From assembly GCA_026627305.1 (NCBI GenBank), contig JAPNVD010000013.1, positions 1 to 64,000 of the forward strand: DNA of 64,000 nucleotides, written 5' to 3'. This document shows, one piece after another, positions 1-64,000 of this stretch. A program made the translations under genes and the position numbers. This DNA comes from Sulfolobaceae archaeon. Lineage in GTDB: Archaea; Thermoproteota; Thermoprotei_A; Sulfolobales; Sulfolobaceae. How positions within the stretch are numbered: the stretch's first letter is position 1; every line of letters starts with the position of its first letter. The notes beneath the pieces were generated by a model. It saw only the letters and a list, made by a program, of their open reading frames with translations. It had not been told where the DNA came from and did not search any database.

Positions 1-1
1 G

Positions 2-208
2 AGTAGGGCTTTGTTGAGGAGTCAGGAGTTTGGTGATAGGATTCCTATTGGTGTGTTTTATCAGAATGAGTTAGTACCAACTTATGAGGCTAGGATTAAC
101 CAAAGGGCACCGAGCTATTTACAAAACCCACCATACAAACAGAAGATAGAGTCTAAAGGCAAGCCAATAACAGATATTACACCAATAATAGATGAAAAGT
201 CAGTGTAA
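2..208 (+). CDS. 2-oxoacid:ferredoxin oxidoreductase beta subunit, C-terminal fragment
   Basis: The reading frame is open from base 2, so the gene starts before the window; only the last 68 residues are seen. The segment containing RIPIGVFYQNELVPTYE matches the C-terminal tail of the beta (ThDP and iron-sulfur binding) subunit of archaeal 2-oxoacid:ferredoxin oxidoreductases, which oxidise pyruvate and other 2-oxoacids to acyl-CoA and pass electrons to ferredoxin. The catalytic part and the alpha subunit would lie to the left. The TTG at 11 is internal, not a start. The 3' end overlaps the convergent gene by 9 bp. The family assignment rests on recall of this tail and is fairly secure. Confidence 0.8.
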   Translation, partial: SRALLRSQEFGDRIPIGVFYQNELVPTYEARINQRAPSYLQNPPYKQKIESKGKPITDITPIIDEKSV

Positions 209-706
209 GGTAAATACGATTTTTTCTTCTCCTCTTAATTTAGTTCCCTTTTTGACTTTAACGTTTATTAAACCTTTACTTACCTTCACTTCTCCATCTA
301 GTTGATATTCTACAACTTCTCCTGGTAAATACCATGTGAACTCATACGGATATTCAGAGACTTCTTCTTCGTATTTATCGATGTAAACATTTCTTCCTTT
401 AGCCAGTTTTCCCCTGAACGTTATTATAAATTCGATAACTGGAATATCATCTCTTATAAAGCCTATATCTATTCTTCTAACTTTAGCCTTAGTTCTTCTA
501 TTGTTTATATATATCTGTTCTTCTTCCAAGAACGATTGTAAGTTCCTCTTTATATTAATTAGTTCTCTCCTCAGCTTTGATTTATCTAAGTTATAGTAAT
601 ACTTTTCAGGGTCATCATAGTAGTAGAGCATATACTGTGTTACTAGTCCCGTTATGCTCATCCTAAAAAATGCGTTAGCGTAAATCGGCCTTATTCTCTC
701 TGCCAT
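200..706 (-). CDS. Conserved hypothetical protein, 168 aa
   Basis: I do not recognise this gene. The protein is soluble and charged, without a signal peptide or membrane span. It opens with a helical part (about residues 1-70, rich in Tyr, Lys and Arg) and continues with strand-like segments ending in a basic Lys/Gly-rich tail. The ATG at 706 has an AT-rich TATA-like stretch (about 723-734) 20-28 bp upstream on its own strand, consistent with leaderless transcription. It is divergent from the amino-acid permease, and the palindromes at 759-778 lie between the two promoters. The 3' end overlaps the oxidoreductase gene tail to tail by 9 bp. Confidence 0.6.
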   Translation of the reverse strand: MAERIRPIYANAFFRMSITGLVTQYMLYYYDDPEKYYYNLDKSKLRRELINIKRNLQSFLEEEQIYINNRRTKAKVRRIDIGFIRDDIPVIEFIITFRGKLAKGRNVYIDKYEEEVSEYPYEFTWYLPGEVVEYQLDGEVKVSKGLINVKVKKGTKLRGEEKIVFTLH

Positions 707-758
707 ATGATTGAATTGGTTATAAAGTTTAAATAGATTAATTCATGTGTATGAAACG

Positions 759-778
759 AACATGTTTTCGATCGAAAA
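759..778. promoter_or_regulatory. Operator-like double palindrome
   Basis: Two overlapping perfect palindromes are seen: AACATGTT at 759-766 and the 14-mer TTTTCGATCGAAAA at 765-778. They end one base before the TATA-like box of the downstream permease gene, the usual place for an archaeal regulator to act on TFB/TBP recruitment. The first one resembles the core of the ARA box known from Sulfolobus arabinose-responsive promoters, but that match is short. The regulator is unknown. Confidence 0.55.
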
Positions 779-779
779 G

Positions 780-788
780 TTTAAATTT
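780..788 (+). promoter_or_regulatory. TATA-like box of the permease gene
   Basis: TTTAAATTT is centred about 28 bp upstream of the ATG at 812, the distance expected for a leaderless crenarchaeal promoter. It abuts the palindrome that ends at 778. Confidence 0.55.
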
Positions 789-811
789 ATTATAAAAATT
801 ATGATATTGAT

Positions 812-2353
812 ATGAGTGTAGGTAAAGCAAAGCTGTTCGTTAGAGAATCCTCAGGACTAACGAAACAAGTAAGCCTTATTGACGCAATGATGTTGAATAT
901 AGCAAACATGGGTGCTGGTCTTGCTATTTTTACCGGAATAGCACCTTATATAGTGGCGGGTGCAAACTTATGGTTAGCTTCGATACTTACGTTTATATTT
1001 ACTTTACCTCTAGTTTTCATGTATACATTCTTCCTCCTCGATATTCCTAGAACTGGAGGCGATTATGTATGGTTATCTAGGAGATTGAACGGAACTATAG
1101 GTAGTATAATGGGGATAGCCTTAGCGTTCAATATGCCACCGTTCTTCGCTCTGGCAGCGTTCTTCTCTGTAGCTGCAATATATTATGTGCTCTTAACAAT
1201 AGGGACCTTAAATCATCAGGCTTCACTAATAGGCTTGACAAACACAATATTCGTTAATCCATATGGCACGCTCACCTTAAGTCAAGATTTGATAATTTAT
1301 GGATTGTCAGCTCTAGCCTTTGCAATAATCATACTCATTAACGTCTTTAGACCTAAATGGGGTTATACTATAACCACAGCATTAGGAACCTTTGCCATAA
1401 TCGGCACTTTTGTTGCAATGGCTGTAATAGCCTTCAATGTTCCTGACTTTCACAGGGCGATATTACCTTTCTTGCAAGACTTCAACTTAACATCTGTTGC
1501 CTCCCAGAAGTATACAGGCCCATTATTCAGTTTGCCCGCTACATTATATATGATTCCTTACTTTGCATCTTATGCATATATATGGCTCTATGCTGGTCCT
1601 GCAGTTGGTGCAGAAATAAGGACTAGAAATGGTTTGAAGTACAACTTAATAACTGGAAGCATATTAACGTTGATCTTAATCACAATACCCTTTTATTTAC
1701 TGGAAGTAGCAGGTGGTTACGCCTTTAACTTTAACCTATTTCCCACTTATACTTACAATTTCTGGACTGTAGCTATTGCCTTAGCCCATAATTATGTATT
1801 GCAGTGGTTTATTGGTTTGTCATTAATAGCATGGGAATATTTCGTAATGGCCTTCGGAGTTATAGTCTTTGCTAGATATGTATTCGCCTTTGCCTTTGAT
1901 AGGCTATTCCCTGAGAGATTCGCTAACCTTAACAAGTGGGGATCTCCAGCCAATGCCCATTATCTAGACTTCATCGTTACATTAGTGTTCTTAGCAGTTC
2001 CAATTATAAGCCCTGAAGGTGTTCAAGCGTTATACAGCTATACGCCTTTGGCTATAGCTTACCTAATCCTAGTTTCGATTGCCGCATTAAAGCATGGCCT
2101 AGGGACTAAGAAGACTAGGTTTATCATCGTTTCTGTTATTTCGCTAGTCTTTATGCTATTTATGGGTTATGAAGCTTTTACTAACCCATATTTTGGTGTA
2201 ATAACGTCTACTGGTCAACCCTTCTGGCCTGGGATAGCTTATATAGCATCCCTAATAGGCTTAGGCGCTATAATCTATGTTATTGCTAGAATAATTAACC
2301 TAAGGAAGGGTATAGATATATCTCTAGTCTATAAGGAGATTCCTCCAGAATAA
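812..2353 (+). CDS. APC-superfamily amino-acid permease
   Basis: A 513-residue polytopic membrane protein with about 12 hydrophobic spans. The first span carries [11 protein letters not shown], the glycine-rich unwound TM1 segment typical of the amino acid-polyamine-organocation superfamily, followed by a second span and a PRTGGDYVW motif, also characteristic (the PxxGGxY element). It should move an amino acid or related amine across the cytoplasmic membrane; the substrate cannot be read. The ATG lies about 28 bp from a TATA-like box, so the start is well placed. A second, more distant APC permease is at 15031-16335. The glycosyltransferase starts 36 bp after the stop but has its own TATA-like stretch. 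Confidence 0.88.
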
Positions 2354-2389
2354 ATATATAATAAGGTAAATCGTTTTTATTATATTTGT

Positions 2390-3706
2390 ATGTATTCTGT
2401 AGCAATAAATACTCAAACACCTCCAATAAGGTTTCTATTGAACTATAAGGAGATCCTAGAGAAATACGGGTTCACTGAACTTCCATTAGATATCTCTCAA
2501 CTGACTGAAAACGAGGATTATTATATTACTGTTGGCGGAGTCTCAAGGATGATGATTAGTTTAGCAAAAGAAGCTAACTTTAGTAAGGTAAGGTGGGTTT
2601 CCCTAGGTCCCGGATATCCACCATCCATAAAGATGTTGGATTTTGAAGTCCACTTTGTGGATATGGATCCTAAAAGGCTAGTGAAATATACTAATTTCAA
2701 GGAAGGAATTTATAATGAATGTCATAGGCTTAACAAATACGATATAAAACCAGAAGAGTACGCTGCTTATGCTGAATATAACTGGAAATCCACCGAAAAA
2801 CTGTTGGAGTTCCTGAGCGATACTGATATATATTTCATCAACGATTTTCAGCAGTTACTGGTGGGTGGGCTAATAGGACCATCTGCACCCGCAGTTTTAT
2901 GGTTTCATATACCCTTCGTTCCAGAGAATCTGAGCAGAAAGGTTAGGGAATTCATAATTAGGTCTTTTGAAGGCTTTGACGAAATAATAGTAAGCACTAA
3001 AAGGGATTTGGAAGGTCTTGTGAGGGCTGGCGTCAAGGTTAAGGCAAAGCAGATATATCCTTTTATAGATCCCAACAGTTATTATAGACCTAATAAGAGC
3101 GAAGTAGAGCAGGTATCACAAAAATTTGGCATAAAGGATGATGATACGGTTATACTTCTCGTTGGTAGAATGGATCCGATTAAGAGCCAGGATGTAGCGA
3201 TCAAGGCAATAAAGAACGTAAACGCTAAGCTTGTCCTAGTGGGTGATGGAAGTTTTACAAGTAAAGCCTTAGGTCATGATAAAGCCAGCAACTGGGTTAG
3301 AAGATTGTTGAGCCTAAGTGACGAGTTAAAGGTTAGAGATAAGGTAGTTATTACAGGTTATGTATCAGATAAAGAGCTAGGAAGTTTATTCAGTAGAGCT
3401 GATGTCGTACTATTGTCATCAAATATAGAGGGTTTCGGTCTAACTGTATGTGAAGGGTGGGTCTACAATAAGGCTGTAGTAGTAAGCTCAGGTGCAGGTG
3501 CAAGTGAACTGGTTATAGATGGTGTAAACGGTTATGTGTTTAAATCTGGAGACCATGAAGATCTAGTTGATAAATTAAATAAGGCAATGAAAGAGAGGGA
3601 CAAGCTTGCTGAGGGTTCACAGACAGGCTTAAGGCTATGTACAGCTCAATCTGCGTGGCCAAGAGTTAAAGAGGCTTTTGAGGATGCGATGAAAGAGTAT
3701 AAATGA
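2390..3706 (+). CDS. GT-B fold glycosyltransferase (GT4-like, with trehalose-phosphate-synthase-like N-domain motif)
   Basis: A 438-residue soluble glycosyltransferase. The C-terminal Rossmann half has the donor-binding pattern of GT4 enzymes: [11 protein letters not shown], then EGFGLTVCE (E-x7-E, near residues 347-355). The N-terminal half contains NDFQQLL followed by WFHIPFVP, which recalls the HDYHL and HIPF motifs of GT20 trehalose-6-phosphate synthases more than standard GT4 enzymes. A role in trehalose or another compatible glycoside is therefore possible but unproven. The ATG at 2390 lies about 30 bp downstream of the AT-rich stretch AATATATAATAA, fitting a leaderless start. It is next to a transporter and convergent with a small unknown gene. 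Confidence 0.8.
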
Positions 3707-3709
3707 AGG

Positions 3710-4126
3710 CTATTGATATCTAGGTGGTATCTCTCTAACAGCTTCTTCAGTTCTTCTTAACCTTTTAAATGTTAAGAGAAGTAAATTTGTTAGTGGATCA
3801 TTTTCAGTGCTCTTCACCTCTACTTCCACTATTTCATTTATTATCTGTAACGTGGAGTTTATTAGATCATTTAAGAGTTCGATTAGGTTATCTCTAATTT
3901 TTTTAGTGGTCTCCTCTGAAATTACATGCTGTATTTCCTCATCCATTAAGAACTTTTCATAAGACTCTAGTTGGAATTTGAGCGTCCTTATAATAGCTAT
4001 GGAATCTAATAAGAAACTTAACCTATCCTGATCTGGTGCTTGTTGTATTGAATTAACTATTTTCTGTAAAAGAGTAAGATCTTCAATCATTCTCTTCTTT
4101 ATGTCTTCACTGTTAAGTTTATTCAT
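3710..4126 (-). CDS. Hypothetical all-helical protein, 138 aa
   Basis: Not recognised. The whole protein reads as amphipathic helices with regularly spaced Leu and Ile, probably a helical bundle or coiled coil, with no Cys, signal peptide or membrane span. It ends with the basic segment LLTFKRLRRTEEAVREIPPR. The gene lies tail to tail with the glycosyltransferase (3 bp gap) and divergent from the flavoprotein at 4233. No catalytic motif can be seen. Confidence 0.55.
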   Translation of the reverse strand: MNKLNSEDIKKRMIEDLTLLQKIVNSIQQAPDQDRLSFLLDSIAIIRTLKFQLESYEKFLMDEEIQHVISEETTKKIRDNLIELLNDLINSTLQIINEIVEVEVKSTENDPLTNLLLLTFKRLRRTEEAVREIPPRYQ

Positions 4127-4200
4127 ACTAATATCATCTTCTCGTTCTAAGCCTAAAAGCTTTATTAGGTATTGCTAGCTTTATCGTAACCAAATACTAA

Positions 4201-4209
4201 ATTATATAT
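4201..4209 (+). promoter_or_regulatory. TATA-like box deciding the start of the flavoprotein gene
   Basis: ATTATATAT is centred 28 bp upstream of the ATG at 4233. It overlaps the alternative TTG at 4209, which therefore cannot be the start of a normally transcribed gene. Confidence 0.5.
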
Positions 4210-4232
4210 TGTTAGGAGTTGAAAATTATCCT

Positions 4233-5789
4233 ATGTATGATATGTTAATCATAGGTGGAGGTCACAACGGTCTAGTTACAGCATCATATTTAGCTAGGGA
4301 AGGTCTAAAGGTTGCGATATTCGAGAGGAGAGAGATTTTGGGCGGTATGTCAGTGACTGAAGAGCTATGGCCTGGAATAAGAGTAAATACTGGTGCTTAT
4401 GTTCTAAGCTTATTGAGACCTAAAATAATTCAAGATCTACAATTATACAAGTTTGGTTTAGAGGTCTATACTAAAGATCCTGGACTTTTCGTACCTTTTG
4501 AGAACGGCAAGAAACTATATATTTGGACGGATACGAAGAAAACTCAAAAGGAAATAGAAAAGTTCTCTAAAAAGGATGCGGTAAACTATGAGAAATGGGT
4601 AAACTTCTGGGAACCATTCTATCAGATGGCTGACTTCTTCTTCTTAAACGAACCTGTAAAATTTGATGATGCGGAGGAGTTAGTAAAGATGTTCAAAGGG
4701 ATGGTGAACGAGGAGCAAGCCCTAAACCTCTTAAGGACATTCGTTCAGGATGGGAAATCCCTTTTAGATGAGTTCTTCGAGAGCGATGAAGTGAAATCAG
4801 CTCTAATCGAAGATGCGGTAGTTGGCACTTTTGCCTCTCCATCTATGCCTGGCACAGCATATGTCTTAGCCCATCATGTGTTAGGTGAGGTTAATGGCAT
4901 AAAAGGGGCTTGGGGTTATGTGAAGGGAGGGATGGGAGGCGTTATAGAAGCCCTAAAGAGAGCAGCTTTAAGTTACAACGTTGAAATATTTACCAACGCT
5001 GAAGTTGATGAAATAGTTACAGAAAAGGGTAAGGTTAAAGGCATAAAGTTGAAAAATGGCAAGGTTATTGAAGGAAGGGTAGTAGTATCGAACGCGGATC
5101 CAAAGACTACTTTTCTAAAACTCTTGAGGAATTCTGAACTAGATGAGGACTTCTTGAGAAGGGTTAGTTCCTTAAAGAGCACTGGCGTGTCGTTCAAATT
5201 AGTAGGATACCTAGAGGAGTTGCCAGATTTCGGCAATGGAAAGAGTTTGCATCCTGAACACATAGCCTCAGAGCTTATCATGCCTAGCGTTGAATACATA
5301 GAAAAGGCTTACACTGACGCTAAAGTTCTTGGTTATTCGAGGGAACCATGGTTATCAATTAACATACAATCTACAGTAGATCCAACGTTAGCGCCACAGG
5401 GGAAGTTTTCCTTCTCCATATTTGGTCAATACTTGCCTTATAGTAAAGACTTAGACAAATTAAAGGATAAGATAGCTGAAATAACTATTGAGACTGTGAG
5501 AAAATTTGCACCTAATTTCAATCCAGTTAAGTATGAGGTTTTAACTCCACTAGATATTGAAAGGAGGTTCGGTGCTATTGAGGGTAATATATTCCACATT
5601 GATTTAACGCCCGATCAGCTCTACTTCTTCAGACCCCTTCCAGAAATCAATAGATATAGGACTCCTATACGAGGTCTTTATCTATGTGGTTCTGGTGCTC
5701 ATCCAGGTGGTGGTGTCACTGGTGCTCCTGGATATAATGCAGCTATGGCTATACTTGATGATTTGAAAACAGGGAAACTATCTTCTTGA
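4233..5789 (+). CDS. Phytoene-desaturase-like FAD-dependent oxidoreductase
   Basis: A 518-residue flavoprotein of the carotenoid isomerase/desaturase (CrtI-like) amine-oxidase superfamily. The dinucleotide-binding motif IIGGGHNGL is at residues 6-14, followed by FERREILGGM. The C-terminus has GLYLCGSGAHPGGGVTGAPG, the FAD-contacting signature of this family. The substrate is unknown; redox chemistry on an isoprenoid or other lipid is plausible. I chose ATG 4233 over TTG 4209 because the TATA-like box overlaps the TTG and because the FAD motif then starts at the usual distance from the N-terminus. The 3' end overlaps the convergent TmcA gene by 41 bp. Confidence 0.85.
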   Translation: MYDMLIIGGGHNGLVTASYLAREGLKVAIFERREILGGMSVTEELWPGIRVNTGAYVLSLLRPKIIQDLQLYKFGLEVYTKDPGLFVPFENGKKLYIWTDTKKTQKEIEKFSKKDAVNYEKWVNFWEPFYQMADFFFLNEPVKFDDAEELVKMFKGMVNEEQALNLLRTFVQDGKSLLDEFFESDEVKSALIEDAVVGTFASPSMPGTAYVLAHHVLGEVNGIKGAWGYVKGGMGGVIEALKRAALSYNVEIFTNAEVDEIVTEKGKVKGIKLKNGKVIEGRVVVSNADPKTTFLKLLRNSELDEDFLRRVSSLKSTGVSFKLVGYLEELPDFGNGKSLHPEHIASELIMPSVEYIEKAYTDAKVLGYSREPWLSINIQSTVDPTLAPQGKFSFSIFGQYLPYSKDLDKLKDKIAEITIETVRKFAPNFNPVKYEVLTPLDIERRFGAIEGNIFHIDLTPDQLYFFRPLPEINRYRTPIRGLYLCGSGAHPGGGVTGAPGYNAAMAILDDLKTGKLSS

Positions 5790-7971
5790 GCCCGTTTTTC
5801 AAGTTTTCCTCCACTTCATGATTTTTTATTCCAAGCATTAGAGCCGCATGAGACCAACTCTTCCCCTGTAGAGTCCTGGCTATAATTGAGGATTCCTCTT
5901 CTATACTTAGGCTACCTGGTCTTTCATAGAAGTATTTAGTCACTATGAAGTGTATAGCATCAGCAGCTGCATTATAGGGGATTAGACCATCTAGGTAAGC
6001 CTTAACTTTCTCCACATATAACGCTGGAATGTCAAAATATTTTTGCTCAGGAGTGCTGTCTAATAGCTTAGCTAGAACTTTAGGATTCACGTTAAAGTAT
6101 ACTTGGTGCAAAGTCCTCAAGAGCTTATCCTTAAGCAGTGCTGAAAGTTCCTTTACGAGGTTCAAGGCTTTTTCGCTTAGAGGCTTTATTACAATTGTTG
6201 AATATCCATTCAATTGTTCGTTCTTTATCGATGCTAAATAAACTGGGGTAAAGCCGTTCTTCAACCAGAAGTTTAGTACCCTGTAATCGGCTATAAACGA
6301 GGCACCTATCCAATCAACCCCACTTTTTATAGCCTCTCTTGTAACACTGTTTAAGAGCCTACTTCCAATACCCCTATCCTGTAGCTCCGGGTTTACTGCA
6401 ATCCTCATGATCCTCCATCCTTTCAATTTTCCAAACTCATAATACCTCATGTATTTGATTATTCTATGCGGTATTAGATGACCCTCATTTTCCTCACCTA
6501 TCGAAATCCTCTTTATCTCATTATCGTTTAATCCTCCTTCTATTATTGCCTGGGCTACAGCAATGGGTTCCTTTTCAGACTCAGCTACAAATATCCTCTG
6601 AAAAGCCATGTCACCCATGAACATTAGGTCATCTGGCGAATTCCTGTAGTGGGCGTTTACTAGAATTGCGTAAACCTTACGTAATAAATCATCGTTGCTA
6701 AACAGCTCCTCTTGTGTGATCTCACTTATTATAATTTCGTTTCCAGAATTAATCTTCTGGGTCTCCACATCCAATAGGAAAGAATCGTAGATGAACTTCT
6801 CTACAGGATCACCTTTAGCATACCTTATTGGGTAATCCAATGTTAATCTCTTTAAAGGAGTTGTTTCTGAGAGCTTATCTATGTATTTTAGGAAAGCCTT
6901 TCCAGACCCCTCATAGCCTTGGATGGTTGAAATCATTATAACTTTGTTCCACTTCCTCAAGATATAATCTAGATATTCAAGACCAAGGGCAGCCGCTTCG
7001 TCCAAGACTATCATATAACCATCTTGATCTTTAGCTATATCAGGAGCCATCCACCTTATCCTTGCTTCCCCAGCTCTGACCTTCATAACCTTTCCATCCC
7101 TTGATTCCTCCTTGCTGAACTTCACCTTTAGAGCCTTTAATCCCTCTATTAAGAATCTGAAGATCTCTGAGGCGGAATAATAAGTTGGGGATGTTATGAT
7201 GATGTTTGTTGGCTCTTCAATTCGTAAGTAAGTAACATAAGATAAGAAGAGGCCAATAGAGACGCTTTTTCCTCTTCCTCTAGCTGCTGTTACGACCAAA
7301 ACCCTCTTTTTATCCTTCTCAGCCAGCACGTATGTAGCCTCTTCTAATACCTTATTTTGATCTGGAGAGAGGCAGAGATTATGAAGCCTTATTGGAACTT
7401 TAGGATTCTTTGGCAATTTAGGCCCTGGAGATATTGACGTTTCCTTTGATGAGTAAGGCTTAAAGTGGATCTCGTTTCCATTTTCGAGTATTATACCCCT
7501 ATGGGATTTCGCCAGCCTTAAGAACCTCTCCTCGAATAGACTCTTATAGATGTTGTTCCTTATTAGGGTGTTCTTATACAGCTTATTCTCTTCTAGCTTA
7601 TCGGAGTATAGGATTATCAAGCCCCCTCCTTTTACAGTGTCCACTAACCTTGACACATAATTGGGTCTGAAGTCGTCTACAGAATCTAATATAAGGGCGT
7701 CAAAAGTCTCCCCTAAATATTTCTCCGATGAAGAGTAGTCTATATCAATAAACGAGTCCTGATTGAATTTCTCCTTTATATACCTAAACCTCTCTTTAGA
7801 GCCATTAACCCATGGATGAAACGCGTAAGCTACCCTTAAACCTTTACCCTTAACGTTCTCGAATTCTGATAAAAGGTTTACAGTCTCGTCTAAATACTCT
7901 TGTGGTTTGATTACTATAGCCATGTATCTGTAATAGCCTTTCTGGGCGTCTCTGAAGTACTCTTCAAGCAT
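5749..7971 (-). CDS. tmcA: tRNA(Met) cytidine acetyltransferase TmcA
   Basis: A 740-residue protein with the TmcA domain order: N-terminal DUF1726-type domain (about 1-180), an RNA-helicase-like ATPase with Walker A AARGRGKS (229-236) and Walker B MIVLDEAAAL, a GNAT acetyltransferase domain whose acetyl-CoA loop NPELQDRGIGSRLL lies near residue 525, and a C-terminal tRNA-binding tail. The enzyme uses ATP and acetyl-CoA to make N4-acetylcytidine in RNA; archaeal members can act beyond the elongator tRNA-Met wobble base. The length is normal for archaeal members. It is convergent with the flavoprotein gene, overlapping 41 bp, so each gene's end codes on both strands. Confidence 0.93.
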   Translation of the reverse strand: MLEEYFRDAQKGYYRYMAIVIKPQEYLDETVNLLSEFENVKGKGLRVAYAFHPWVNGSKERFRYIKEKFNQDSFIDIDYSSSEKYLGETFDALILDSVDDFRPNYVSRLVDTVKGGGLIILYSDKLEENKLYKNTLIRNNIYKSLFEERFLRLAKSHRGIILENGNEIHFKPYSSKETSISPGPKLPKNPKVPIRLHNLCLSPDQNKVLEEATYVLAEKDKKRVLVVTAARGRGKSVSIGLFLSYVTYLRIEEPTNIIITSPTYYSASEIFRFLIEGLKALKVKFSKEESRDGKVMKVRAGEARIRWMAPDIAKDQDGYMIVLDEAAALGLEYLDYILRKWNKVIMISTIQGYEGSGKAFLKYIDKLSETTPLKRLTLDYPIRYAKGDPVEKFIYDSFLLDVETQKINSGNEIIISEITQEELFSNDDLLRKVYAILVNAHYRNSPDDLMFMGDMAFQRIFVAESEKEPIAVAQAIIEGGLNDNEIKRISIGEENEGHLIPHRIIKYMRYYEFGKLKGWRIMRIAVNPELQDRGIGSRLLNSVTREAIKSGVDWIGASFIADYRVLNFWLKNGFTPVYLASIKNEQLNGYSTIVIKPLSEKALNLVKELSALLKDKLLRTLHQVYFNVNPKVLAKLLDSTPEQKYFDIPALYVEKVKAYLDGLIPYNAAADAIHFIVTKYFYERPGSLSIEEESSIIARTLQGKSWSHAALMLGIKNHEVEENLKNGLKKIVSLFSNHQV

Positions 7972-8005
7972 TCCTAACCTAATAAAAATAATGGGCTATA
8001 CGCTT

Positions 8006-9205
8006 TTATAACCATTTGAACGCCTCTCTTAAATATTCTGCATTATACCAATTACCTTTCCTAACCACGAACTCTATGTTCTCTGGGCTCAGGTTTTCTG
8101 AGTTTTCTAGAGGATTTTTCTTCACAGAAACTATATCAGCTATGTAGTTCTCCTTTATTTTACCTGCGTTAATACCTAAACATTCTGCAGCTACAGAAGT
8201 AGCAGCCTTTAAAGCGTTTTCGTAACCCATATATTTGGCTAGGAGGACTATCTCTCTATAATTCCTTCCATGAGGTCTCAGTTTAGAACCAACGTAATCT
8301 GTGCCTGCAGCTATTTTTAAACCCTCATTTACAGCAATCTCCATATCCTCCTTAAAATGCCTAGAGATCAACTCTTCTCTCTTCTTAGCTATTTCCTCTT
8401 CATAGCTTAACTCTAATGGCAATTCATAAGTTGCCAACGTTGGTACGTAACATATTCCCTTTCTCCTGATCTCCCTAGCCAAATCTTCAGTTAATCCCAA
8501 TCCGTGCTCTATTGTATCTATCCCAGCTTCGACGCTGTTAGCTATAGCCTCTTCTCCATATGCATGTGCAGCAACCTTCAGACCAGCTCTATGAGCTTCC
8601 TCAACTATGGCCTTTAGATCGTCAACTGTCAACGCTGGCTTTGGATTTCCTGAGTTAGAAAACGCCCCTGAAGCATAAACCTTTATCACTTCTGCCCCTT
8701 GCCTTATAGCAAGCCTTACAGCCTTTCTGCATTCCCAAGGGGAGTCACAGTAAAATGAATACGATAACCTCTGGGCCATATCTAAGGGTAGAACTTTAGG
8801 GTCATCATCCCCACCTGTCTCAGCTAAAGAGTATCCTGAGGCTATAATTCTTGGTCCTATAAATCTTCCCTCTTTTTCAGCCTTAGCTAACGCTATTGCT
8901 GATTTACTCCCCAGATCTCTGACTGTAGTGAATCCTGACGCTAATAACCTTATCATATCTCCAGCACTTCTAGCAGTAGATAGTTCCCCTGACGTTACGT
9001 TCCACTCAAGTACGTTATCGTTGATTACACCAAAGAAGTGCATATGTGCATCTATCAAGCCCGGTATTATGAACTTCCCCTCATATACCTTTAACCCTTC
9101 ATCACTATCAGAAATCTTGACTATTTTGTTCTTATCCACAATCACATACTTTTCTCCTAGAAGTTTCTCTCCATCAAAAACAATACCTCTTATTGCGAAA
9201 CTCAT
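8006..9205 (-). CDS. Metal-dependent amidohydrolase (imidazolonepropionase / Xaa-Pro dipeptidase-like)
   Basis: A 399-residue amidohydrolase-superfamily enzyme. Metal-site motifs in order are DAHMHF (His54 and His56), VIKVYASG with the bridging Lys, AHAYG, IEHG and the catalytic Asp in AAGTDYVG. A small N-terminal beta-sandwich (residues 1-45) and a C-terminal return of it (KENYIADIVSVKKNP) fit the composite domain of imidazolonepropionase-like hydrolases, which cleave C-N bonds in cyclic or peptide substrates. The substrate is unknown. The frame is open upstream to 9337, but ATG 9205 is preferred because a TATA-like stretch (9228-9240, minus strand) is centred 28 bp upstream and the family begins here. 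Divergent from the MoxR operon. Confidence 0.85.
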   Translation of the reverse strand: MSFAIRGIVFDGEKLLGEKYVIVDKNKIVKISDSDEGLKVYEGKFIIPGLIDAHMHFFGVINDNVLEWNVTSGELSTARSAGDMIRLLASGFTTVRDLGSKSAIALAKAEKEGRFIGPRIIASGYSLAETGGDDDPKVLPLDMAQRLSYSFYCDSPWECRKAVRLAIRQGAEVIKVYASGAFSNSGNPKPALTVDDLKAIVEEAHRAGLKVAAHAYGEEAIANSVEAGIDTIEHGLGLTEDLAREIRRKGICYVPTLATYELPLELSYEEEIAKKREELISRHFKEDMEIAVNEGLKIAAGTDYVGSKLRPHGRNYREIVLLAKYMGYENALKAATSVAAECLGINAGKIKENYIADIVSVKKNPLENSENLSPENIEFVVRKGNWYNAEYLREAFKWL

Positions 9206-9303
9206 ATACTCGAATCCATTACAGAGATTAAATATTTTTATGGAAAAACTAAAGGATCTAGCGTAAAAACGTTTAATATTTATGAAGAATTTTTGAATAG
9301 ATA

Positions 9304-9912
9304 ATGATAAACGGATTAGAAGATTTACGTTCTTCAATGGTAATAATTTCAGGAGGTGCTATGTTCTTTCTTGTGGTGCTGCTGTTTGCCTATTTCTTCC
9401 ACTATCTCATACTCTCTGCTGTTCTTTACTACTACTATCTCATAGTCTCTCTCATACCATATTTAGTAATAGCAGTATTCACTTTTAGAGGATTTAAGGG
9501 GATGACAGATTATAATAAAAAGTACTTTATCGGAATCATTGGTTCGATCTTCCTCTTCATCTCATATCTATTAAACTTGGTGTATTTAGTATCAGAGACA
9601 ATAAAGAGACAGCCAATTGTGTTCAAGGTTATCGAAGTTAGGGCTATCAAGGGTTTTGTTATTTTCTATTCTTTATCATTGCCTGTGCCTATTGTATTAT
9701 CTGTATTGCTAGGTCTTTTAGGTATAGGAATTACGATGGTCGCACTATTTTTATTAGGCAATAGTTTTGCCTCGTTGAAGTTGAAGATAGGCTCTATAGC
9801 TAGCCTTATTGGTTTCATACTCCTGGTTGTTCCCGTCTTAGGTGCTATAGTAATAGTTTTGAGCTCTCTACTGCTCTATCTCGGTTTGGGAGATGTAGAA
9901 TTTTTGGAATAA
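9304..9912 (+). CDS. Multispanning membrane protein (DUF973-like), first gene of the MoxR operon
   Basis: A 202-residue protein with five to six hydrophobic spans and very short loops. The length, the start MINGLEDLRS and the repeated small-residue spans resemble the DUF973 membrane proteins frequent in Sulfolobales, but this is by recall and not certain. It precedes the DUF4129-like gene by 32 bp in the same direction and probably opens the six-gene string to 15023. No enzymatic motif is visible. Confidence 0.6.
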   Translation: MINGLEDLRSSMVIISGGAMFFLVVLLFAYFFHYLILSAVLYYYYLIVSLIPYLVIAVFTFRGFKGMTDYNKKYFIGIIGSIFLFISYLLNLVYLVSETIKRQPIVFKVIEVRAIKGFVIFYSLSLPVPIVLSVLLGLLGIGITMVALFLLGNSFASLKLKIGSIASLIGFILLVVPVLGAIVIVLSSLLLYLGLGDVEFLE

Positions 9913-9944
9913 ATGTATATATTATAAAGAGGAGAACTATAAGT

Positions 9945-11123
9945 GTGAATAAATCAGCTGTCATAATATTAGTTATTAGCCTAATCGTTATATGGCTGTT
10001 GGCATCATCTATTAATGCCCTAATAATAAAGCCAAGTAGTACTAAAGGCTCTAATAACGTGGGAGGTGGTGGAGTCCCTTTTCCTAGGATAAATATAACA
10101 TTGCCATCAATAGTTTTGCCACAAATTAATATCTCATTTCCTAAGTTAAACTTCACACTTCATATTAATATTACCTTAGGGAATGCTACAACAAGCAAGC
10201 AAGAAGTAAAATTGATCTCAATTCCATTAATCTTACCTTATGTTCAATCCCAATTCACTCCTATAAATATGACCTTACCTTCAGGAGGTATAGGTAGTGG
10301 GTCTGGTAAAGGATTTGGCAGTGGAAGAGGATCTGGATCTTCAGGAGGTGGAAGTTCGCCCTCTCCTTTAACTGCAACAACTACTAGTAACACTGTTTCT
10401 CTAACTATTCCACCTATATTCATGATAATTTTAGTTATTGCCGCACTAATCGTTACTTCAATTACAACGTTATGGAGGAGTATAGTTAACAGATATAAGA
10501 TAAGCTCTGCATTGCCTGTCCAATCCTCTCAGCTCCAAATACCGAAAGGTGCAATAAATAGGAAAGATGAGGGCAAAGATTTGGAAGGATTAGGGAAAGT
10601 GGTATTGTTGCCTAAGGAAGTCGTAAGAGAACTGAAGGGATGGGGAGGTAGTGATATAGTCAGTTTTCCAATTCCTGAAGATTTACCTCTTATATGGGAT
10701 TATAAAACACCTTTGCCATTGTCTGTTAAGCCGGGTTACTCTTATGAGTTGATAGGTAATGGTCAGATCAGAGAAGGTAAAATACTCATGAAGGAGCAGG
10801 GCTGTTATGGTTTAAAGGTATGGAATAATGAAGGTCAAGTAACGTTCTTCATAAGGGCTGTTAACTACGAAGAAGATGTAATAAACATAATGAGGCTCAA
10901 TATAGGCAATTATGAGATAAAGAGTTCAGAGACCTTAAGGGAGGTTATGAGGAAGTTAAAGGAGAGCGGCGTAGTTACAGGCGATCCATTAACAGTATCT
11001 AGGATATTCGAGGATGTTAGATATGGTCATAAGGAGCTAGATAGGGAAAGATATGAGGAGTTCTTGAGAGCCTTAGCTAAAACCTTTAAAGATCCTAAGG
11101 TGATAGAGTGTGAAGGTTCTTAA
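9945..11123 (+). CDS. Membrane protein with Gly/Ser linker and DUF4129-like C-terminal domain
   Basis: A 392-residue protein starting with GTG. Residues 1-28 form one membrane span; an outward segment of about 130 residues rich in Asn, Ile and Pro follows, then a Gly/Ser linker (about 115-145), a second span (about 150-180) and a soluble cytoplasmic part. The last 70 residues, with the segment IMRLNIGNYEIKSSETLREV and ending in ERYEEFLRALAK, resemble the DUF4129 domain that occurs beside MoxR and DUF58 genes in many prokaryotes. The neighbours are exactly these families. It overlaps the next gene by 14 bp. A role in envelope-related protein assembly or processing is inferred from context only. 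Confidence 0.65.
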   Translation: MNKSAVIILVISLIVIWLLASSINALIIKPSSTKGSNNVGGGGVPFPRINITLPSIVLPQINISFPKLNFTLHINITLGNATTSKQEVKLISIPLILPYVQSQFTPINMTLPSGGIGSGSGKGFGSGRGSGSSGGGSSPSPLTATTTSNTVSLTIPPIFMIILVIAALIVTSITTLWRSIVNRYKISSALPVQSSQLQIPKGAINRKDEGKDLEGLGKVVLLPKEVVRELKGWGGSDIVSFPIPEDLPLIWDYKTPLPLSVKPGYSYELIGNGQIREGKILMKEQGCYGLKVWNNEGQVTFFIRAVNYEEDVINIMRLNIGNYEIKSSETLREVMRKLKESGVVTGDPLTVSRIFEDVRYGHKELDRERYEEFLRALAKTFKDPKVIECEGS

Positions 11124-12159
11124 TTTGTGGAAATACATCTTAGCCTATTCCTTACTCTTCGCTCTCCTCTTATCTTTATTATTAACACGTTCAGCCCTTT
11201 ATCTGATTTCTATAATCGTTATTCCCTTACTGATTACTGTAACCGCTTTGCTAATTGGTGATGTAGAGATAATAAATAGGAATGAAAACCTACATAAGGC
11301 TTTTAGGAATATAATAGCACCTTCGGTTTTTGTCTATCTATTCTTCAGTTCCTTGTCCAATTTATTGATATCCCATTTCAGGGATTATGTTACATTTATT
11401 AGCTACTTCATGAGCTTTATTATCCTAGGCTTCATCGGGTTTTTTATAGATAGGACTGCCAAAAGTTACGAGCTTGAGCTTTATGAATCGTTGAATTATG
11501 CGTCAAGGTTCTTTCTATTTTTGGCGTTAGGATACTTTTTCGGTTCTCTCTACAAGCCATTGCTCTACCCCTTTGCTGGTATTTCACTTATCTATCTAAT
11601 CGTTTCTCCAATTCCTTATATGGCAAAAAGATGGAATTTCGACTATTCGGGCGTTACAAATAACATGACGATGTTAACTATAACTTCTTTTGGGCTTGGT
11701 CTATTTTACATGCTATTAATAATTCCGAAACCACCTCAGTACAATACATATATACTTTTAGCTTTCGTACTGATGGCATCTATCGCTATATCTTACGCTG
11801 GATATAAGGTCTATACTAGCGGTACAAGCGTTGTTGAGAAAATAACAGAGGAAATTTATGAAAAGCATAAACGTGAAGTAGAAGTTATACCTTCACCTGA
11901 GTTCGCAGTGTTTGAAAACGCCATTAAAGAGTTCGTGGTTAACGGTAAGAAAGAGAAGTTGCTTATCTATCTGACTCATGAGCTCACAAAAGATGGCTTA
12001 AGTTATGAGAGCATATTCAATGAACTGGAGGAGCTCATCCTGTATAATGCTCCAGTGATAAAGAAGGCAAATAAGAAGGTTATAGAGAGCGAGGTAAATA
12101 AAAGGTTAAAAATAGTTAATGAAGTTTTGAAGAAGTTAATGGTTAGTAAAAACGCTTAA
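11110..12159 (+). CDS. Multispanning membrane protein with cytoplasmic helical tail, MoxR operon
   Basis: A 349-residue protein starting with GTG inside the end of the preceding gene. It has seven to eight hydrophobic spans up to about residue 240, then a soluble, charged C-terminal tail of about 110 residues rich in Glu and Lys that reads as helices. The family is not recognised. Translational overlap with the upstream gene and the 31 bp distance to MoxR show that it belongs to the same operon, so it may be the membrane receptor or anchor for the AAA ATPase. Confidence 0.6.
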   Translation: MKVLNLWKYILAYSLLFALLLSLLLTRSALYLISIIVIPLLITVTALLIGDVEIINRNENLHKAFRNIIAPSVFVYLFFSSLSNLLISHFRDYVTFISYFMSFIILGFIGFFIDRTAKSYELELYESLNYASRFFLFLALGYFFGSLYKPLLYPFAGISLIYLIVSPIPYMAKRWNFDYSGVTNNMTMLTITSFGLGLFYMLLIIPKPPQYNTYILLAFVLMASIAISYAGYKVYTSGTSVVEKITEEIYEKHKREVEVIPSPEFAVFENAIKEFVVNGKKEKLLIYLTHELTKDGLSYESIFNELEELILYNAPVIKKANKKVIESEVNKRLKIVNEVLKKLMVSKNA

Positions 12160-12190
12160 TATCGTATATGTGTATATATTCTCGTACAAA

Positions 12191-13138
12191 ATGAGTGAGA
12201 TAGAGCAAATTACTAAGATGACTAACGAGGTAATAGAAGAGATCTCAAAATTCTTCATTGGGGAAAGGGAAGTAATAATGAAGATATTGGCTTCAGTGTT
12301 AGCTGGTGGTCACATACTTATGGAAGACGTTCCAGGAATAGGAAAGACGTTCCTGTCCAAGATCCTAGCTAAGGTTTTAGGGTTGAAGTATAGTAGGATA
12401 CAGTTTACACCAGACCTTTTGCCAAGCGATATCGTTGGCACTAAGGTCTGGAGACAGGATAAGGGGACATTTGAAACAGTTTTAGGGCCTATATTCGCTA
12501 ACTTTGTGTTGGCTGATGAGATAAATAGAGCGCCTCCAAAGGTTCAATCTGCTCTTTTAGAGGCTATGCAGGAAAACCAAGTTACAATAGAAGGAGAGAC
12601 AATAGAGTTGCCCAAGCCTTTTATAGTTGTTGCTACACAAAACCCCATCGAACTAGAAGGCACATATCCGCTCCCAGAAGCTCAGTTAGATAGGTTTCTA
12701 ATTAGAATAAAGTTAGGCTATCCGAAGGATGAGATAGAACTTCTAAAGAGGAGGATATCGTGGCGTAGTAACGACCCAACACCCCAAGTAAGGACTATCT
12801 TGTCAGACGTTGAGCTGCTGAAGATAAGAGAATTTATTGAGACAAAGGTCACCGTTAGTGAAGACGTTATGAAGTATATCGTTAGCTTTAATGTTATCAG
12901 GAACGATCCTAGGGTTTTAGCAGGACCTAGTCCGAGAGCTCTGATAGCACTGATGAGCATTGCTAGATCTTTTGCAGTACTAGAGGGTAGGGATTATGTA
13001 ATACCAGATGATGTTAAGGCAGTGGCTCTAGAGGTTCTATCTCACAGGATTGTACTTAAGCCAGAGGTAGCACTAGAGGGGATTAAGAGTGAAGATATCG
13101 TTATAGAATACCTGAATAAGTTACCAGTCCCGAAGTGA
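12191..13138 (+). CDS. MoxR-family AAA+ ATPase
   Basis: A 315-residue MoxR ATPase. Walker A is DVPGIGKTFL, Walker B is FVLADEINRAPP, with sensor 1 in VVATQNPIELEGTYPLPEAQ and the arginine finger region LDRFLIRI, all close to the MoxR consensus. MoxR proteins act as chaperones that assemble or activate partner complexes, often metal-containing or with a von Willebrand A protein. The frame extends to an ATG at 12170, but ATG 12191 gives the family's N-terminus (MSEIEQITKM). The stop overlaps the GTG start of the DUF58 gene by four bases, indicating coupled translation. Confidence 0.93.
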   Translation: MSEIEQITKMTNEVIEEISKFFIGEREVIMKILASVLAGGHILMEDVPGIGKTFLSKILAKVLGLKYSRIQFTPDLLPSDIVGTKVWRQDKGTFETVLGPIFANFVLADEINRAPPKVQSALLEAMQENQVTIEGETIELPKPFIVVATQNPIELEGTYPLPEAQLDRFLIRIKLGYPKDEIELLKRRISWRSNDPTPQVRTILSDVELLKIREFIETKVTVSEDVMKYIVSFNVIRNDPRVLAGPSPRALIALMSIARSFAVLEGRDYVIPDDVKAVALEVLSHRIVLKPEVALEGIKSEDIVIEYLNKLPVPK

Positions 13139-14448
13139 AAGTGATGAAGGAGATCACTAGAAGTACAATAATTTTAGTAACGCTTCCCATTTCCATGGCT
13201 ATATTAGCTGTTCTAACCACATCTAAGTGGTTTATAATTCCAATACTTTTTCCCTTATTTGTTATATTTTTCGTATTAAACTTGAACGATAAACCTAAAG
13301 TTAATATATCGTTAGAGGTTGATAAAAAAGTCTTATACGTTGATGAGAACATAAGGGTAAAGCTTAAGGTTTCTGTTACGAAGGGTTATGGTTTAATACT
13401 AATAAGGGGTCCTCCACTTCCTAAAACCCCTATGGCTGAGGGTTTCGAACTAGTTAAGGGTACTAATGTGCATGTGATCTTTAAGGGGTTCAAGGACATA
13501 TATAGGGAGTTTGAGTACACCCTGAAGGCAGTAAAGAGGGGCTATTATTCACTAGAAGGCGTTACTTATACTTTCTATCACCCATTTGGCGTTGTTGAGA
13601 ACATTAAGGCACAAATAAGTGTTGATGAGAAGATACAGGTTTTGCCTAGAATAAAGATAATCTCCAGGCTTCCCATTAATATAAAGCCAGCTGAAGGTTT
13701 TCCAAGGCTCTCTCCATCTCTCTTAGGCCCTTATTCCACTGAATTCCTCTCCGTTAGGGAATACGCTGTTGGTGACCCTTATAAATTCATAAACTGGAAG
13801 GCTACTGCGAGGAATGCTGAGGGTAAGTTAATGGTTAACGAGTATGAGAGGGAAGGTTTAAGGACTATAGCATTGCTGTTAGATAGGAATTTGTGGATGA
13901 GGTATGGATCTAACATAGAAAACCCTATGGAGTACGGTATCAGTTTAGTCCTATCGTTAGGAAAGATCCTTTTGGAATACGGATATAATGTTGGTTTATG
14001 GATTTTCCCAAGAGGTCAAAAGGTGCTTCCAAGCTCAGACAGCGATCAATATTACAGGTTATTAAAAACGTTGGTCTCTTTTAAAGACTTGACATCTGGT
14101 AAAATTAGCCCGCTGGTAGATAGAGAGCTCTTACAGGAGGTTCAAAGTAAGAGACCTATAACGGTAATAATAACTAGTATCAATGATAGCAATGTTGAGG
14201 ATTTAGGCGAGATCAGCAAACTTTTGAAGTCAAGGGCTTTAGTAATCGATATAATTCCTGACACACTTCTGATGAAAAGCATAGTTTCAGAGCCACCATG
14301 TACTCAATGGTTCATCAGGAGCAGAATGGATAGGCTATATAAGAGGCTTCCGAGCTATGTAAAGGTCATCAACTGGGATCCAGCCTGTGAAGGTATAGGA
14401 TCTATAATCGCTAAGGCAGTAACGTATTTAGGGAGGTGGACGAAATAA
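13135..14448 (+). CDS. DUF58-domain protein with two N-terminal membrane spans
   Basis: A 437-residue protein. Residues 5-48 hold two hydrophobic segments, then an extracytoplasmic-like beta-rich region, then the DUF58 core with VREYAVGDPYKFINWKATAR (about residues 210-229), the family signature. DUF58 proteins are related to von Willebrand A domains and are the usual partner of MoxR ATPases. The GTG start at 13135 overlaps the MoxR stop; an ATG three codons later is an alternative. It overlaps the next gene by 13 bp. The biochemical role is unknown. Confidence 0.88.
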   Translation: MKVMKEITRSTIILVTLPISMAILAVLTTSKWFIIPILFPLFVIFFVLNLNDKPKVNISLEVDKKVLYVDENIRVKLKVSVTKGYGLILIRGPPLPKTPMAEGFELVKGTNVHVIFKGFKDIYREFEYTLKAVKRGYYSLEGVTYTFYHPFGVVENIKAQISVDEKIQVLPRIKIISRLPINIKPAEGFPRLSPSLLGPYSTEFLSVREYAVGDPYKFINWKATARNAEGKLMVNEYEREGLRTIALLLDRNLWMRYGSNIENPMEYGISLVLSLGKILLEYGYNVGLWIFPRGQKVLPSSDSDQYYRLLKTLVSFKDLTSGKISPLVDRELLQEVQSKRPITVIITSINDSNVEDLGEISKLLKSRALVIDIIPDTLLMKSIVSEPPCTQWFIRSRMDRLYKRLPSYVKVINWDPACEGIGSIIAKAVTYLGRWTK

Positions 14449-15023
14449 GGCCGTTGTTACTTCCAATAGTGGTTTTATTGCCATTAATACCGTTTATAAT
14501 ACTAACAATACAGGGAGATACCACATTAGGTCTTATCGGTTTAATAACAATTGTCGCTTTTGAAGGTATAGGTGTTCTAAAAGATAGCTTTCATTACGCA
14601 TCATGGGCATCAATCGTAATAGCTGCTATAATCTCTATAACATCTCAAGGCTACATTCCATATTTAATTCATATAGCTTTAGTCAGGAATCAAGATGTAG
14701 CCTTGTTTGATGGCTCTATAATTGCACCTGAATACGCAATGGTGCTCTCTTACCTTTACAGATCATACAGTAGGTATAATAAGGAGTTAAATGTTAAGGG
14801 ATTTGATAAAGAAGAGGTAAATAGGGAGTTGAACTCCCTCTCCATCTCGCTTTTGCTCATATTGACCTCAGCACTCTTAGTTTCTATCCTCGTATATTAT
14901 ATAATTTTGATCTCAACCATTTCGATTATCGATCCCTTTACTGCCCTAGTCATCTCAGCCATAGTCTTTATCCTAATTGCCAGGTATATAACCAATAAGA
15001 TTAGAAGTTCGTATAGCAGGTGA
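14436..15023 (+). CDS. Small multispanning membrane protein closing the MoxR operon
   Basis: A 195-residue protein starting with GTG within the DUF58 gene. It has four hydrophobic segments in the first half and two at the C-terminus, separated by a charged stretch (about residues 105-130). No family is recognised. The overlap with DUF58 and the lack of an intervening promoter place it in the operon that starts at 9304. It is convergent with the APC permease gene, with a gap of 7 bp. Confidence 0.55.
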   Translation: MDEIRPLLLPIVVLLPLIPFIILTIQGDTTLGLIGLITIVAFEGIGVLKDSFHYASWASIVIAAIISITSQGYIPYLIHIALVRNQDVALFDGSIIAPEYAMVLSYLYRSYSRYNKELNVKGFDKEEVNRELNSLSISLLLILTSALLVSILVYYIILISTISIIDPFTALVISAIVFILIARYITNKIRSSYSR

Positions 15024-15030
15024 AGTATAT

Positions 15031-16335
15031 CTACTCTTCTCTTGCATTTCTCGAAATATCTAAGATCTCTAGGTAAAAGAAACCCACTATCATCCACCCA
15101 AAGAATCCTAATATAACGTACTTATTTACTCCAATTATCGAGCTGATCAATAGATAGCCTGAAATTATGATGGCTATAATGCTTAATATGCTCTCTAAGA
15201 CCTTCTTTGCACTCTTTCTAACAAGGGAAATTCTAAATAGAGAAAAGTTGGCTGCTTCATGAACGAAAAGGTTGAATAGTCCAGCTAAAGCAGGTATTAT
15301 AATTAGGCCATTAGTTATCCCTATCCAATAAGATGTTGGTACTAATAAGAGTACCATTGCAATTGCTGCGGTTAATTCTGCAATTAACGGTCTATTTCCA
15401 TGAATTTTTGAAAATACAGGGTGTATAAACCCGTCCTTTGATATATTATATATAACTCTAGAGACCGCTAGTAGAAAAGATATTCCTCCTAGAACTCCAT
15501 CAGAGATAGCAACAATGGCTAGCAATACTCCTATCCATAAGCCAAAATTAGATAAAAGGAATTGGGTTAAATTTCCTGTAAAATTTAGGTCTGCAAGGGA
15601 GTAAAAGAAGAAAGTTGCGAGCAGCCCTCCAGTAAGTATTGAAAGGATTGCTGCCAATCCAATATCCTTTCTCGCCTTCTTTGACTCTTCAGCTAATGGA
15701 GCTATAGCTCCATATCCCGTAGGTATTCCTAACCCATAAAGAGCACCAAGCCAAACCTTGTTTATATCTAAACTGGATAAGTGAAAAGGGTTGTAAAGCC
15801 TAAATCCTGCCATATAAAACAGGAAAAACGCTAGGAAAACTAAGACAACTATTTCAGCCCCAGCAAAGATCTCAGCATATGTTGCTGATATTTTAACTCC
15901 TGAAAGGAAGACAGCTGACAATATAGCTAAAATTATCAACAATGAATAAAATGGTTTGATCCCCGTAATCAGACTAAAAACATAAGCACCACCTAACATT
16001 AGAGAACCGCCATAGTTTAAACCATAGAATATGTACATCCAGCCAGTCTCAAATCCCAATCTCTTAGTAAGCCCATATAATCCATAAGTGTAATAACCTC
16101 CTCCCCTGGCGAAACGTCTTGATAAAGAGTTTATCACTAAGCCGTTGACTAATACTATAATAGTGGCGATGACCATAGATAAGGGAGAAAGTAGTCCAGC
16201 GATCACTATCATAGGGGTACCAAAGGCTATAAGCGATATGAAAGGGCCCTGGCCACCAACGGAGATAAAGTATAGTTCTTTTAAAGACAACACTTTATTA
16301 ATACTTTTATCACTACTTTTCTCAGTAGGTTTCAT
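15031..16335 (-). CDS. APC-superfamily amino-acid permease
   Basis: A 434-residue transporter with about 12 spans. TM1 has VGGQGPFISLIAFG, and the next conserved loop RRFARGGGYYTYGLYG corresponds to the GGxY element of the amino acid-polyamine-organocation superfamily; LAPLAEESKKARKDIG matches the conserved loop after TM6. The substrate is unknown. ATG 16335 is preferred over ATG 16350 because a TATA-like box is centred 27 bp upstream of it, predicting a leaderless mRNA. The first permease in this window (812) is only distantly related. Confidence 0.87.
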   Translation of the reverse strand: MKPTEKSSDKSINKVLSLKELYFISVGGQGPFISLIAFGTPMIVIAGLLSPLSMVIATIIVLVNGLVINSLSRRFARGGGYYTYGLYGLTKRLGFETGWMYIFYGLNYGGSLMLGGAYVFSLITGIKPFYSLLIILAILSAVFLSGVKISATYAEIFAGAEIVVLVFLAFFLFYMAGFRLYNPFHLSSLDINKVWLGALYGLGIPTGYGAIAPLAEESKKARKDIGLAAILSILTGGLLATFFFYSLADLNFTGNLTQFLLSNFGLWIGVLLAIVAISDGVLGGISFLLAVSRVIYNISKDGFIHPVFSKIHGNRPLIAELTAAIAMVLLLVPTSYWIGITNGLIIIPALAGLFNLFVHEAANFSLFRISLVRKSAKKVLESILSIIAIIISGYLLISSIIGVNKYVILGFFGWMIVGFFYLEILDISRNAREE

Positions 16336-16357
16336 TGTAAGTTTATACAAAACTAAA

Positions 16358-16366
16358 TAATATAAA
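16358..16366 (-). promoter_or_regulatory. TATA-like box of the APC permease
   Basis: On the minus strand TTTATATTA is centred 27 bp upstream of ATG 16335. This decides between the two in-frame ATG codons. Confidence 0.5.
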
Positions 16367-16383
16367 CGTTTTTAAGATGTCTT

Positions 16384-16875
16384 TCAATGTCTATTCCTTT
16401 TCATGATGTATAACACGAAAAGCAGAAATCCTATTGCTCCTAGGCTAGACCAAGAGATCATAAATCTAGATCTTTCAATATCTCTGTCCTCTACTTCCTT
16501 CACTTTTACCACCCTTATCCCTTTATATAGTATGTATGGGTTTAATTCTTTCAGTTCTTCATAAACATCTAATACTGCAGGTATGGAACTTGAAGATAAA
16601 TGATTAACATATCTTCTACTAATTTCTAGATGAGAGAAAATACAACCATCATTAAAAACTCTAACATGGATTTCCTTGTAGTGATCTTTATTGGCTACAA
16701 GATCTAGCATTTCTCCCATGTTTTTAGCTAATCGTGTCTCGCGATAACTTTTAGATTTTAGTATACCTATCGCTTTATCTATGTCGTTTACCTTTATGCA
16801 AAAGTCCTCCTCTTTTGGTTCACTTAAGACCACTTCTGAACCATCGGCTAAGACTATCCTCTTTGGTACTTTCAT
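16384..16875 (-). CDS. Hypothetical tail-anchored protein, 163 aa
   Basis: Not recognised. Residues 1-135 look like a soluble alpha/beta domain; residues 137-158 (MISWSSLGAIGFLLFVLYIM) form one hydrophobic span followed by the basic KRNRH tail. The topology is that of a tail-anchored membrane protein with its domain in the cytoplasm. It lies 58 bp downstream of the universal stress protein gene on the same strand and could be read with it. Confidence 0.6.
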   Translation of the reverse strand: MKVPKRIVLADGSEVVLSEPKEEDFCIKVNDIDKAIGILKSKSYRETRLAKNMGEMLDLVANKDHYKEIHVRVFNDGCIFSHLEISRRYVNHLSSSSIPAVLDVYEELKELNPYILYKGIRVVKVKEVEDRDIERSRFMISWSSLGAIGFLLFVLYIMKRNRH

Positions 16876-16933
16876 CAGTGAAAGTAGAAGAGAAAGGGAA
16901 GATAAAAAAGATTTCGAATTGAATAAATTACCT

Positions 16934-17356
16934 CTATTTGACTATTAGCAACGGAACCTTAGACTTTGCCAATAATTCTGAGGATACACTACCTAAGATT
17001 GCACCTTTAACACCAGTTAACCCTCTACTACCGACTATTATCATATCGCAACCTATTTGATAGCAAACGTTTAGAATTGCATCACTTACGTTTTTACCCT
17101 CAACAATTTCAGCCTTAACATTATACCCCTTAAGCTCGTTTAAGGCTTCTAGTTGTATCTCCTTAGCATTCTCTCTATTTAGTATTACTTGTTCCTCTTT
17201 CTGCTTTGGCTCATTTATTACTGTAACTATATGGATCTCATCTGGTTGGCGAAGAGGTTTAAGATCTTGAGTATTAAGTGGAATAAGTATGTTCTTGGCA
17301 AACGTAATAGCCCTTCTGGCTTGTTCAGACCCATCATAACCTACAACTACTTTCAT
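16934..17356 (-). CDS. Universal stress protein (UspA family), ATP-binding type
   Basis: A single-domain UspA protein of 140 residues. The start VVVGYDGSEQARRAI has the conserved Asp and Ser of the nucleotide site, and the C-terminus has GSRGLTGVKGAILGSVS, an exact G-2x-G-9x-G-S ATP-binding motif. Such proteins bind ATP or other nucleotides and form dimers; they are linked to stress survival or to control of neighbouring transporters. Its position near an amino-acid permease fits the second idea, but this is inference. Confidence 0.92.
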   Translation of the reverse strand: MKVVVGYDGSEQARRAITFAKNILIPLNTQDLKPLRQPDEIHIVTVINEPKQKEEQVILNRENAKEIQLEALNELKGYNVKAEIVEGKNVSDAILNVCYQIGCDMIIVGSRGLTGVKGAILGSVSSELLAKSKVPLLIVK

Positions 17357-17580
17357 TTCAATTATATTAATAGAATGATAGAATATAAACTCTAACTATG
17401 TCTTTTACCTAGATATAAAATATGATTTGCTATCTTATACTTAAGAGTTCAAACAACTAAAAAATGCTTAGAAGATCCTTAGAAATTTAAGTCTGATTTT
17501 TTATAATTTTTTAGCGCAAAAAGATCTAAAAGTTAGGTAGAAAATTTATATATAAGTTAATTGATTGCTGATTGTAAAAC

Positions 17581-17871
17581 ATGGAAGTTATTGACGTTAT
17601 AATGAACGTTATAGTTTACGGTTCCTCATACTTAGTGGATAGACTGGGTTTTAAAATCCGTGCTGAGAATGCTGATGATCCGCTGACCATAAACTTCTTC
17701 GAGAAGACGAAAGCTGATATCCTTACTGAAGGGGTAAGCATGGGCAGAACCTCTCACTATCTTAAGGAAAATGAAAATGCTTATTGGATATACACAGTTA
17801 GGGATAATAAAGAGGAATTATATTATATAAATTTTAAAGCAAAAACAGCTATATTATATATCTTAGAATGA
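17581..17871 (+). CDS. Hypothetical small protein, first of two adjacent paralogues
   Basis: A 96-residue soluble protein of unknown function. It aligns by eye with the product of the next gene: both have a GF(K/T) segment near residues 20-30 and end in a Glu/Gln-x-YYI-hydrophobic-Lys stretch followed by strand residues (LYYINFKAKTAILYIL here). The stop overlaps the ATG of the next gene by four bases, so the pair is translationally coupled. An AT-rich stretch around 17545-17557 may be the promoter. Confidence 0.6.
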   Translation: MEVIDVIMNVIVYGSSYLVDRLGFKIRAENADDPLTINFFEKTKADILTEGVSMGRTSHYLKENENAYWIYTVRDNKEELYYINFKAKTAILYILE

Positions 17872-18155
17872 AGATTTCAGACAACGACTTGAAGCGTCTC
17901 ATTAACAGTCCTTCAGAATACGGTTTTACATTAATGGTTAAGAACGCTAGTTGTGACATAGAGAACGACGCTTTTTTGAGCTCATTTAACTTGTGTAAAA
18001 GGCATGCTAGGATTGCAGGTGATTTATACATTTCAGAACATCAAGATCTAGTTACAGTGATAACTAATAAACAAGAGTACTACATTATAGATCTCAAAAG
18101 AAAGATAATAGGGAAATACTTGTTTCAAACCTTTGATCATTCTACTCCTTCTTAG
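17868..18155 (+). CDS. Hypothetical small protein, second of two adjacent paralogues
   Basis: A 95-residue soluble protein, probably a diverged copy of its upstream neighbour (shared GF segment near residue 20 and EYYIIDLKRKIIGKYLF near the end). It contains two Cys not shared with the first copy (in ASCDIEN and NLCKRH). The reading frame ends inside the convergent DUF35 gene (14 bp overlap). Function unknown. Confidence 0.6.
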   Translation: MKISDNDLKRLINSPSEYGFTLMVKNASCDIENDAFLSSFNLCKRHARIAGDLYISEHQDLVTVITNKQEYYIIDLKRKIIGKYLFQTFDHSTPS

Positions 18156-18504
18156 GCTTATTCTTACTGAAAATTGGGATTTTCCTTCCATCCTTAATTG
18201 TGTACTTCACAACCACTTCATCCCCTATATCTACTTCATCTAAGAAGTTGGTGTACATCCTAAAGCCTTCATTGAGTTCAACAATCCCATAGATTACCTC
18301 TTTTCCATCCTTGTTTACGAATTTTGTATAAGAGAAAACTTTGCCAACACCTTTACTCTCCAGCACAGCTAAATCCTTAGAGCCACATTTAGGGCAGTAG
18401 TCCCTAGGGTAATAGAAGACATAACCGCATTTATTACACTTTACGTAAGGTAATTTCTCACTCTCAAACATCTCTAAGTATCTTTTCTTTATCTCATCAA
18501 ACAT
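18142..18504 (-). CDS. DUF35 zinc-ribbon/OB-fold protein, partner of the thiolase-like protein
   Basis: A 120-residue DUF35 protein. The rubredoxin-like zinc ribbon uses Cys23, Cys26, Cys37 and Cys40 (VKCNKCGYVF, DYCPKCGSKD), followed by an OB fold with VFSYTKFVN and YGIVELNEG. DUF35 proteins bind acyl-CoA and form complexes with thiolase-superfamily enzymes, for example in archaeal HMG-CoA synthesis and in steroid side-chain aldolases. The gene follows the thiolase-like gene by 2 bp and is certainly co-transcribed with it. Confidence 0.9.
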   Translation of the reverse strand: MFDEIKKRYLEMFESEKLPYVKCNKCGYVFYYPRDYCPKCGSKDLAVLESKGVGKVFSYTKFVNKDGKEVIYGIVELNEGFRMYTNFLDEVDIGDEVVVKYTIKDGRKIPIFSKNKPKKE

Positions 18505-18506
18505 AC

Positions 18507-19661
18507 CTACTCACCCCTCAACACCATAGTAACGGAGTGACCCCTATTCCACCCTCCTATTCCATTAACTAATATGCGATTAGCTCCTTTAACTTGATGA
18601 TTATAAGCCATGTTATTTAGTTGAAGTAGTGCCTCCTCCAATATAACTCCACCGCTCATGTAAGCTGGTTGACCAACGTTTAATGATCCTCCTCCTGTAT
18701 TTATCGGTACATTTCCCTGGTACGTAAGATCGTTATCTTCTACGAACTTACCCGCTCTTCCCTTCTCGACTAAACCTATATCCTCTATCTGAAGCATTAC
18801 AGTAATAGTGAAAGAATCGTAAAGCTCAAACGCATCAACCCCATTTATTTTAGCACCCTTACTGCTCTCTATTGCTGGTGTGTAAACTATATCCTGAAGT
18901 TCTGTTGGCATTTCATTCCAGTGGGCTTCATTATAAAATTCTATCTTTATAGGTCTTAAATCGGATTTTGAATGATGCTTGCTGACAACAAAGACATGGA
19001 ATCCATCAACGGGGTAGACTATCTCAAGTAATCTAAGGGGATCGCTGACAACCCTTGAGGACAATACATCTTTTACCGTTAGAGGAGTCCTATAGAGAGC
19101 TTTGTTATTACCCATAGCGTTTTTCCTCTGCATCACAGCTAATAGCGCTCTTTGCTCATCTGTGGTACCGAAAAGCTTCGAGTGCCTTTTAGCTACTAAC
19201 GCGTAATCAGTTACAGGATTAATATCTTCGTATATCCTGTAGAATTCATCAAAGGGAGTGAGGCTCACGTTCCCAAAGAACCTATCCACACTATCTACAG
19301 TTACCCTGTTTTCCCTTAGGAACGAAGCCTTACCACCGACGATACATAATGCATTCTCTATTTCACCAGCGCTAATTAACTTCTCAGCCCTATAAACCAT
19401 TGTCAACGCTGAAGGACCTCCATAGTCAACGGAATCTATGATTCTCGGTTTTATTCCTAGGAAGGTGGGGATTTGAAATGATGGAAAATGCAGTGAAGCC
19501 TTTCCCTCAATTGTTCCAGGTAAGTAAGTGTAGAACAGACCATCGATCTGTTTTAACTCCATGTTAGCCATTTCCATAGCTTTACTAACGGTCTCAGCTA
19601 ATAATTGGAACGTTGAACCCTCATATTTTTTATATATAGAACTAGCGAAGCCCACTATCAC
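18507..19661 (-). CDS. Thiolase-superfamily protein lacking canonical catalytic residues
   Basis: A 384-residue protein with the thiolase fold of the SCP2/DUF35-partner type (DAFELYDSFT segment, GGG near the C-terminus). The nucleophile Cys position reads VDYGGPS (78-84), with Tyr80 about where Cys should be. The GHP histidine motif reads GQP (330-332), and the final CxG motif reads NGIGG (366-370). All three canonical thiolase residues are therefore missing. Ordinary thiolytic chemistry is unlikely. The DUF35 partner suggests an acyl-CoA aldolase like the Ltp2/ChsH2 type, or a structural subunit. It overlaps the SDR gene by 4 bp and is in an operon with SDR and DUF35. Confidence 0.85.
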   Translation of the reverse strand: MIVGFASSIYKKYEGSTFQLLAETVSKAMEMANMELKQIDGLFYTYLPGTIEGKASLHFPSFQIPTFLGIKPRIIDSVDYGGPSALTMVYRAEKLISAGEIENALCIVGGKASFLRENRVTVDSVDRFFGNVSLTPFDEFYRIYEDINPVTDYALVAKRHSKLFGTTDEQRALLAVMQRKNAMGNNKALYRTPLTVKDVLSSRVVSDPLRLLEIVYPVDGFHVFVVSKHHSKSDLRPIKIEFYNEAHWNEMPTELQDIVYTPAIESSKGAKINGVDAFELYDSFTITVMLQIEDIGLVEKGRAGKFVEDNDLTYQGNVPINTGGGSLNVGQPAYMSGGVILEEALLQLNNMAYNHQVKGANRILVNGIGGWNRGHSVTMVLRGE

Positions 19662-20395
19662 AATACTAGACCTCCTGTCACTTCTATAATCGCCCCATTT
19701 ATGTATGAAGCCTCTTCTGAGGCCAGAAAAGCGATTGTGTTAGCCACTTCCTCTGGTCTACCCATCCTACCCATTGGAATTCTATCCATAATTAGCTTCT
19801 TAATCTTATCAGGAACAGAGGCTGTCATCGGAGTATCGATAAATCCTGGGACTATGGCGTTTACCGTTATATTATACTTACCCAGCTCTCTAGAAAGAGT
19901 AAGAGTAAAGCCTATTAACCCTGCTTTGGCAGCAGAGTAATTTGCTTGACCTATGTTACCCTTCCAGCTCGCTGAGGACATATTGATTATCCTTCCCCAT
20001 TGATTCTTTATCATACCATCAACCACTTGCTTTGTCATGTTGAACGCCCCATAAAGATGAACTTTGATAACCTGATCCCATTGTTCAGGGGTCATCTTTA
20101 TGAACAAGGAGTCCCTTATTATACCAGCGTTGTTAACTAAGACATCAACATGATCTATGCCTAAAATGGATAATACCTCATTATAAAATTCCTTGCAGGA
20201 GTTCCAATCAGTTACATCAACATGAAGGCCTATTACCCTTTCGTTATTTGTCTCCTCTTTTATACTTTTAGCCTTCTCTTTAACCACATCTGAGATATCA
20301 CCCATTATAACTCCATAACCTAAAGAGGCTAACTTTCTAGAGGTTGCAAGACCAATTCCACTGGCAGCCCCAGTTATAATAGCGTACCTAACCAT
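19658..20395 (-). CDS. Short-chain dehydrogenase/reductase (3-oxoacyl-CoA/ACP reductase-like)
   Basis: A 245-residue classical SDR of FabG type. The coenzyme motif TGAASGIG is at 8-15, NNAG at 88-91, the catalytic Ser in INMSSAS (about 140), and YSAAK with Tyr153 and Lys157. It should reduce a 3-oxoacyl or oxidise a 3-hydroxyacyl substrate with NAD(P)(H). It is the first gene of the operon with the thiolase-like and DUF35 genes, which suggests a joint acyl-CoA pathway. An ATATTTAAAC stretch centred about 27 bp upstream on the plus strand is the likely TATA box for a leaderless mRNA. Confidence 0.9.
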   Translation of the reverse strand: MVRYAIITGAASGIGLATSRKLASLGYGVIMGDISDVVKEKAKSIKEETNNERVIGLHVDVTDWNSCKEFYNEVLSILGIDHVDVLVNNAGIIRDSLFIKMTPEQWDQVIKVHLYGAFNMTKQVVDGMIKNQWGRIINMSSASWKGNIGQANYSAAKAGLIGFTLTLSRELGKYNITVNAIVPGFIDTPMTASVPDKIKKLIMDRIPMGRMGRPEEVANTIAFLASEEASYINGAIIEVTGGLVL

Positions 20396-20442
20396 TAGGA
20401 TAAACTATTTATTTGACAATATTTAAACAATTAGCTTTACGC

Positions 20443-20489
20443 TAATGAAGGAGGGGAATTGAAAGCCTCATCCTCTTTCTTGAAAGTCA
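20443..20489 (+). mobile_element. Relic resembling an IS200/IS605 right end
   Basis: The segment starts with AATGAAGGAGGGGAATT and continues GAAAGCCTCATCCTC to AAGTCA, following the order of the common archaeal TnpB-element end (GAAAGCCTC, short hairpin, AAGTCA). The hairpin has decayed and no tnpB reading frame is nearby. It sits between the SDR promoter and the end of the NRAMP gene. Confidence 0.4.
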
Positions 20490-20529
20490 AAGCTTTCCTC
20501 TAATTTAGAACAACTATCATTACTACTAA

Positions 20530-21735
20530 TTAGTAGATAATCGAGATAATCCCACTAATGCCTATTAGTGCTATACTAATCCAATAGATTATCATTCTTT
20601 TTTTACTGTATGCAAACTCCCTCATTAGCTTCTTATCTCCTACTAGAATCCCTATAAAAACTGCTGGCAGCAAAACTATGATAGGTGAAATTGACATAAG
20701 GGTCAGTACAAAGTTAACAATTGTATCGAAATTTTCATTAAATAGTATAACTGCAATTATGGCTGGAATGCTCTCCATTAGATAGAGCCAAATTAAATTC
20801 CTATGTGTTCTTTCATCTGATGGATCATATTTACCTAAGGATTCTAGAGTCCCCCAAGCACTGCCTAAGGACTCCACTATTAACGCTAAAAATCCCGCAC
20901 TTATTAGTCCTATTCCAAAAATGTACGGTGAGAGGTTTCCCGAAATTATGGAGAGAGCTTGTGCCATCTGCCTATAATTAAGGGGGTCTACCGATGAGGA
21001 TATGCCTGTAGTAGCTAACTCTATTGCAACCATCAAGACTTCTGATACAATAGCGCCTAAAAGCGTCTCATAGGATGACCACTTAACCTTAACGGTAACA
21101 GGGGAATCAACATCCGAATACTTGTATGCAGTTGCTGATGCCTGGTAAAATATCATAAAGGGCATAACCACAGCACCTATGTTTGCCGCTAAGAAGAAGA
21201 GAAAGGAACGGGAAGGTGAGAAGTAAAAGACCTGTTGCCCTGGAACAATTCCCCTTAAACCAGCTTGGACTATAAATGAGAGGACTAAAATGAATGAAAT
21301 CCCAAGAAGTATCTTTTCTGCATGGGCATGCTTCTTAGTCGCTATTATGGTTAAGTGGAGCAGGAAGAACATGGGAAGACTAACGTAAATTGGTATTCCA
21401 AGTATCAAAGAGCCAATGGCTATCCCTGTATACTCAACAATATAGGTGAATATATCAATAACGAACATTGGAATTGCGGCTAGAAGAGCGAATTGAGTAG
21501 AGAACTTCATCCTAATCAGCTTACCGAGCCCTTCCCCGTTATTTACAGCGCCAACCCTACCAGCAGCGTCTTGGACAATAAATAATGGTATTATAAGAAC
21601 GATTAATAACCATATTAGCTTATAGCCATAAATCTGTCCGTCGGCTACACCCGTTAAGACGCTTGCAGCATCAACATCAGCGATCATAACTATCCAGGCT
21701 GGTCCAAAGAGTCTTATAGCATCCCTTATACTCAT
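20530..21735 (-). CDS. NRAMP-family transporter with altered metal-site motifs
   Basis: A 401-residue protein with about 11 spans, related to NRAMP divalent-metal transporters. TM1 aligns as GPAWIVMIADVDAAS; the canonical DPGN metal motif reads DAAS (residues 22-25). In TM6 the canonical MPHN reads MPFM (in GAVVMPFMIFYQ). Only the Asp and the Met-Pro remain, so the ion handled may differ from Mn2+/Fe2+. ATG 21735 (MSIRDAIR) is preferred over the upstream ATG at 21807 because the family starts about here and the 24 extra residues are not hydrophobic-helix or motif sequence. Substrate unknown. Confidence 0.8.
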   Translation of the reverse strand: MSIRDAIRLFGPAWIVMIADVDAASVLTGVADGQIYGYKLIWLLIVLIIPLFIVQDAAGRVGAVNNGEGLGKLIRMKFSTQFALLAAIPMFVIDIFTYIVEYTGIAIGSLILGIPIYVSLPMFFLLHLTIIATKKHAHAEKILLGISFILVLSFIVQAGLRGIVPGQQVFYFSPSRSFLFFLAANIGAVVMPFMIFYQASATAYKYSDVDSPVTVKVKWSSYETLLGAIVSEVLMVAIELATTGISSSVDPLNYRQMAQALSIISGNLSPYIFGIGLISAGFLALIVESLGSAWGTLESLGKYDPSDERTHRNLIWLYLMESIPAIIAVILFNENFDTIVNFVLTLMSISPIIVLLPAVFIGILVGDKKLMREFAYSKKRMIIYWISIALIGISGIISIIY

Positions 21736-21983
21736 CTCATACACTATTAATATATATTTGTCCCTATTAATATTTAAATTTACGTCTTGTCGTAATTGAA
21801 TTAACAAGCTATAAATATTAAAAAGTTGATATACCCCTTCCTTTCCAGCTAAAAAGAGTTGATATCTTTTCTTGTAATTGACCAGCTAGTTAGCGTCAAG
21901 GATATAATATAGAAGACATAAAAAGAGTTGAATAATTTCACTGTAAGCTAATGTAAAAATTTAGAAATAAGAGTAGAGAAGCC

Positions 21984-21992
21984 TTTTTAAGG
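21984..21992 (+). promoter_or_regulatory. TATA-like box of the tRNA-Ile gene
   Basis: TTTTTAAGG is centred about 29 bp before the first base of the tRNA, as expected for an archaeal tRNA promoter. Confidence 0.5.
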
Positions 21993-22016
21993 TAAAATTA
22001 TGCAAAGATATGTTGT

Positions 22017-22090
22017 GGGCCCGTAGCTTAGCCTGGTGGAGCGCCCGGCTGATAACCGGGAGGTCGCGGGTTCGAATCCCGCCGGGCCCA
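22017..22090 (+). tRNA. tRNA-Ile (anticodon GAT)
   Basis: A 74-base cloverleaf without intron. The acceptor stem pairs GGGCCCG with CGGGCCC, with discriminator A. The anticodon stem CCCGG/CCGGG holds the loop CTGATAA, giving anticodon GAT. The T arm is GCGGG-TTCGAAT-CCCGC. CCA is not encoded. A short open frame across it is only a shadow. Confidence 0.95.
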
Positions 22091-22451
22091 TTGTGGGCCT
22101 TTCTTTCTTCTTCCATTCCTAGTAAAGGTCTTGGTGATTATATCTATGGGATCAACGGAATTTTATCTTATCTCAATCTTTCTCTGATGTACAAGTATAG
22201 TATCATTCCTGAAACAAAAATTTATAAACAGTATATTAACTCCGTCCTTCTTTCTAACTAATAAATAATCTAGGGATAATTGCTCTGATTAAACGTTAAA
22301 TGGAAAATCCCTTATTTCATTTATTTTACTATTGTGTGGCACAAAACTGCTAAGGATGCCTAAGTCAACAACCTCAGCCTACTTCTTCCCTCATGTATTA
22401 TACTGTTAACGTGGATTATTTTTAAATTATCTAAAGTAATGAAGTAATAGG
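22091..22451. other. Intergenic region after tRNA-Ile
   Basis: A pyrimidine-rich stretch (CTTTCTTTCTTCTTCC) directly after the tRNA may end transcription. The remaining 340 bases are AT-rich, with no gene, tRNA or clear repeat that I can see. The last 40 bases before 22452 probably hold the promoter of the next gene. Confidence 0.4.
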
Positions 22452-22796
22452 ATGAACTTACAGGAGTATTTAGCTAAAAAAGGGTTTAGATTGGTTAAGG
22501 AAGAGAATGTAGAAAGGGTAGTCCTTGACGATTATGAGATAATAATAGTTAATGATAAGGAGGTAATGCTACCTATTCCGTTACCCACTGGGAAGGAAAG
22601 CTTAGACGATTTAATCTCAATGGGAGTTAAATACGCCAGGGCTTCTAGGCTATCCCAACAGATGGGTAGTCCACTCGAATATAAGATAGAGGGAAGCGTA
22701 GTATATGTGATCAAAAAGTTTAACAGTAGGGAGGATTTAGAAAACAGCTTAATGAAGGCACTAGAGGGAATCGAGAGCTTAAGATATTTCCTATAA
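22452..22796 (+). CDS. Conserved hypothetical protein, 114 aa
   Basis: Not recognised. A small soluble alpha/beta protein: an N-terminal helix (MNLQEYLAKKGFRLVKEE), strands (VVLDDYEIIIVND), a Pro-rich loop (LPIPLPTGKESLDD), then helix and strands ending in a helix with LMKALEGIESLRYFL. No Cys and no membrane segment. It stands alone, with 32 bp to the convergent next gene. Confidence 0.55.
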   Translation: MNLQEYLAKKGFRLVKEENVERVVLDDYEIIIVNDKEVMLPIPLPTGKESLDDLISMGVKYARASRLSQQMGSPLEYKIEGSVVYVIKKFNSREDLENSLMKALEGIESLRYFL

Positions 22797-22828
22797 AAGG
22801 AATATTATATCAGCGTTTCTAGTTTCAC

Positions 22829-23269
22829 CTATTCATAACTCCTTAACCACCTTATCACCCTTCTGCGCTCATCAACCTCTTTATAATCATATAGAACCTT
22901 TAACACTAAATTGAAGTGATACTTTATTTCGTTTTCTAAAGAGGCTGTTGTTGGAAACAACCTAGATGTGGTAAACTCTATCTGTAGAAAACAAAGAGAA
23001 AACGAGCAAAGGCTAATGTCATATCTTAACATATCTATTATCCTTTTTTCCTTTTCCTTCTTTCTCGTTATGTACTCTATAACAAAGTTCGGATAGACGA
23101 CCCTTTGTACGATGTACTTCTTATTGAGCATGTACTCGTTATCCTCGATTTTATCTAGACTCTTAACGTCATATACTACCAGCAGTGCTACTTCAGGATC
23201 TAAAAGTATGTTTAATAGATCACCTTTATTTAACCTAGTATCTATACCAATCTTTATTATTCTTTTCAT
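22829..23269 (-). CDS. Hypothetical protein, 146 aa
   Basis: Not recognised. The N-terminal half has alternating strands and helices (IIKIGIDTRLNKGDLL, VALLVVYDVKSL), then a basic stretch YITRKKEKEKRIIDML and a Cys-Ser-Phe-rich middle (DISLCSFSLCFLQIEF). The C-terminus is helical and basic. It is divergent from the MFS gene at 23344, with a 74 bp gap that must contain both promoters. Confidence 0.5.
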   Translation of the reverse strand: MKRIIKIGIDTRLNKGDLLNILLDPEVALLVVYDVKSLDKIEDNEYMLNKKYIVQRVVYPNFVIEYITRKKEKEKRIIDMLRYDISLCSFSLCFLQIEFTTSRLFPTTASLENEIKYHFNLVLKVLYDYKEVDERRRVIRWLRSYE

Positions 23270-23343
23270 GTAATTTGAGTTAGGTTATAATTATAAGGTG
23301 AGTTCATAAAAACTAATATTTTCTGTCTGACACGAACTTCTAT

Positions 23344-24438
23344 GTGAAAAATAGTGCTCTAATTGCTGGACTATTGCTCACTATTACTGAGTGGTATGTA
23401 TTCTTCTTGATCTCTCAGCTCTCGTTTATAGTTTTTCCCATTAGTCTAGGTGCCCTAATCTTCTCCCTAGGGTTTTTAGGAAGGGTTTTGGGAAGTATGC
23501 TGTTTGGGCATATCGGGGATAAGGTTAGCGGGAAGCTATCGATTGTCCTTGTTTTGATTTTCATCTTCTTCTCTTCACTGATTTTCCTCCTCTCTGATAG
23601 CACACCTGCTATAGTATTTGCTAGGATATTACAGAGTCTAAGCTTAGGAGGCGAATGGGGCTCTGTAAGTATTATGGTCTCCGATAGTCTAATGAATTCT
23701 AGGTATAGGGTTTTCATCCTCAGTTTAATCCAATTAGCGGTACCACTTGGTTTGATCCTATCCACATTTATGATATTTCTCTTGATAGAGTTCTTTACTA
23801 CAAAACTATGGAATTATACATTCTTAGTAGCGATAATACTGCTAATACCCTCAATCGTATTCCTCAGTAAAGTTAACATAAAAGAGCAGAGGGCTACCTC
23901 TAAAGTACCCTTAAGCGAGGTATTAAGGTTCTATTGGAGAGAACTTCTGTTAGGGATAGGCATAAAGGTAAGTGAAAGCGCAGATTTCTACATCTTTACC
24001 TCATATATATTTGCCTTATCCTCTACTTCGAGGATTACATCAGTTTTAGTCCTGATAGCGATCCTAACCCAGCTATTTTCTATGCCTCTAATGGGCTATC
24101 TGGCAAACAATGTAGGTAAGGAGAGGATCGTGTTGCTAGGTTTATTACTATTCTTGGTCTCACCATTAATGCTTGAAAGGAACATATTGTTGGGAGAGGT
24201 AATGTTTGCCACGGCAGACTCAGCTCTTTACTCTCCTCAATCAGCGATACTCGTAGATCTATTCAATAAGAAGAACAGGTTTACGGGAACCAATTTAACA
24301 TACCAGTTGGCTAGCCTATTAGGAGGTTCGTCAGCACCACTTATCTTAGCATTCACCCACTTACCTATCTTCTATGTCATAATCCCATATGTAATGGTTA
24401 CATTCACTAGCGTTATCCTAATCAAACGAGGAAGTTAG
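23344..24438 (+). CDS. MFS transporter (metabolite:H+ symporter-like)
   Basis: A 364-residue protein with 11-12 spans, starting with GTG. The loop between spans 2 and 3 reads [10 protein letters not shown], a recognisable form of the MFS motif GxxxDRxGRR, and span 4 begins [16 protein letters not shown], typical of the metabolite/H+ symporter branch (sugar-acid or citrate/ketoglutarate-like). It is shorter than the usual 430 residues, mainly through short loops and tail. The 3' end overlaps the convergent MBL gene by 17 bp. Substrate unknown. Confidence 0.82.
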
Positions 24439-25051
24439 CGGAACTAACCCCATGTGAGACGTAAACCATAGAAGGCTTTAAGGACTTTATCTTCCCGACG
24501 CTCTTCTTCAGTTGATCAAAATCCTCATATATATTTGGATACTTTAAACCGTTTTTTGTCCCCTGTAACATGTCTCCTACAATGACTGAGTTCATAGGCG
24601 GTAAGTAGATGGAGATAGAATCGTTAGTGTGTCCAGGAGTTTTCAATATTTCAACACCCTTAATAAGCTCACCCTCTTCAAGCTCGAAATCAACATCAAC
24701 CCCATTAAACTTCCTAAACATAAAGGGCTTAGCGATGCTGAAGAGAATTTTAGCGCCTGTAGAGTGCACTACTGGTTCTCTTACCTTACCGTTCTTTATG
24801 TATTCTACACCGTTCCTATCTATGCCGAATTTTGCGTTTTTCAGCAGTTGTCTTATCTCCCAAGCCCCTCCTATATGGTCTATGTGTGAATGGGTGAATA
24901 TTACATATTTTACGTCATTAACCCTGTTACTTAGGAAGTCGATTATCTTTTTCCCACTTCCAGGTGTTCCTGAATCGACGAGTATTAAGCCCTGATCTGT
25001 TTCTATTAAAAATGATTTAACAAACCTTAAATTTATCTCGTAAACATTCAT
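24422..25051 (-). CDS. Metallo-beta-lactamase-fold hydrolase
   Basis: A 209-residue MBL-fold enzyme. The zinc motif HSHIDHIGG (His-x-His-x-Asp-His), a second-shell HTNDSI His, GDM Asp and a final VSHG His are all present, so it should bind two metals. The family includes glyoxalase II-like thioesterases and lactonases; the exact substrate is not readable. It is divergent from the methyltransferase at 25136. It is distinct from the MBL protein at 43632. Confidence 0.88.
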
Positions 25052-25104
25052 AAAATGTAATTAGTAAAAGAGTACAATAAGGTTTTTCCCTTTTTTAGAT
25101 TAAG

Positions 25105-25113
25105 TTTTTAATA
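25105..25113 (+). promoter_or_regulatory. TATA-like box of the methyltransferase gene
   Basis: TTTTTAATA is centred 27 bp before ATG 25136 but only 15 bp before ATG 25124, which favours the later start. Confidence 0.45.
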
Positions 25114-25135
25114 AAAGGATAGTATGAATATATTT

Positions 25136-25660
25136 ATGCATAGGCACCATCATTATGATATGTTTCTGAGTGATCAGAGGAGAGAGTTTGAGGATCCTGA
25201 AAAGTTCTTGCCGGAACTTCTAGACCATAATCAGGTTATCGTCGATTTAGGTTGCGGTCCTGGTTATTATTGTCAATATTTAGTGAAGTATGCATCAAAA
25301 CTATACTGTATTGATATAGATGATGAGGCTTTGAAAATAGTAAAGGAGATAGTTCCTGAAAGCATTACGATGAAGGATCTCCGTGGAATCCCTGATGGTT
25401 CCGTTGATGTTATCTTATTAGCTAATTCCTTCCATGATATGGATAATAAGGAGGATGTTGTCAATGAGATAAGAAGGGTACTGAAAGAGGGAGGTAAAGT
25501 TATAATCATAGATTGGAAAAAAGATGCTACACCCTTTGGACCTCCAGTATTCTTGAGGATGGATAAAGAAGATTATTTAAAGTACTTTAGAGGGTTTGAT
25601 GTAGTAAAAGAGTTTGATGTAGGACCTTACCACTTTGGTCTTCTTCTTATCAAAAAATAA
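25136..25660 (+). CDS. Class I SAM-dependent methyltransferase
   Basis: A 174-residue methyltransferase of the UbiE/Methyltransf_11 type. Motif I VDLGCGPGYY binds S-adenosylmethionine, the acidic YCIDIDDEAL follows, and the motif IV/V region reads DVILLANSFHDM and EIRRVLKEGGKVIIIDWK. The N-terminus HRHHHYDMF is unusually rich in His and could bind metal. An in-frame ATG lies at 25124, but the TATA spacing favours 25136. Substrate unknown; small-molecule or lipid methylation is likely from the family. Confidence 0.85.
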   Translation: MHRHHHYDMFLSDQRREFEDPEKFLPELLDHNQVIVDLGCGPGYYCQYLVKYASKLYCIDIDDEALKIVKEIVPESITMKDLRGIPDGSVDVILLANSFHDMDNKEDVVNEIRRVLKEGGKVIIIDWKKDATPFGPPVFLRMDKEDYLKYFRGFDVVKEFDVGPYHFGLLLIKK

Positions 25661-25692
25661 GTTTTTAAATATAAATGCAATAACTATAAATC

Positions 25693-25959
25693 ATGAGTTT
25701 AATGGAAACCGAAAAAGAGCTCATATTTTCATTGCCTAATGGAATGGAGTTAAAGATAAATAAGGATGAGATAAAAGAGATAAAGGAGGATTACCCTCCT
25801 AAGGAGCTTTGTGAGCTAATATATAAGCTATATAAAAAAAGAGTAATAATAGCGGGAACTACGTTAGATGGTAAAATCTCATTTTACGGAATAAAAGAAG
25901 GAGAAAAATGTAAGAGGATCGAGTTAAAGAACGGTAGGGTAATCTACATATCCACATAA
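25693..25959 (+). CDS. Hypothetical small protein, 88 aa
   Basis: Not recognised. A small acidic-basic protein with alternating strands and two short helices; ELCELIYKLYKKR forms the central helix, and two Cys occur (ELCEL, EKCKR). It follows the methyltransferase by 32 bp on the same strand; an AAATATAAATG stretch upstream may be its own promoter. It is convergent with the binding-fold protein (14 bp gap). Confidence 0.55.
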   Translation: MSLMETEKELIFSLPNGMELKINKDEIKEIKEDYPPKELCELIYKLYKKRVIIAGTTLDGKISFYGIKEGEKCKRIELKNGRVIYIST

Positions 25960-25973
25960 CCCTTTTTAAACCG

Positions 25974-26840
25974 TTAGATTATATCAATATTGATCACTTT
26001 TGGCAATACTCCCTTCTCAGTGGCAATAGAGTAAAACTTCTCTAAACCCTTCTTTACATCCTCTAAAGGAACGTTATACTCTTGGATGTCAGCCCATATA
26101 GTCTTCCTGATTATTTCCTCATCTAGCTCAGTCTTATGGGCTTCAGACATTATCCTAGCGTCAACCTTTATAACTTCATCTAGGTGCTTTTCAGCATAGT
26201 GTTTAGCCCTAATATAAGCATCCTTAAATTTCAACGCCACATCCCTTCCTAGGTCCTTGCTTACCACAACCATTCCCATGGGCATCGGTACGTTTCCTGC
26301 AGTCTCCTTCCATAAATCCCACATGCTTATGACTCTGTTAACCTTAATTCCTAACTTCTGTAGCGCGTACATCATCTTTATCTCGTGTACAGCTACTAGA
26401 ACATCTCCATCCTTACCTAGTGCTTTTATCTCGTCTAAAACGTTCTTAACTATTACTAGCCTCTTGTATTTGCCTATAAGTAACCTGTAAAGAGTGAAGG
26501 CTGTGGTGTTATGCCCATGCACTATAACTCTAGAGTTCTTGAGATCCTCTAAACTCATAGGCTCTACCGATAATACAGGCATCCCGGTAATTCCATCAAC
26601 GGCTGATGCTACGGCATCACCTATAACATAGTAATCGTTTTGGATATATGGATACATTGCTGCAGAAGGCACAGCTACATCTACATCTTTCTTGAGCACT
26701 TTTTCGTTGGTGTCTTGAACTGTAGTTATTATCTCGAATTCCAGATTTATACCTTCAGGCTTAACCCATCCTTCAATTAAAGGTATAAATGGGTATAGGT
26801 CTCCAGAATCCGCAAGGGGACCTACTCTAATTGTTACCAT
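25974..26840 (-). CDS. Periplasmic-binding-fold protein (DUF3834 / MqnA-MqnD-like)
   Basis: A 288-residue protein with the two-lobe pattern of type II periplasmic-binding-fold enzymes such as MqnA/MqnD: an N-terminal VRVG-like strand (TIRVGPLADSGDLYPFIPL), a crossover region with VHGHNTTAFTLYRLLIG, and a helical C-terminus. It has no signal peptide, so it is cytoplasmic. I recall a Sulfolobales family of this type (DUF3834). No other futalosine-pathway genes are seen, so a menaquinone role should not be assumed. Ligand or substrate unknown. Confidence 0.6.
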   Translation of the reverse strand: MVTIRVGPLADSGDLYPFIPLIEGWVKPEGINLEFEIITTVQDTNEKVLKKDVDVAVPSAAMYPYIQNDYYVIGDAVASAVDGITGMPVLSVEPMSLEDLKNSRVIVHGHNTTAFTLYRLLIGKYKRLVIVKNVLDEIKALGKDGDVLVAVHEIKMMYALQKLGIKVNRVISMWDLWKETAGNVPMPMGMVVVSKDLGRDVALKFKDAYIRAKHYAEKHLDEVIKVDARIMSEAHKTELDEEIIRKTIWADIQEYNVPLEDVKKGLEKFYSIATEKGVLPKVINIDII

Positions 26841-27000
26841 AGTCTTTATTTGTGTATCAATCCCTAAAATAATTAACTCAATAATGTTTGATGAGGATCT
26901 AGATGAATAGAAAGGTAAATTGGTAATCAGTTAATAAAATGAAAAGGAAAAAATTCGTTTTACGTTTTAATATCTAGCTTATAACTCTTCACTTCACTGT

Positions 27001-27375
27001 TTATGCAGCTACTCTCTTAGCTGTCTCAGCTATTTTTTCTTCCTCCTCAGCAAAAGCACAGAGCATTGCTTCTACGTCACTGTAACCTTCTTCTTTCGCT
27101 GTCATTGCGACCTTGTTATAGGTGCTTACATGTTCTTCTTCCTCTTTCTCAGCAAACTCCTTTAATAACTCCTTAACCTTTAAGGTATCTGCCACAGCCC
27201 TTGCAGTTTGTGCTATTTTTTCCTCTTCTTCAGCGAAGGCACATAACATTGTCTCGACATCAGCATAGCCTTCTTCTTTTGCTGTCATAGCTACTTTGTT
27301 ATAAGTACTTACGTGTTCCTCTTCTTCCTTTTCAGAAAATTCCCTTAATAGTTTTTCAACTTTTTCCGATATCAT
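27001..27375 (-). CDS. Rubrerythrin-like protein made of two near-identical halves
   Basis: A 124-residue protein consisting of a perfect-length tandem duplication: about residues 9-62 and 69-122 differ at roughly eight positions. Each half is a two-helix hairpin with EEEEHVSTYNKVAMTA and MLCAFAEEEEKIA, spaced like the two halves of a ferritin-like (rubrerythrin) four-helix bundle. Together they could form a diiron site, although the usual EExxH second-helix His is replaced by Ile; a His is present in the first helix instead. There is no rubredoxin domain. The neighbouring genes include another erythrin-like protein and a Rieske ferredoxin. A peroxide-reductase or iron-binding role is inference. 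Confidence 0.7.
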   Translation of the reverse strand: MISEKVEKLLREFSEKEEEEHVSTYNKVAMTAKEEGYADVETMLCAFAEEEEKIAQTARAVADTLKVKELLKEFAEKEEEEHVSTYNKVAMTAKEEGYSDVEAMLCAFAEEEEKIAETAKRVAA

Positions 27376-27507
27376 GTGAATCTACTATTATTTCTCATTT
27401 ACAAGTATATAAAGATTACTTAATATGGTTTTATGGAAACTATATCATTATTACAATTAGAAGGTTAAAAACTATTGTTGATTTTATGGGGCAAAATACA
27501 AAAAGAA

Positions 27508-27915
27508 TTAAATTGCCTCTAAGATCTGTTCATAAAGCTTCTTAGCTTCCTCGAACTTTTCCTTAGCTGTGTTTTCAAGTTCTGATCTCTTATCTGTTAT
27601 CTTTTCCGATAACAGTTTAGAGAGGAGGTATTGAGTAGCTACTATTCTAAACTTTTCTTTAATGTCCTTCGTCTCTTCCCTACTTAGCTCGTTATACCAT
27701 TTCCACACCTCTTCTAAACCTAAATACTTGATTAACTTTTCTAGGATTCCTTTCGCATGACCTAGCTCGACTAACGCCTTCTCCTCTATATCCTTAGCGT
27801 CTTCAACTCTGTTATCCTCTTTTAATTTTTGAGCTGAGAAGAGTAAAAGTAGATGGTCTTCACTGTTAGCGAAGAAGAGCTCCTTAAGTCCCTTTTCAGT
27901 TTGTGTGTTCTTCAT
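27508..27915 (-). CDS. Putative rubrerythrin-like (ferritin-fold) protein, 135 aa
   Basis: An all-helical 135-residue protein. The pattern GLKELFFANSEDHLLLLFSA followed after a loop by IEEKALVELGHAKGILEKL resembles the first two helices of sulerythrin/rubrerythrin (E..xxNR..Y and E..ExxHA). The second half is helical but lacks a clear second E-x-x-H. A degenerate diiron protein is possible; an unrelated helical bundle cannot be excluded. It lies between the duplicated erythrin-like gene and the Rieske gene on the same strand, with gaps of 132 and 41 bp. Confidence 0.5.
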   Translation of the reverse strand: MKNTQTEKGLKELFFANSEDHLLLLFSAQKLKEDNRVEDAKDIEEKALVELGHAKGILEKLIKYLGLEEVWKWYNELSREETKDIKEKFRIVATQYLLSKLLSEKITDKRSELENTAKEKFEEAKKLYEQILEAI

Positions 27916-27956
27916 TATAATAGTTTAATGCATTTAACGGATTAAAATAGTTTTGT

Positions 27957-28271
27957 TTACCTTTTAGGCAGCTCTGGGATGAAAGGCTTACCGTGAAACA
28001 CTAGTCTTCCCTCTATAACCTCTACCTTTATTAGTCTACAGTTAATACAAGGAGTTTTAGATTCTGGTTCTTTAACTAGCTCCCCTGTTATCAAGTTAAA
28101 GATGGCGTGGTGAAAGGGACAAATTATATTATCGTTTACCACTTTTACCCCTTCTACGTTAAAAGGCCTTTTCTTATGTGGGCATCCCGCTAAATACATG
28201 TATTTTCTTCCATCATCTTTTTCATACGTCATTATGGGATAGCCGTCAATCTTGCTAAAGGTTAAGCTCAC
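27957..28271 (-). CDS. Rieske-type [2Fe-2S] ferredoxin
   Basis: A 104-residue soluble Rieske protein. Ligands are Cys30 and His32 (GCPH) and Cys51 and His54 (CPFHH), spaced as in Rieske ferredoxins of dioxygenase or assimilatory type. An additional Cys75-x2-Cys78 (CINC) is unusual. No membrane anchor, so it is a cytosolic electron carrier. A plausible partner is the nearby erythrin-like proteins. The start lies about 29 bp from an AAAACTATTTTAGG stretch on the minus strand. Confidence 0.88.
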   Translation of the reverse strand: MSLTFSKIDGYPIMTYEKDDGRKYMYLAGCPHKKRPFNVEGVKVVNDNIICPFHHAIFNLITGELVKEPESKTPCINCRLIKVEVIEGRLVFHGKPFIPELPKR

Positions 28272-28807
28272 ATCAAATGCTGAAGAACTAGTACCTAAAA
28301 TAGTTTTCTAGTAGTCAACACGTGTTCTAGGTAATCCCTGCAGACCATAAGGAGTTTATTAGTAAATGAGGAATACATTAGTATCTAACGAAAAACATCA
28401 TTCCAAAAGTGCTTCACCTATTACCCTTTATCTTGTAAGGTCTGACAATAACGATAACCAGGTATGTTAATGTTTTATAATCAACCAACTTAGTATTCCT
28501 GTAAATAAGCGATAAGGAAAGGTTAGAGTGTTTGTTGAAGATATTAATGCCCTTAACCTTGCAGTATCTTTTATCTTTTTTACAAGCGATTTCTCTATTT
28601 ATGTATTTAAGCTTTAATAATGGTTTAGGGATAAAGGCTGAATATAGAACTTTCTCTGTATTAAAATATAAGGTTAGAAAGGGGAACTGATAATATTAAT
28701 ATTTGCACCATAAAGAATGGCAAGGTAAAGTGGTGTCATATTAGTTCATTAACTGCCACGATGAAGTCTTGCGTAAAGTGAGGGATATGTAAAGATTCTA
28801 TTTCTAG
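28272..28807. other. Intergenic region between the Rieske gene and tRNA-Ala
   Basis: This stretch of 536 bases is AT-rich with stops in all frames. I see the probable promoter of the Rieske gene near 28295-28307 and no other gene, RNA or repeat that I can support. Confidence 0.4.
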
Positions 28808-28881
<74 letters not shown>

Positions 28882-28901
28882 AATATCTATCTTTTTATTT
28901 T

Positions 28902-28912
28902 GTATATTTAAG
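28902..28912 (-). promoter_or_regulatory. TATA-like box of the tRNA-Ala gene
   Basis: On the minus strand CTTAAATATAC is centred about 26 bp before the tRNA 5' end. Confidence 0.5.
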
Positions 28913-28939
28913 TTTAAGGAGAAATAAGTTAATGAACAG

Positions 28940-29986
28940 TCAATACTTTTCTAAGCTATAGGTAACTCCTCTCCACAATACCTCCTTCCTATTCCAGTTA
29001 ATAACTAACATAACAAAAGTGAAAGGTAGGCTTATAACAGACATTAACGCTGCTACTATAGCCAAACCCTTATACTTCCACCCTCTTAAAACGTTCTTTA
29101 CAAACCAGAGCAAGAACGGGCTAAACGTTATAGCGTTTAAGAAAATTATTGAGTAAACCAGCATAGCTAACAGTATAGCCCCTACGAATAAGAAGGCTTT
29201 AGCACCCCTTGGTGAGTACTTCTTCACAGTCAGGATCTGTCTTTTCATCCATTGTAGCATGTCAACCTCGTCATAGTAATTTAGTGGTTCTATATCTATT
29301 GAGAACGCTATCCTCTTTCCTTCCCTCTTAAGAACTCTAGTTAAAGTGCAATCGTCACACCACTCTCTAGATAGCTCATCTACAACATCCTTAGTGAAGA
29401 AGCTTCTCTTCAACACCATTGACCCTCCCCATAGGAACCTGCTCCCCTGAGAAAACTGTGATTCGAAACCCAGAGTCCAGAACCCTGCTCTAACTAAATT
29501 CTTCAGCGTTACTCTCACAGGTTTTGGCCACGAGAACGTGGTTACAGCATCGTAGTCCTGAAGTAGGGCTACGCTATCCTTTAACCAATTCTTAGGGTAA
29601 AAGGTGTCTGAGTCAGCAAATGCTATAACTTCACCACTGGCATACTTAAGCCCTGTCAATTGTGATCTGATTTTGCCACTACACATAAGGCAAGTATCCT
29701 CAGTTCTTAGAACCTTAACCCTCTGGTTCCAAATGCAATCCTCAACTGGATCATCTATCACATAGATCACTTCGTACTTTCCAGGGTAATCCTGTTCCAA
29801 TAAACTCTTCATGTTTACACAGAAGTCTGGATCATAGCCCTTCTTGGGAACAACAATTGATACAGAAGGATACTCTTTTAGCTCTCTAACTTTGGGGTAT
29901 AGGTTTTTCTGCTCCTGAACTATTTGATAGATAAGCAATATATCTCCCAGTATTGCTAACGTTATGAACACGTCATTTATGAACAT
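28940..29986 (-). CDS. Membrane GT2-family glycosyltransferase (ceramide-glucosyltransferase-like)
   Basis: A 348-residue GT-A enzyme. An N-terminal span (about 5-22) is followed by the GT2 domain: VSIVVPKKG, VIYVIDDP, the metal-binding DSDTFYP and the acceptor motif CDDCTLTR, with QMxxR-like MKRQILTVKKYSP replaced near 240-255. Two or three C-terminal spans close the protein. The architecture matches ceramide-glucosyltransferase-like GT2 enzymes, which glycosylate lipids at the cytoplasmic face. In an archaeon a lipid or polyprenyl acceptor is likely. It stands alone, divergent from the ThDP enzyme. Confidence 0.82.
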   Translation of the reverse strand: MFINDVFITLAILGDILLIYQIVQEQKNLYPKVRELKEYPSVSIVVPKKGYDPDFCVNMKSLLEQDYPGKYEVIYVIDDPVEDCIWNQRVKVLRTEDTCLMCSGKIRSQLTGLKYASGEVIAFADSDTFYPKNWLKDSVALLQDYDAVTTFSWPKPVRVTLKNLVRAGFWTLGFESQFSQGSRFLWGGSMVLKRSFFTKDVVDELSREWCDDCTLTRVLKREGKRIAFSIDIEPLNYYDEVDMLQWMKRQILTVKKYSPRGAKAFLFVGAILLAMLVYSIIFLNAITFSPFLLWFVKNVLRGWKYKGLAIVAALMSVISLPFTFVMLVINWNRKEVLWRGVTYSLEKY

Positions 29987-30077
29987 TCACCAAATGCTAC
30001 ACGTTTAAGTTAATATTTTTAGATTATGAAGTCCTCCAAAAGGATAGTTTTTATTCGAACGAATTAAAATTATCAGT

Positions 30078-31694
30078 ATGGTTAGTGGAGCTAGGCTGAT
30101 CTTAGAGTCCTTAAGGGATTTAGGCGTTGATAAGATATTTATCGTTAGTGGTACAGACCACGTAGCCTTTATTGAGGAGAAAGTTAGGGATCCATCGTTA
30201 CCCGATCTGGAAGTAGTCCCTCACGAGATCACAGCTGTTTCAGCCGCTATGGGTTATTCCTTTTCAGGTAAAGTCGGTGTAGCCTTAGTCCACACGACCC
30301 CTGGAACAGCTAACGCTATTGGCGTGTTGATGGATGCCTTCACAGCGAGGATTCCAGTAATTTTGATAGCTGGAAGATCTCCATATACCGAGTTTGGAAG
30401 TAATGCTAGTAGGGATTTGAGAATTCATTGGGCTCAGGACTCAGAGAGACAGGAGGAGATGGTCCGCGATTACGTGAAGTATGCCTTTGAGATCAAAAGA
30501 GTAGAACAGATACCTGAAACAATAACCAGGGCATATCAAATAGCCTTCAGTGAACCAAGGGGGCCAGTATATATTGTTGTGCCTAGGGAGGTGACTGTGG
30601 AGGATGGGGAGATGAGGAAGGTTAAGATGTCACCCTTTGAGCCTGGCGCTACCAAAAAGGCTATAGCTGAGGCTAAGGAATTGATTAATAGGAGCGAAAG
30701 GCCTGTTATAGTTACGTGGAATCTGGGGAGGAGAAGGGATTGGTTCGACTCCCTTAAGCTGTTCGCTGATGCTATTAACATTCCTGTAATAAATTATGTT
30801 GGAGGTTACGTTAATTATCCCTCTACTGGTGATATGGCTTTAGACCACTTTGACTTGTCTACTTCTGACTTAATAATAGTTGTGGAGAACGATGTACCGT
30901 GGATACCTAAAAAGGTTAAGATAAAGGGAACTGTTATAAGGGTAGATACTGAGCCCTCTTATTCCTCAATACCCTTTTATGGATTTTCCTGCGATCTATG
31001 CGTTCAGTCAACTCCTTCTGACTTCTTCGATAAGCTGTTGGCTGAGGGTTTGAAGCCTAAGGATAGGGAGTGGATAATCAGGGCTAAAAGGGAGCAGGAG
31101 GCTAGAAAGCTTGAAGAGGTTGAAAAGTTAAAGGATAAAAAGCCCATAAAGCCAAAATACCTATCTTGGGAAGTAGGTAAGCTAATAGATGAAGATACTA
31201 TAGTAGTCAACGAGTACTCGTTTAACCCTAGGTATGCTAAGCTATCCAACTATGGTAGCTATATTGCAGGACCACCAGCAGGCTACTTAGGATGGGGATT
31301 AGGGGCATCTATAGGTGTCAAGGCGGCTAAAAGGGATAGGACTGTAATAGCTACTATTGGCGATGGTCAATTCATCTTTGGAGTTCCAGAAGCCTTCTAT
31401 TACGCTTCAGTTAAGTATCCAGTACTCGTAGTCCTTTTCGATAATAAGGGCTGGTTATCTGTTGAGGATGAGGTTAGGGAGGTGTTCCCTGAGGGTGAAG
31501 CTTTAAAGAGGTCTCAGTATCCTGGGGTTAGGTTTGATGGTTATATGTTAGGAAAGGGAATTGAGGGCTATGGTGGCTATTACAAGTTAGTTGAGGAACC
31601 TGAAGATGTAGAACCCTCATTAAGAGAGGGGCTAAATAAGGTTAAGGAGGGAAAGCCTGCAATAGTCCATTTTGTTGTGGATAGGGTGAGGTAA
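30078..31694 (+). CDS. Thiamine-diphosphate enzyme (acetolactate-synthase-like large subunit)
   Basis: A 538-residue enzyme with the three-domain layout of ThDP enzymes such as acetolactate synthase. The N-terminal PYR domain has the catalytic Glu50 (VPHEITAVSAAMGY) and VHTTPGTANA. The middle domain follows from about 185. The C-terminal PP domain has the ThDP motif GDGQFIFG...FDNKGW. It should perform C-C bond formation or decarboxylation of a 2-oxoacid. It lacks a neighbouring ilvN or ilvC gene, so a branched-chain role is not supported; benzoylformate decarboxylase-like or other activities are equally possible. Confidence 0.85.
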   Translation: MVSGARLILESLRDLGVDKIFIVSGTDHVAFIEEKVRDPSLPDLEVVPHEITAVSAAMGYSFSGKVGVALVHTTPGTANAIGVLMDAFTARIPVILIAGRSPYTEFGSNASRDLRIHWAQDSERQEEMVRDYVKYAFEIKRVEQIPETITRAYQIAFSEPRGPVYIVVPREVTVEDGEMRKVKMSPFEPGATKKAIAEAKELINRSERPVIVTWNLGRRRDWFDSLKLFADAINIPVINYVGGYVNYPSTGDMALDHFDLSTSDLIIVVENDVPWIPKKVKIKGTVIRVDTEPSYSSIPFYGFSCDLCVQSTPSDFFDKLLAEGLKPKDREWIIRAKREQEARKLEEVEKLKDKKPIKPKYLSWEVGKLIDEDTIVVNEYSFNPRYAKLSNYGSYIAGPPAGYLGWGLGASIGVKAAKRDRTVIATIGDGQFIFGVPEAFYYASVKYPVLVVLFDNKGWLSVEDEVREVFPEGEALKRSQYPGVRFDGYMLGKGIEGYGGYYKLVEEPEDVEPSLREGLNKVKEGKPAIVHFVVDRVR

Positions 31695-31709
31695 TAAGAG
31701 GGATTTTCT

Positions 31710-32108
31710 TCATCTCTTTATCACAACAACTGGTGGGATATGGAAGATGGGTATCGTTATCCCAATTATTGCAGCTAATATTACGAGTATTACTACAGTT
31801 GCTATGACAGTCAGTATTGCCATCCCTATGGATTGGAGCCAGCTTATTCCATAGGAGGCTTTAAACAGTCCCAATATTATGAGTAACGATATGAGGAAGG
31901 CTAGTATATGCCCTATTGGAATTAGGGAGAATATAACGTTTAAGAGAATGAAGATTATGAATATTAGGAGCGTTACAAGCATTGCTTTACCAAAAGAGGA
32001 ATCCCTAGCACCCACCATCTTTGAGGATATCCATACAGGGATTGAGACTATTACCCACGCGATGATTATCGCTAATATTCCTATAATTAACGCTAGAAGA
32101 TGGGGCAT
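31710..32108 (-). CDS. Hypothetical membrane protein, 132 aa
   Basis: A small protein with four hydrophobic spans, rich in Ile, and only short polar loops (WISSKMVGARDSSFGKA after span 1). No signature is recognised. It is convergent with the ThDP gene (15 bp gap) and downstream of the hydratase-like gene on the same strand (40 bp gap). Confidence 0.6.
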   Translation of the reverse strand: MPHLLALIIGILAIIIAWVIVSIPVWISSKMVGARDSSFGKAMLVTLLIFIIFILLNVIFSLIPIGHILAFLISLLIILGLFKASYGISWLQSIGMAILTVIATVVILVILAAIIGITIPIFHIPPVVVIKR

Positions 32109-32148
32109 ACATTATATTTTAACAGCTATCTGATAAAAAGGTTATTGT

Positions 32149-32793
32149 TTATAGAGAAAGGATAATCTTATATTTACCACATCTACCTTCGTATTTACCT
32201 TTACTCAGGTTCACTGGTCCTACAATAGCCCCAGTAAACACTATCATACCGTCATTTATCTTTACCTTATTTTCAAGCCACGGTAAGTATTTCAGGTTTA
32301 CCTTTCCTCTACCCAACAGATTACCATCCTTATATAGCTCGCATTCGTTTACTTCTTCCTTATTTACTTCCTCCTCCCCTACAACAAACCCCCAGGCATT
32401 TACATTATTTGCCACTAACGATAGGGGGTCTGAGTTGCTGATCTTTTCGTCAGGGATTTCAAAACCTAGAAAATACCTCCACGAGTTTCTAACCCTTTTG
32501 GCTACCACTTCTAGCTCTAGAAGTGGATTGACAGCATTCTCTACATCAACTCCATTTTTGGTCTTATCCATGAAATCCAAGAGCACGCCAATCACAGGTT
32601 CGTTTAGGCTAAGCTTTTCCAGTACCTCCTCCTTAGTCAAGCCTAACTTGTAACCTATCTTTCTCCCTCCTAGTTTCTCAACTAGAGCGTTTTGGATCTC
32701 ATAGGCTTCTTGCAAACTGTCTATTTTAGGTAGGGTTACCTTGACTTTCTCTTTATGTGCCTTGAGGATAATGTTTAAAACATCTTCTCTCAT
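32149..32793 (-). CDS. 2-keto-4-pentenoate hydratase / fumarylacetoacetate-hydrolase-like enzyme
   Basis: A 214-residue protein with the MhpD-type pattern: helical start, then YEIQNALVEKLGGRKIGYKLGLT (residues about 31-53), the metal-site segment LLELEVVAKRV with two acidic ligands, WGFVVG and the end VFTGAIVGPVNLSKG. Family members hydrate 2-hydroxypenta-2,4-dienoate or decarboxylate oxalocrotonate in meta-cleavage pathways. It is shorter than the usual 260 residues. No other aromatic-degradation gene is adjacent, so the substrate is open. An MFS transporter lies 43 bp upstream on the same strand. Confidence 0.75.
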   Translation of the reverse strand: MREDVLNIILKAHKEKVKVTLPKIDSLQEAYEIQNALVEKLGGRKIGYKLGLTKEEVLEKLSLNEPVIGVLLDFMDKTKNGVDVENAVNPLLELEVVAKRVRNSWRYFLGFEIPDEKISNSDPLSLVANNVNAWGFVVGEEEVNKEEVNECELYKDGNLLGRGKVNLKYLPWLENKVKINDGMIVFTGAIVGPVNLSKGKYEGRCGKYKIILSL

Positions 32794-32836
32794 ATGTGGA
32801 ATAATAAATATAGTTTATAATAAAAAACCTTGATGC

Positions 32837-34195
32837 TTAACTTAATGATACACCTTTTGTTTCAGGTATAGCTATCATTGTTATTAATGATGAAAGTAGG
32901 GCTATTAGTGCAAAAGCACCTAAAAGTGCACCTAAACCGAACTTGCTTAGCAATAAGGGAAACGCTGTTAAGCTCAAGGCAGTGGAAAACCTATCAGTAG
33001 CTACACTTATAGCCTGCCCTGTACCTCTAACTTTAGTTGGTACAAGTTCTGGGGTCAGCATTGCAGATCCTATTATCGATGCCGGTCCTATAGCGGCGAA
33101 CAAGTAGTTCAGTAAATAAAACGAAAATCCAAGCTCCGCAGCTCTACCGGTTAACTCGCTAGCAGCATCTAAAGGATTCCTTATTGGTGGAATGCTAATC
33201 CCGAAAACTTCTGGTCTTATCAGTAATAAGGAGTAGAGGAGTAACCATAGGAACACTCCAGCATAGCCTATAACTATGAGAGGCTTTCTGCCAATCTTAT
33301 CAACTAAGGATATGCTGATTATTTGACCTGGTATCCCTGCTATGAACTGTGCAGCGTAGGTGAACTCTATAGGTGTGAGACCTAGGTTAGCGGCTATTGC
33401 TATGGGACCATAAATCGCGAAAGTTGAGGAATACATATCATAAAGTAACCATAGTATTGAAGCCAACACTATTAGAGTTGCTGACGATAGTAGGCGTTTC
33501 CTAAACGGTGTACTATCAACTTGAACTATCACCTTATTGCCGATCTCTTTTTCAAGCTTTTCTAGCTCATGTTTTATCGGTTTTACCCTTGTCAGGAACT
33601 TATAAGTCTCCGGTACCTTTCTCCTAAGGTAAAATACTGAGAAGGCAGGGATCGCACCTCCTAACAGTACAATCCTCCAAATCAATGACTGAGATACATG
33701 AAGTATAAACAAGACCTGTTCAACAAAGGCTGCAGCTACTGCACCTAATCCCCATAGTACGGCAAACGTTATTATCATGACCTTTCCCCTGTTTTTAGGG
33801 CTTGCATTCTCAGCTGCTATTAGTGGGGAGAGGACATAATCTGCACCTATACCTAGCCCTAAGATCACCCTAGATGCTAACAGTTCGAAGTAGTTCAGTG
33901 ATATTGTTTGTCCTAATATACCTAGAGTCATCAATAGTACATCAAACCCATAAATGAACTTTCTTCCAAACCTGTCTGCTAGATATCCCATAATGAGTGC
34001 TGCTAGCCCTGCCCCATAGAAAGACCCTGCTATCAGGAAGCCTTCCTCTAGCTTGCTCATGGAAATATATTTTGATAATATATAGAAAACTAAGGAAATC
34101 GCGTAAAGTTCGTAGCCATCTGTGAAAACCCCCATCCCAGCTGTTAAAACGCTCTTAAATTCGAGCTTTTTTAGGGAATCCTCCCCGTCATTCAT
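32837..34195 (-). CDS. MFS transporter (sugar/phosphate porter-like)
   Basis: A 452-residue protein with 12 spans and a central loop of about 60 residues (about 195-255). The MFS signatures [10 protein letters not shown] (loop 2-3), VDKIGRKP (loop 8-9) and [12 protein letters not shown] (span 4) are those of the sugar porter and phosphate:H+ symporter branches; the end carries PETKG, typical of sugar porters. Substrate unknown. Transcription probably starts close to the ATG, from a TATA-like stretch (about 34226-34235, minus strand) that is flanked by two copies of a palindrome. The hydratase-like gene downstream may be co-transcribed. Confidence 0.87.
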
Positions 34196-34207
34196 CTTAG
34201 ACCAAAA

Positions 34208-34266
34208 ATTAGTAGCTACTCACAGTTAATAAATGTATCTATCTTTAATTCAATTAGTAGCTACTC
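34208..34266. promoter_or_regulatory. Twin operator-like palindromes upstream of the MFS gene
   Basis: The same 15-mer ATTAGTAGCTACTCA occurs twice, at 34208-34222 and 34252-34266. Its core AGTAGCTACT (34211-34220 and 34256-34265) is a perfect 10-bp palindrome. The copies are 45 bp apart centre to centre and bracket the TATA-like stretch of the minus-strand MFS gene, so a dimeric repressor could block both TBP and transcription start. Confidence 0.6.
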
Positions 34267-34500
34267 AGAAATAATGAATATTATTTTAAAAATAAATAAT
34301 TTTCATACATTTATTAAAGTAGTTCATCCAATATATTCTAATTTATATGAAATTTTAAATCTTTGTTATGAGGGTTTTCATAGTCTTCAAAGCACATCAA
34401 GGGCTTTTCAAACTCTTAACCAACGTAGACCTTGCTGAAATTTAGGTTAACCCTCATTAATGAGAAATCTTTAAATCAATATTTACTATGGATTTGTAAC
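34267..34500. other. Remaining intergenic region between the MFS and NicO-like genes
   Basis: AT-rich DNA without an open gene. The plus-strand TATA-like box TTTAAAT at 34470-34476 is centred 28 bp from the ATG at 34501. No further repeat is evident. Confidence 0.4.
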
Positions 34501-35055
34501 ATGTTTTCGATTATAATCCTCTCAATTGTTATATTGTTAGGTTTAGAGCATGCTATTGAACCTGATCATATAGCTACGTTGAGGCTATTGCATAGTAAGA
34601 AGGAATACATTAAGTTTGGTATTACTCATGGGATCGGGTTTGTCCTGATAGCAATTCCCATTGTTATATTGATGAGCATAAATAATGTAATTAAGGAAAT
34701 AGGATATGGAGTTGGTATAATAGTGGGGCTCCTCCTCTTATATTCCGCCTTGAAAGATAAGGAGATCGAGTTTACTGGATCGATTTTTGGTATAGCCCAG
34801 GGAGCTTTCGCGTTGACTCCGAGCAAAGTTTTAGTGGCTGTCATAGTATCGAGTGTAGGCTTAATTTACGGTGCAATATATTTATCCAGCTTTATAGTCG
34901 TATCATCGCTGATGATAATTCTAGTGGGTGTATTATTAGATAAAATCACTGTTTTAGTCAAATATACTAAAGTTTTTAACGTAGTGATAGCCTTGCTTTC
35001 CATAGCTTATTCTGGTTATTATCTCTTTTCTAGCTACTATGATAATAATAGATGA
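34501..35055 (+). CDS. NicO/UreH-like nickel or metal transporter
   Basis: A 184-residue protein with six spans. The first span ends with LEHAIEPDHIATLRLL, a form of the H-x4-DH metal motif of NiCoT/NicO transporters, and the second conserved element GAFALTPSKVLVAV lies in a later span. It probably moves Ni2+ or Co2+, or belongs to the related UreH group. The frame continues upstream to an ATG at 34432, but ATG 34501 has a TATA-like box at the leaderless distance and begins the first span. No nickel enzyme gene is in the window. Confidence 0.65.
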   Translation: MFSIIILSIVILLGLEHAIEPDHIATLRLLHSKKEYIKFGITHGIGFVLIAIPIVILMSINNVIKEIGYGVGIIVGLLLLYSALKDKEIEFTGSIFGIAQGAFALTPSKVLVAVIVSSVGLIYGAIYLSSFIVVSSLMIILVGVLLDKITVLVKYTKVFNVVIALLSIAYSGYYLFSSYYDNNR

Positions 35056-35130
35056 ATAGAGGTAGAAGAAAGAAGAGAGAAAGAACATGAAAAACGATAT
35101 GTAAATAAAAATTTAGTCTTTGTTTTAATC

Positions 35131-35493
35131 TCATTCGTTGTTCTCTTCTTCAAAATATTCCGCATAATATTGCTCGTCTAATTCGTCTGTTATTCCCTTC
35201 TTAATCTCTTCTAATTTGCTCAAGACTTCCTCTAATTTCTGAGCGTTTACTGGGATATACCTTATCCTACCCAGTGACATTCCATATGATCCTGGACACA
35301 AGAACCTTTCTTTAACTATTATAGCATCAGCGTTTAGATTGAGAATTAAGCCCATAGTCATTTCCTTGCTTCCCTTACCCTCATTCTCATATTGCTCAAC
35401 AACCTTGTTTTCTTCGTCTATGATCCCTACTATATCAGCCTCATCTAGTGGTTTTAGATTGTGTTCATTATCATAAGTTACAGCTATTCGCAT
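35131..35493 (-). CDS. Hypothetical protein, possible NifX/NifB-C-like fold, 120 aa
   Basis: A 120-residue protein that begins MRIAVTYDNEHNLKPLDEAD and continues with VGIIDEENKVVEQYEN, a strand-loop-strand order like the dinitrogenase cofactor (NifX/NifY/NifB C-terminal) fold; ADAIIVKERFLCPGS fits the expected later strand. The last 30 residues are very acidic (DELDEQYYAEYFEEENNE). A single Cys is present. The assignment is tentative; no nitrogenase genes are near. It is convergent with the NicO-like gene. Confidence 0.5.
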   Translation of the reverse strand: MRIAVTYDNEHNLKPLDEADIVGIIDEENKVVEQYENEGKGSKEMTMGLILNLNADAIIVKERFLCPGSYGMSLGRIRYIPVNAQKLEEVLSKLEEIKKGITDELDEQYYAEYFEEENNE

Positions 35494-35574
35494 AAGTTAC
35501 AATCATGCTAACCATTTATATTAGTTTTGTTTATAAACTTTGAAACAGATCTTTATTTTAGTTTATTTTAAACT

Positions 35575-36096
35575 TTAATAAAGACTAGTTAAATAGCTCT
35601 TAATTCCTTTTAATAAATCTATTAATTCCTCATCTTTTGTAGCAATAACATACCCTTCAATGTCCTCTATTAGCCTTTTTGCCTTAGAATATTCATGATC
35701 CTCCAAGTATAGGCTCGCTAGAATTAATTGCCTTTTGAGAAATTCTTCGTTCTTGAGTAGCTCTGGAGTCGCAGATAACCTCTCATTCTCCAAATCTTGA
35801 ATTAGCCTCTGTTTCAGAACCCTTTTCTCTTCAGGGGTTAAGCGTTTTCCATCGGGTGTAGTTAGATTAACTTGAAACCCTCTCCGTCTGTTGATAAACC
35901 TATTTGCTAGTATTGAAATCACAGCTACTGTGATACCAAATATTATTATCTCTAGGTAATACGGCAATCTAAAGAAGCTTAAGATGTAGGAAACGCCAAA
36001 AATGATTGCAAACAATAATGCCAGGTTCAATATCATCAATCTTTGATATGGGTTCACGGATAAATTTATCTTAACTATATAATTAAAACTTTTCAT
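35575..36096 (-). CDS. Hypothetical protein with two membrane spans and a helical domain
   Basis: A 173-residue protein. Two spans (about 21-40 and 45-64) form a hairpin, then NRRRGFQ faces the cytoplasm by the positive-inside rule, and about 100 residues of helices with TPR-like spacing follow (ASLYLEDHEYSKAKRLIEDI). Family not recognised. It stands 55 bp from Elp3 on the same strand, and a role in protein interaction at the membrane is a guess. Confidence 0.55.
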   Translation of the reverse strand: MKSFNYIVKINLSVNPYQRLMILNLALLFAIIFGVSYILSFFRLPYYLEIIIFGITVAVISILANRFINRRRGFQVNLTTPDGKRLTPEEKRVLKQRLIQDLENERLSATPELLKNEEFLKRQLILASLYLEDHEYSKAKRLIEDIEGYVIATKDEELIDLLKGIKSYLTSLY

Positions 36097-36151
36097 GAAT
36101 GACGAATATCACCCTCACTGATAGATGAGGAAAATTTCGGCTACTGAAAGG

Positions 36152-37573
36152 CTATTCAAGCCTCTTAGCCATATAAGGCCCTTCCCTTACATATCCTCTC
36201 TTTCTGTAGTATCCCCTAACCCCTATACCCGAGAGGACTAACACCTTTCTTGCATCAAACTCCTCTCTAGCTATCTTTTCGGCTTCTTCCAAAAGCCTTG
36301 TACCGAAACCCCTGTGTTGTAACCCTAAATCATCCCACATGCCAATAGGGACTTCTATCCCATAAACATGTAGTTCTCTAATAATCATCGTTTTACCATC
36401 TATCTCTTTCCTGTGAGCGTAAATAGAGGGATATCTAAGCCTTAAATAGCCAACTAACACTTCCTTATCGTCCTCAAAGGATAAGAACACCTCTGTACCA
36501 CCGCTCGCCTCATATTCCTCCTTATAGAGCCTAACTTTATCTAAGTTAGGCGTTAATCCCCTATGTTGCCAACTCATTCCTGCTTCTCTAAACCTTATCT
36601 CCTTTATATCGATCCCCTTCTCTAAGGCCCTCTTCTCCACGAGTTCCCTTAGATTCCCCTTCTTATTGCCATCTAAGATTATGTTTGCTGGTATATCTCT
36701 CTGAATCCTCATAACCCTAACCCATTTAGGGATATATCTGTACATCTCGGATATCAACTCAACTAAGGTATCAGTATCGTATGGTTTGTAAAGTCCTCTT
36801 TTCCATAAGTGCACTAATGGTGCTGTCTCAACCACTAATGTTGGATATATCTTGAGCATATCAGGTCTGAAGTCAGGATCACTAAAAATTGTCTTAAAAG
36901 CTTCTAGATCTCTGTCAGGGTCAGATTTTGGCAAGCCTAACATTATATGATAAACGACCTTAAAGCCAGAGTCCTTTAATATCCTAGTAGCCTCTATTGA
37001 ATCCTTAACGGTATGCCCTCTATTGGTGAACTTCAGGATATCGTCATATATGGTCTGTACTCCTAGTTCGACCTTAGTAGCCCCTAGCCTCAGCATTTGA
37101 TCAGCGTGCCATTCTTTAGCCCAGTCTGGTTTAGTCTCTATTGTCATCCCTACACATCTTATGTCAGCAGTCTCGTTTCTCTCCTGTGCGTCCTCAAGGT
37201 AAACGAAGCCTGGTTTAGTCGAATCTGGAAACCTGTTCATTCCTTCTAAGGCTTGTGTAACGAACCACTCCTGGTAATCTAAGGGAGTGGCTAGGAAAGT
37301 GCCGCCCATTATTATTAGCTCAACTTTGTTAGGGGTGTGACCTAACGCTACGTATTGTCTAAGCCTTGACTGTACTTGATGAAATGGATCGTAATTGTTC
37401 TCTATCGCCCTCATCAGCGTAGGCTCTCTACCGTAATAGCTCTGTGGTGTGTTGTACTCAACGCCTCCAGGGCAAAATATGCACTTACCATGAGGGCATG
37501 GAAAAGGATGTGTCATAATAGCTACTGCTGATATCCCTGAGAGCATCCTTGTAGGCTTTCTGATTACTTGCAT
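36152..37573 (-). CDS. elp3: Elongator subunit Elp3, tRNA U34 carboxymethyltransferase
   Basis: A 473-residue Elp3. The radical SAM cluster motif is PCPHGKCIFCPGG (Cys26, Cys31, Cys34), followed by the SAM-barrel segments IIMGGTF and KVELGVQTIYDDIL. The C-terminal GNAT domain has LQHRGFGTRLLEEAEKIA as acetyl-CoA loop and GYYRKRGYVREGPYM. Elp3 forms 5-carboxymethyluridine at the tRNA wobble position using acetyl-CoA and radical SAM chemistry. Slightly shorter at the N-terminus than eukaryotic Elp3, as usual for archaea. It is last in the minus-strand string that starts at 42377. Confidence 0.95.
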   Translation of the reverse strand: MQVIRKPTRMLSGISAVAIMTHPFPCPHGKCIFCPGGVEYNTPQSYYGREPTLMRAIENNYDPFHQVQSRLRQYVALGHTPNKVELIIMGGTFLATPLDYQEWFVTQALEGMNRFPDSTKPGFVYLEDAQERNETADIRCVGMTIETKPDWAKEWHADQMLRLGATKVELGVQTIYDDILKFTNRGHTVKDSIEATRILKDSGFKVVYHIMLGLPKSDPDRDLEAFKTIFSDPDFRPDMLKIYPTLVVETAPLVHLWKRGLYKPYDTDTLVELISEMYRYIPKWVRVMRIQRDIPANIILDGNKKGNLRELVEKRALEKGIDIKEIRFREAGMSWQHRGLTPNLDKVRLYKEEYEASGGTEVFLSFEDDKEVLVGYLRLRYPSIYAHRKEIDGKTMIIRELHVYGIEVPIGMWDDLGLQHRGFGTRLLEEAEKIAREEFDARKVLVLSGIGVRGYYRKRGYVREGPYMAKRLE

Positions 37574-37605
37574 TAGGTTATAATATCACCTCTCTAGTAA
37601 AAAGG

Positions 37606-39252
37606 TTATTTACATTGCGTTGAGATAAAGTCCACAAGCCTTTTTATGGAGTCAACTTCGTTCTCCTTCTTAGCAAATCCGTGTCCCTCATCCTTGTATA
37701 TGGCATATTCAACTGTCCTACCTGACTCCTTTAGCTTTTCAACCACCTGTAACGTCTCTTCAGCAGGGCATCTAGGGTCGTTTTCCCCTGCCAATAGTAA
37801 CAATGGTGCCTTAATCCTATCTACGAAAAAGATAGGCGATCTATCCCTTAATAAAGCCTCATCGTTACCCATCTTTATTTCATCATATTGTTTCAGCACA
37901 TCTCTCTCAAACTGCTTCTCGGTAAACCAGTTAACGAATGGTACTACTGCGACAGCTGAGCACCACAGGTCAGGATACTTAGTAACAGCCATCATCGTTA
38001 GGTATCCTCCATAGCTACCTCCAGCTACCGCTACCTTTTTTACGTTCAGCACTTTTATCGCCTCAACTACGTCTCTTAAATCATCTCCACCCAAATCCTT
38101 ATCGTTAAGGTGGTTAAACCTTCTACCATAGCCTGTAGAGCCCCTATAATTGGGGCAAATCACCTTAAATCCCGCTTTAACTAGGAACTGGATGTCTAAG
38201 TTTAGGCTTTCTGTGCACTCCCAGTCTGGTCCTCCATGGATGTAAATAACGCCTTTATCCTCATTGTTTCCCTTTGAGTATAGTAGAGCTGTTATCTCGA
38301 CACCGTCGAAGGATTTATATTTAACCTTAGATGGTCTGACGAGCTCTTTAGTATCTATCCCCTCAATAGAGTCTGTAAGCCTCTCTACTTTATTGCCATC
38401 AAATCTATAGAGGTCAAAAGACCTATTGTAAGTAGAGGCAATAAAGTAAAGGTAATTGTTCATGGTCTTTAAGCTATTAATAATTCCTCCCTCAAATATC
38501 GTTTTGCCTGATCTTTTAGCTCTCAGCTTGAAGGTTCCATCGTCATCCTCTACATAGAATATATCACCGTTAAAGCTTATAGCCTCGTACTTCTCATGGC
38601 TTGTATTAATTAACCATTCGATCTCTCCCCTATTCCACAAGCCCACGTTGTAAAAGTCTTCATGGTTTGAAAGGAAGATTATTGATCCATCCTCTTGTAT
38701 GCATTCTTGACTAGCGGGGTGCTGTTCTGAGTTTGGAAAAGATATCTTAGCCTCCATTAAGTTCTTATCTAAATCAAAGATTATCACGTCATTATCGTAG
38801 ATTCCTTGGCTGTATACAACTTTTCTTTTATTTGAACATAGATCGCTAACAGGTAGTTCACCATCGCTTATCTTAGTTATTTCACCATTATCGTAGAGGT
38901 AAAGATGCATTGTCTTTCCATCCCTATTCGATATGAAGAGAAACTTATTGGGACCATTAATGAAGAAAGGGGAAACATTATCGTTATTATCTGCAAGTAA
39001 CTTCTCTAGCTTTCCATCAGTTTCCCTTATCCAGATCTGTCTCACTTCTCCTCCTTTTTGATCAACAGTTATAGCGAGCCTTTTATTATCAATCCAGTTC
39101 ACTTCATCAACATATCCTTCAACATCTATCCTCCCTTCATCTTTAATATAAGCCACTGGTTTCTCCAGTTCTACTACGTAAGCTATTTTATCATTTCTGC
39201 TTATATCATAATCTATTACAGGCTTAAGCTTAAAGATATCGCTAAAATCCAT
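37606..39252 (-). CDS. S9-family serine peptidase (acylaminoacyl-peptidase / prolyl-oligopeptidase-like)
   Basis: A 548-residue protein with an N-terminal beta-propeller (about 1-300; repeated short beta blades such as FLFISNRDG and IIFLSNHEDF) and a C-terminal alpha/beta-hydrolase. The nucleophile is Ser413 in GGSYGGYL, with Asp492 in GENDPR and His524 in EGHGF. It should cleave short peptides or remove acyl-amino acids, in the cytoplasm since no signal peptide is seen. It follows the radical SAM gene by 8 bp and precedes Elp3 by 32 bp, so it is probably in one operon. Confidence 0.9.
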   Translation of the reverse strand: MDFSDIFKLKPVIDYDISRNDKIAYVVELEKPVAYIKDEGRIDVEGYVDEVNWIDNKRLAITVDQKGGEVRQIWIRETDGKLEKLLADNNDNVSPFFINGPNKFLFISNRDGKTMHLYLYDNGEITKISDGELPVSDLCSNKRKVVYSQGIYDNDVIIFDLDKNLMEAKISFPNSEQHPASQECIQEDGSIIFLSNHEDFYNVGLWNRGEIEWLINTSHEKYEAISFNGDIFYVEDDDGTFKLRAKRSGKTIFEGGIINSLKTMNNYLYFIASTYNRSFDLYRFDGNKVERLTDSIEGIDTKELVRPSKVKYKSFDGVEITALLYSKGNNEDKGVIYIHGGPDWECTESLNLDIQFLVKAGFKVICPNYRGSTGYGRRFNHLNDKDLGGDDLRDVVEAIKVLNVKKVAVAGGSYGGYLTMMAVTKYPDLWCSAVAVVPFVNWFTEKQFERDVLKQYDEIKMGNDEALLRDRSPIFFVDRIKAPLLLLAGENDPRCPAEETLQVVEKLKESGRTVEYAIYKDEGHGFAKKENEVDSIKRLVDFISTQCK

Positions 39253-39260
39253 AGGAATAG

Positions 39261-40190
39261 CTAATTTCTCAGGTTATTATAGTTTAAGACGTAAAAATAA
39301 ATGCCGTTGTAGTTAACCCTCTTTATCTTATTCTCTTTAACTAACTTGTCAGTTAGATCCTTATTTTTCAATAGATCCTCCCTTATGGGATGGACAGCTA
39401 AGGTAGCTAGGATTTCTTCTTCACTGTTTAATGAGTATTCCCTCTTCTCATAACCTGTTAGTGTTTCTACTATTAAACCTAAAGCTTCAACAAACTTCTG
39501 ATAGACATAATTAAGCGTTTCAGGGCTTGGAGGTTTTACAAAGCTTAACGCCGTAGGTCTTGTTGGAATGCTAATGTAAGCTTTATCCAAATGTTTTAGC
39601 CCCTTTAGGAAGAGGGCTATCTTCTTAGCCTCCTCAGTGTAGTCAACCCTATTGACTAACATGGTCTCTGATATCAGCTTCCCCTTATACTCCTCTGAGA
39701 AGAGCTCTATACCCTTGAGTATCTCCTCTAACTTTAGACCCTTTGGAGGTCTATCCACAAACCTCCAAACGTTTTCACTCACTGCATCGACCTTAACTGA
39801 TACTAAGTCAGCTATCATTAGATCTCTCCTTACGTCCTCATCCCACAACAGTGTCGAGTTCGTAAACACCGCTATAGGTATTCCAAGCCCTTTAAGCAGT
39901 TCGATTTCTTTTCCTAAGTTAATATCTAGAGTTGGTTCACCATCTGGTACAAACGTGATATAATCAGGCTTTTCCTCTAGTTCATCTAACCTCTTTTTAA
40001 CGCTCTCATATATGGTTTCAGGTTCGTAAAACTTCCTCCTTTTATAGTCAAGTATGACTGTGTTTCCTAACTGGCAATAAGTACATGCGTATGAACAGTA
40101 TTTATAGGCTATGTTATTTACACCAAGGCTCTTCCCCAATCTTCTAGAATAGACTGGGCCAAAAGCTATTTCCATACATATACACTCCAT
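39261..40190 (-). CDS. Radical SAM protein (COG0731-like)
   Basis: A 309-residue radical SAM enzyme. The start FGPVYSRRLGKSLGVNN and the cluster motif YCSYACTYCQLG (C-x3-C-x2-C) are those of the COG0731 group, whose best-known relatives act in wyosine-type tRNA modification; this one lacks a flavodoxin domain. FVPDGEPTLD and SVKVDAVSENVWRFVD are the next conserved barrel strands. The ATG five codons later (MEIAFGP) is an equally good start. It overlaps the HypE-like gene by 25 bp, which suggests that the two products act together. Substrate unknown. Confidence 0.85.
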   Translation of the reverse strand: MECICMEIAFGPVYSRRLGKSLGVNNIAYKYCSYACTYCQLGNTVILDYKRRKFYEPETIYESVKKRLDELEEKPDYITFVPDGEPTLDINLGKEIELLKGLGIPIAVFTNSTLLWDEDVRRDLMIADLVSVKVDAVSENVWRFVDRPPKGLKLEEILKGIELFSEEYKGKLISETMLVNRVDYTEEAKKIALFLKGLKHLDKAYISIPTRPTALSFVKPPSPETLNYVYQKFVEALGLIVETLTGYEKREYSLNSEEEILATLAVHPIREDLLKNKDLTDKLVKENKIKRVNYNGIYFYVLNYNNLRN

Positions 40191-41191
40191 AGTCTGGTTA
40201 ACTCTTCCTTATTAGGATCTGGCTTATCCACTATTTCAGACCTTCCATTGCTCCTATGGATGATTACCTTAGCCTCACCTTCACCTACGATCCTCCCTAT
40301 TTTAGCAAATGGTATCCCTATATCCGTTAATACCTTCTTTATCTCGTTCTCCTTCTCCTTTGGTGCTGTAAATATTAGAGTTCCCGCTGTTATCATCCAT
40401 AGAGGGTCATATTCGAGGGCTTTTGCTAGGACTTTAGCCTCTTCGCTTAACGGTATATAATCTTCCCATACTTCTATAACCTTTTTAGAGGAATAAGCCA
40501 ATTCCATCAATCCTTCAGCAACACCCCCAGTTGTTGCATCGTGCATTGAGTTCACTAAAGGTGCTAGGGCTAACGCCTCCTTTACTACGCTAACCTTATT
40601 GAAGTTCTCTTTAGCCTTCTCAAGAACCTCTTTACTTACTCCCTTCTTTTTCGCTATTTCTTCGAAGTCTTCAGCAACTATGGATGTCCCCTCTATTGCA
40701 GCCCCCTTAGTTATATAAACGTCGTCACCTACTTTCGCTTTAGCTGAAATCAGCACTTTATCCCTTTTACCTATTCCGATTGCGGTTGCAACAACTATAG
40801 GCCTATTAATTCCATGTGTGAAGCCTGTATGACCTCCTATAATACTAACATTGAGCTCCTTAGATGCTTGATCTATTTGTTGGGTTACCATATCGAATAT
40901 CTCCTCTGATGTATCATCTGGAAATATCAATGTTGGGACTAACCACCTTGGTTCTACACCAGCTGTAGCAACATCGTTACAAGCTACGTGTACTACTAAA
41001 TAACCAGCGTGTTTGACAGCGCCTAGTATTGGATCTGAATGGGTTACAACAACTAGGTCATTGTCAGCTATTCCTATGCCCACATCTATTCCTATATCAG
41101 ACGATACCATAACATCGTTTCTCTTCGCACCTAATCTAGAAAATATCTTTTTATATTCATCAAATGTAGGTTTGTTCTTAACTATTACCAT
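40166..41191 (-). CDS. AIR synthase-related protein (HypE/SelD-like)
   Basis: A 341-residue protein of the PurM/HypE/ThiL/SelD superfamily. The N-terminal half has VVVTHSDPILGAVKHAGYL and VACNDVATAGVEPRWLV, the ATP-binding glycine segment IGGHTGFT, and the C-terminal half MHDATTGGVAEGLMELA, all typical. Hydrogenase-type HypE ends in a Cys that carries the carbamoyl group; this one ends in SVYVWK without Cys, so hydrogenase maturation is unlikely, and no hyp genes are near. It overlaps the MFS gene upstream (14 bp) and the radical SAM gene downstream (25 bp). It probably makes a phosphorylated or activated intermediate. Confidence 0.82.
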   Translation of the reverse strand: MVIVKNKPTFDEYKKIFSRLGAKRNDVMVSSDIGIDVGIGIADNDLVVVTHSDPILGAVKHAGYLVVHVACNDVATAGVEPRWLVPTLIFPDDTSEEIFDMVTQQIDQASKELNVSIIGGHTGFTHGINRPIVVATAIGIGKRDKVLISAKAKVGDDVYITKGAAIEGTSIVAEDFEEIAKKKGVSKEVLEKAKENFNKVSVVKEALALAPLVNSMHDATTGGVAEGLMELAYSSKKVIEVWEDYIPLSEEAKVLAKALEYDPLWMITAGTLIFTAPKEKENEIKKVLTDIGIPFAKIGRIVGEGEAKVIIHRSNGRSEIVDKPDPNKEELTRLWSVYVWK

Positions 41192-42377
41192 ATATCTTCA
41201 TCTCCAATTCATCGATGCCTACTCCTTTTGTCTCAACTCCTCTAAATAACCACACTACTGAGCCTATTAAACCTAAGGCCCATAATCCTAGGGTATACTC
41301 CATGAATTGTATAGAAGTAAACGATTGTGTGAAGAAAATAGAGAGAACATATGCGAACCAGGCAAAAGACCTTATAAATGATATACTTGTTGCCCTTGAG
41401 TAAGTTGGGAATACCTCAGACTCTATGGTTAGTCTTAAACCCCAAGTTAACTGGGAGAATATTCCGTTGAAGAAGAGTAGTGAATAGAAGAGCCCTATGT
41501 TACTTGGTAAGTAAAGAAGCTGTAACAAGATGAGCCCTATAGTTAAAGTGCCTAGTATGTAACTTATAGCATTTATAACCCTTCTGCTTATCATTTCAGC
41601 TATACCAAAGCCTATTAGGCCACCAGCCACATCTCCTACATTATAAACTAGGATGATCCATGGTGTCTGTTTAGGATAAAAGAAGGGTCCAACAACCCAC
41701 GCTATTAAACCATAAGTTAGTATTGTGGTTAAGGCTATGCTTAATAGAGTGAAGAGCACTACCCAATTCATCTTCACTAATCTCCCCAACTTCTTGCCAG
41801 AGCTCTTGACTTCAACCCACCTTTCAGATTCAGGTAACTTGAACCTTATCAGAAAGGCTAATGGTAGAGATAAGAGGAATGTTATTCCTATTGCCAACTT
41901 TTGTTCAAACATTGAGGTGTTCAAGAGGAGGAAAAAGACAGCGGCAAATATAGGTCCTATGTTGGCGAAATTAGAGACAAAAAGTATCCATTTACCTCTG
42001 ACATTTTTACCCAGGGTTTCAGATAGATAAGATAGTACCGCAGGCTCGTCACCTCCAGCTATAGAAAACATCACTAAACCCAGGCCTAATGTTATTAAGG
42101 GCCAGAAATTGCTTAACAGAACTATTATTGTTCCTATGCTATATATTATTAAACCACTGATTAGCATTGTCTTTCTGCCTATTACATCAGCTAACCTTCC
42201 CATGACTAGATTTCCTAGAAGTAAAGATAGAGGAGGAGTCGCAAGTAAATAGGAGTAAGCATATTTAGGTATGATAGGCCATGCTGTTATCAAAGAAGAA
42301 GAGGCAAGTGTAAATCCCCACAAGAATAAAGAGATCGAAAAACCAGTTATAGCTAGATAGCTGGTTAATCTATCCAT
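41178..42377 (-). CDS. MFS transporter
   Basis: A 399-residue protein with 12 spans. The loop 2-3 signature is GRLADVIGRKTM, and the long membrane segments show regular small residues. The C-terminus ends FRGVETKGVGIDELEMKIYG, resembling the sugar-porter tail. Its stop overlaps the HypE-like gene by 14 bp, so it is the first gene of the five-gene string to Elp3. A substrate linked to the HypE-like/radical SAM pair would be reasonable but is not shown. Confidence 0.83.
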   Translation of the reverse strand: MDRLTSYLAITGFSISLFLWGFTLASSSLITAWPIIPKYAYSYLLATPPLSLLLGNLVMGRLADVIGRKTMLISGLIIYSIGTIIVLLSNFWPLITLGLGLVMFSIAGGDEPAVLSYLSETLGKNVRGKWILFVSNFANIGPIFAAVFFLLLNTSMFEQKLAIGITFLLSLPLAFLIRFKLPESERWVEVKSSGKKLGRLVKMNWVVLFTLLSIALTTILTYGLIAWVVGPFFYPKQTPWIILVYNVGDVAGGLIGFGIAEMISRRVINAISYILGTLTIGLILLQLLYLPSNIGLFYSLLFFNGIFSQLTWGLRLTIESEVFPTYSRATSISFIRSFAWFAYVLSIFFTQSFTSIQFMEYTLGLWALGLIGSVVWLFRGVETKGVGIDELEMKIYGNS

Positions 42378-42481
42378 ATATGGTAGAACTAGATTACGAA
42401 ATATAAATCTTTCTCAAAACATATTGAATAAACTCATTTATTAACTACAAAATAATAATTCATTATTAATTAATTCTCTAG

Positions 42482-42688
42482 TTATATGAGATTCTTTCTT
42501 AACTTACCGATTTTTTGTTCTTGTTTTCTCAACCAATCTGCATGCCATTGTCTATAACAACTATCGCTACAGAAAACCCACGGCTTATTATTGCAACAGG
42601 TTTTAACGACTATTGGTTTACCTTTTATTATTTTACCGCACCATGAGCACCTCTGTTGTAACGTTTCTGCGTTAAGATTTAATGGCAT
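42482..42688 (-). CDS. Small treble-clef/TRASH-like zinc-binding protein
   Basis: A 68-residue protein with two Cys pairs: CSWCGK near the start and CSDSC (C-x3-C) in WVFCSDSCYRQWHADW, with an additional TCCNNK loop. The pattern fits a TRASH-like or treble-clef zinc finger, which in archaea is found in metal-responsive and ribosome-associated proteins. The tail is basic (RKQEQKIGKLRKNLI). It stands alone upstream of Thi4, in the opposite direction. Function unknown. Confidence 0.65.
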   Translation of the reverse strand: MPLNLNAETLQQRCSWCGKIIKGKPIVVKTCCNNKPWVFCSDSCYRQWHADWLRKQEQKIGKLRKNLI

Positions 42689-42786
42689 AATATCCTTTTC
42701 ATCTTATTATAATTTATTTCTAAATATAAATCGATGAGTTTGATGTATATATCCAACTTTATAAGATATTTTATTGAGTTTCTATT

Positions 42787-43587
42787 ATGGAATATATAAA
42801 AATTAGGCAAGTTGATGAGGTAAAGATTACCAGGTATATCGTTAAATACACAATGGAGGACTGGATGGATATAGCTGATTCTGATGTGGTCATAGTAGGT
42901 GCAGGTCCAGCTGGATTAACTGCTGCTTATTATTTAGCTAAGGCTAAATTAAAGACTGTAGTTTTTGAGAGAAGGTTATCATTTGGAGGTGGAATAGGAG
43001 GAGGAGCTATGCATTTCCATAAATTGGTTATAGAGTCTCCAGCAGATGAGGTTTTAAAAGAGATGGGAATTAGGTTGGTAAAAGCTGAAGAAGGAGTTTA
43101 CATAGTTGATTCAGCTGAATTTATGGCAAAGCTCGCAGCATCAGCTATTGATAACGGTGCTAAGGTGATACACGGTGTCAGCGTTGATGATGTGATATTT
43201 AGGGAGAACCCGCTGAGAGTTGCAGGGGTCGCAGTTGAGTGGACTGCTAGTCAGATGGCAAGCTTACATACAGATCCGATATTTATCTCAGCTAAAGCTG
43301 TTGTTGATGCCACAGGTCATGATGCTGAAATAGTTTCAGTAGCTGCTAGAAAGTTGCCTGAGTTAGGCATTAATATCCCTGGGGAGAAGTCAGCTTACAG
43401 TGAAATAGCTGAACAGCTAGTTGTAGAGAATAGTGGAAAAGTAGTTGAAGGCTTATATGTTGCCGGAATGTCTGTTGCTGAAGTAAGGGGATTGCCTAGG
43501 ATGGGACCGATATTTGGAGCGATGGTGTTATCAGGTAAAAAAGTTGCTGAAGATATAATGAAAGATTTAGGTGTCTACAAGAGCTAA
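42787..43587 (+). CDS. thi4: Thiamine thiazole synthase Thi4, sulfide-dependent (His) type
   Basis: A 266-residue Thi4. The FAD/NAD motif [16 protein letters not shown] (34-49) and [18 protein letters not shown] are clear, and the C-terminus has [25 protein letters not shown]. Thi4 makes the thiazole of thiamine from NAD and glycine. In yeast a Cys (Cys205) supplies the sulfur once; here the aligned position is His161 (SLHTDP), as in methanogen Thi4, which uses free sulfide and iron catalytically. The N-terminal [11 protein letters not shown] is normal for the archaeal form. Stand-alone gene with a TATA-like stretch near 42760. Confidence 0.92.
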
Positions 43588-43631
43588 TTATGTATTATTT
43601 TTATTTCCTTCCTTCAGCTATAATTTAATCT

Positions 43632-44273
43632 ATGCAGTATAGGCTGTTCGTTGTAGGTCCTTTACTCACTAATTGCTATGTGCTCTGGGATGAAAGTACA
43701 CTGGAAGGTTATATTATAGATCCTGGCGGGAATAATCTTAATGAAGTTATCGATTTCATAAAGTCCAGGAACATTAACCTAAAATACATTCTTGCAACAC
43801 ATGGTCACTTTGACCACATAATGGGTGTGCAATCTATTAAGGCAAGATTTGACGGTGTGAAGTTTTTGATCCACAAGGATGACGAAAGACTTGTGTTCAG
43901 AAGTAAGGAGTTGGCCGAGTATTTTAACATTCCTGAAGATTTTGAAGTTCCAGTGATCGATGGTTATATATCAGAGGGTAAAATAGATGAAATCGAGGTA
44001 ATCCATACTCCAGGACATACGATGGGCAGTGTTTGTTTCCTAGTTGATAATAAGTTCCTGTTTACAGGGGATACTCTCTTCAAGGGTACAGTAGGTAGAG
44101 TGGATCTTGGCGGTAACGCTGAGAAGCTCTTCGAGAGCCTAGAAAAATTAAAAGGGTTAGATGATAGGCTTATTGTTCTTCCAGGACATGGCGAGTCCTC
44201 GACTTTAGGTGAGGAGAAAAATAATAATCCTTTCCTAAACGGAACTCTAACACTTCAGGACATAGCAAGTTGA
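43632..44273 (+). CDS. Metallo-beta-lactamase-fold hydrolase (glyoxalase II-like)
   Basis: A 213-residue MBL-fold protein. The zinc motif THGHFDHIMG (H-x-H-x-D-H), HTPGHTMGS, FTGDTLFKG and the last His in VLPGHG follow the glyoxalase II / YcbL subgroup. It begins MQYRLFVVGPLLTNCYVL, also typical. It lacks the C-terminal substrate domain of glyoxalase II, so it is a small thioesterase-like hydrolase. It lies 44 bp after Thi4 in the same direction; the 3' end overlaps the DUF929-type gene by 19 bp. Confidence 0.87.
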   Translation: MQYRLFVVGPLLTNCYVLWDESTLEGYIIDPGGNNLNEVIDFIKSRNINLKYILATHGHFDHIMGVQSIKARFDGVKFLIHKDDERLVFRSKELAEYFNIPEDFEVPVIDGYISEGKIDEIEVIHTPGHTMGSVCFLVDNKFLFTGDTLFKGTVGRVDLGGNAEKLFESLEKLKGLDDRLIVLPGHGESSTLGEEKNNNPFLNGTLTLQDIAS

Positions 44274-45082
44274 AGCACCTGATAGAACTCTTCATAAACT
44301 TGCTGTATGAAGCTGGGGACATTGTGGTTGAGTATGTCGTTATACAGCTCTTGCGGTGTATAGGTGGTAAGAGTGGTTATATATGGTCCATAAGGCTCTC
44401 CTATGAGCATATATGTTCCACCAGGTCCTGTTATAACTAGAGTAGAGATTATGTGAGGAGGTCTTCCTGCAAAGTTTACTGGGACTACTGATCCGTTGGG
44501 TTCTCTAACTAAAGGATAAACATTAGTATAGTTGAAGACATAATTATAAAGCCAGGATGGAGCTTCGCTTTTAAGCTCGTTGAGCATAAATGTTAGAACA
44601 GATCCATTTATCGGTGTTCCGTTTATTGTAGCGTTTAGGTATTGGTTAGTCAAATAGTACACAACGAATCTTACTGTGGAGTTGGGGGTGAAGTTGAAGA
44701 ACAATAGTCCTGGTACAGCTCCCCCAATGTCAGATTCCGCTATTGATTCGTGTAATGATACGTTTAAATTACCATAATGTGAAAGTAACATGTATAGAGG
44801 CCAAGACATTGCAGCTCCAAATGGGCATCCATACCATGAAACAAGATAAATGTATGTTTCACCCGGCGGTGCATAGTCCTGATTAGAAACTTTGAAGAAT
44901 TTGCCATAAACTGGAGTTGCTGATACTACAGAAGAAGAGGCACTATTGTGCAACATAGTATAACCTAAAACAACTCCAATTACGACTATACCTATTATAA
45001 CAAGGATTCCAACAGTTCCATAGTAACTTGATTGTTTCTCAGAGTTCTTTGTAGTCTTTACTTTCTTTGACTTTTTCGCCAT
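44255..45082 (-). CDS. DUF929-type membrane-anchored thioredoxin-like protein, copy 1
   Basis: A 275-residue protein. After a basic start, a membrane span (about 24-45) anchors an outside domain with several N-glycosylation sequons. It carries DYAPPGETYIYLVSWYGCPF, shared with the gene at 47239; the YGCP motif sits after a strand as in thioredoxin folds, although there is only one Cys. I recall this as the Sulfolobales DUF929 family. It is convergent with the MBL gene and divergent from the ABC ATPase at 45417. Role unknown; a redox or disulfide-handling function is inference. Confidence 0.7.
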   Translation of the reverse strand: MAKKSKKVKTTKNSEKQSSYYGTVGILVIIGIVVIGVVLGYTMLHNSASSSVVSATPVYGKFFKVSNQDYAPPGETYIYLVSWYGCPFGAAMSWPLYMLLSHYGNLNVSLHESIAESDIGGAVPGLLFFNFTPNSTVRFVVYYLTNQYLNATINGTPINGSVLTFMLNELKSEAPSWLYNYVFNYTNVYPLVREPNGSVVPVNFAGRPPHIISTLVITGPGGTYMLIGEPYGPYITTLTTYTPQELYNDILNHNVPSFIQQVYEEFYQVLQLAMS

Positions 45083-45416
45083 ATGTACAATAAATTTTGT
45101 ATTTTAATTAAATCTTTTCCTAACCTTAAGTGAAAACAGGTAATCTAGTAATTTATCTGTCTGAATGTTAATTACATAGTTTCCTATATAGGTCTTACCT
45201 TCTCGTTGTCAGTAAGGCTTTTCTCAACTTCATGAGATAAAAATCCTTCTGTACTACTTCAAAGTCTTAATTGGCTACTCTTATGTTGTTAAGTGATAAA
45301 GCAGGAATATTTTCCGCAAACTTCCCTAAAAGATTTTAATTCGTTCCCTATTATTAGTTTTCGTTTAAATAATTAATAGCATAGATATTAAAACTCCTCT
45401 TTTTTAGTTAATTTTA
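45083..45416. other. Intergenic region between DUF929 copy 1 and the ABC exporter
   Basis: This stretch of 334 bases separates two divergent genes and should hold both promoters; TTTAAATAATTAATAG at 45364-45379 is the TATA-like candidate for the ABC genes. A very diverged segment at 45190-45240 is discussed among rejected items. No gene is seen. Confidence 0.4.
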
Positions 45417-46154
45417 ATGAGTATAATTATTAGGGTTTACAACTTAGTTAAAGATTTTAAAACAGTAAGAGCACTAAAAGGAATTTCGTTCGAAGTGAAT
45501 AAAGGAGAAATCTTCGCTCTTTTAGGCCCTAACGGTGCTGGAAAAACCACAACTGTCAAGATCCTTTCATGTGTGTATAAACCTACAGTTGGAAATGTTA
45601 CCGTTTTAGACATGGAAGTTCCAAAAGACTGCAAGAGGATAAGGGAAAAGATTGGCGTAATGCCCCAGGATTATCAAGGATTTATGGATATGACTGTGGA
45701 AGAGAACATAGAATACTTTGCTAAACTGTATAGAGAGCATCTTAATATCGATGAAATTCTAGAGGAGTTCGGACTGAGGGAGGTAAGAAACAAGAGGCTC
45801 AGGTACTTGTCAGGAGGTATGAGGAGAAGGGTAGGACTAGCATCAACCTTTGTAGGTAATAACGAGTTGATATTTTTAGACGAACCTACGTTAGGTCTGG
45901 ATCCTAAAGCCAGGAAAGAGTTTTGGGAATTAATAAAAAAACTAAAGGCAGAGAAGGGGGTCACTATCTTCTTCACAACTCATTATTTAGAGGAGGCACA
46001 AAGGTATTCTTCAAGGGTTGGTGTTCTTATTAACGGTCAGATGGTAAGGTTGTCCTCGCCTGAACAACTGATTGAAGAGTTTAAGAAAGAGAATTTAGAA
46101 GAGGCTTATTTAGAGCTAATAGGTAAATACGAGGGAGGTGAAGGCTATAGCTAA
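45417..46154 (+). CDS. ABC-2 type exporter, ATP-binding subunit
   Basis: A 245-residue ABC ATPase of the DrrA/multidrug type. Walker A GPNGAGKTTTVKIL, Q-loop VMPQDYQGF, signature LSGGMRRRVG and Walker B LIFLDEPTLGLDP are intact, followed by the H-loop TTHYLEEAQR. It should energise the permease encoded by the next gene, with which it overlaps by 17 bp. The substrate is unknown; antibiotic or lipid export is typical for the family. Confidence 0.93.
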   Translation: MSIIIRVYNLVKDFKTVRALKGISFEVNKGEIFALLGPNGAGKTTTVKILSCVYKPTVGNVTVLDMEVPKDCKRIREKIGVMPQDYQGFMDMTVEENIEYFAKLYREHLNIDEILEEFGLREVRNKRLRYLSGGMRRRVGLASTFVGNNELIFLDEPTLGLDPKARKEFWELIKKLKAEKGVTIFFTTHYLEEAQRYSSRVGVLINGQMVRLSSPEQLIEEFKKENLEEAYLELIGKYEGGEGYS

Positions 46155-47148
46155 CAGGATATTATTAACGCTCTCAGCGCTTTTGAAAGATAATTTGAGG
46201 AACAGATTCGTTATCTTCTGGGTAATAGTTTTCCCTCTCTTACTCACCATAATCTTTGCCTTAGTTTTTGGCGGATTTAGCAGCTATCTTCATGTGGGAG
46301 TTATCACCAATAACTATGGATTAGCTAAATACATAAACACCTCAGGTTTATTTTACGCTATTTACGGTTCAAACGAGAGATATGCGATAACCCATGGTTT
46401 CATTTACGTAAACTATTCCGCGAGTGAAGTGAAGATAATAGCTCCTAATAGCGAGGAGGAGTTTGTAAAATCCTTGAGCGCTCTAATATCTACCTATCAA
46501 ACGTCTAATGATACTACTAAAGCCGTTAACATAGAGCTTGTTAAGGGCTTCAGCTATTATGCTTACTTGATATCAGGAATGGTAGGAGTTGTAGCTCTGT
46601 CTGATGGAATTTTAGGAGTTATTGGAGTTTCAGCTGGCTATTATAGGGATAGGTTAGTGGAGAGGTTAGCCTCAAGTCCTCTATCCTCTGCTGAGTGGTC
46701 CTTGTCTATAATCCTTTATACAATAGTGGTAACACTAATATCTACAGCCTTGATCTTTATTTTGGGTTTACTCTATGGCTTTTATCCTATTGTTAGCCTA
46801 GAGTTTTTAGGGACGCTGGTTGTATCAACCCTTATGTTTGGTGGTCTAGGTGCTATAATTTATGGGCTTACTCCGAAGGATAAGATATTCCTATCAGAAG
46901 TAGTCGCAAACGTGTTTGTCTTTCCACTGATATTCCTAAGTAATGTGTTCTTCTCACCATTGGCTTATCCACCCTATGTAAGGCCGTTCATAGAATATCA
47001 GCCATTATCGCTAGTAACTACAATAATTAGGGACCTCGTTTTATATTCTCAGCCGCCTAATATTATCAATACTTTTGCCTTACTGGTTGCAACTATAGTA
47101 TTCGTGGGTTTAGGAGTTAGGTTACTGAGGCTGAGAGAAATAGAATAG
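46138..47148 (+). CDS. ABC-2 type exporter, permease subunit
   Basis: A 336-residue permease with one N-terminal span (about 25-45), a large outside domain of about 110 residues containing sequons, then five C-terminal spans (about 145-325), the ABC2-type topology. GTG-like start at 46138 lies inside the ATPase gene, so translation is coupled. With the ATPase it forms a homodimeric exporter. A decayed mobile-element end begins 6 bp after the stop. Confidence 0.85.
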   Translation: MKAIANRILLTLSALLKDNLRNRFVIFWVIVFPLLLTIIFALVFGGFSSYLHVGVITNNYGLAKYINTSGLFYAIYGSNERYAITHGFIYVNYSASEVKIIAPNSEEEFVKSLSALISTYQTSNDTTKAVNIELVKGFSYYAYLISGMVGVVALSDGILGVIGVSAGYYRDRLVERLASSPLSSAEWSLSIILYTIVVTLISTALIFILGLLYGFYPIVSLEFLGTLVVSTLMFGGLGAIIYGLTPKDKIFLSEVVANVFVFPLIFLSNVFFSPLAYPPYVRPFIEYQPLSLVTTIIRDLVLYSQPPNIINTFALLVATIVFVGLGVRLLRLREIE

Positions 47149-47153
47149 TTACT

Positions 47154-47176
47154 TGACTTCTCCCCCGCTCTAAGAC
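47154..47176 (-). mobile_element. Truncated relic resembling an IS200/IS605 right end
   Basis: TGACTTCTCCCCCGCTCTAA reproduces the first arm of the common TnpB-element end hairpin (TGACTTC-CCC-GCCC) but the second arm is lost. It lies right after the ABC permease stop. No tnpB frame is present. Confidence 0.35.
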
Positions 47177-47238
47177 TTTTTAACCCTATAAGACGCGTGA
47201 GAATTTGAGGATTAAGATAAAAAAAATTAAGAAATATA

Positions 47239-48081
47239 TTAAGATAGTTCTTCTTGAATAACACTATTTATCTCGTTAGCTGCCTGAAGGATATTAGTTG
47301 GAATGTTTCCTGAATTTATTTTAGCTAGCATCTGTGATGCGACATATTGCGCCTCCTGAACGTTCATATTTGAATATCCTGAATCCGCTACCACAGCTCC
47401 TGGGGTTACAGGATAAACGTAAAATAAAGCAATCCAAGTGCCCTTAGGACCGGTAATTATCAATTCTGTAACTAAATGGTGAGCAGCGAACGCCACTGAA
47501 CCGTTTCCCACAGGCATTAATTTTTCCTCAACCTGTGTTGTGTAAACTATCTGATATACCCAACTAGGAGCTAATTTTTCAAGAGTTAAAAGCCCTAAAT
47601 TAACTGCCGAAACTGGCGGTTTTTCGTCGTATTGTCCCGTATAATTTCTTATAAAATAGCCTAGTGTGGTCTCGTTTAGCTCTTGATTGTATACCATTAT
47701 CTCATAAAATCTAACGTTTGTGTTAGGTGTGAAGTTGACGAATAGTAAACTAGGTATTGATGTATCTGCAGGTAGAATATTCTTGAACACTCCACTGGGC
47801 TCACCAATCATTAAAGAACCATGAGGCTCTACAGTTACATTCCCGTACTTTTGTAAAGCTAAATAGAGAGCCCATGAAAGTCCTGCCCTCATAGGGCAAC
47901 CATACCAGGATACAACGTAAATTTCAACTAAACCAGGTGGTGCATAGTCAACGTTATTATACTTGATCAGATGACCTATTGGCGACTGTAAATTTAATCT
48001 AGGAGCTATCATAGTCTCATATATTACACTACTGACTAATATGACGATCACTATTGTGACTAGAATTTTTATTGAGACCAT
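47239..48081 (-). CDS. DUF929-type membrane-anchored thioredoxin-like protein, copy 2
   Basis: A 280-residue paralogue of the protein at 44255. An N-terminal span (about 3-22) anchors an outside domain; DYAPPGLVEIYVVSWYGCPM and the following SWALYLALQKYGNVTVEPH match copy 1 position by position, and VTELIITGPKGTW matches STLVITGPGGTY near the C-terminus. Asn-x-Ser/Thr sequons are frequent. The gene is downstream of the ABC-2 set at 48123-50945 (41 bp gap), hence probably co-transcribed with it. Function unknown. Confidence 0.72.
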   Translation of the reverse strand: MVSIKILVTIVIVILVSSVIYETMIAPRLNLQSPIGHLIKYNNVDYAPPGLVEIYVVSWYGCPMRAGLSWALYLALQKYGNVTVEPHGSLMIGEPSGVFKNILPADTSIPSLLFVNFTPNTNVRFYEIMVYNQELNETTLGYFIRNYTGQYDEKPPVSAVNLGLLTLEKLAPSWVYQIVYTTQVEEKLMPVGNGSVAFAAHHLVTELIITGPKGTWIALFYVYPVTPGAVVADSGYSNMNVQEAQYVASQMLAKINSGNIPTNILQAANEINSVIQEELS

Positions 48082-48122
48082 TGTAAATATCTTATTTTTA
48101 GCAACATAAAAAGTTTTTGAAA

Positions 48123-49250
48123 TTAGACGTCATCAGTCACATTAAAATATATAAGGCTTATGATTAATGGAATTATAATCCATAAAGTGACTGTAAGATA
48201 TTTTAATGAATTAAACTCGATTATCATAGGGTCTAGATAGCTTATAAAAGTAGGTAGTTCAGCCTGCTCAGTGGTTAGTATAAAGAGGGCTATGAATATT
48301 GTTACAGACGCGAATAAGTAATGGGCGTTATTTTTCATCATTATGCCTATTAAGAGATAAAGAGAATAAAATGAGAGTTCATAGCTTAGAAGTAAATATA
48401 GAGGAGGTGAGATAATTGATAAGAACGAACCTTCATAAGAAGTGACGATCATTGTTGCTAACGAGGTTATTAAGGCTGTAATAAATGAGCTTCCAATAAT
48501 CACTATTAAACCTACAAGCAACCTGCTAAAGAATAGTCCACGTCGAGTTATAGGTGTGGCTAAAACTAAATCTAGGCTTTTATTGGATTTCTGTGATACA
48601 AAGAGTGAGAAAACGAGATAGATAAGGATTAGGGAGTATAAAGGTAATAGAAGCTGTGAGGATCTCATCACAAACTCAACTGGAGTTATAACCTTATAGG
48701 GAATATTAAAGGAGAACGTTGTAGAGTTTAACTTAACATAAATTGAAATAAAAGAAGGTGAATAATTTACTATGAACTCATTTATTGCATGCTTAACTAC
48801 ACCTAAATAGGTCAAGGATGTTGGAGAGTAGCCATAATATACCTTTGTCCCAGGTGGTGCCAACACTACAAGCTCCGCCTCATTGGTAGTAGTGTTAAGC
48901 ACGATAAAGTACTTGTTAGAAATAAACGTGACGTTTACATTATTTATTTCCACAGACTGAACAATCCCGTTCAGCCGAAATAAGCCTGAACTGTTTGAGA
49001 TAGTTATACCTCTTGTCATCAAGATCTTAGCATTAGCAATAGGTTTCCCGTAGAAATTTAATATGTAGCCAAGTTTATCATTGTAGGTTATGAACGCGTA
49101 GTGATAAGGTTGTAAATTGGACAGATCCATGAAGTATGTTAGACCTAAGGAAGCTACTCCAACTGCTATCAATACTAATAAGGATAATATAATCGAACTC
49201 CTCTTCATAAAAGCTAGGACATCATAACTTATGTTCATTATTACCTTCAC
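48123..49250 (-). CDS. ABC-2 type permease with large outside loop
   Basis: A 375-residue protein with an N-terminal span (about 16-38), an outside region of about 150 residues that contains a carboxypeptidase-regulatory-like beta-sandwich pattern (FYGKPIANAKILMTRGITIS) and several sequons, then five to six C-terminal spans. It overlaps the ATPase gene by 29 bp. The middle fits an ABC-2 permease, with the sandwich as an add-on that may bind glycan or protein outside the cell. Confidence 0.75.
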   Translation of the reverse strand: MKVIMNISYDVLAFMKRSSIILSLLVLIAVGVASLGLTYFMDLSNLQPYHYAFITYNDKLGYILNFYGKPIANAKILMTRGITISNSSGLFRLNGIVQSVEINNVNVTFISNKYFIVLNTTTNEAELVVLAPPGTKVYYGYSPTSLTYLGVVKHAINEFIVNYSPSFISIYVKLNSTTFSFNIPYKVITPVEFVMRSSQLLLPLYSLILIYLVFSLFVSQKSNKSLDLVLATPITRRGLFFSRLLVGLIVIIGSSFITALITSLATMIVTSYEGSFLSIISPPLYLLLSYELSFYSLYLLIGIMMKNNAHYLFASVTIFIALFILTTEQAELPTFISYLDPMIIEFNSLKYLTVTLWIIIPLIISLIYFNVTDDV

Positions 49251-50148
49251 CTATTAGCCTTAAGAAATAAGCCTCTAGATATTGCCTCTGTGGTACCACT
49301 TCAACGATTTTATAACCTTCTTTTACAAGTATTGAAACCACATCATCTGCCTCTCCTTTGAACTCCTCGATGATTATTTCATCTCCTCTCTCCTTACTTA
49401 CTTTACCAAACTTCGAGAGTATAGTTGAGAGTTTTTCATCAGGGTTCTTTACCCTAAGTTTCAGTGCATTCGGTTTAACTTCTCTTCTTATCTCCTCAAC
49501 GCTTTTCTCCCCTATTATCCTCCCCTTATTTATGAACACAACCCTATCAGCGATGTTCTCCACTTCAGACAGTATGTGAGAAGAGAAGAGTATGGCTTTC
49601 TTCTCCTTTCTATATTTCGTTACCAAATCCCTAAAGAAGGCAATTCCTTCAGGATCTAAGCCGTTAAGTACCTCATCTAATAGCAGGTTTTTAGGTCTAT
49701 TGAGAAGTGCTATTGCTAAGGCTAACCTCTTCTTGTTCCCATATGATAGCTCTCTTATTTTCCTATTTCTATATTGGTAAATATCTACTTCATCCATTAC
49801 CTCCTTTATCCTGTTTTCCCTCTCATTGCCTCTCATTCCATAATATCCTGCTATATACCTTAAGTAATCGATTACTGTAAAATCCTGTTCAAAAGAAGGG
49901 GATTCTGATACCCAACCTATGTTAAGGGACGCCTTATCTTTTTCTCTAACTATATCATAACCGTCAATTAACACATTACCGCTTGTAGGTCTTAGTATTC
50001 CTGCTATTATCTTTATAGTTGTTGTCTTCCCTGCACCGTTCATGCCCACAAAGCCTACTATCTCTCCATCATTAACAGTAAACGTGACGTTGTCTAAAGC
50101 TTTGAGTCCGCCGTAGTATTTGGTCAGGTTCTTTACTTCAATCATCAC
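49222..50148 (-). CDS. ABC transporter ATP-binding protein
   Basis: A 308-residue ABC ATPase of the CcmA/NatA type. Walker A is GMNGAGKTTTIKII, signature LSYGNKKRLALA and Walker B LLLDEVLNGLDPEG, with H-loop SSHILSEVE. A C-terminal extension of about 80 residues follows the core (KPNALKLRVKNPDEKLST onward), as in exporters of the ABC-2 type. It lies between the two permease genes and overlaps the downstream permease by 29 bp. Confidence 0.92.
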   Translation of the reverse strand: MMIEVKNLTKYYGGLKALDNVTFTVNDGEIVGFVGMNGAGKTTTIKIIAGILRPTSGNVLIDGYDIVREKDKASLNIGWVSESPSFEQDFTVIDYLRYIAGYYGMRGNERENRIKEVMDEVDIYQYRNRKIRELSYGNKKRLALAIALLNRPKNLLLDEVLNGLDPEGIAFFRDLVTKYRKEKKAILFSSHILSEVENIADRVVFINKGRIIGEKSVEEIRREVKPNALKLRVKNPDEKLSTILSKFGKVSKERGDEIIIEEFKGEADDVVSILVKEGYKIVEVVPQRQYLEAYFLRLIGEGNNEHKL

Positions 50149-50189
50149 TTAACTTTCTTGTTTTGAGTTATAAAGAGTATTCGATTAAC

Positions 50190-50945
50190 TTAAGGTTGGT
50201 CTGTAATGGTGTAATGTCTAACTCCTAAATATGGTGGTAATGCCATCCAAATTATTGGACTTATCCAGAAAGGTAATGGTGGTTGAGAAAGAAAACCTGA
50301 GAGAATCACTGAGTTTATCCCTTGAGATATCCCTATGGGCGTGAAGGAGTATATCAACCATGAGAAACCTGGAAAGACACCAGCTAGGAAGCTTAAACCT
50401 TCAAAGATCGCTAAAGCAATAGCTGAGAAGATTATATATTGCCCTTGAGTTCTAGAAATGGAGCCTATTGCCATAAATATCCAGTATAGCATAGCTAACT
50501 CTAAGAAACTCGATAGGATAAACAGGAGAAGTCCCTGGAATTCCGTTGCTACAACTCCAACAAATAAATACCATATGAAGAAGCTAATAGCTAAAGTGTA
50601 GGCTATCACTGAGATAAATATGATCACCGTTCCTGAAGTCATCCTCGAAAGGAATACTTCGGATCTCGAAACTGGAGTAGCTAAAACGCTCTCTAAAGCT
50701 CCTTCAGCCTTTGGTTTTGCATAATTTGTGTAGGCTATATAAACAACTACTAGAGGGTAAAGAGTGGAGAACAGTATTGATGAAGTCGAAACAATTGCAG
50801 GTAAGGTAACGCCTAGGGTGAAACAGATCGGTACCAAATAGTATGATTCGTATATGCCAATTACAACAAAAATAATAATAGAGGCTAGTATTAGAGGTCT
50901 AGTTAAAAGATGTTTAATCTCATAAGCTAGTATCTCTATTTTCAT
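50190..50945 (-). CDS. ABC-2 type permease
   Basis: A 251-residue protein with six spans and no large outside loop. The segment VLATPVSRSEVFLSRM after span 2 is the conserved cytoplasmic coupling helix of ABC-2 permeases; a similar VLATPITRRGLFFSRL occurs in the permease at 48123, so the two are related and may pair as heterodimer with the ATPase. It is first in the four-gene string to 47239. Confidence 0.82.
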   Translation of the reverse strand: MKIEILAYEIKHLLTRPLILASIIIFVVIGIYESYYLVPICFTLGVTLPAIVSTSSILFSTLYPLVVVYIAYTNYAKPKAEGALESVLATPVSRSEVFLSRMTSGTVIIFISVIAYTLAISFFIWYLFVGVVATEFQGLLLFILSSFLELAMLYWIFMAIGSISRTQGQYIIFSAIALAIFEGLSFLAGVFPGFSWLIYSFTPIGISQGINSVILSGFLSQPPLPFWISPIIWMALPPYLGVRHYTITDQP

Positions 50946-50962
50946 TGGTTTACTTCTTTGGT

Positions 50963-51460
50963 TTACGAGATTAAAACCTTTCTTTCCCTTATTTGTTCAA
51001 TCCACTTATGTAAATCAATACCATCTTTATATAGCTTATCCCTTTCTTCGATCATCTCCCTCTGTGCACTATCAGAGAGCATATTGAAGAACAGCTGTAA
51101 ACCCTCGTGTAATGCGATCTTGAGTAAAGTATATTTAGCCATATCTAACGCTATCTCTATTTCCTCTTTAGAGTATTGATTCTTGTTGAGGACTAGGTAG
51201 AGCTTTTCAAAAGTTCTAATTATCTCATCATGGTCTTGCAATAGTAAGTCCACATTTTTCTCTCCTATGATAGGTTTTAGGTGGGGGAATAGGACATCTT
51301 CTTCAAAACGCAGTAATGGTCCCGCTTCCGCTGAGAACTCCTCCATGAGAGTCCATGCTTGTTCTATCCTCCCTTCCTTGATATCCACCATAATATCGTA
51401 TAGTAGATCTAGCAGTTTTTGGTGGTCTTTGATCCAATTATTTAATAGCTCTTCGTTCAT
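50963..51460 (-). CDS. Hemerythrin-like (HHE domain) protein
   Basis: A 165-residue helical protein with the HHE metal-binding pattern: His13 (DHQKLL), Glu53/Glu54 and His60 (FEEDVLFPH), His77 (QDHDEI) and His118 (ALHEGLQLFF). It likely forms a diiron four-helix bundle that senses or binds oxygen or NO, or repairs iron-sulfur clusters. There is no fused domain. It ends 17 bp upstream of the ABC-2 gene string, same direction, so it could be co-transcribed. Confidence 0.88.
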   Translation of the reverse strand: MNEELLNNWIKDHQKLLDLLYDIMVDIKEGRIEQAWTLMEEFSAEAGPLLRFEEDVLFPHLKPIIGEKNVDLLLQDHDEIIRTFEKLYLVLNKNQYSKEEIEIALDMAKYTLLKIALHEGLQLFFNMLSDSAQREMIEERDKLYKDGIDLHKWIEQIRERKVLIS

Positions 51461-51882
51461 ATAGTATACTTACATATTTTTGAAATATTTAAACATTATT
51501 TTCGAGAATTCCTTCGAAGTGTTTATTACTTTTTATAGTACACGAGTTCCTCATCTTGACTCATTTAATATTGTAAACAAATAATAATGCATGAATACGT
51601 TTTTTTAATTTTATATTATTTATACATTTCTATCTCTTTTTAATTAGAAAAATTGCCACATTTGATTAATGCTGACTTCCTTTTTCACCTTAAAGGTGAG
51701 GCTTTACTCGACTTTGTAAATCTCTAAGATTCATAAAAAATAACAAAGATTACCAATAAATTTTACAAAAGTAATTGTGAGGTAGATTACTTATTACAAA
51801 TTGTATAAATTCTACATAATTTAGCTACAAATAATAATGAACGAATATAAACCATGATTACAATAAGTAATACAGATGTTCT
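51461..51882. other. Intergenic region upstream of the sugar ABC operon
   Basis: This stretch of 422 bases is very AT-rich. It contains the mobile-element relic at 51673-51706. The probable promoter of the sugar-binding gene is the stretch AATATAAACC near 51844-51853. No gene is seen. The hemerythrin promoter should lie in its first 40 bases. Confidence 0.45.
51673..51706 (-). mobile_element. Relic resembling an IS200/IS605 right-end hairpin
   Basis: TGACTTCC, a T-rich arm, the perfect inverted repeat CACCTTAAAGGTG (51686-51698) and AGGCTTTA follow in the order of the common archaeal TnpB-element right end read from its outer side. It is the best preserved of the four copies in the window. 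No tnpB or tnpA frame is nearby. Confidence 0.5.
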
Positions 51883-53229
51883 ATGAGGTTGGGTAAAGCT
51901 ATCTCAACTACATTAGCTATTGTAATAGCTGTAATAATCGTAATAGCTGTTGTTGGGGGAGCGTTAGCCTATTATTTTACTACGCATCATCCGACAACAA
52001 GTAAGGTAATAGTGATAAATTATTATGATGATTTAGCGCCCTCTGAAGCAAATTACACAGAGCATTATATAATACCAGAGTTTGAGAAGTTATATCCTAA
52101 TATTAAGATAAACTATATTGATGAAAGCGCCTCTGATATGGTTAATACTATCGAAGCTCTAGTGAAAGGTGGAGATGTGGGAGCAACTGTAATCGCTGAG
52201 GATAACCTCGTTATAGGAGAATTACTCTATGGAGGGTATCTGATGAACATCACGCCTTACATAAATCAGATCACCTCTAATGTAACCTTTATCCCTTCAA
52301 TGGTTAAATTGATGGATTATGAAGAGCAAGTATATCACGGAGTGTACTTCATACCATTTAGAGGAAACTTACCTTTAGTGTGGTACAATAAGACAGTATT
52401 TAATGAGTTAGGATTAACACCTCCAAAAACATGGAGCCAACTACTTCAAGATGCGAAGATAATATATGAGAAGACTGGCAAGGCACCTATTATGTTCCAG
52501 GGACATGGCGGTGCTAGTACCTATACAGAACTATTTCAATGGATGGTCCAAGCTGGAGGAAATCCCTTCGTATTTAACGATTCAGGAGACATCTATGCCT
52601 TTGAGTTCCTATATAACTTATCGCAGTACTTCTATCCTGGATACGTTCATGGTTATTGGGGCTCATATAAGGGTTTAGGAGATGGTGCTTATTATATATT
52701 AGACTATCAATGGCCATATATTTATTCAGTGATGAAGGGCGAGGGTTATAACGTAAGCAACATAGGCTTCTATCCAGGCCCAGAAGGTCCTGCGAATAAT
52801 GATGTGTTAATCGGAGGGGATGTGTTAGCTATACCTAAAGGAGCTACTGATTTACCATACCTTATCAAATTCATAGAGTTCCTATTATCTCCTCAAGTTC
52901 AGCAACAATTCATTGTAGCCTTAGGATGGCCAGTAGTTAATGAGAAGGCATACCAGAACTTACCCAGTAATATATCAGCGTTATATCAAGTGGAGCTACA
53001 AGCTTATCAGCATTCGTTCTTTAGGTTACCAGTTCCATGGATTACTGAGTGGGGAACTATAGCGGATAAAGTATTTGATGAAATAATTGTAAATCATGCA
53101 CCTTATAGTGAAATACCATCGATATTAAGTCAGGCAAACGCTGAGATGTATACATACTTAAAAACATATTATAACCAGACTGTAGCAAACGAATATGAAG
53201 AAGGGATGTTTGGACCATTATATGCTTGA
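51883..53229 (+). CDS. Sugar ABC transporter, substrate-binding protein (TreS/MalE-like)
   Basis: A 448-residue extracellular solute-binding protein of family 1. The N-terminus MRLGKAISTTLAIVIAVII is a class III (pilin-like) signal: a short basic part, a likely PibD cleavage after Ala6, and the hydrophobic helix kept on the mature protein. Sulfolobales sugar-binding proteins use this to assemble at the surface. The binding domain has VWYNKTVFNELGLTPPKTWS and many aromatic residues (Trp and Tyr) expected for sugar stacking. Operon context fits trehalose/maltose uptake; the sugar itself is not readable. Confidence 0.85.
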   Translation: MRLGKAISTTLAIVIAVIIVIAVVGGALAYYFTTHHPTTSKVIVINYYDDLAPSEANYTEHYIIPEFEKLYPNIKINYIDESASDMVNTIEALVKGGDVGATVIAEDNLVIGELLYGGYLMNITPYINQITSNVTFIPSMVKLMDYEEQVYHGVYFIPFRGNLPLVWYNKTVFNELGLTPPKTWSQLLQDAKIIYEKTGKAPIMFQGHGGASTYTELFQWMVQAGGNPFVFNDSGDIYAFEFLYNLSQYFYPGYVHGYWGSYKGLGDGAYYILDYQWPYIYSVMKGEGYNVSNIGFYPGPEGPANNDVLIGGDVLAIPKGATDLPYLIKFIEFLLSPQVQQQFIVALGWPVVNEKAYQNLPSNISALYQVELQAYQHSFFRLPVPWITEWGTIADKVFDEIIVNHAPYSEIPSILSQANAEMYTYLKTYYNQTVANEYEEGMFGPLYA

Positions 53230-53240
53230 GGAGATGACGC

Positions 53241-54071
53241 ATGGTAAATAAAAGGGATTTAAGTTATTTTTTGTTAGCTTTACCTGCTATAGTTTATGTA
53301 GGTTATTTCGCATTTTATCCAGCCTTTAAGGTTATAATTCTATCATTCTGGGATCCAGCAACTAGTTCCTTTTCTCTTGTTAATTACAAATCATTAAGCT
53401 ATTTTAATCCAGGAGGAGCCGCGATAAACACTATCATAATTAGCTTAGGGGCATTATTTGTACAACTGCTTATAGCCCTAGGTGTTGCCTCAATATTAGC
53501 TAACGAGTTTAGGGGTAAGCGGGCATTTTCAGTGATAACAACATATTCTCTTGGCATAGCTACTGTAGTATCAGCTATAGCCTTCAGTCTAATATTTCAA
53601 CCTGTAGGAGGTTACGCGAACACCCTACTTCACCTACTAGGCAGTAAAGGAATAGATTGGTACTCAAATTATTACCTAAAAGTTTTCGTTGTTGATATTG
53701 CAGATAGCTGGAAGAACACTCCTATGATGATATTGATCCTCCTTTCGGGGATGATGTCAATACCTCAAGAGATATACTATGCCGCTGCAATTGATGGAGC
53801 GAATATGTTGAATAGATTCATTCATATAACCTTACCCAATTTGCTCCCGTTCATAGCTATAGCATTAATAATAAGAGGTGTGAGCGAGTTTAACATATTT
53901 GCACTACCACTTATCCTAATTGGTTTCCATCCACCGTTATTGACAACTTTAGTCTATGAGCTCTATTCAACAGGAGCCTCAGTTTATCTTTCCTATGCTG
54001 CCGCAACTATACTAATAGGTTTCATATCTATTTTCATTCTCTTAAACATACTAATAGGGAGGAGGAGGTAA
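53241..54071 (+). CDS. Sugar ABC transporter, permease 1 (MalF/TreT-like)
   Basis: A 276-residue permease with six spans. The cytoplasmic EAA loop reads YYAAAIDGANMLNRFIHITL, the conserved site that contacts the ATPase. It starts 11 bp after the binding protein gene, and the next gene begins one base after its stop, so the operon order is binding protein, permease, permease, ATPase, as in the trehalose and glucose transporters of Saccharolobus solfataricus. Confidence 0.9.
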   Translation: MVNKRDLSYFLLALPAIVYVGYFAFYPAFKVIILSFWDPATSSFSLVNYKSLSYFNPGGAAINTIIISLGALFVQLLIALGVASILANEFRGKRAFSVITTYSLGIATVVSAIAFSLIFQPVGGYANTLLHLLGSKGIDWYSNYYLKVFVVDIADSWKNTPMMILILLSGMMSIPQEIYYAAAIDGANMLNRFIHITLPNLLPFIAIALIIRGVSEFNIFALPLILIGFHPPLLTTLVYELYSTGASVYLSYAAATILIGFISIFILLNILIGRRR

Positions 54072-54884
54072 ATGAATACTCGTCAAATACTTATTTATAT
54101 CGGTGTAATAATCTTCTCGATCTATTTCTTGTTCCCGCTTTATATTCTAATCCTAGTTGCATTTAACTCCCCTAAATACACCATCTTCTCTCTCTATCCT
54201 TCGCTGCTTTTGCAAGCGCCTACTTTATCGAATTTAATTATCGGATTAACACAATATAACTTTGTAGAGCCTTTCCTTAGGAGTCTAGGTACTGCGACAC
54301 TAGTTGGGGTTTTGAGTATAGCTTTAGGAATTCCTGCGGGACTCGGTTTAAGTAGGCTATCATATAAGATCGCCTATCCCATAACTTTATTGCTGTTGAT
54401 AACTAACATGATGCCTTCAATTTCTATAGCTGTGCCAATAGCGGCTGAGTTCATTAGAGCCCATTTATTTAACACCATACCAGGACTAGCGTTAGCTCAA
54501 ACATTAATAACGTTACCCTTAGCTACTTTTATATTAGAAGGAACTTTTTCAGCAATACCTTTAGAAATAGAATATCAAGCTAGATTAGATGGTGCATCGG
54601 TATTTCAAGCCTTATGGAGAATTTTGATACCCATGGCAGCACCAGGGATTGTGGCAGCATTTTTAATCTCATGGATGTTCTCATGGGATGAGTTCACCTT
54701 TGCAGTGATTCTAATGCCCATAACTCCAACCCTGCCCGTGGAGATATATTATAACATAACTAGAGGAGATATGCTGGCAGCTGTAGCTTTCTCCTTAATA
54801 TTCACCATACCCGTAGTAGTTATTACCCTGCTCTTACAAAAATATCTAAGGGGAGAATATCTAGCAGGAGGGATTAAGAGATGA
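54072..54884 (+). CDS. Sugar ABC transporter, permease 2 (MalG/TreU-like)
   Basis: A 270-residue permease with six spans. The EAA loop reads EYQARLDGASVFQALWRILI and the C-terminus EYLAGGIKR is typical of MalG-type subunits. It pairs with the first permease to form the translocation path. Its stop overlaps the ATPase start by four bases. Confidence 0.9.
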   Translation: MNTRQILIYIGVIIFSIYFLFPLYILILVAFNSPKYTIFSLYPSLLLQAPTLSNLIIGLTQYNFVEPFLRSLGTATLVGVLSIALGIPAGLGLSRLSYKIAYPITLLLLITNMMPSISIAVPIAAEFIRAHLFNTIPGLALAQTLITLPLATFILEGTFSAIPLEIEYQARLDGASVFQALWRILIPMAAPGIVAAFLISWMFSWDEFTFAVILMPITPTLPVEIYYNITRGDMLAAVAFSLIFTIPVVVITLLLQKYLRGEYLAGGIKR

Positions 54885-55855
54885 CTATTCAGCTGATAGA
54901 TATTACGAAATCATATGGCAATCATGTAGTGCTCAATGGCATCACTCAAGAGATAGAGGATGGTGAGTTCTTCGTAATATTGGGACCTTCAGGAGAAGGG
55001 AAGTCAACGCTTCTCAAAGTAATAGCTGGTATCGAGAGACCTGATAAGGGGAAGATAATTGTTAATGGCAAAGACATGACAAATTTGCCTCCGGAAAAGA
55101 GAAATATTGCAATGGTGTTCCAGAATTATGCTCTTTACCCTAACATGAGCGTTTATGATAATATTGCATTTCCGCTGAAGATGAGGAAGATGAAAAAAGA
55201 GGAAATCAAGGAGAGGGTCATGAGGGTCGCTAAGTTACTGGGCATTCAAGACATTCTAGATAAAAACGTTCTTAAAATAAGTGGAGGGCAACAACAGAGG
55301 GTTGCAATTGCTAGAGCCCTAGTTAGGGATCCAGTGTTCTTCCTCTTAGATGAGCCTTTAAGCAATTTAGACGCCAGGACAAGGTTTGTGGCTAGAGGTG
55401 AGTTGAAGAGGATTCAAAAGGAGGTTGGGAAGACCTTTATCTATGTAACCCACGATCAAAAGGAGGCTATGAGCTTAGCGACCAGAATAGCAGTTCTTCA
55501 TAAAGGCAAATTTGAACAGGTTGGGAAGCCCTTAGATTTATACGAGTATCCTAAGACTAAGTGGGTTGCACAGTTTATAGGTGATTTTCCGATGAACTTC
55601 CTTCCTGGTAATTATATAGGTGAGGATCCTAATGTAGAAGTGGGCTTTAGACCTGAGTGGACGGAGTTGGGAAGCGGGATAAAGGCAGTTGTTGACTCCA
55701 TGGAAGCGTTTGGTGAATCTTTATATCTCTTCTGCACAGTTGATGAGAAGTTTAAGGTTATTTTACCTTCTAAGGAATGGCATGATGTGGGAGATGTTGT
55801 AAAGTTCGAGATAAAGAAATACAGAAAGTATAAGGATGGAGTATTAAGCGAATAA
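54881..55855 (+). CDS. Sugar ABC transporter, ATP-binding protein (TreV/MalK-like)
   Basis: A 324-residue ATPase of the CUT1/MalK group. Walker A is LGPSGEGKSTLLKVI, Q-loop VFQNYALYPNMSVYDNI, signature ISGGQQQRVAIARALV, Walker B FFLLDEPLSNLDA and H-loop VTHDQKEA. A C-terminal regulatory domain of about 90 residues is present but shorter than in enteric MalK; it contains VGFRPEW. The sequence is strikingly like my memory of TreV from S. solfataricus, so trehalose or a related disaccharide is the best guess. Confidence 0.92.
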   Translation: MTIQLIDITKSYGNHVVLNGITQEIEDGEFFVILGPSGEGKSTLLKVIAGIERPDKGKIIVNGKDMTNLPPEKRNIAMVFQNYALYPNMSVYDNIAFPLKMRKMKKEEIKERVMRVAKLLGIQDILDKNVLKISGGQQQRVAIARALVRDPVFFLLDEPLSNLDARTRFVARGELKRIQKEVGKTFIYVTHDQKEAMSLATRIAVLHKGKFEQVGKPLDLYEYPKTKWVAQFIGDFPMNFLPGNYIGEDPNVEVGFRPEWTELGSGIKAVVDSMEAFGESLYLFCTVDEKFKVILPSKEWHDVGDVVKFEIKKYRKYKDGVLSE

Positions 55856-55864
55856 TTAGTTAAG

Positions 55865-55872
55865 TTTAATAT
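55865..55872 (+). promoter_or_regulatory. TATA-like box of the thermopsin-like gene
   Basis: TTTAATAT is centred about 25 bp upstream of the GTG at 55894. This supports a leaderless mRNA with GTG start and separate transcription from the ABC operon. Confidence 0.45.
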
Positions 55873-55893
55873 TTATCAATTATTAGGAAAAAT

Positions 55894-58356
55894 GTGGCTC
55901 TAAATAAGTTAAGGCTTTTTCTTATTATATTTATTATAACGATAATTATCGCTCCCTCTATTTTTACATTAAGCTCGCACTCGTTAACTCCCGTAAAACA
56001 GTCAATTCTCTATCTTAATAGACCTGTGGGGATAAACGTGAACGGCTCTTTGCTAACTACAAACGGTTACATTAATTATAACTTGACTACTACCGGTGTA
56101 AAGGGCTCTTTCTCTTTTTACGGAGGATCTTTCATTTCAGGAAGACCTATTAATCAACCTGTTTACAGTTTACAGTTGAACGCTAATTTCAACGTATCGT
56201 ATAAGCAATTACTTTGGGTTCAAGATGTAGCTATTGTCCAGAAAACTAGGGATTTCTATAACATTAGTATTGTTGATAACCTATGGAACGCTACTGGAAA
56301 TACTTTACCTGGTGTAAATGGTAACGGGAATGTGACAAATATAACTATTTCTTATACAAATTACACCTTTTACTATTTCGTCTCACCCTATTATTTTCTG
56401 ACAAAGGCTCCTTTCAATATAACCTTAGAGATGTTTATTGGCACGCTTAAAACTGATAACTATACTTACCCTCAATTACTTATATACTTCTCCTTTTCAA
56501 ATAGCACATACAATTCAGGACTCATATTATACGATAAGATACTTGTAAAGTTAAACTCGTCAGATCCTCAGTTTCTCGCTGGTCTATTTCCAAATATTGA
56601 CCTTAAACCAATAGTGCTTCAATTCGTTATCGGTGGAGCTGGAGGAGGTTCAGGATTATATGTTTATAACTGGTCTTCAAGGATGTCACTGGAATATTTC
56701 TTTAATGGTACATGGTACAGCGTTCCTTCAGCTATAAGTCTGGAACCCATATATAATGTGTTCGGAGGAGAGACCGCTGAATACGTAGACGAATTTGATG
56801 GTATAAATGAGACCTACATTAACAATTCGGTTGTTCAAACTGCTGGAACAAACTCACAATATTTCCTCTGGATCACTGGTGTTAACATCTCTACAACCAA
56901 TAATACATTACATATAATAGCAACGCCCTCAAATGCCCAATGGGTAATTAAGGTTTTAGATTATAGGGGAAGTATTTTAAGGATTTTAAACAGCTCATCT
57001 AAAATTGATTTATCTCCTGGTGTTTACTATGTGGATTCTGCATTATATGTGGGCAAGAATCTCGTCTATTCAGTATCTAAAAAGGTAATAATTTCTGGAG
57101 GTATAGTAACTGTCTACAGCAGTTTGCCATTCTATGTTCAAGGCCAGTTATACTTGCCAGGAAAATACTCTTTCAGGACTCCTATTAATATTACCTTTAT
57201 AAAGTATATTTACTTAAGCCCTGTAGAGAGGTATACACTTATTGGAGTTAACGTTAGTGGTGAGATCTTAAATAACGCCTCTTTACTTCTTTACAACAGC
57301 CTAACCGTAAGTCCAGTATATGTTTTGCAGTACTACATTTTAGATCCGGTTAACGCTACTGGCTACATCAACGGTCAGTTAGCGTATATAAGTAGCGGAT
57401 GGTACAATTCTGGCTCTGTAATTTATATACCTGCACAAAACGTAACTCGAGGATTCGTAAGATACATAATAACACAACCTTTAACAGTTTACGTGTCCTC
57501 ACCTACAATACTGAAGCTCAAATATTATGAAGAGGTTTATGTAAACGTTAGTGTTCCCGTTTACGCTAATGTCAATGGTGCAAATATGACAATTACGAGT
57601 GGTTGGTATAACTATGGGAGCATCATAAGGTTATTTAGATATTATTACTTGAACTCAACAGCTAGGATCAGTTTACTTACTAACGGCTACTATTTTAATG
57701 TAACCTATCCAGTAGTAATAATGGTATACAACGAGACTTTAGAGTATATGGTTAACATTACTTTACCCAACGGGTCTATTACCCTTTGGCTCCCAAAGGA
57801 CTATACTCTATCACTACCCTCATTGATTTACATTAATTCCACTACTAGGTTTGAGTTGTTAACTAACAATGTGAGTGTAAATGTCACAATGCCTATGGTA
57901 GTGTCTCCATTATATGTTAAAGAATATTTAGTGACATTGATCTTTCCAAATGAGTCAATAAAGGAATGGTTACGCTCAGGGTATATTTTACATCTTCCAA
58001 GAACGATCTATATAAGTCATAGTGAGAGATATTACCTCAATGGAAATGGGGAGATAAACATATCAGGTCCCTTGATATTAAAACCACCTTACGTTCTGCA
58101 GTACCTAGTCATAATAAAGGGAAATAGTTATTGGTACAATAATGGAACTAGTATTAGGCTTTACGAAAAGACTTCACCTTGGTATATCGTTAGATGGGTG
58201 GGAAATTACAGTGTTATTAATGGAATGAATATAACCGTGGTCGGGTATTTGATTGAAACTCCAGTCAAAGTGTTTGATATGCTTCCCTTCTATTTGATAT
58301 CTTTTATCTTGGCAATGGTATACGTTGTAAGTAAAAGGTTGATTGCTGGTGAATGA
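55894..58356 (+). CDS. Large membrane-anchored thermopsin-like protein (peptidase family A5)
   Basis: An 820-residue exported protein. A signal segment (about 6-28) opens it and a C-terminal span (LPFYLISFILAMVYVV) followed by Lys/Arg anchors it. Residues about 75-330 resemble thermopsin: YSLQLNANFNV, LLWVQDVAIVQ, IVDNLWNATG and VIGGAGGGSG. Thermopsins are acid proteases acting outside the cell. The second half (about 400-790) is built of degenerate repeats of 60-80 residues with YYI/YLV, ...SGWYN... and (Y/F)IN/S elements. N-glycosylation sequons are very frequent. Being next to the sugar importer suggests digestion and uptake of external polymers. Confidence 0.72.
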   Translation: MALNKLRLFLIIFIITIIIAPSIFTLSSHSLTPVKQSILYLNRPVGINVNGSLLTTNGYINYNLTTTGVKGSFSFYGGSFISGRPINQPVYSLQLNANFNVSYKQLLWVQDVAIVQKTRDFYNISIVDNLWNATGNTLPGVNGNGNVTNITISYTNYTFYYFVSPYYFLTKAPFNITLEMFIGTLKTDNYTYPQLLIYFSFSNSTYNSGLILYDKILVKLNSSDPQFLAGLFPNIDLKPIVLQFVIGGAGGGSGLYVYNWSSRMSLEYFFNGTWYSVPSAISLEPIYNVFGGETAEYVDEFDGINETYINNSVVQTAGTNSQYFLWITGVNISTTNNTLHIIATPSNAQWVIKVLDYRGSILRILNSSSKIDLSPGVYYVDSALYVGKNLVYSVSKKVIISGGIVTVYSSLPFYVQGQLYLPGKYSFRTPINITFIKYIYLSPVERYTLIGVNVSGEILNNASLLLYNSLTVSPVYVLQYYILDPVNATGYINGQLAYISSGWYNSGSVIYIPAQNVTRGFVRYIITQPLTVYVSSPTILKLKYYEEVYVNVSVPVYANVNGANMTITSGWYNYGSIIRLFRYYYLNSTARISLLTNGYYFNVTYPVVIMVYNETLEYMVNITLPNGSITLWLPKDYTLSLPSLIYINSTTRFELLTNNVSVNVTMPMVVSPLYVKEYLVTLIFPNESIKEWLRSGYILHLPRTIYISHSERYYLNGNGEINISGPLILKPPYVLQYLVIIKGNSYWYNNGTSIRLYEKTSPWYIVRWVGNYSVINGMNITVVGYLIETPVKVFDMLPFYLISFILAMVYVVSKRLIAGE

Positions 58357-58402
58357 ATTTTCAGTATAGGTTTAAATATTGCCTTAAACTAATCATAATC
58401 AA

Positions 58403-59089
58403 ATGTGTAGGATGTTCGCTTATGTGGGAGAAAGCTTAGATGAGCTGAAGAGCTTATTTATAGCCTTGCAGAGCTCAGCAAGAGAAGATAATATAGCTAA
58501 AAAGTACGGTTTGAATCCTGTGCACGGCGATGGATGGGGTTACGTAATCTATGATGGAGAACACCTATACTATTATAAATCAGTTAAACCAATCTTTGAA
58601 GAGGATTTCCCTCTGGGTTTAGATCTAAAGGGTGAATTCTACGCTATATTTCACGCGAGACAGGCTACTGATAAAAGCACTGTTAGCGCTAGGTTTTCTC
58701 ATCCATTTATGGAGTCAAATGACACTTACATATACTTCTTTGCCCATAACGGTAGCGTTAATGATGGTAAGCTGAGGAAAGAGCTAAACTTTAATGGAAT
58801 TACTACTGATAGCGAACTAGCGGCTAAGTATTATGCGAAAACTGAGAATATGAAATACCTGGAATCTATTACACTTTCTGCTCTAAACGTCTTGATTTTG
58901 AGGATAAGGAGAAGTGATGGTGTTGCCGAGCTCCTTTATGAGAATTATTATGTTAAGGATAGGCCAGATTACTATGACCTTTATCTGTGGAAAGGTAAGA
59001 AAGGCAGGGCAGTCATGTCATCTACACTGAAGTTATATGGCTTTTTAGATGTTGAGCAAGTCCCTAAAGGTCAACTGTTAAAGCTTTGA
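58403..59089 (+). CDS. Class II glutamine amidotransferase (YafJ-like)
   Basis: A 228-residue protein with the N-terminal nucleophile Cys2 (MCRMFAY), followed by HGDGWGYVIYDG, HARQAT and FAHNGSVND, the oxyanion and glutamine-binding elements of class II amidotransferases. It should release ammonia from glutamine or an analogous amide; the acceptor domain is missing, as in YafJ/EgtC-like proteins. A GTTTAAATATTG stretch centred about 28 bp upstream is the likely TATA box. Its stop codon is inside a mobile-element relic. Confidence 0.9.
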   Translation: MCRMFAYVGESLDELKSLFIALQSSAREDNIAKKYGLNPVHGDGWGYVIYDGEHLYYYKSVKPIFEEDFPLGLDLKGEFYAIFHARQATDKSTVSARFSHPFMESNDTYIYFFAHNGSVNDGKLRKELNFNGITTDSELAAKYYAKTENMKYLESITLSALNVLILRIRRSDGVAELLYENYYVKDRPDYYDLYLWKGKKGRAVMSSTLKLYGFLDVEQVPKGQLLKL

Positions 59090-59119
59090 CTTCTTTCCGC
59101 TCTGGAGGGCAGGAAACTC
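59087..59119 (-). mobile_element. Relic resembling an IS200/IS605 right-end hairpin
   Basis: TGACTTCTTTCCGCTCTGG continues AGGGCAGGAAACTC; GCTCT pairs with AGGGC around a GG loop. The order matches the TnpB-element end seen at 51673. The TGA at its start serves as stop codon of the amidotransferase gene. No tnpB is present. Confidence 0.42.
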
Positions 59120-59137
59120 TCTACATATTAGTCATCG

Positions 59138-59542
59138 TTAAATCATAATAACCTCAACACCTAGTTTTTCAGCTATCCTTGCCTGTTTTTCATCCCTTGT
59201 TATTAACTGAGCTCCATGCTTTAGGCATGCGGCTATATATAACGAGTCATAAAATGTGAGATTATTATTAATTGCAATGTTAAACGCTTCTTCGATATAT
59301 TCTTTTTCGTCCAAGAGGAGTAATATCTTCTCTTCTAGCATTTCAAACAATATCCTCTTCATTTCGAGTGCTGTTTTATCGTCTATCAATTTCCTAACGC
59401 TTCTCAGTTTCCATATGGCATTCATGGTCTCCTTTATAACATGATCTAATGAATAGGCTGGTGAAAAAAGGGTTAAGATCTTATCCCAACCTTCTTCCTT
59501 TAACACTACAGCGACAAGTGCTGAAGCGTCAACTATCCGCAT
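59138..59542 (-). CDS. vapC: VapC-family PIN-domain ribonuclease toxin
   Basis: A 134-residue PIN-domain protein. Acidic catalytic residues are Asp5 (IVDASALVAVV), the Glu near 40 (HVIKETMNA), and Asp in FYDSLYIAACLK with Asp in LITRDEKQA. VapC toxins cut tRNA or rRNA. The gene overlaps VapB by 14 bp, with the antitoxin first, as usual. Sulfolobus carries many such pairs and their target here is unknown. Confidence 0.92.
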   Translation of the reverse strand: MRIVDASALVAVVLKEEGWDKILTLFSPAYSLDHVIKETMNAIWKLRSVRKLIDDKTALEMKRILFEMLEEKILLLLDEKEYIEEAFNIAINNNLTFYDSLYIAACLKHGAQLITRDEKQARIAEKLGVEVIMI

Positions 59543-59765
59543 CCCTATCTTCCCTTATTAGCTCTGATGACATACCCTTTTGAAAGCTCCAGTTAGCATT
59601 AGTTAATTCTTGTAAAATTTTTTCAACTCCCTTTTTGGCTTCTATCTCAGCTATCTTCTGTTCTACAAACCTCCTCAATTCTTCAGACCAATTAACTTCA
59701 TTCTTGTAAAGCTCCATTTTTTCCTTTATCTCTTTTTTAACTTTAAAACTAACAACCTCAGACAT
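59529..59765 (-). CDS. vapB: VapB-type antitoxin
   Basis: A 78-residue protein beginning MSEVVSFKVKKEIKEKMELY, a ribbon-helix-helix (strand then two helices) DNA-binding start, with a C-terminal helical, charged tail that would wrap the toxin. It directly precedes and overlaps VapC. It should neutralise the toxin and repress the operon. Confidence 0.88.
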   Translation of the reverse strand: MSEVVSFKVKKEIKEKMELYKNEVNWSEELRRFVEQKIAEIEAKKGVEKILQELTNANWSFQKGMSSELIREDRDADS

Positions 59766-59837
59766 CTGATATAATACCGTATAGTAGACCTTTAAAGTTT
59801 ACCAAAAAGAAAAGGAGTTTAATCTAGTGAACCTTTA

Positions 59838-60728
59838 TTATATTAATAATTTCCCTCCTCCTCCCTTGTTTATCCTCCTTACCAATGCCTTACAAAACTC
59901 AACGCAGTCAGCTATTACTAAATAATCAGCATAGTCACGAATTGGTGCGTTTTTGTCCTTATTTACTGCAACTATTAGTCTAGAATCCCTTATACCTGCT
60001 ATGTGCTGTGGCTGACCAGAGATGCCTAGGGCTATATATAACTTTGGTTTAACCTTTAATCCTGAAAGACCTATTTGTCTATCCTCAGGTAGCCATTTTA
60101 GTTCAGCCGTTATAGGTCTACTTCCACCTAGACCAGCCTTTAGGGCATTAGCCAGCTCTTCAGCGTACTTGATGTTTTCCTTAGATCCGATACCTCTGCC
60201 TATACTTACTATTATTTGTGCGTTAAGTAAGTTACTGCTGCCAGATCCCGATTCTTTTTTCTCCACAACTCTAACTCTACCTTCTGGTAAGTTTACCTTT
60301 TGAACCTTTACATCCTCTAATTCCCTAGGCTGATATTTAGTTGAAGCTAACGTTATAACTGAAGGTAGTGAAGCCTCAACTACAGCTATGCCCATACCAC
60401 TGTAAGCTACTCTCTCAGCCTCAATTTTTTCTCCCTGTAATTTTAGTGATAATACATCAGTTACTATAGCACCCTTCAACTTACCTGCAACTCTAGATGC
60501 TATTATTCTGTCTCTCCTAGTGTTCCCAAATATCGCTAATTGAGGAGAGGTCTTCGTTATTAAATCTACTATGCCATCTTCATCTAACTTATCTATCAAT
60601 ATCATTTCCTTTACAGCTTTAGACTCCTTAAGACCAACTCCTATTATTTCGTCAGCGTTTAAGCTTTGAGCTAATCCTGCAGAGGCGTTAAAGAACTGTT
60701 CATCTTCTGAGAATATGACAACTCTCAT
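59838..60728 (-). CDS. etfA: Electron transfer flavoprotein alpha subunit
   Basis: A 296-residue ETF alpha (FixB) subunit. The FAD-binding C-terminal half has GSRPITAELKWLPEDRQIGL, LYIALGISGQPQHIAGI and NKDKNAPIRDYADYLVIAD, the family signature. ETF carries electrons from acyl-CoA or other dehydrogenases to the quinone pool. The start overlaps the beta gene stop by four bases. Confidence 0.95.
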   Translation of the reverse strand: MRVVIFSEDEQFFNASAGLAQSLNADEIIGVGLKESKAVKEMILIDKLDEDGIVDLITKTSPQLAIFGNTRRDRIIASRVAGKLKGAIVTDVLSLKLQGEKIEAERVAYSGMGIAVVEASLPSVITLASTKYQPRELEDVKVQKVNLPEGRVRVVEKKESGSGSSNLLNAQIIVSIGRGIGSKENIKYAEELANALKAGLGGSRPITAELKWLPEDRQIGLSGLKVKPKLYIALGISGQPQHIAGIRDSRLIVAVNKDKNAPIRDYADYLVIADCVEFCKALVRRINKGGGGKLLI

Positions 60729-61477
60729 CCCAGAACCACCCCATCAGACTTGAGGTATTCTAAAAGCTTGTCCACAGCCTTTTCGACGTTCTCCTCCTCT
60801 ATTACAATACCTTTTCTATTTATGACAAATGGTTTTATGTCTTTTATCACCACTTTAGGCGAAACGTTATCAAATTTTACCTGTTTTATAGGCTTCTTCG
60901 ACGCTTCGAGGATCTGTTTTATTGACGGTATCCTAGGTGTGTTAATTTCACCACTAACACTTATAACTGCTGGCAATGTGGACTCTACAACTTCAATATG
61001 TGTTAACATGCTTCTCTCAACCCTTATCTTATTTCCTTCTATGTTTATCGATCTAGCATAGGAGACATAGGGATAACCTAAGAGTTCGGCAACATAGCCA
61101 GGTAGCGACGAAGTTCCACTATCTGTGCTCATCTCCGCAAAGATGACAATATCAGGATTATACTGTTTTAAGGTTTCACTGATAGCCATAGCTGTTGAGT
61201 AGACATCGCTGTTTTTTAAATCTATGAATACCACTTCATCTAAACCCATGGCTAATGCTTCCTTTATGCTCTTTAAATCGTAAATCCCTGAAGTAATACC
61301 TATAGCCTTACCTCCGAATTTTTCTTTTAACCTTACAGCCTCCTCTATAGCATTCTTATCATATGTAGATATCTTTAGTGGGACATCTACAACTAGTTTA
61401 TCTCCCATGGGTTTGATCATCTGATCATCTGGCACTATCTTGAAGTTAACAGCGATATCCATATGATAATCTATCAT
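60725..61477 (-). CDS. etfB: Electron transfer flavoprotein beta subunit
   Basis: A 250-residue ETF beta (FixA) subunit. It starts AVNFKIVPDD, continues ISTYDKNAIEEAVRLKE with the AMP-binding loop, and ends with the basic C-terminal region. It forms the heterodimer with the alpha subunit encoded downstream. No ETF:quinone oxidoreductase gene (fixC/fixX) is adjacent in the window, so the electron acceptor route lies elsewhere. Confidence 0.94.
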   Translation of the reverse strand: MIDYHMDIAVNFKIVPDDQMIKPMGDKLVVDVPLKISTYDKNAIEEAVRLKEKFGGKAIGITSGIYDLKSIKEALAMGLDEVVFIDLKNSDVYSTAMAISETLKQYNPDIVIFAEMSTDSGTSSLPGYVAELLGYPYVSYARSINIEGNKIRVERSMLTHIEVVESTLPAVISVSGEINTPRIPSIKQILEASKKPIKQVKFDNVSPKVVIKDIKPFVINRKGIVIEEENVEKAVDKLLEYLKSDGVVLG

Positions 61478-62033
61478 TTTAAATTTAAAAAATAAACCTA
61501 TTTAACCATATAATTTTAAGTTGAATACCCAGTTTAACAGATTTTTACGCTAACACAAAGAAGTTGCTAAATGAGGGAAAGCCAGCAGTTAGCAAATCAT
61601 TAGGTGCTACGATGAAAGTAAGCCTTCACTATATGCCGTTGCCAGTAGTTTCACTTATTCTGTTGTATAAACTCTGTATGCGTGATTGAGGATATACGCC
61701 AGAGGTTAAGAATACCAAACACAGTATTGAGGTCTGTCACAGATTTGGATATATGCCCTAAAAGGTAGGTAAAACCTTCATATGCGTAAAATTTACAGTT
61801 AAACGCATTTCTGAACACCAATTTCAAGATATCTGGATTATACCCCACTTATACAGTATTCCGTCTAGGTGGGTTAGGGTTATCCCGTTAATGGGACAAA
61901 GTGGATGAGAATGGAAAGCTATCTTAACTTTTGTGAAGCCCAAGGGTTGATATCAAGTATTATGGGATCCTATGAAACCCAACTCTCTCTGTCTTAGTAG
62001 TTTTTAATATTCATTGTTATCGTATATACAAAT
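61478..62033. other. Intergenic region with decayed coding sequence
   Basis: This stretch of 556 bases has no intact gene. A plus-strand frame is open at 61525-61689 (54 codons with LTDFYANTKKLLNEGKPAVS) and a nearby frame reads EDIRQRLRIPNTVLRS, resembling a helix-turn-helix. Both end in stops and look like parts of a broken gene, perhaps a transposase; this is not certain. The HEPN promoter (TTTTTAATAT, 62001-62010) closes the region. Confidence 0.35.
62001..62010 (+). promoter_or_regulatory. TATA-like box of the HEPN/MNT pair
   Basis: TTTTTAATAT is centred about 28 bp upstream of the GTG start at 62034, indicating a leaderless transcript. Confidence 0.5.
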
Positions 62034-62423
62034 GTGAGGGAAGAAGCAGAAAAATGGTTAAAGCAGTCGCTGGAAGATTTATCTACTGCTGAGGATTTGA
62101 TAAAGTCCTCCCATTATTATGCGTCGGCGTCCTTTTCACAACAGAGTGCAGAGAAGGCATTAAAAGCTTTCCTTATTGATAGAGGTAAAGTTGTAAGGAT
62201 GCATGATCTTAATGAAATTTTAGGGATTATTGAAAAGGATTTGGGTCTTAAGGTTGATGAAATACGGGAGGATGCAAATAAGCTAACCGTTCATTATGTT
62301 ATATCTAGATATCCTGATGCAGCCAATGCTTTACCATATGCCATATATTCAAAAGAAGATGCTGAAGATCTTCTAAGGAGGGCTAAAAGGGTGATAGAAT
62401 GGGTAAAGCGAAATCTGCAATAG
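62034..62423 (+). CDS. HEPN-domain protein (toxin of HEPN/MNT pair)
   Basis: A 129-residue all-helical HEPN protein starting with GTG. SFSQQSAEKALKAFLIDRGK and MHDLNEIL are the family core; the R-x(4-6)-H ribonuclease-type motif reads RGKVVRMH (residues 52-59). HEPN proteins of this kind are RNases held inactive by the MNT partner, which can attach AMP to them. It overlaps the MNT gene by 25 bp. Confidence 0.88.
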   Translation: MREEAEKWLKQSLEDLSTAEDLIKSSHYYASASFSQQSAEKALKAFLIDRGKVVRMHDLNEILGIIEKDLGLKVDEIREDANKLTVHYVISRYPDAANALPYAIYSKEDAEDLLRRAKRVIEWVKRNLQ

Positions 62424-62761
62424 AAAGTCAAAGGGAAATGTTGTTTAGAGCAATGAAGTTCGTAGAAAAGGTAAAGAAGAAATTAAAGATAGAAGAGGTT
62501 TATGTTGTAGGAAGTAGGGCTAGAGGTGACTTCACTGACGAAAGTGATATTGATTTGGTCATCATAAGTGAAGATGTAAAAGGGATTCCCTATCTGAGAA
62601 GAGTTGATATGCTTAGCGAATTCCTTGAACCAAAAGTGGAGTTCTTCATATATACTAGGGAAGAGTGGGAGAATCCTTCTTCTCTTTATATTAAAGAGAT
62701 GAGGAGGGAATCTAAGAGATTTATGGACTTATTAAAGGAATATAAGGTCTACGTTGAATGA
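62399..62761 (+). CDS. MNT-family nucleotidyltransferase (antitoxin of HEPN/MNT pair)
   Basis: A 120-residue minimal nucleotidyltransferase. The active-site motif GSRARGDFTDESDIDL (G-S-x-x-x-G and D-x-D) is intact, and a third acidic residue occurs in KVEFFIYTREEW. It is read with the HEPN gene and should act as its antitoxin through modification or binding. Confidence 0.9.
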   Translation: MGKAKSAIESQREMLFRAMKFVEKVKKKLKIEEVYVVGSRARGDFTDESDIDLVIISEDVKGIPYLRRVDMLSEFLEPKVEFFIYTREEWENPSSLYIKEMRRESKRFMDLLKEYKVYVE

Positions 62762-62823
62762 AGCGCTCTTAAAGTCCTGATGTCAGTAGTGGTCTAGTAC
62801 GTATCCTCAGTTCTCCAAGGAAA

Positions 62824-63606
62824 TCAAAATTGCCTTAATATGTCTAGGCTAACTGGCTTAATTCTACTCAGAAGATATGAATCTAAACTAAAGAGGACTA
62901 GAGACCAGATAATTAAAGAAGCTAAGATATAATACCAATTGATGAATTGCTGGAATGGGTTCAAGAAGTCCAAAGGCGCTTCTAAACCTGTAAAAGATTG
63001 AAAAAGCAATAGTGTCATATCATTGAAGGGTGATGCAACTACTATTAGATAGGGGTATGAAACTAGCATTTGACCCAAGACTAGGATTACGTACAATAGT
63101 TGCGGTAACATTTGAGCGAATTGGTAATACTTTGGAGGAAATATTAATGAGATAAAAATTGAAAACAGGATAACGAACGCTGAAGAGATTATAATCACCC
63201 CAAAAAACGCTAGGGGATATTGGGGTAAAAACACTACATGGTACTCCACATAAAAAGCACCTAAAGAAATTCCCAACATTAAGGCTCCCAAAGTTGTGGT
63301 ACCTATGACCGTTGATACTAAATAGTCGAGGAGGTATCTGCTTGGCGTTAGGCGTGTGAACTTGAAGGCGTAGTATAATGAAGTAGAAGACATTACAATA
63401 GTGCCGCTTAAGTTAGACATTAAATTGCTGAAAACCCAGACTATTATAGCACTCGTCACTAAGCCCACATAGTAATAGGTGTATTGCCTATCTATGTATT
63501 GTGAGATCATCAATGCTCCTATTAAAAGCCATAAGATACTGAAGGTGAAACCCCAGACCCAAAAGCCCCTACTCGTTAATATGCTTCTAATCATTTTTGT
63601 TATCAT
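62824..63606 (-). CDS. ABC-2 type exporter permease
   Basis: A 260-residue protein with six spans; FKFTRLTPSRYLLDYLVS after span 2 is the cytoplasmic coupling helix of ABC-2 permeases. The start overlaps the ATPase gene by 20 bp, so both are read together. ATG four codons later is an alternative start. Substrate unknown. Confidence 0.8.
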   Translation of the reverse strand: MITKMIRSILTSRGFWVWGFTFSILWLLIGALMISQYIDRQYTYYYVGLVTSAIIVWVFSNLMSNLSGTIVMSSTSLYYAFKFTRLTPSRYLLDYLVSTVIGTTTLGALMLGISLGAFYVEYHVVFLPQYPLAFFGVIIISSAFVILFSIFISLIFPPKYYQFAQMLPQLLYVILVLGQMLVSYPYLIVVASPFNDMTLLLFQSFTGLEAPLDFLNPFQQFINWYYILASLIIWSLVLFSLDSYLLSRIKPVSLDILRQF

Positions 63607-64000
63607 AATTCAAGACCCCTAATAGATTTTCTATATCACCAATAGACGATAATGGTACATCACCATACCTTCTCGTAATGGACAGCTCTCCCAGTTCGGT
63701 CTGTATCAATGCGATGCTGTTCTCCACCTTTCCCTTAGTAACATAAAGTTCCTCTAGCTCGTTTGCCTTAAACTTTCCGAAAATCTTGCCATTAAACACC
63801 AGGTACAAATCCCAGTCCTTTAGACCTTTAACCAAGTCCATTTCATGGCTTGTTAAAATGATGTTTGTGGACTCAAACTTGTTGAGTAATTTTAGAAGTT
63901 TTGCCCTCCTTGAAGGGTCTAGGTTCTCGAATGGCTCGTCAAGCAAAGCCAATCTTGGTTTAAAAGCTAAGGAGAGGACATTGGCTAAAATCTTTTGTTG
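63587..64000 (-). CDS. ABC transporter ATP-binding protein, C-terminal part (gene runs off the window)
   Basis: The frame is open to the end of the window, so the Walker A part lies outside. Visible are the end of the signature region (QQKILANVLSLAFKPR), Walker B LALLDEPFENLDPSRR and the H-loop LTSHEMDLV, then a divergent C-terminal tail of about 80 residues. The apparent start at 63952 is an internal TTG. It partners the permease at 62824. Confidence 0.88.
   Translation of the reverse strand, partial: QQKILANVLSLAFKPRLALLDEPFENLDPSRRAKLLKLLNKFESTNIILTSHEMDLVKGLKDWDLYLVFNGKIFGKFKANELEELYVTKGKVENSIALIQTELGELSITRRYGDVPLSSIGDIENLLGVLNYDNKND

Follow-up and report, generated by a model that had tools for sequence, protein, structure and literature searches.

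The stretch of DNA analysed here (the window, 64,000 nucleotides of a genome contig from a heat-loving archaeon of the Sulfolobaceae) contains three tightly packed genes on the minus strand. The first codes for a short-chain dehydrogenase (SDR, 19658..20395, 245 aa) that resembles 3-oxoacyl reductases and contains the Ser, Tyr and Lys residues; an acidic residue after β2 (GD) suggests NAD(H) as its cofactor. This gene overlaps by 4 bp (GTGA) with the start of the gene for a 384-residue thiolase-fold protein (18507..19661, GTG start), the subject of this report. The third gene (18142..18504) starts 2 bp behind the stop of the second and codes for a DUF35 or ChsH2-type protein of 120 residues. 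The GTGA overlap and the 2-bp gap indicate that the three genes form one operon, as a preliminary description of this locus had it. The intergenic region upstream (20396..20529, minus strand) contains an AT-rich TTTAAATA element near the SDR start that looks promoter-like by eye and is a candidate promoter. Two small plus-strand ORFs (17581-18155, 96 and 95 aa, no Pfam match) converge with the DUF35 gene and overlap its end by 14 bp.

The 384-residue protein belongs to the thiolase superfamily, as indicated by full-length homology and by a Pfam match to the thiolase C-terminal domain (PF22691, E = 4e-29). A structure prediction from a single homologue reached a pLDDT of only 36 and was set aside; a viral scan did not find relatives of the protein. 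In an alignment with solved thiolases and aldolases, Gly81 and Gly82 of the motif VDYGGPS (residues 78-84) occupy the region of the nucleophilic cysteine (EAACASG in 7yvy and 6esq), and Gln331 of GQP (330-332) occupies the position of the histidine in GHP. Reading frame, strand and motifs are as first described, and the loss of the nucleophile and of the GHP histidine inferred at that time stands up to alignment. The same cannot be said of the third motif, NGIGG (366-370). It had been read as loss of the CxG cysteine, but NVGG or NIGG also stands at this site in SCP2-type and archaeal thiolases whose Cys and His are intact, so that the motif is not diagnostic. The only cysteine of the protein, Cys106, lies in a core strand outside the active site and is not kept in all homologues, and no histidine is invariant among 19 Sulfolobaceae homologues. 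A misaligned Cys or His can therefore be discounted; as far as the sequence reveals, neither has moved into the active site from elsewhere.

The change that the preliminary description overlooked lies near residue 280. Here thiolases of EC 2.3.1.9 and 2.3.1.16 contain a His-Asp motif (HDAF, HDCF or HDM; HD(C/A)F in consensus). The counterpart in our protein is ELYDSF, with Tyr281-Asp282-Ser283 replacing His-Asp. Judged from the alignment, this substitution is the decisive one. Tyr281 coincides with the catalytic base of two steroid side-chain aldolases, Tyr294 of TcLtp2 (YDHF) and Tyr302 of CtSal (YDCY), and Gln331 coincides with Gln352 of CtSal; residue roles for both enzymes are taken from the CtSal study (PMC12329534). 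Since the tyrosine of the YD motif is the catalytic base in these aldolases, the protein has not merely lost the residues of a thiolase but contains one of an aldolase.

Conservation supports the same point. Tyr281, Asp282, Gln331, Gly81, Gly82, Tyr153 and Asn366 are invariant in the alignment of the 19 Sulfolobaceae homologues, which span four paralog groups, against a mean column identity of about 65%; the YD pair is unchanged in all Sulfolobaceae homologues. A search with the 384-residue protein found matches with E ≤ 1e-20 in 27 of 60 relatives. Values of dN for the gene range from 0.12 to 0.17; dS is saturated, and we discarded the dN/dS ratios for that reason. The number of relatives, the invariant active-site residues and the low dN together argue that the motifs without Cys and His did not arise by chance.

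A maximum-likelihood tree of 56 proteins separates 43 sequences with Tyr-Asp from 13 with His-Asp by a branch with 100/100 support. Both proven aldolases, CtSal and TcLtp2, fall on the Tyr-Asp side together with our protein, and the His-Asp side includes three thiolases from the window genome. The split does not depend on the motifs themselves, as it retains 100/99 support after removal of five motif blocks. The protein thus shows three marks of the aldolase-type branch that includes Ltp2 and Sal: the His of HD has given way to Tyr, the cysteine site holds Gly, and the position in the tree agrees. Grouping with CtSal in particular received 100/98 in one tree and appeared in 16% of bootstrap trees computed without motif columns; as its support depends on these columns, we set aside the idea of a close sister pair with Sal.

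Most of the Sulfolobaceae genomes searched contain genes of the Tyr-Asp type, and a single genome may carry as many as five. These genes fall into four paralog groups, of which group 1 includes the window gene. Group-4-like members also occur in a second archaeal family (G134, G161), beyond which the score falls from about 440 to about 208 bits. Bacterial relatives were found at about 33% identity on plasmids; the genome-contig search gave one bacterial relative and the rest come from plasmid records, so that this comparison is biased. The window genome (G000) also holds a decayed second copy at about 41.9-42.2 kb of contig C9 (L119:5877-6125, minus strand), where a C-terminus 75% identical over 32 residues is followed by a broken DUF35 remnant. 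Two further loci of this genome encode thiolase-like proteins without the nucleophilic cysteine. One is a tandem pair at G000:C2:40159-41951 (L006, L008; VFVGGATG/VEPYDPF and VDGDG/IDDRYS), possibly a PhlA-like or other non-thiolase pair. The other is a paralog outside the Tyr-Asp type at G000:C15:90371-91237 (L005), with VEAGDGSG at the cysteine site, IHDSYS and GYP.

The genes next to these paralogs point to acyl-CoA metabolism. The SDR is linked to group 1 loci, some of which also encode an enolase-superfamily protein or a CoA ligase of the AMP-forming type. In group 2 the neighbors are a CoA ligase, an acyl-CoA dehydrogenase and a fusion of 3-hydroxyacyl-CoA dehydrogenase with enoyl-CoA hydratase. 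Group 3 is accompanied by MaoC, SCP2, a CoA ligase and an acyl-CoA dehydrogenase, as well as by a canonical thiolase, encoded separately, that has its own DUF35 gene. Group 4 adjoins a CaiB-type CoA transferase, an acyl-CoA dehydrogenase and a CoA ligase. Several bacterial relatives similarly adjoin genes for MaoC, acyl-CoA dehydrogenase, CoA ligase and DUF35. Ligase, dehydrogenase and hydratase make up the set that produces the 3-hydroxyacyl-CoA cleaved by Sal and Ltp2. The window operon itself contains no hydratase or acyl-CoA dehydrogenase gene, and the CoA ligase of some group 1 relatives has no close match in the window genome (best 33%), a metagenome-assembled genome that is 79.5% complete.

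The DUF35 protein consists of a zinc ribbon with four cysteines (C-x2-C-x10-C-x2-C) and an OB fold; Pfam recognizes the ChsH2 zinc ribbon, and the ChsH2 OB fold falls below threshold. Its nearest solved relatives are Sso2509 (the translation recovery factor Trf, 6htj, E = 2e-36) and then the DUF35 domain of ChsH2 (6ok1_B). A DUF35 gene lies directly behind the aldolase-like gene in 38 of 40 cases in Sulfolobaceae. A search with Trf identified 36 of these 40 as followed directly by a Trf-like gene on the same strand, and two group 4 genes are followed by a more divergent DUF35. Of the two genes without such a neighbor, one is at a contig end. The other (L051:7346-8497) belongs to genome G007, which has its DUF35 elsewhere; it is the only group-1-like gene without an adjacent DUF35 in a single-contig genome, and the Trf-like gene of this genome sits apart at G007:C1:333712-334026. 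The protein distances of aldolase-like and DUF35 proteins correlate with r = 0.87 (0 of 2000 permutations). Adjacency and codivergence both point to a dedicated zinc-ribbon DUF35 partner, as in Ltp2 and Sal, and on this basis we predict a complex.

Position on the Tyr-Asp branch with CtSal and TcLtp2, the aligned Tyr281, the DUF35 partner and the acyl-CoA operon company lead us to propose that the 384-residue protein is probably an acyl-CoA C–C lyase, a retro-aldolase that would be reversible in principle, with an SCP2-thiolase fold and a DUF35 subunit. A steroid substrate is not implied, and no steroid genes were seen in the loci examined. The enzyme would form a dimer with a DUF35 subunit on either side, the two DUF35 subunits shaping the acyl pocket, and it would bind a 3-hydroxyacyl-CoA. 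Tyr281 could serve as the base that takes the proton of the 3-hydroxyl group, and cleavage of the C2–C3 bond would then yield the acyl-CoA enolate together with an aldehyde or ketone. The backbone of Gly81 and Gly82 and the C-terminal NGxGG loop may stabilize the oxyanions. The NAD-type SDR would act either before the cleavage, by making the hydroxyacyl substrate, or after it, on the carbonyl product.

How the enolate might be protonated is less obvious. The second catalytic residue is Tyr344 in TcLtp2 and Cys304 in CtSal (PMC12329534). The active site of our protein, as far as alignment can tell, is a variant without either of these, and the proton must therefore come from another group. Candidates are Tyr281 itself, the invariant Tyr153 or a water molecule held by the invariant Gln331. 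Tyr334 of QPAYMSGG is replaced by Phe in 4 of the 19 homologues and was therefore rejected as general acid. The C304S mutant of CtSal is inactive (PMC12329534), and serine is the natural residue at this position in our protein (Ser283; Ala in groups 3 and 4). The archaeal site must therefore work differently or catalyze another reaction.

This last option deserves consideration. The missing general acid of both known aldolases would fit another type of CoA chemistry on this fold, such as thioester hydrolysis, decarboxylation, acyl transfer or hydration, and the trypanosome relative TbSLP shows weak malonyl-CoA decarboxylase activity (PMC12329534). We consider such a reaction unlikely, as the base tyrosine of both proven aldolases is invariant, malonyl-CoA decarboxylation by CtSal was not detected (PMC12329534) and the operon company fits formation of 3-hydroxyacyl-CoA. 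It is similarly improbable that the protein is a noncatalytic scaffold. Much like PhlA in PhlABC, it would then bind a partner enzyme or CoA esters and do no more than organize a complex of DUF35 with another enzyme. The absence of the thiolase Cys and His would agree with this role, and DUF35 proteins do act as scaffolds in complexes of HMG-CoA synthase with thiolase (PMC6996347) and in PhlABC (PMC2954200). On the other hand, seven active-site residues are invariant over four paralog groups and the branch contains proven enzymes. Group 1 also has no catalytic thiolase gene alongside, and the canonical thiolase next to group 3 comes with its own DUF35. An ordinary divergent thiolase with misaligned catalytic residues, as the NCBIfam label "acetyl-CoA acetyltransferase-like" might suggest at scores of half the cutoff or below, is hardly credible and already contradicted by the sequence, given the unconserved lone cysteine and the lack of an invariant histidine.

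The retro-aldolase reading also bears on Trf. One genome of our set (G014) matches Trf with 100% identity over the 113 residues tested and was for this reason taken as Sulfolobus solfataricus. Its trf gene overlaps by 4 bp (ATGA) with, and lies directly behind, the gene for a group 2 homologue of the window protein; both are part of an acyl-CoA degradation operon (L117:6679-8192; G014:C1, about 2347678-2349192) that continues with CoA ligase and acyl-CoA dehydrogenase genes. Loci of this group (L117:2010-4982, L047, L048) also adjoin an MFS transporter of the aromatic acid/H+ symport type and an HpaB-like 4-hydroxyphenylacetate 3-monooxygenase, a hint that the substrates may be aromatic compounds or phenylpropanoid side chains. 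Trf has been reported to bind aIF2 and to release it from RNA, and a deletion mutant shows delayed outgrowth (PMC3936769); the structure paper noted that its fold is similar to DUF35 scaffolds (PMC6996347). Text searches of the two papers gave no mention of this gene neighborhood of trf. The RNA used in the aIF2 release test was named 2508sh and, judged by this number, may derive from the gene adjoining trf. The simplest reading of the gene position is that Trf is a subunit of an acyl-CoA enzyme, which does not contradict the published in vitro data. We tentatively suggest that Sulfolobaceae possess a set of acyl-CoA aldolases with a new, minimal active site (a single catalytic Tyr together with Gln, without Cys, His or a second Tyr) and their own DUF35 proteins, and that Trf could be one of these, either primarily or in addition to its described role.

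If these proposals are correct, retro-aldol cleavage by thiolase-fold enzymes would be a widespread means of acyl-CoA shortening in archaea and bacteria, beyond steroids. Many genes annotated as "acetyl-CoA acetyltransferase" or "thiolase" would be misnamed, and Tyr-Asp with Gly-Gly versus His-Asp with Cys would serve as a sorting rule. The mechanistic question would be how an enolate is protonated without either known acid. Whether Trf is rightly assigned as a translation factor could also be put to a direct test. Should Trf be a subunit of such an aldolase, the delay in outgrowth after trf deletion would at least partly reflect a defect in acyl-CoA metabolism, and the translation and acyl-CoA parts of the phenotype would need separating.

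The archaeal acetoacetyl-CoA thiolase in complex with DUF35 and HMG-CoA synthase (6esq) shares the fold and the DUF35 partnership with our protein. However, it contains the nucleophilic Cys, the His of GHA/GHP and the HD motif, and it lies on the opposite side of the 100/100 branch. The search for solved structures returned CtSal (9myr, E = 8e-48) as the best match, followed by 4u4e (3e-33), 4yzo and TcLtp2 (6ok1, 1e-20). TcLtp2–ChsH2(DUF35), the steroid C3 side-chain aldolase to which the locus was originally likened, shares with our pair the YD tyrosine (the base in TcLtp2), a Gly at the nucleophile site and a Cys4 DUF35 partner. This likeness holds for tree position, catalytic Tyr, DUF35 partner and operon company. 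It does not extend to Ltp2 proper, since the His of YDHF is replaced by Ser (YDSF) and Tyr344 by Gln331, and CtSal is more similar than TcLtp2. CtSal–CtShy(DUF35), the bile-acid C5 side-chain aldolase of Comamonas testosteroni, has in common with our protein the thiolase fold, Gly at the nucleophile site, the YD tyrosine, Gln at the GHP site and a DUF35 partner. At about 30% identity, Cys304 and Gln347 of CtSal are nevertheless replaced by Ser283 and Ser326, which leaves Gln331 (Gln352) as the only match among the residues typical of Sal. In addition, Shy is a MaoC–DUF35 fusion with a Cys3His zinc site, whereas the archaeal DUF35 is free-standing with Cys4. Like our protein, the "thiolase" 4u4e of Sphaerobacter thermophilus and PRK06158-type proteins of bacteria contain YDSF or YDAF and Gly-Gly at the nucleophile site, and most bacterial loci read have a DUF35 neighbor. 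These proteins retain a His at the GHP site (THPG or NHP) that could supply the enolate proton, whereas the Sulfolobaceae proteins have Gln. Among solved structures Trf comes closest to the DUF35 partner, and its gene immediately follows that of a window-protein paralog, yet it was published as an aIF2-releasing factor, whereas the DUF35 protein described here is a predicted subunit of an acyl-CoA enzyme.
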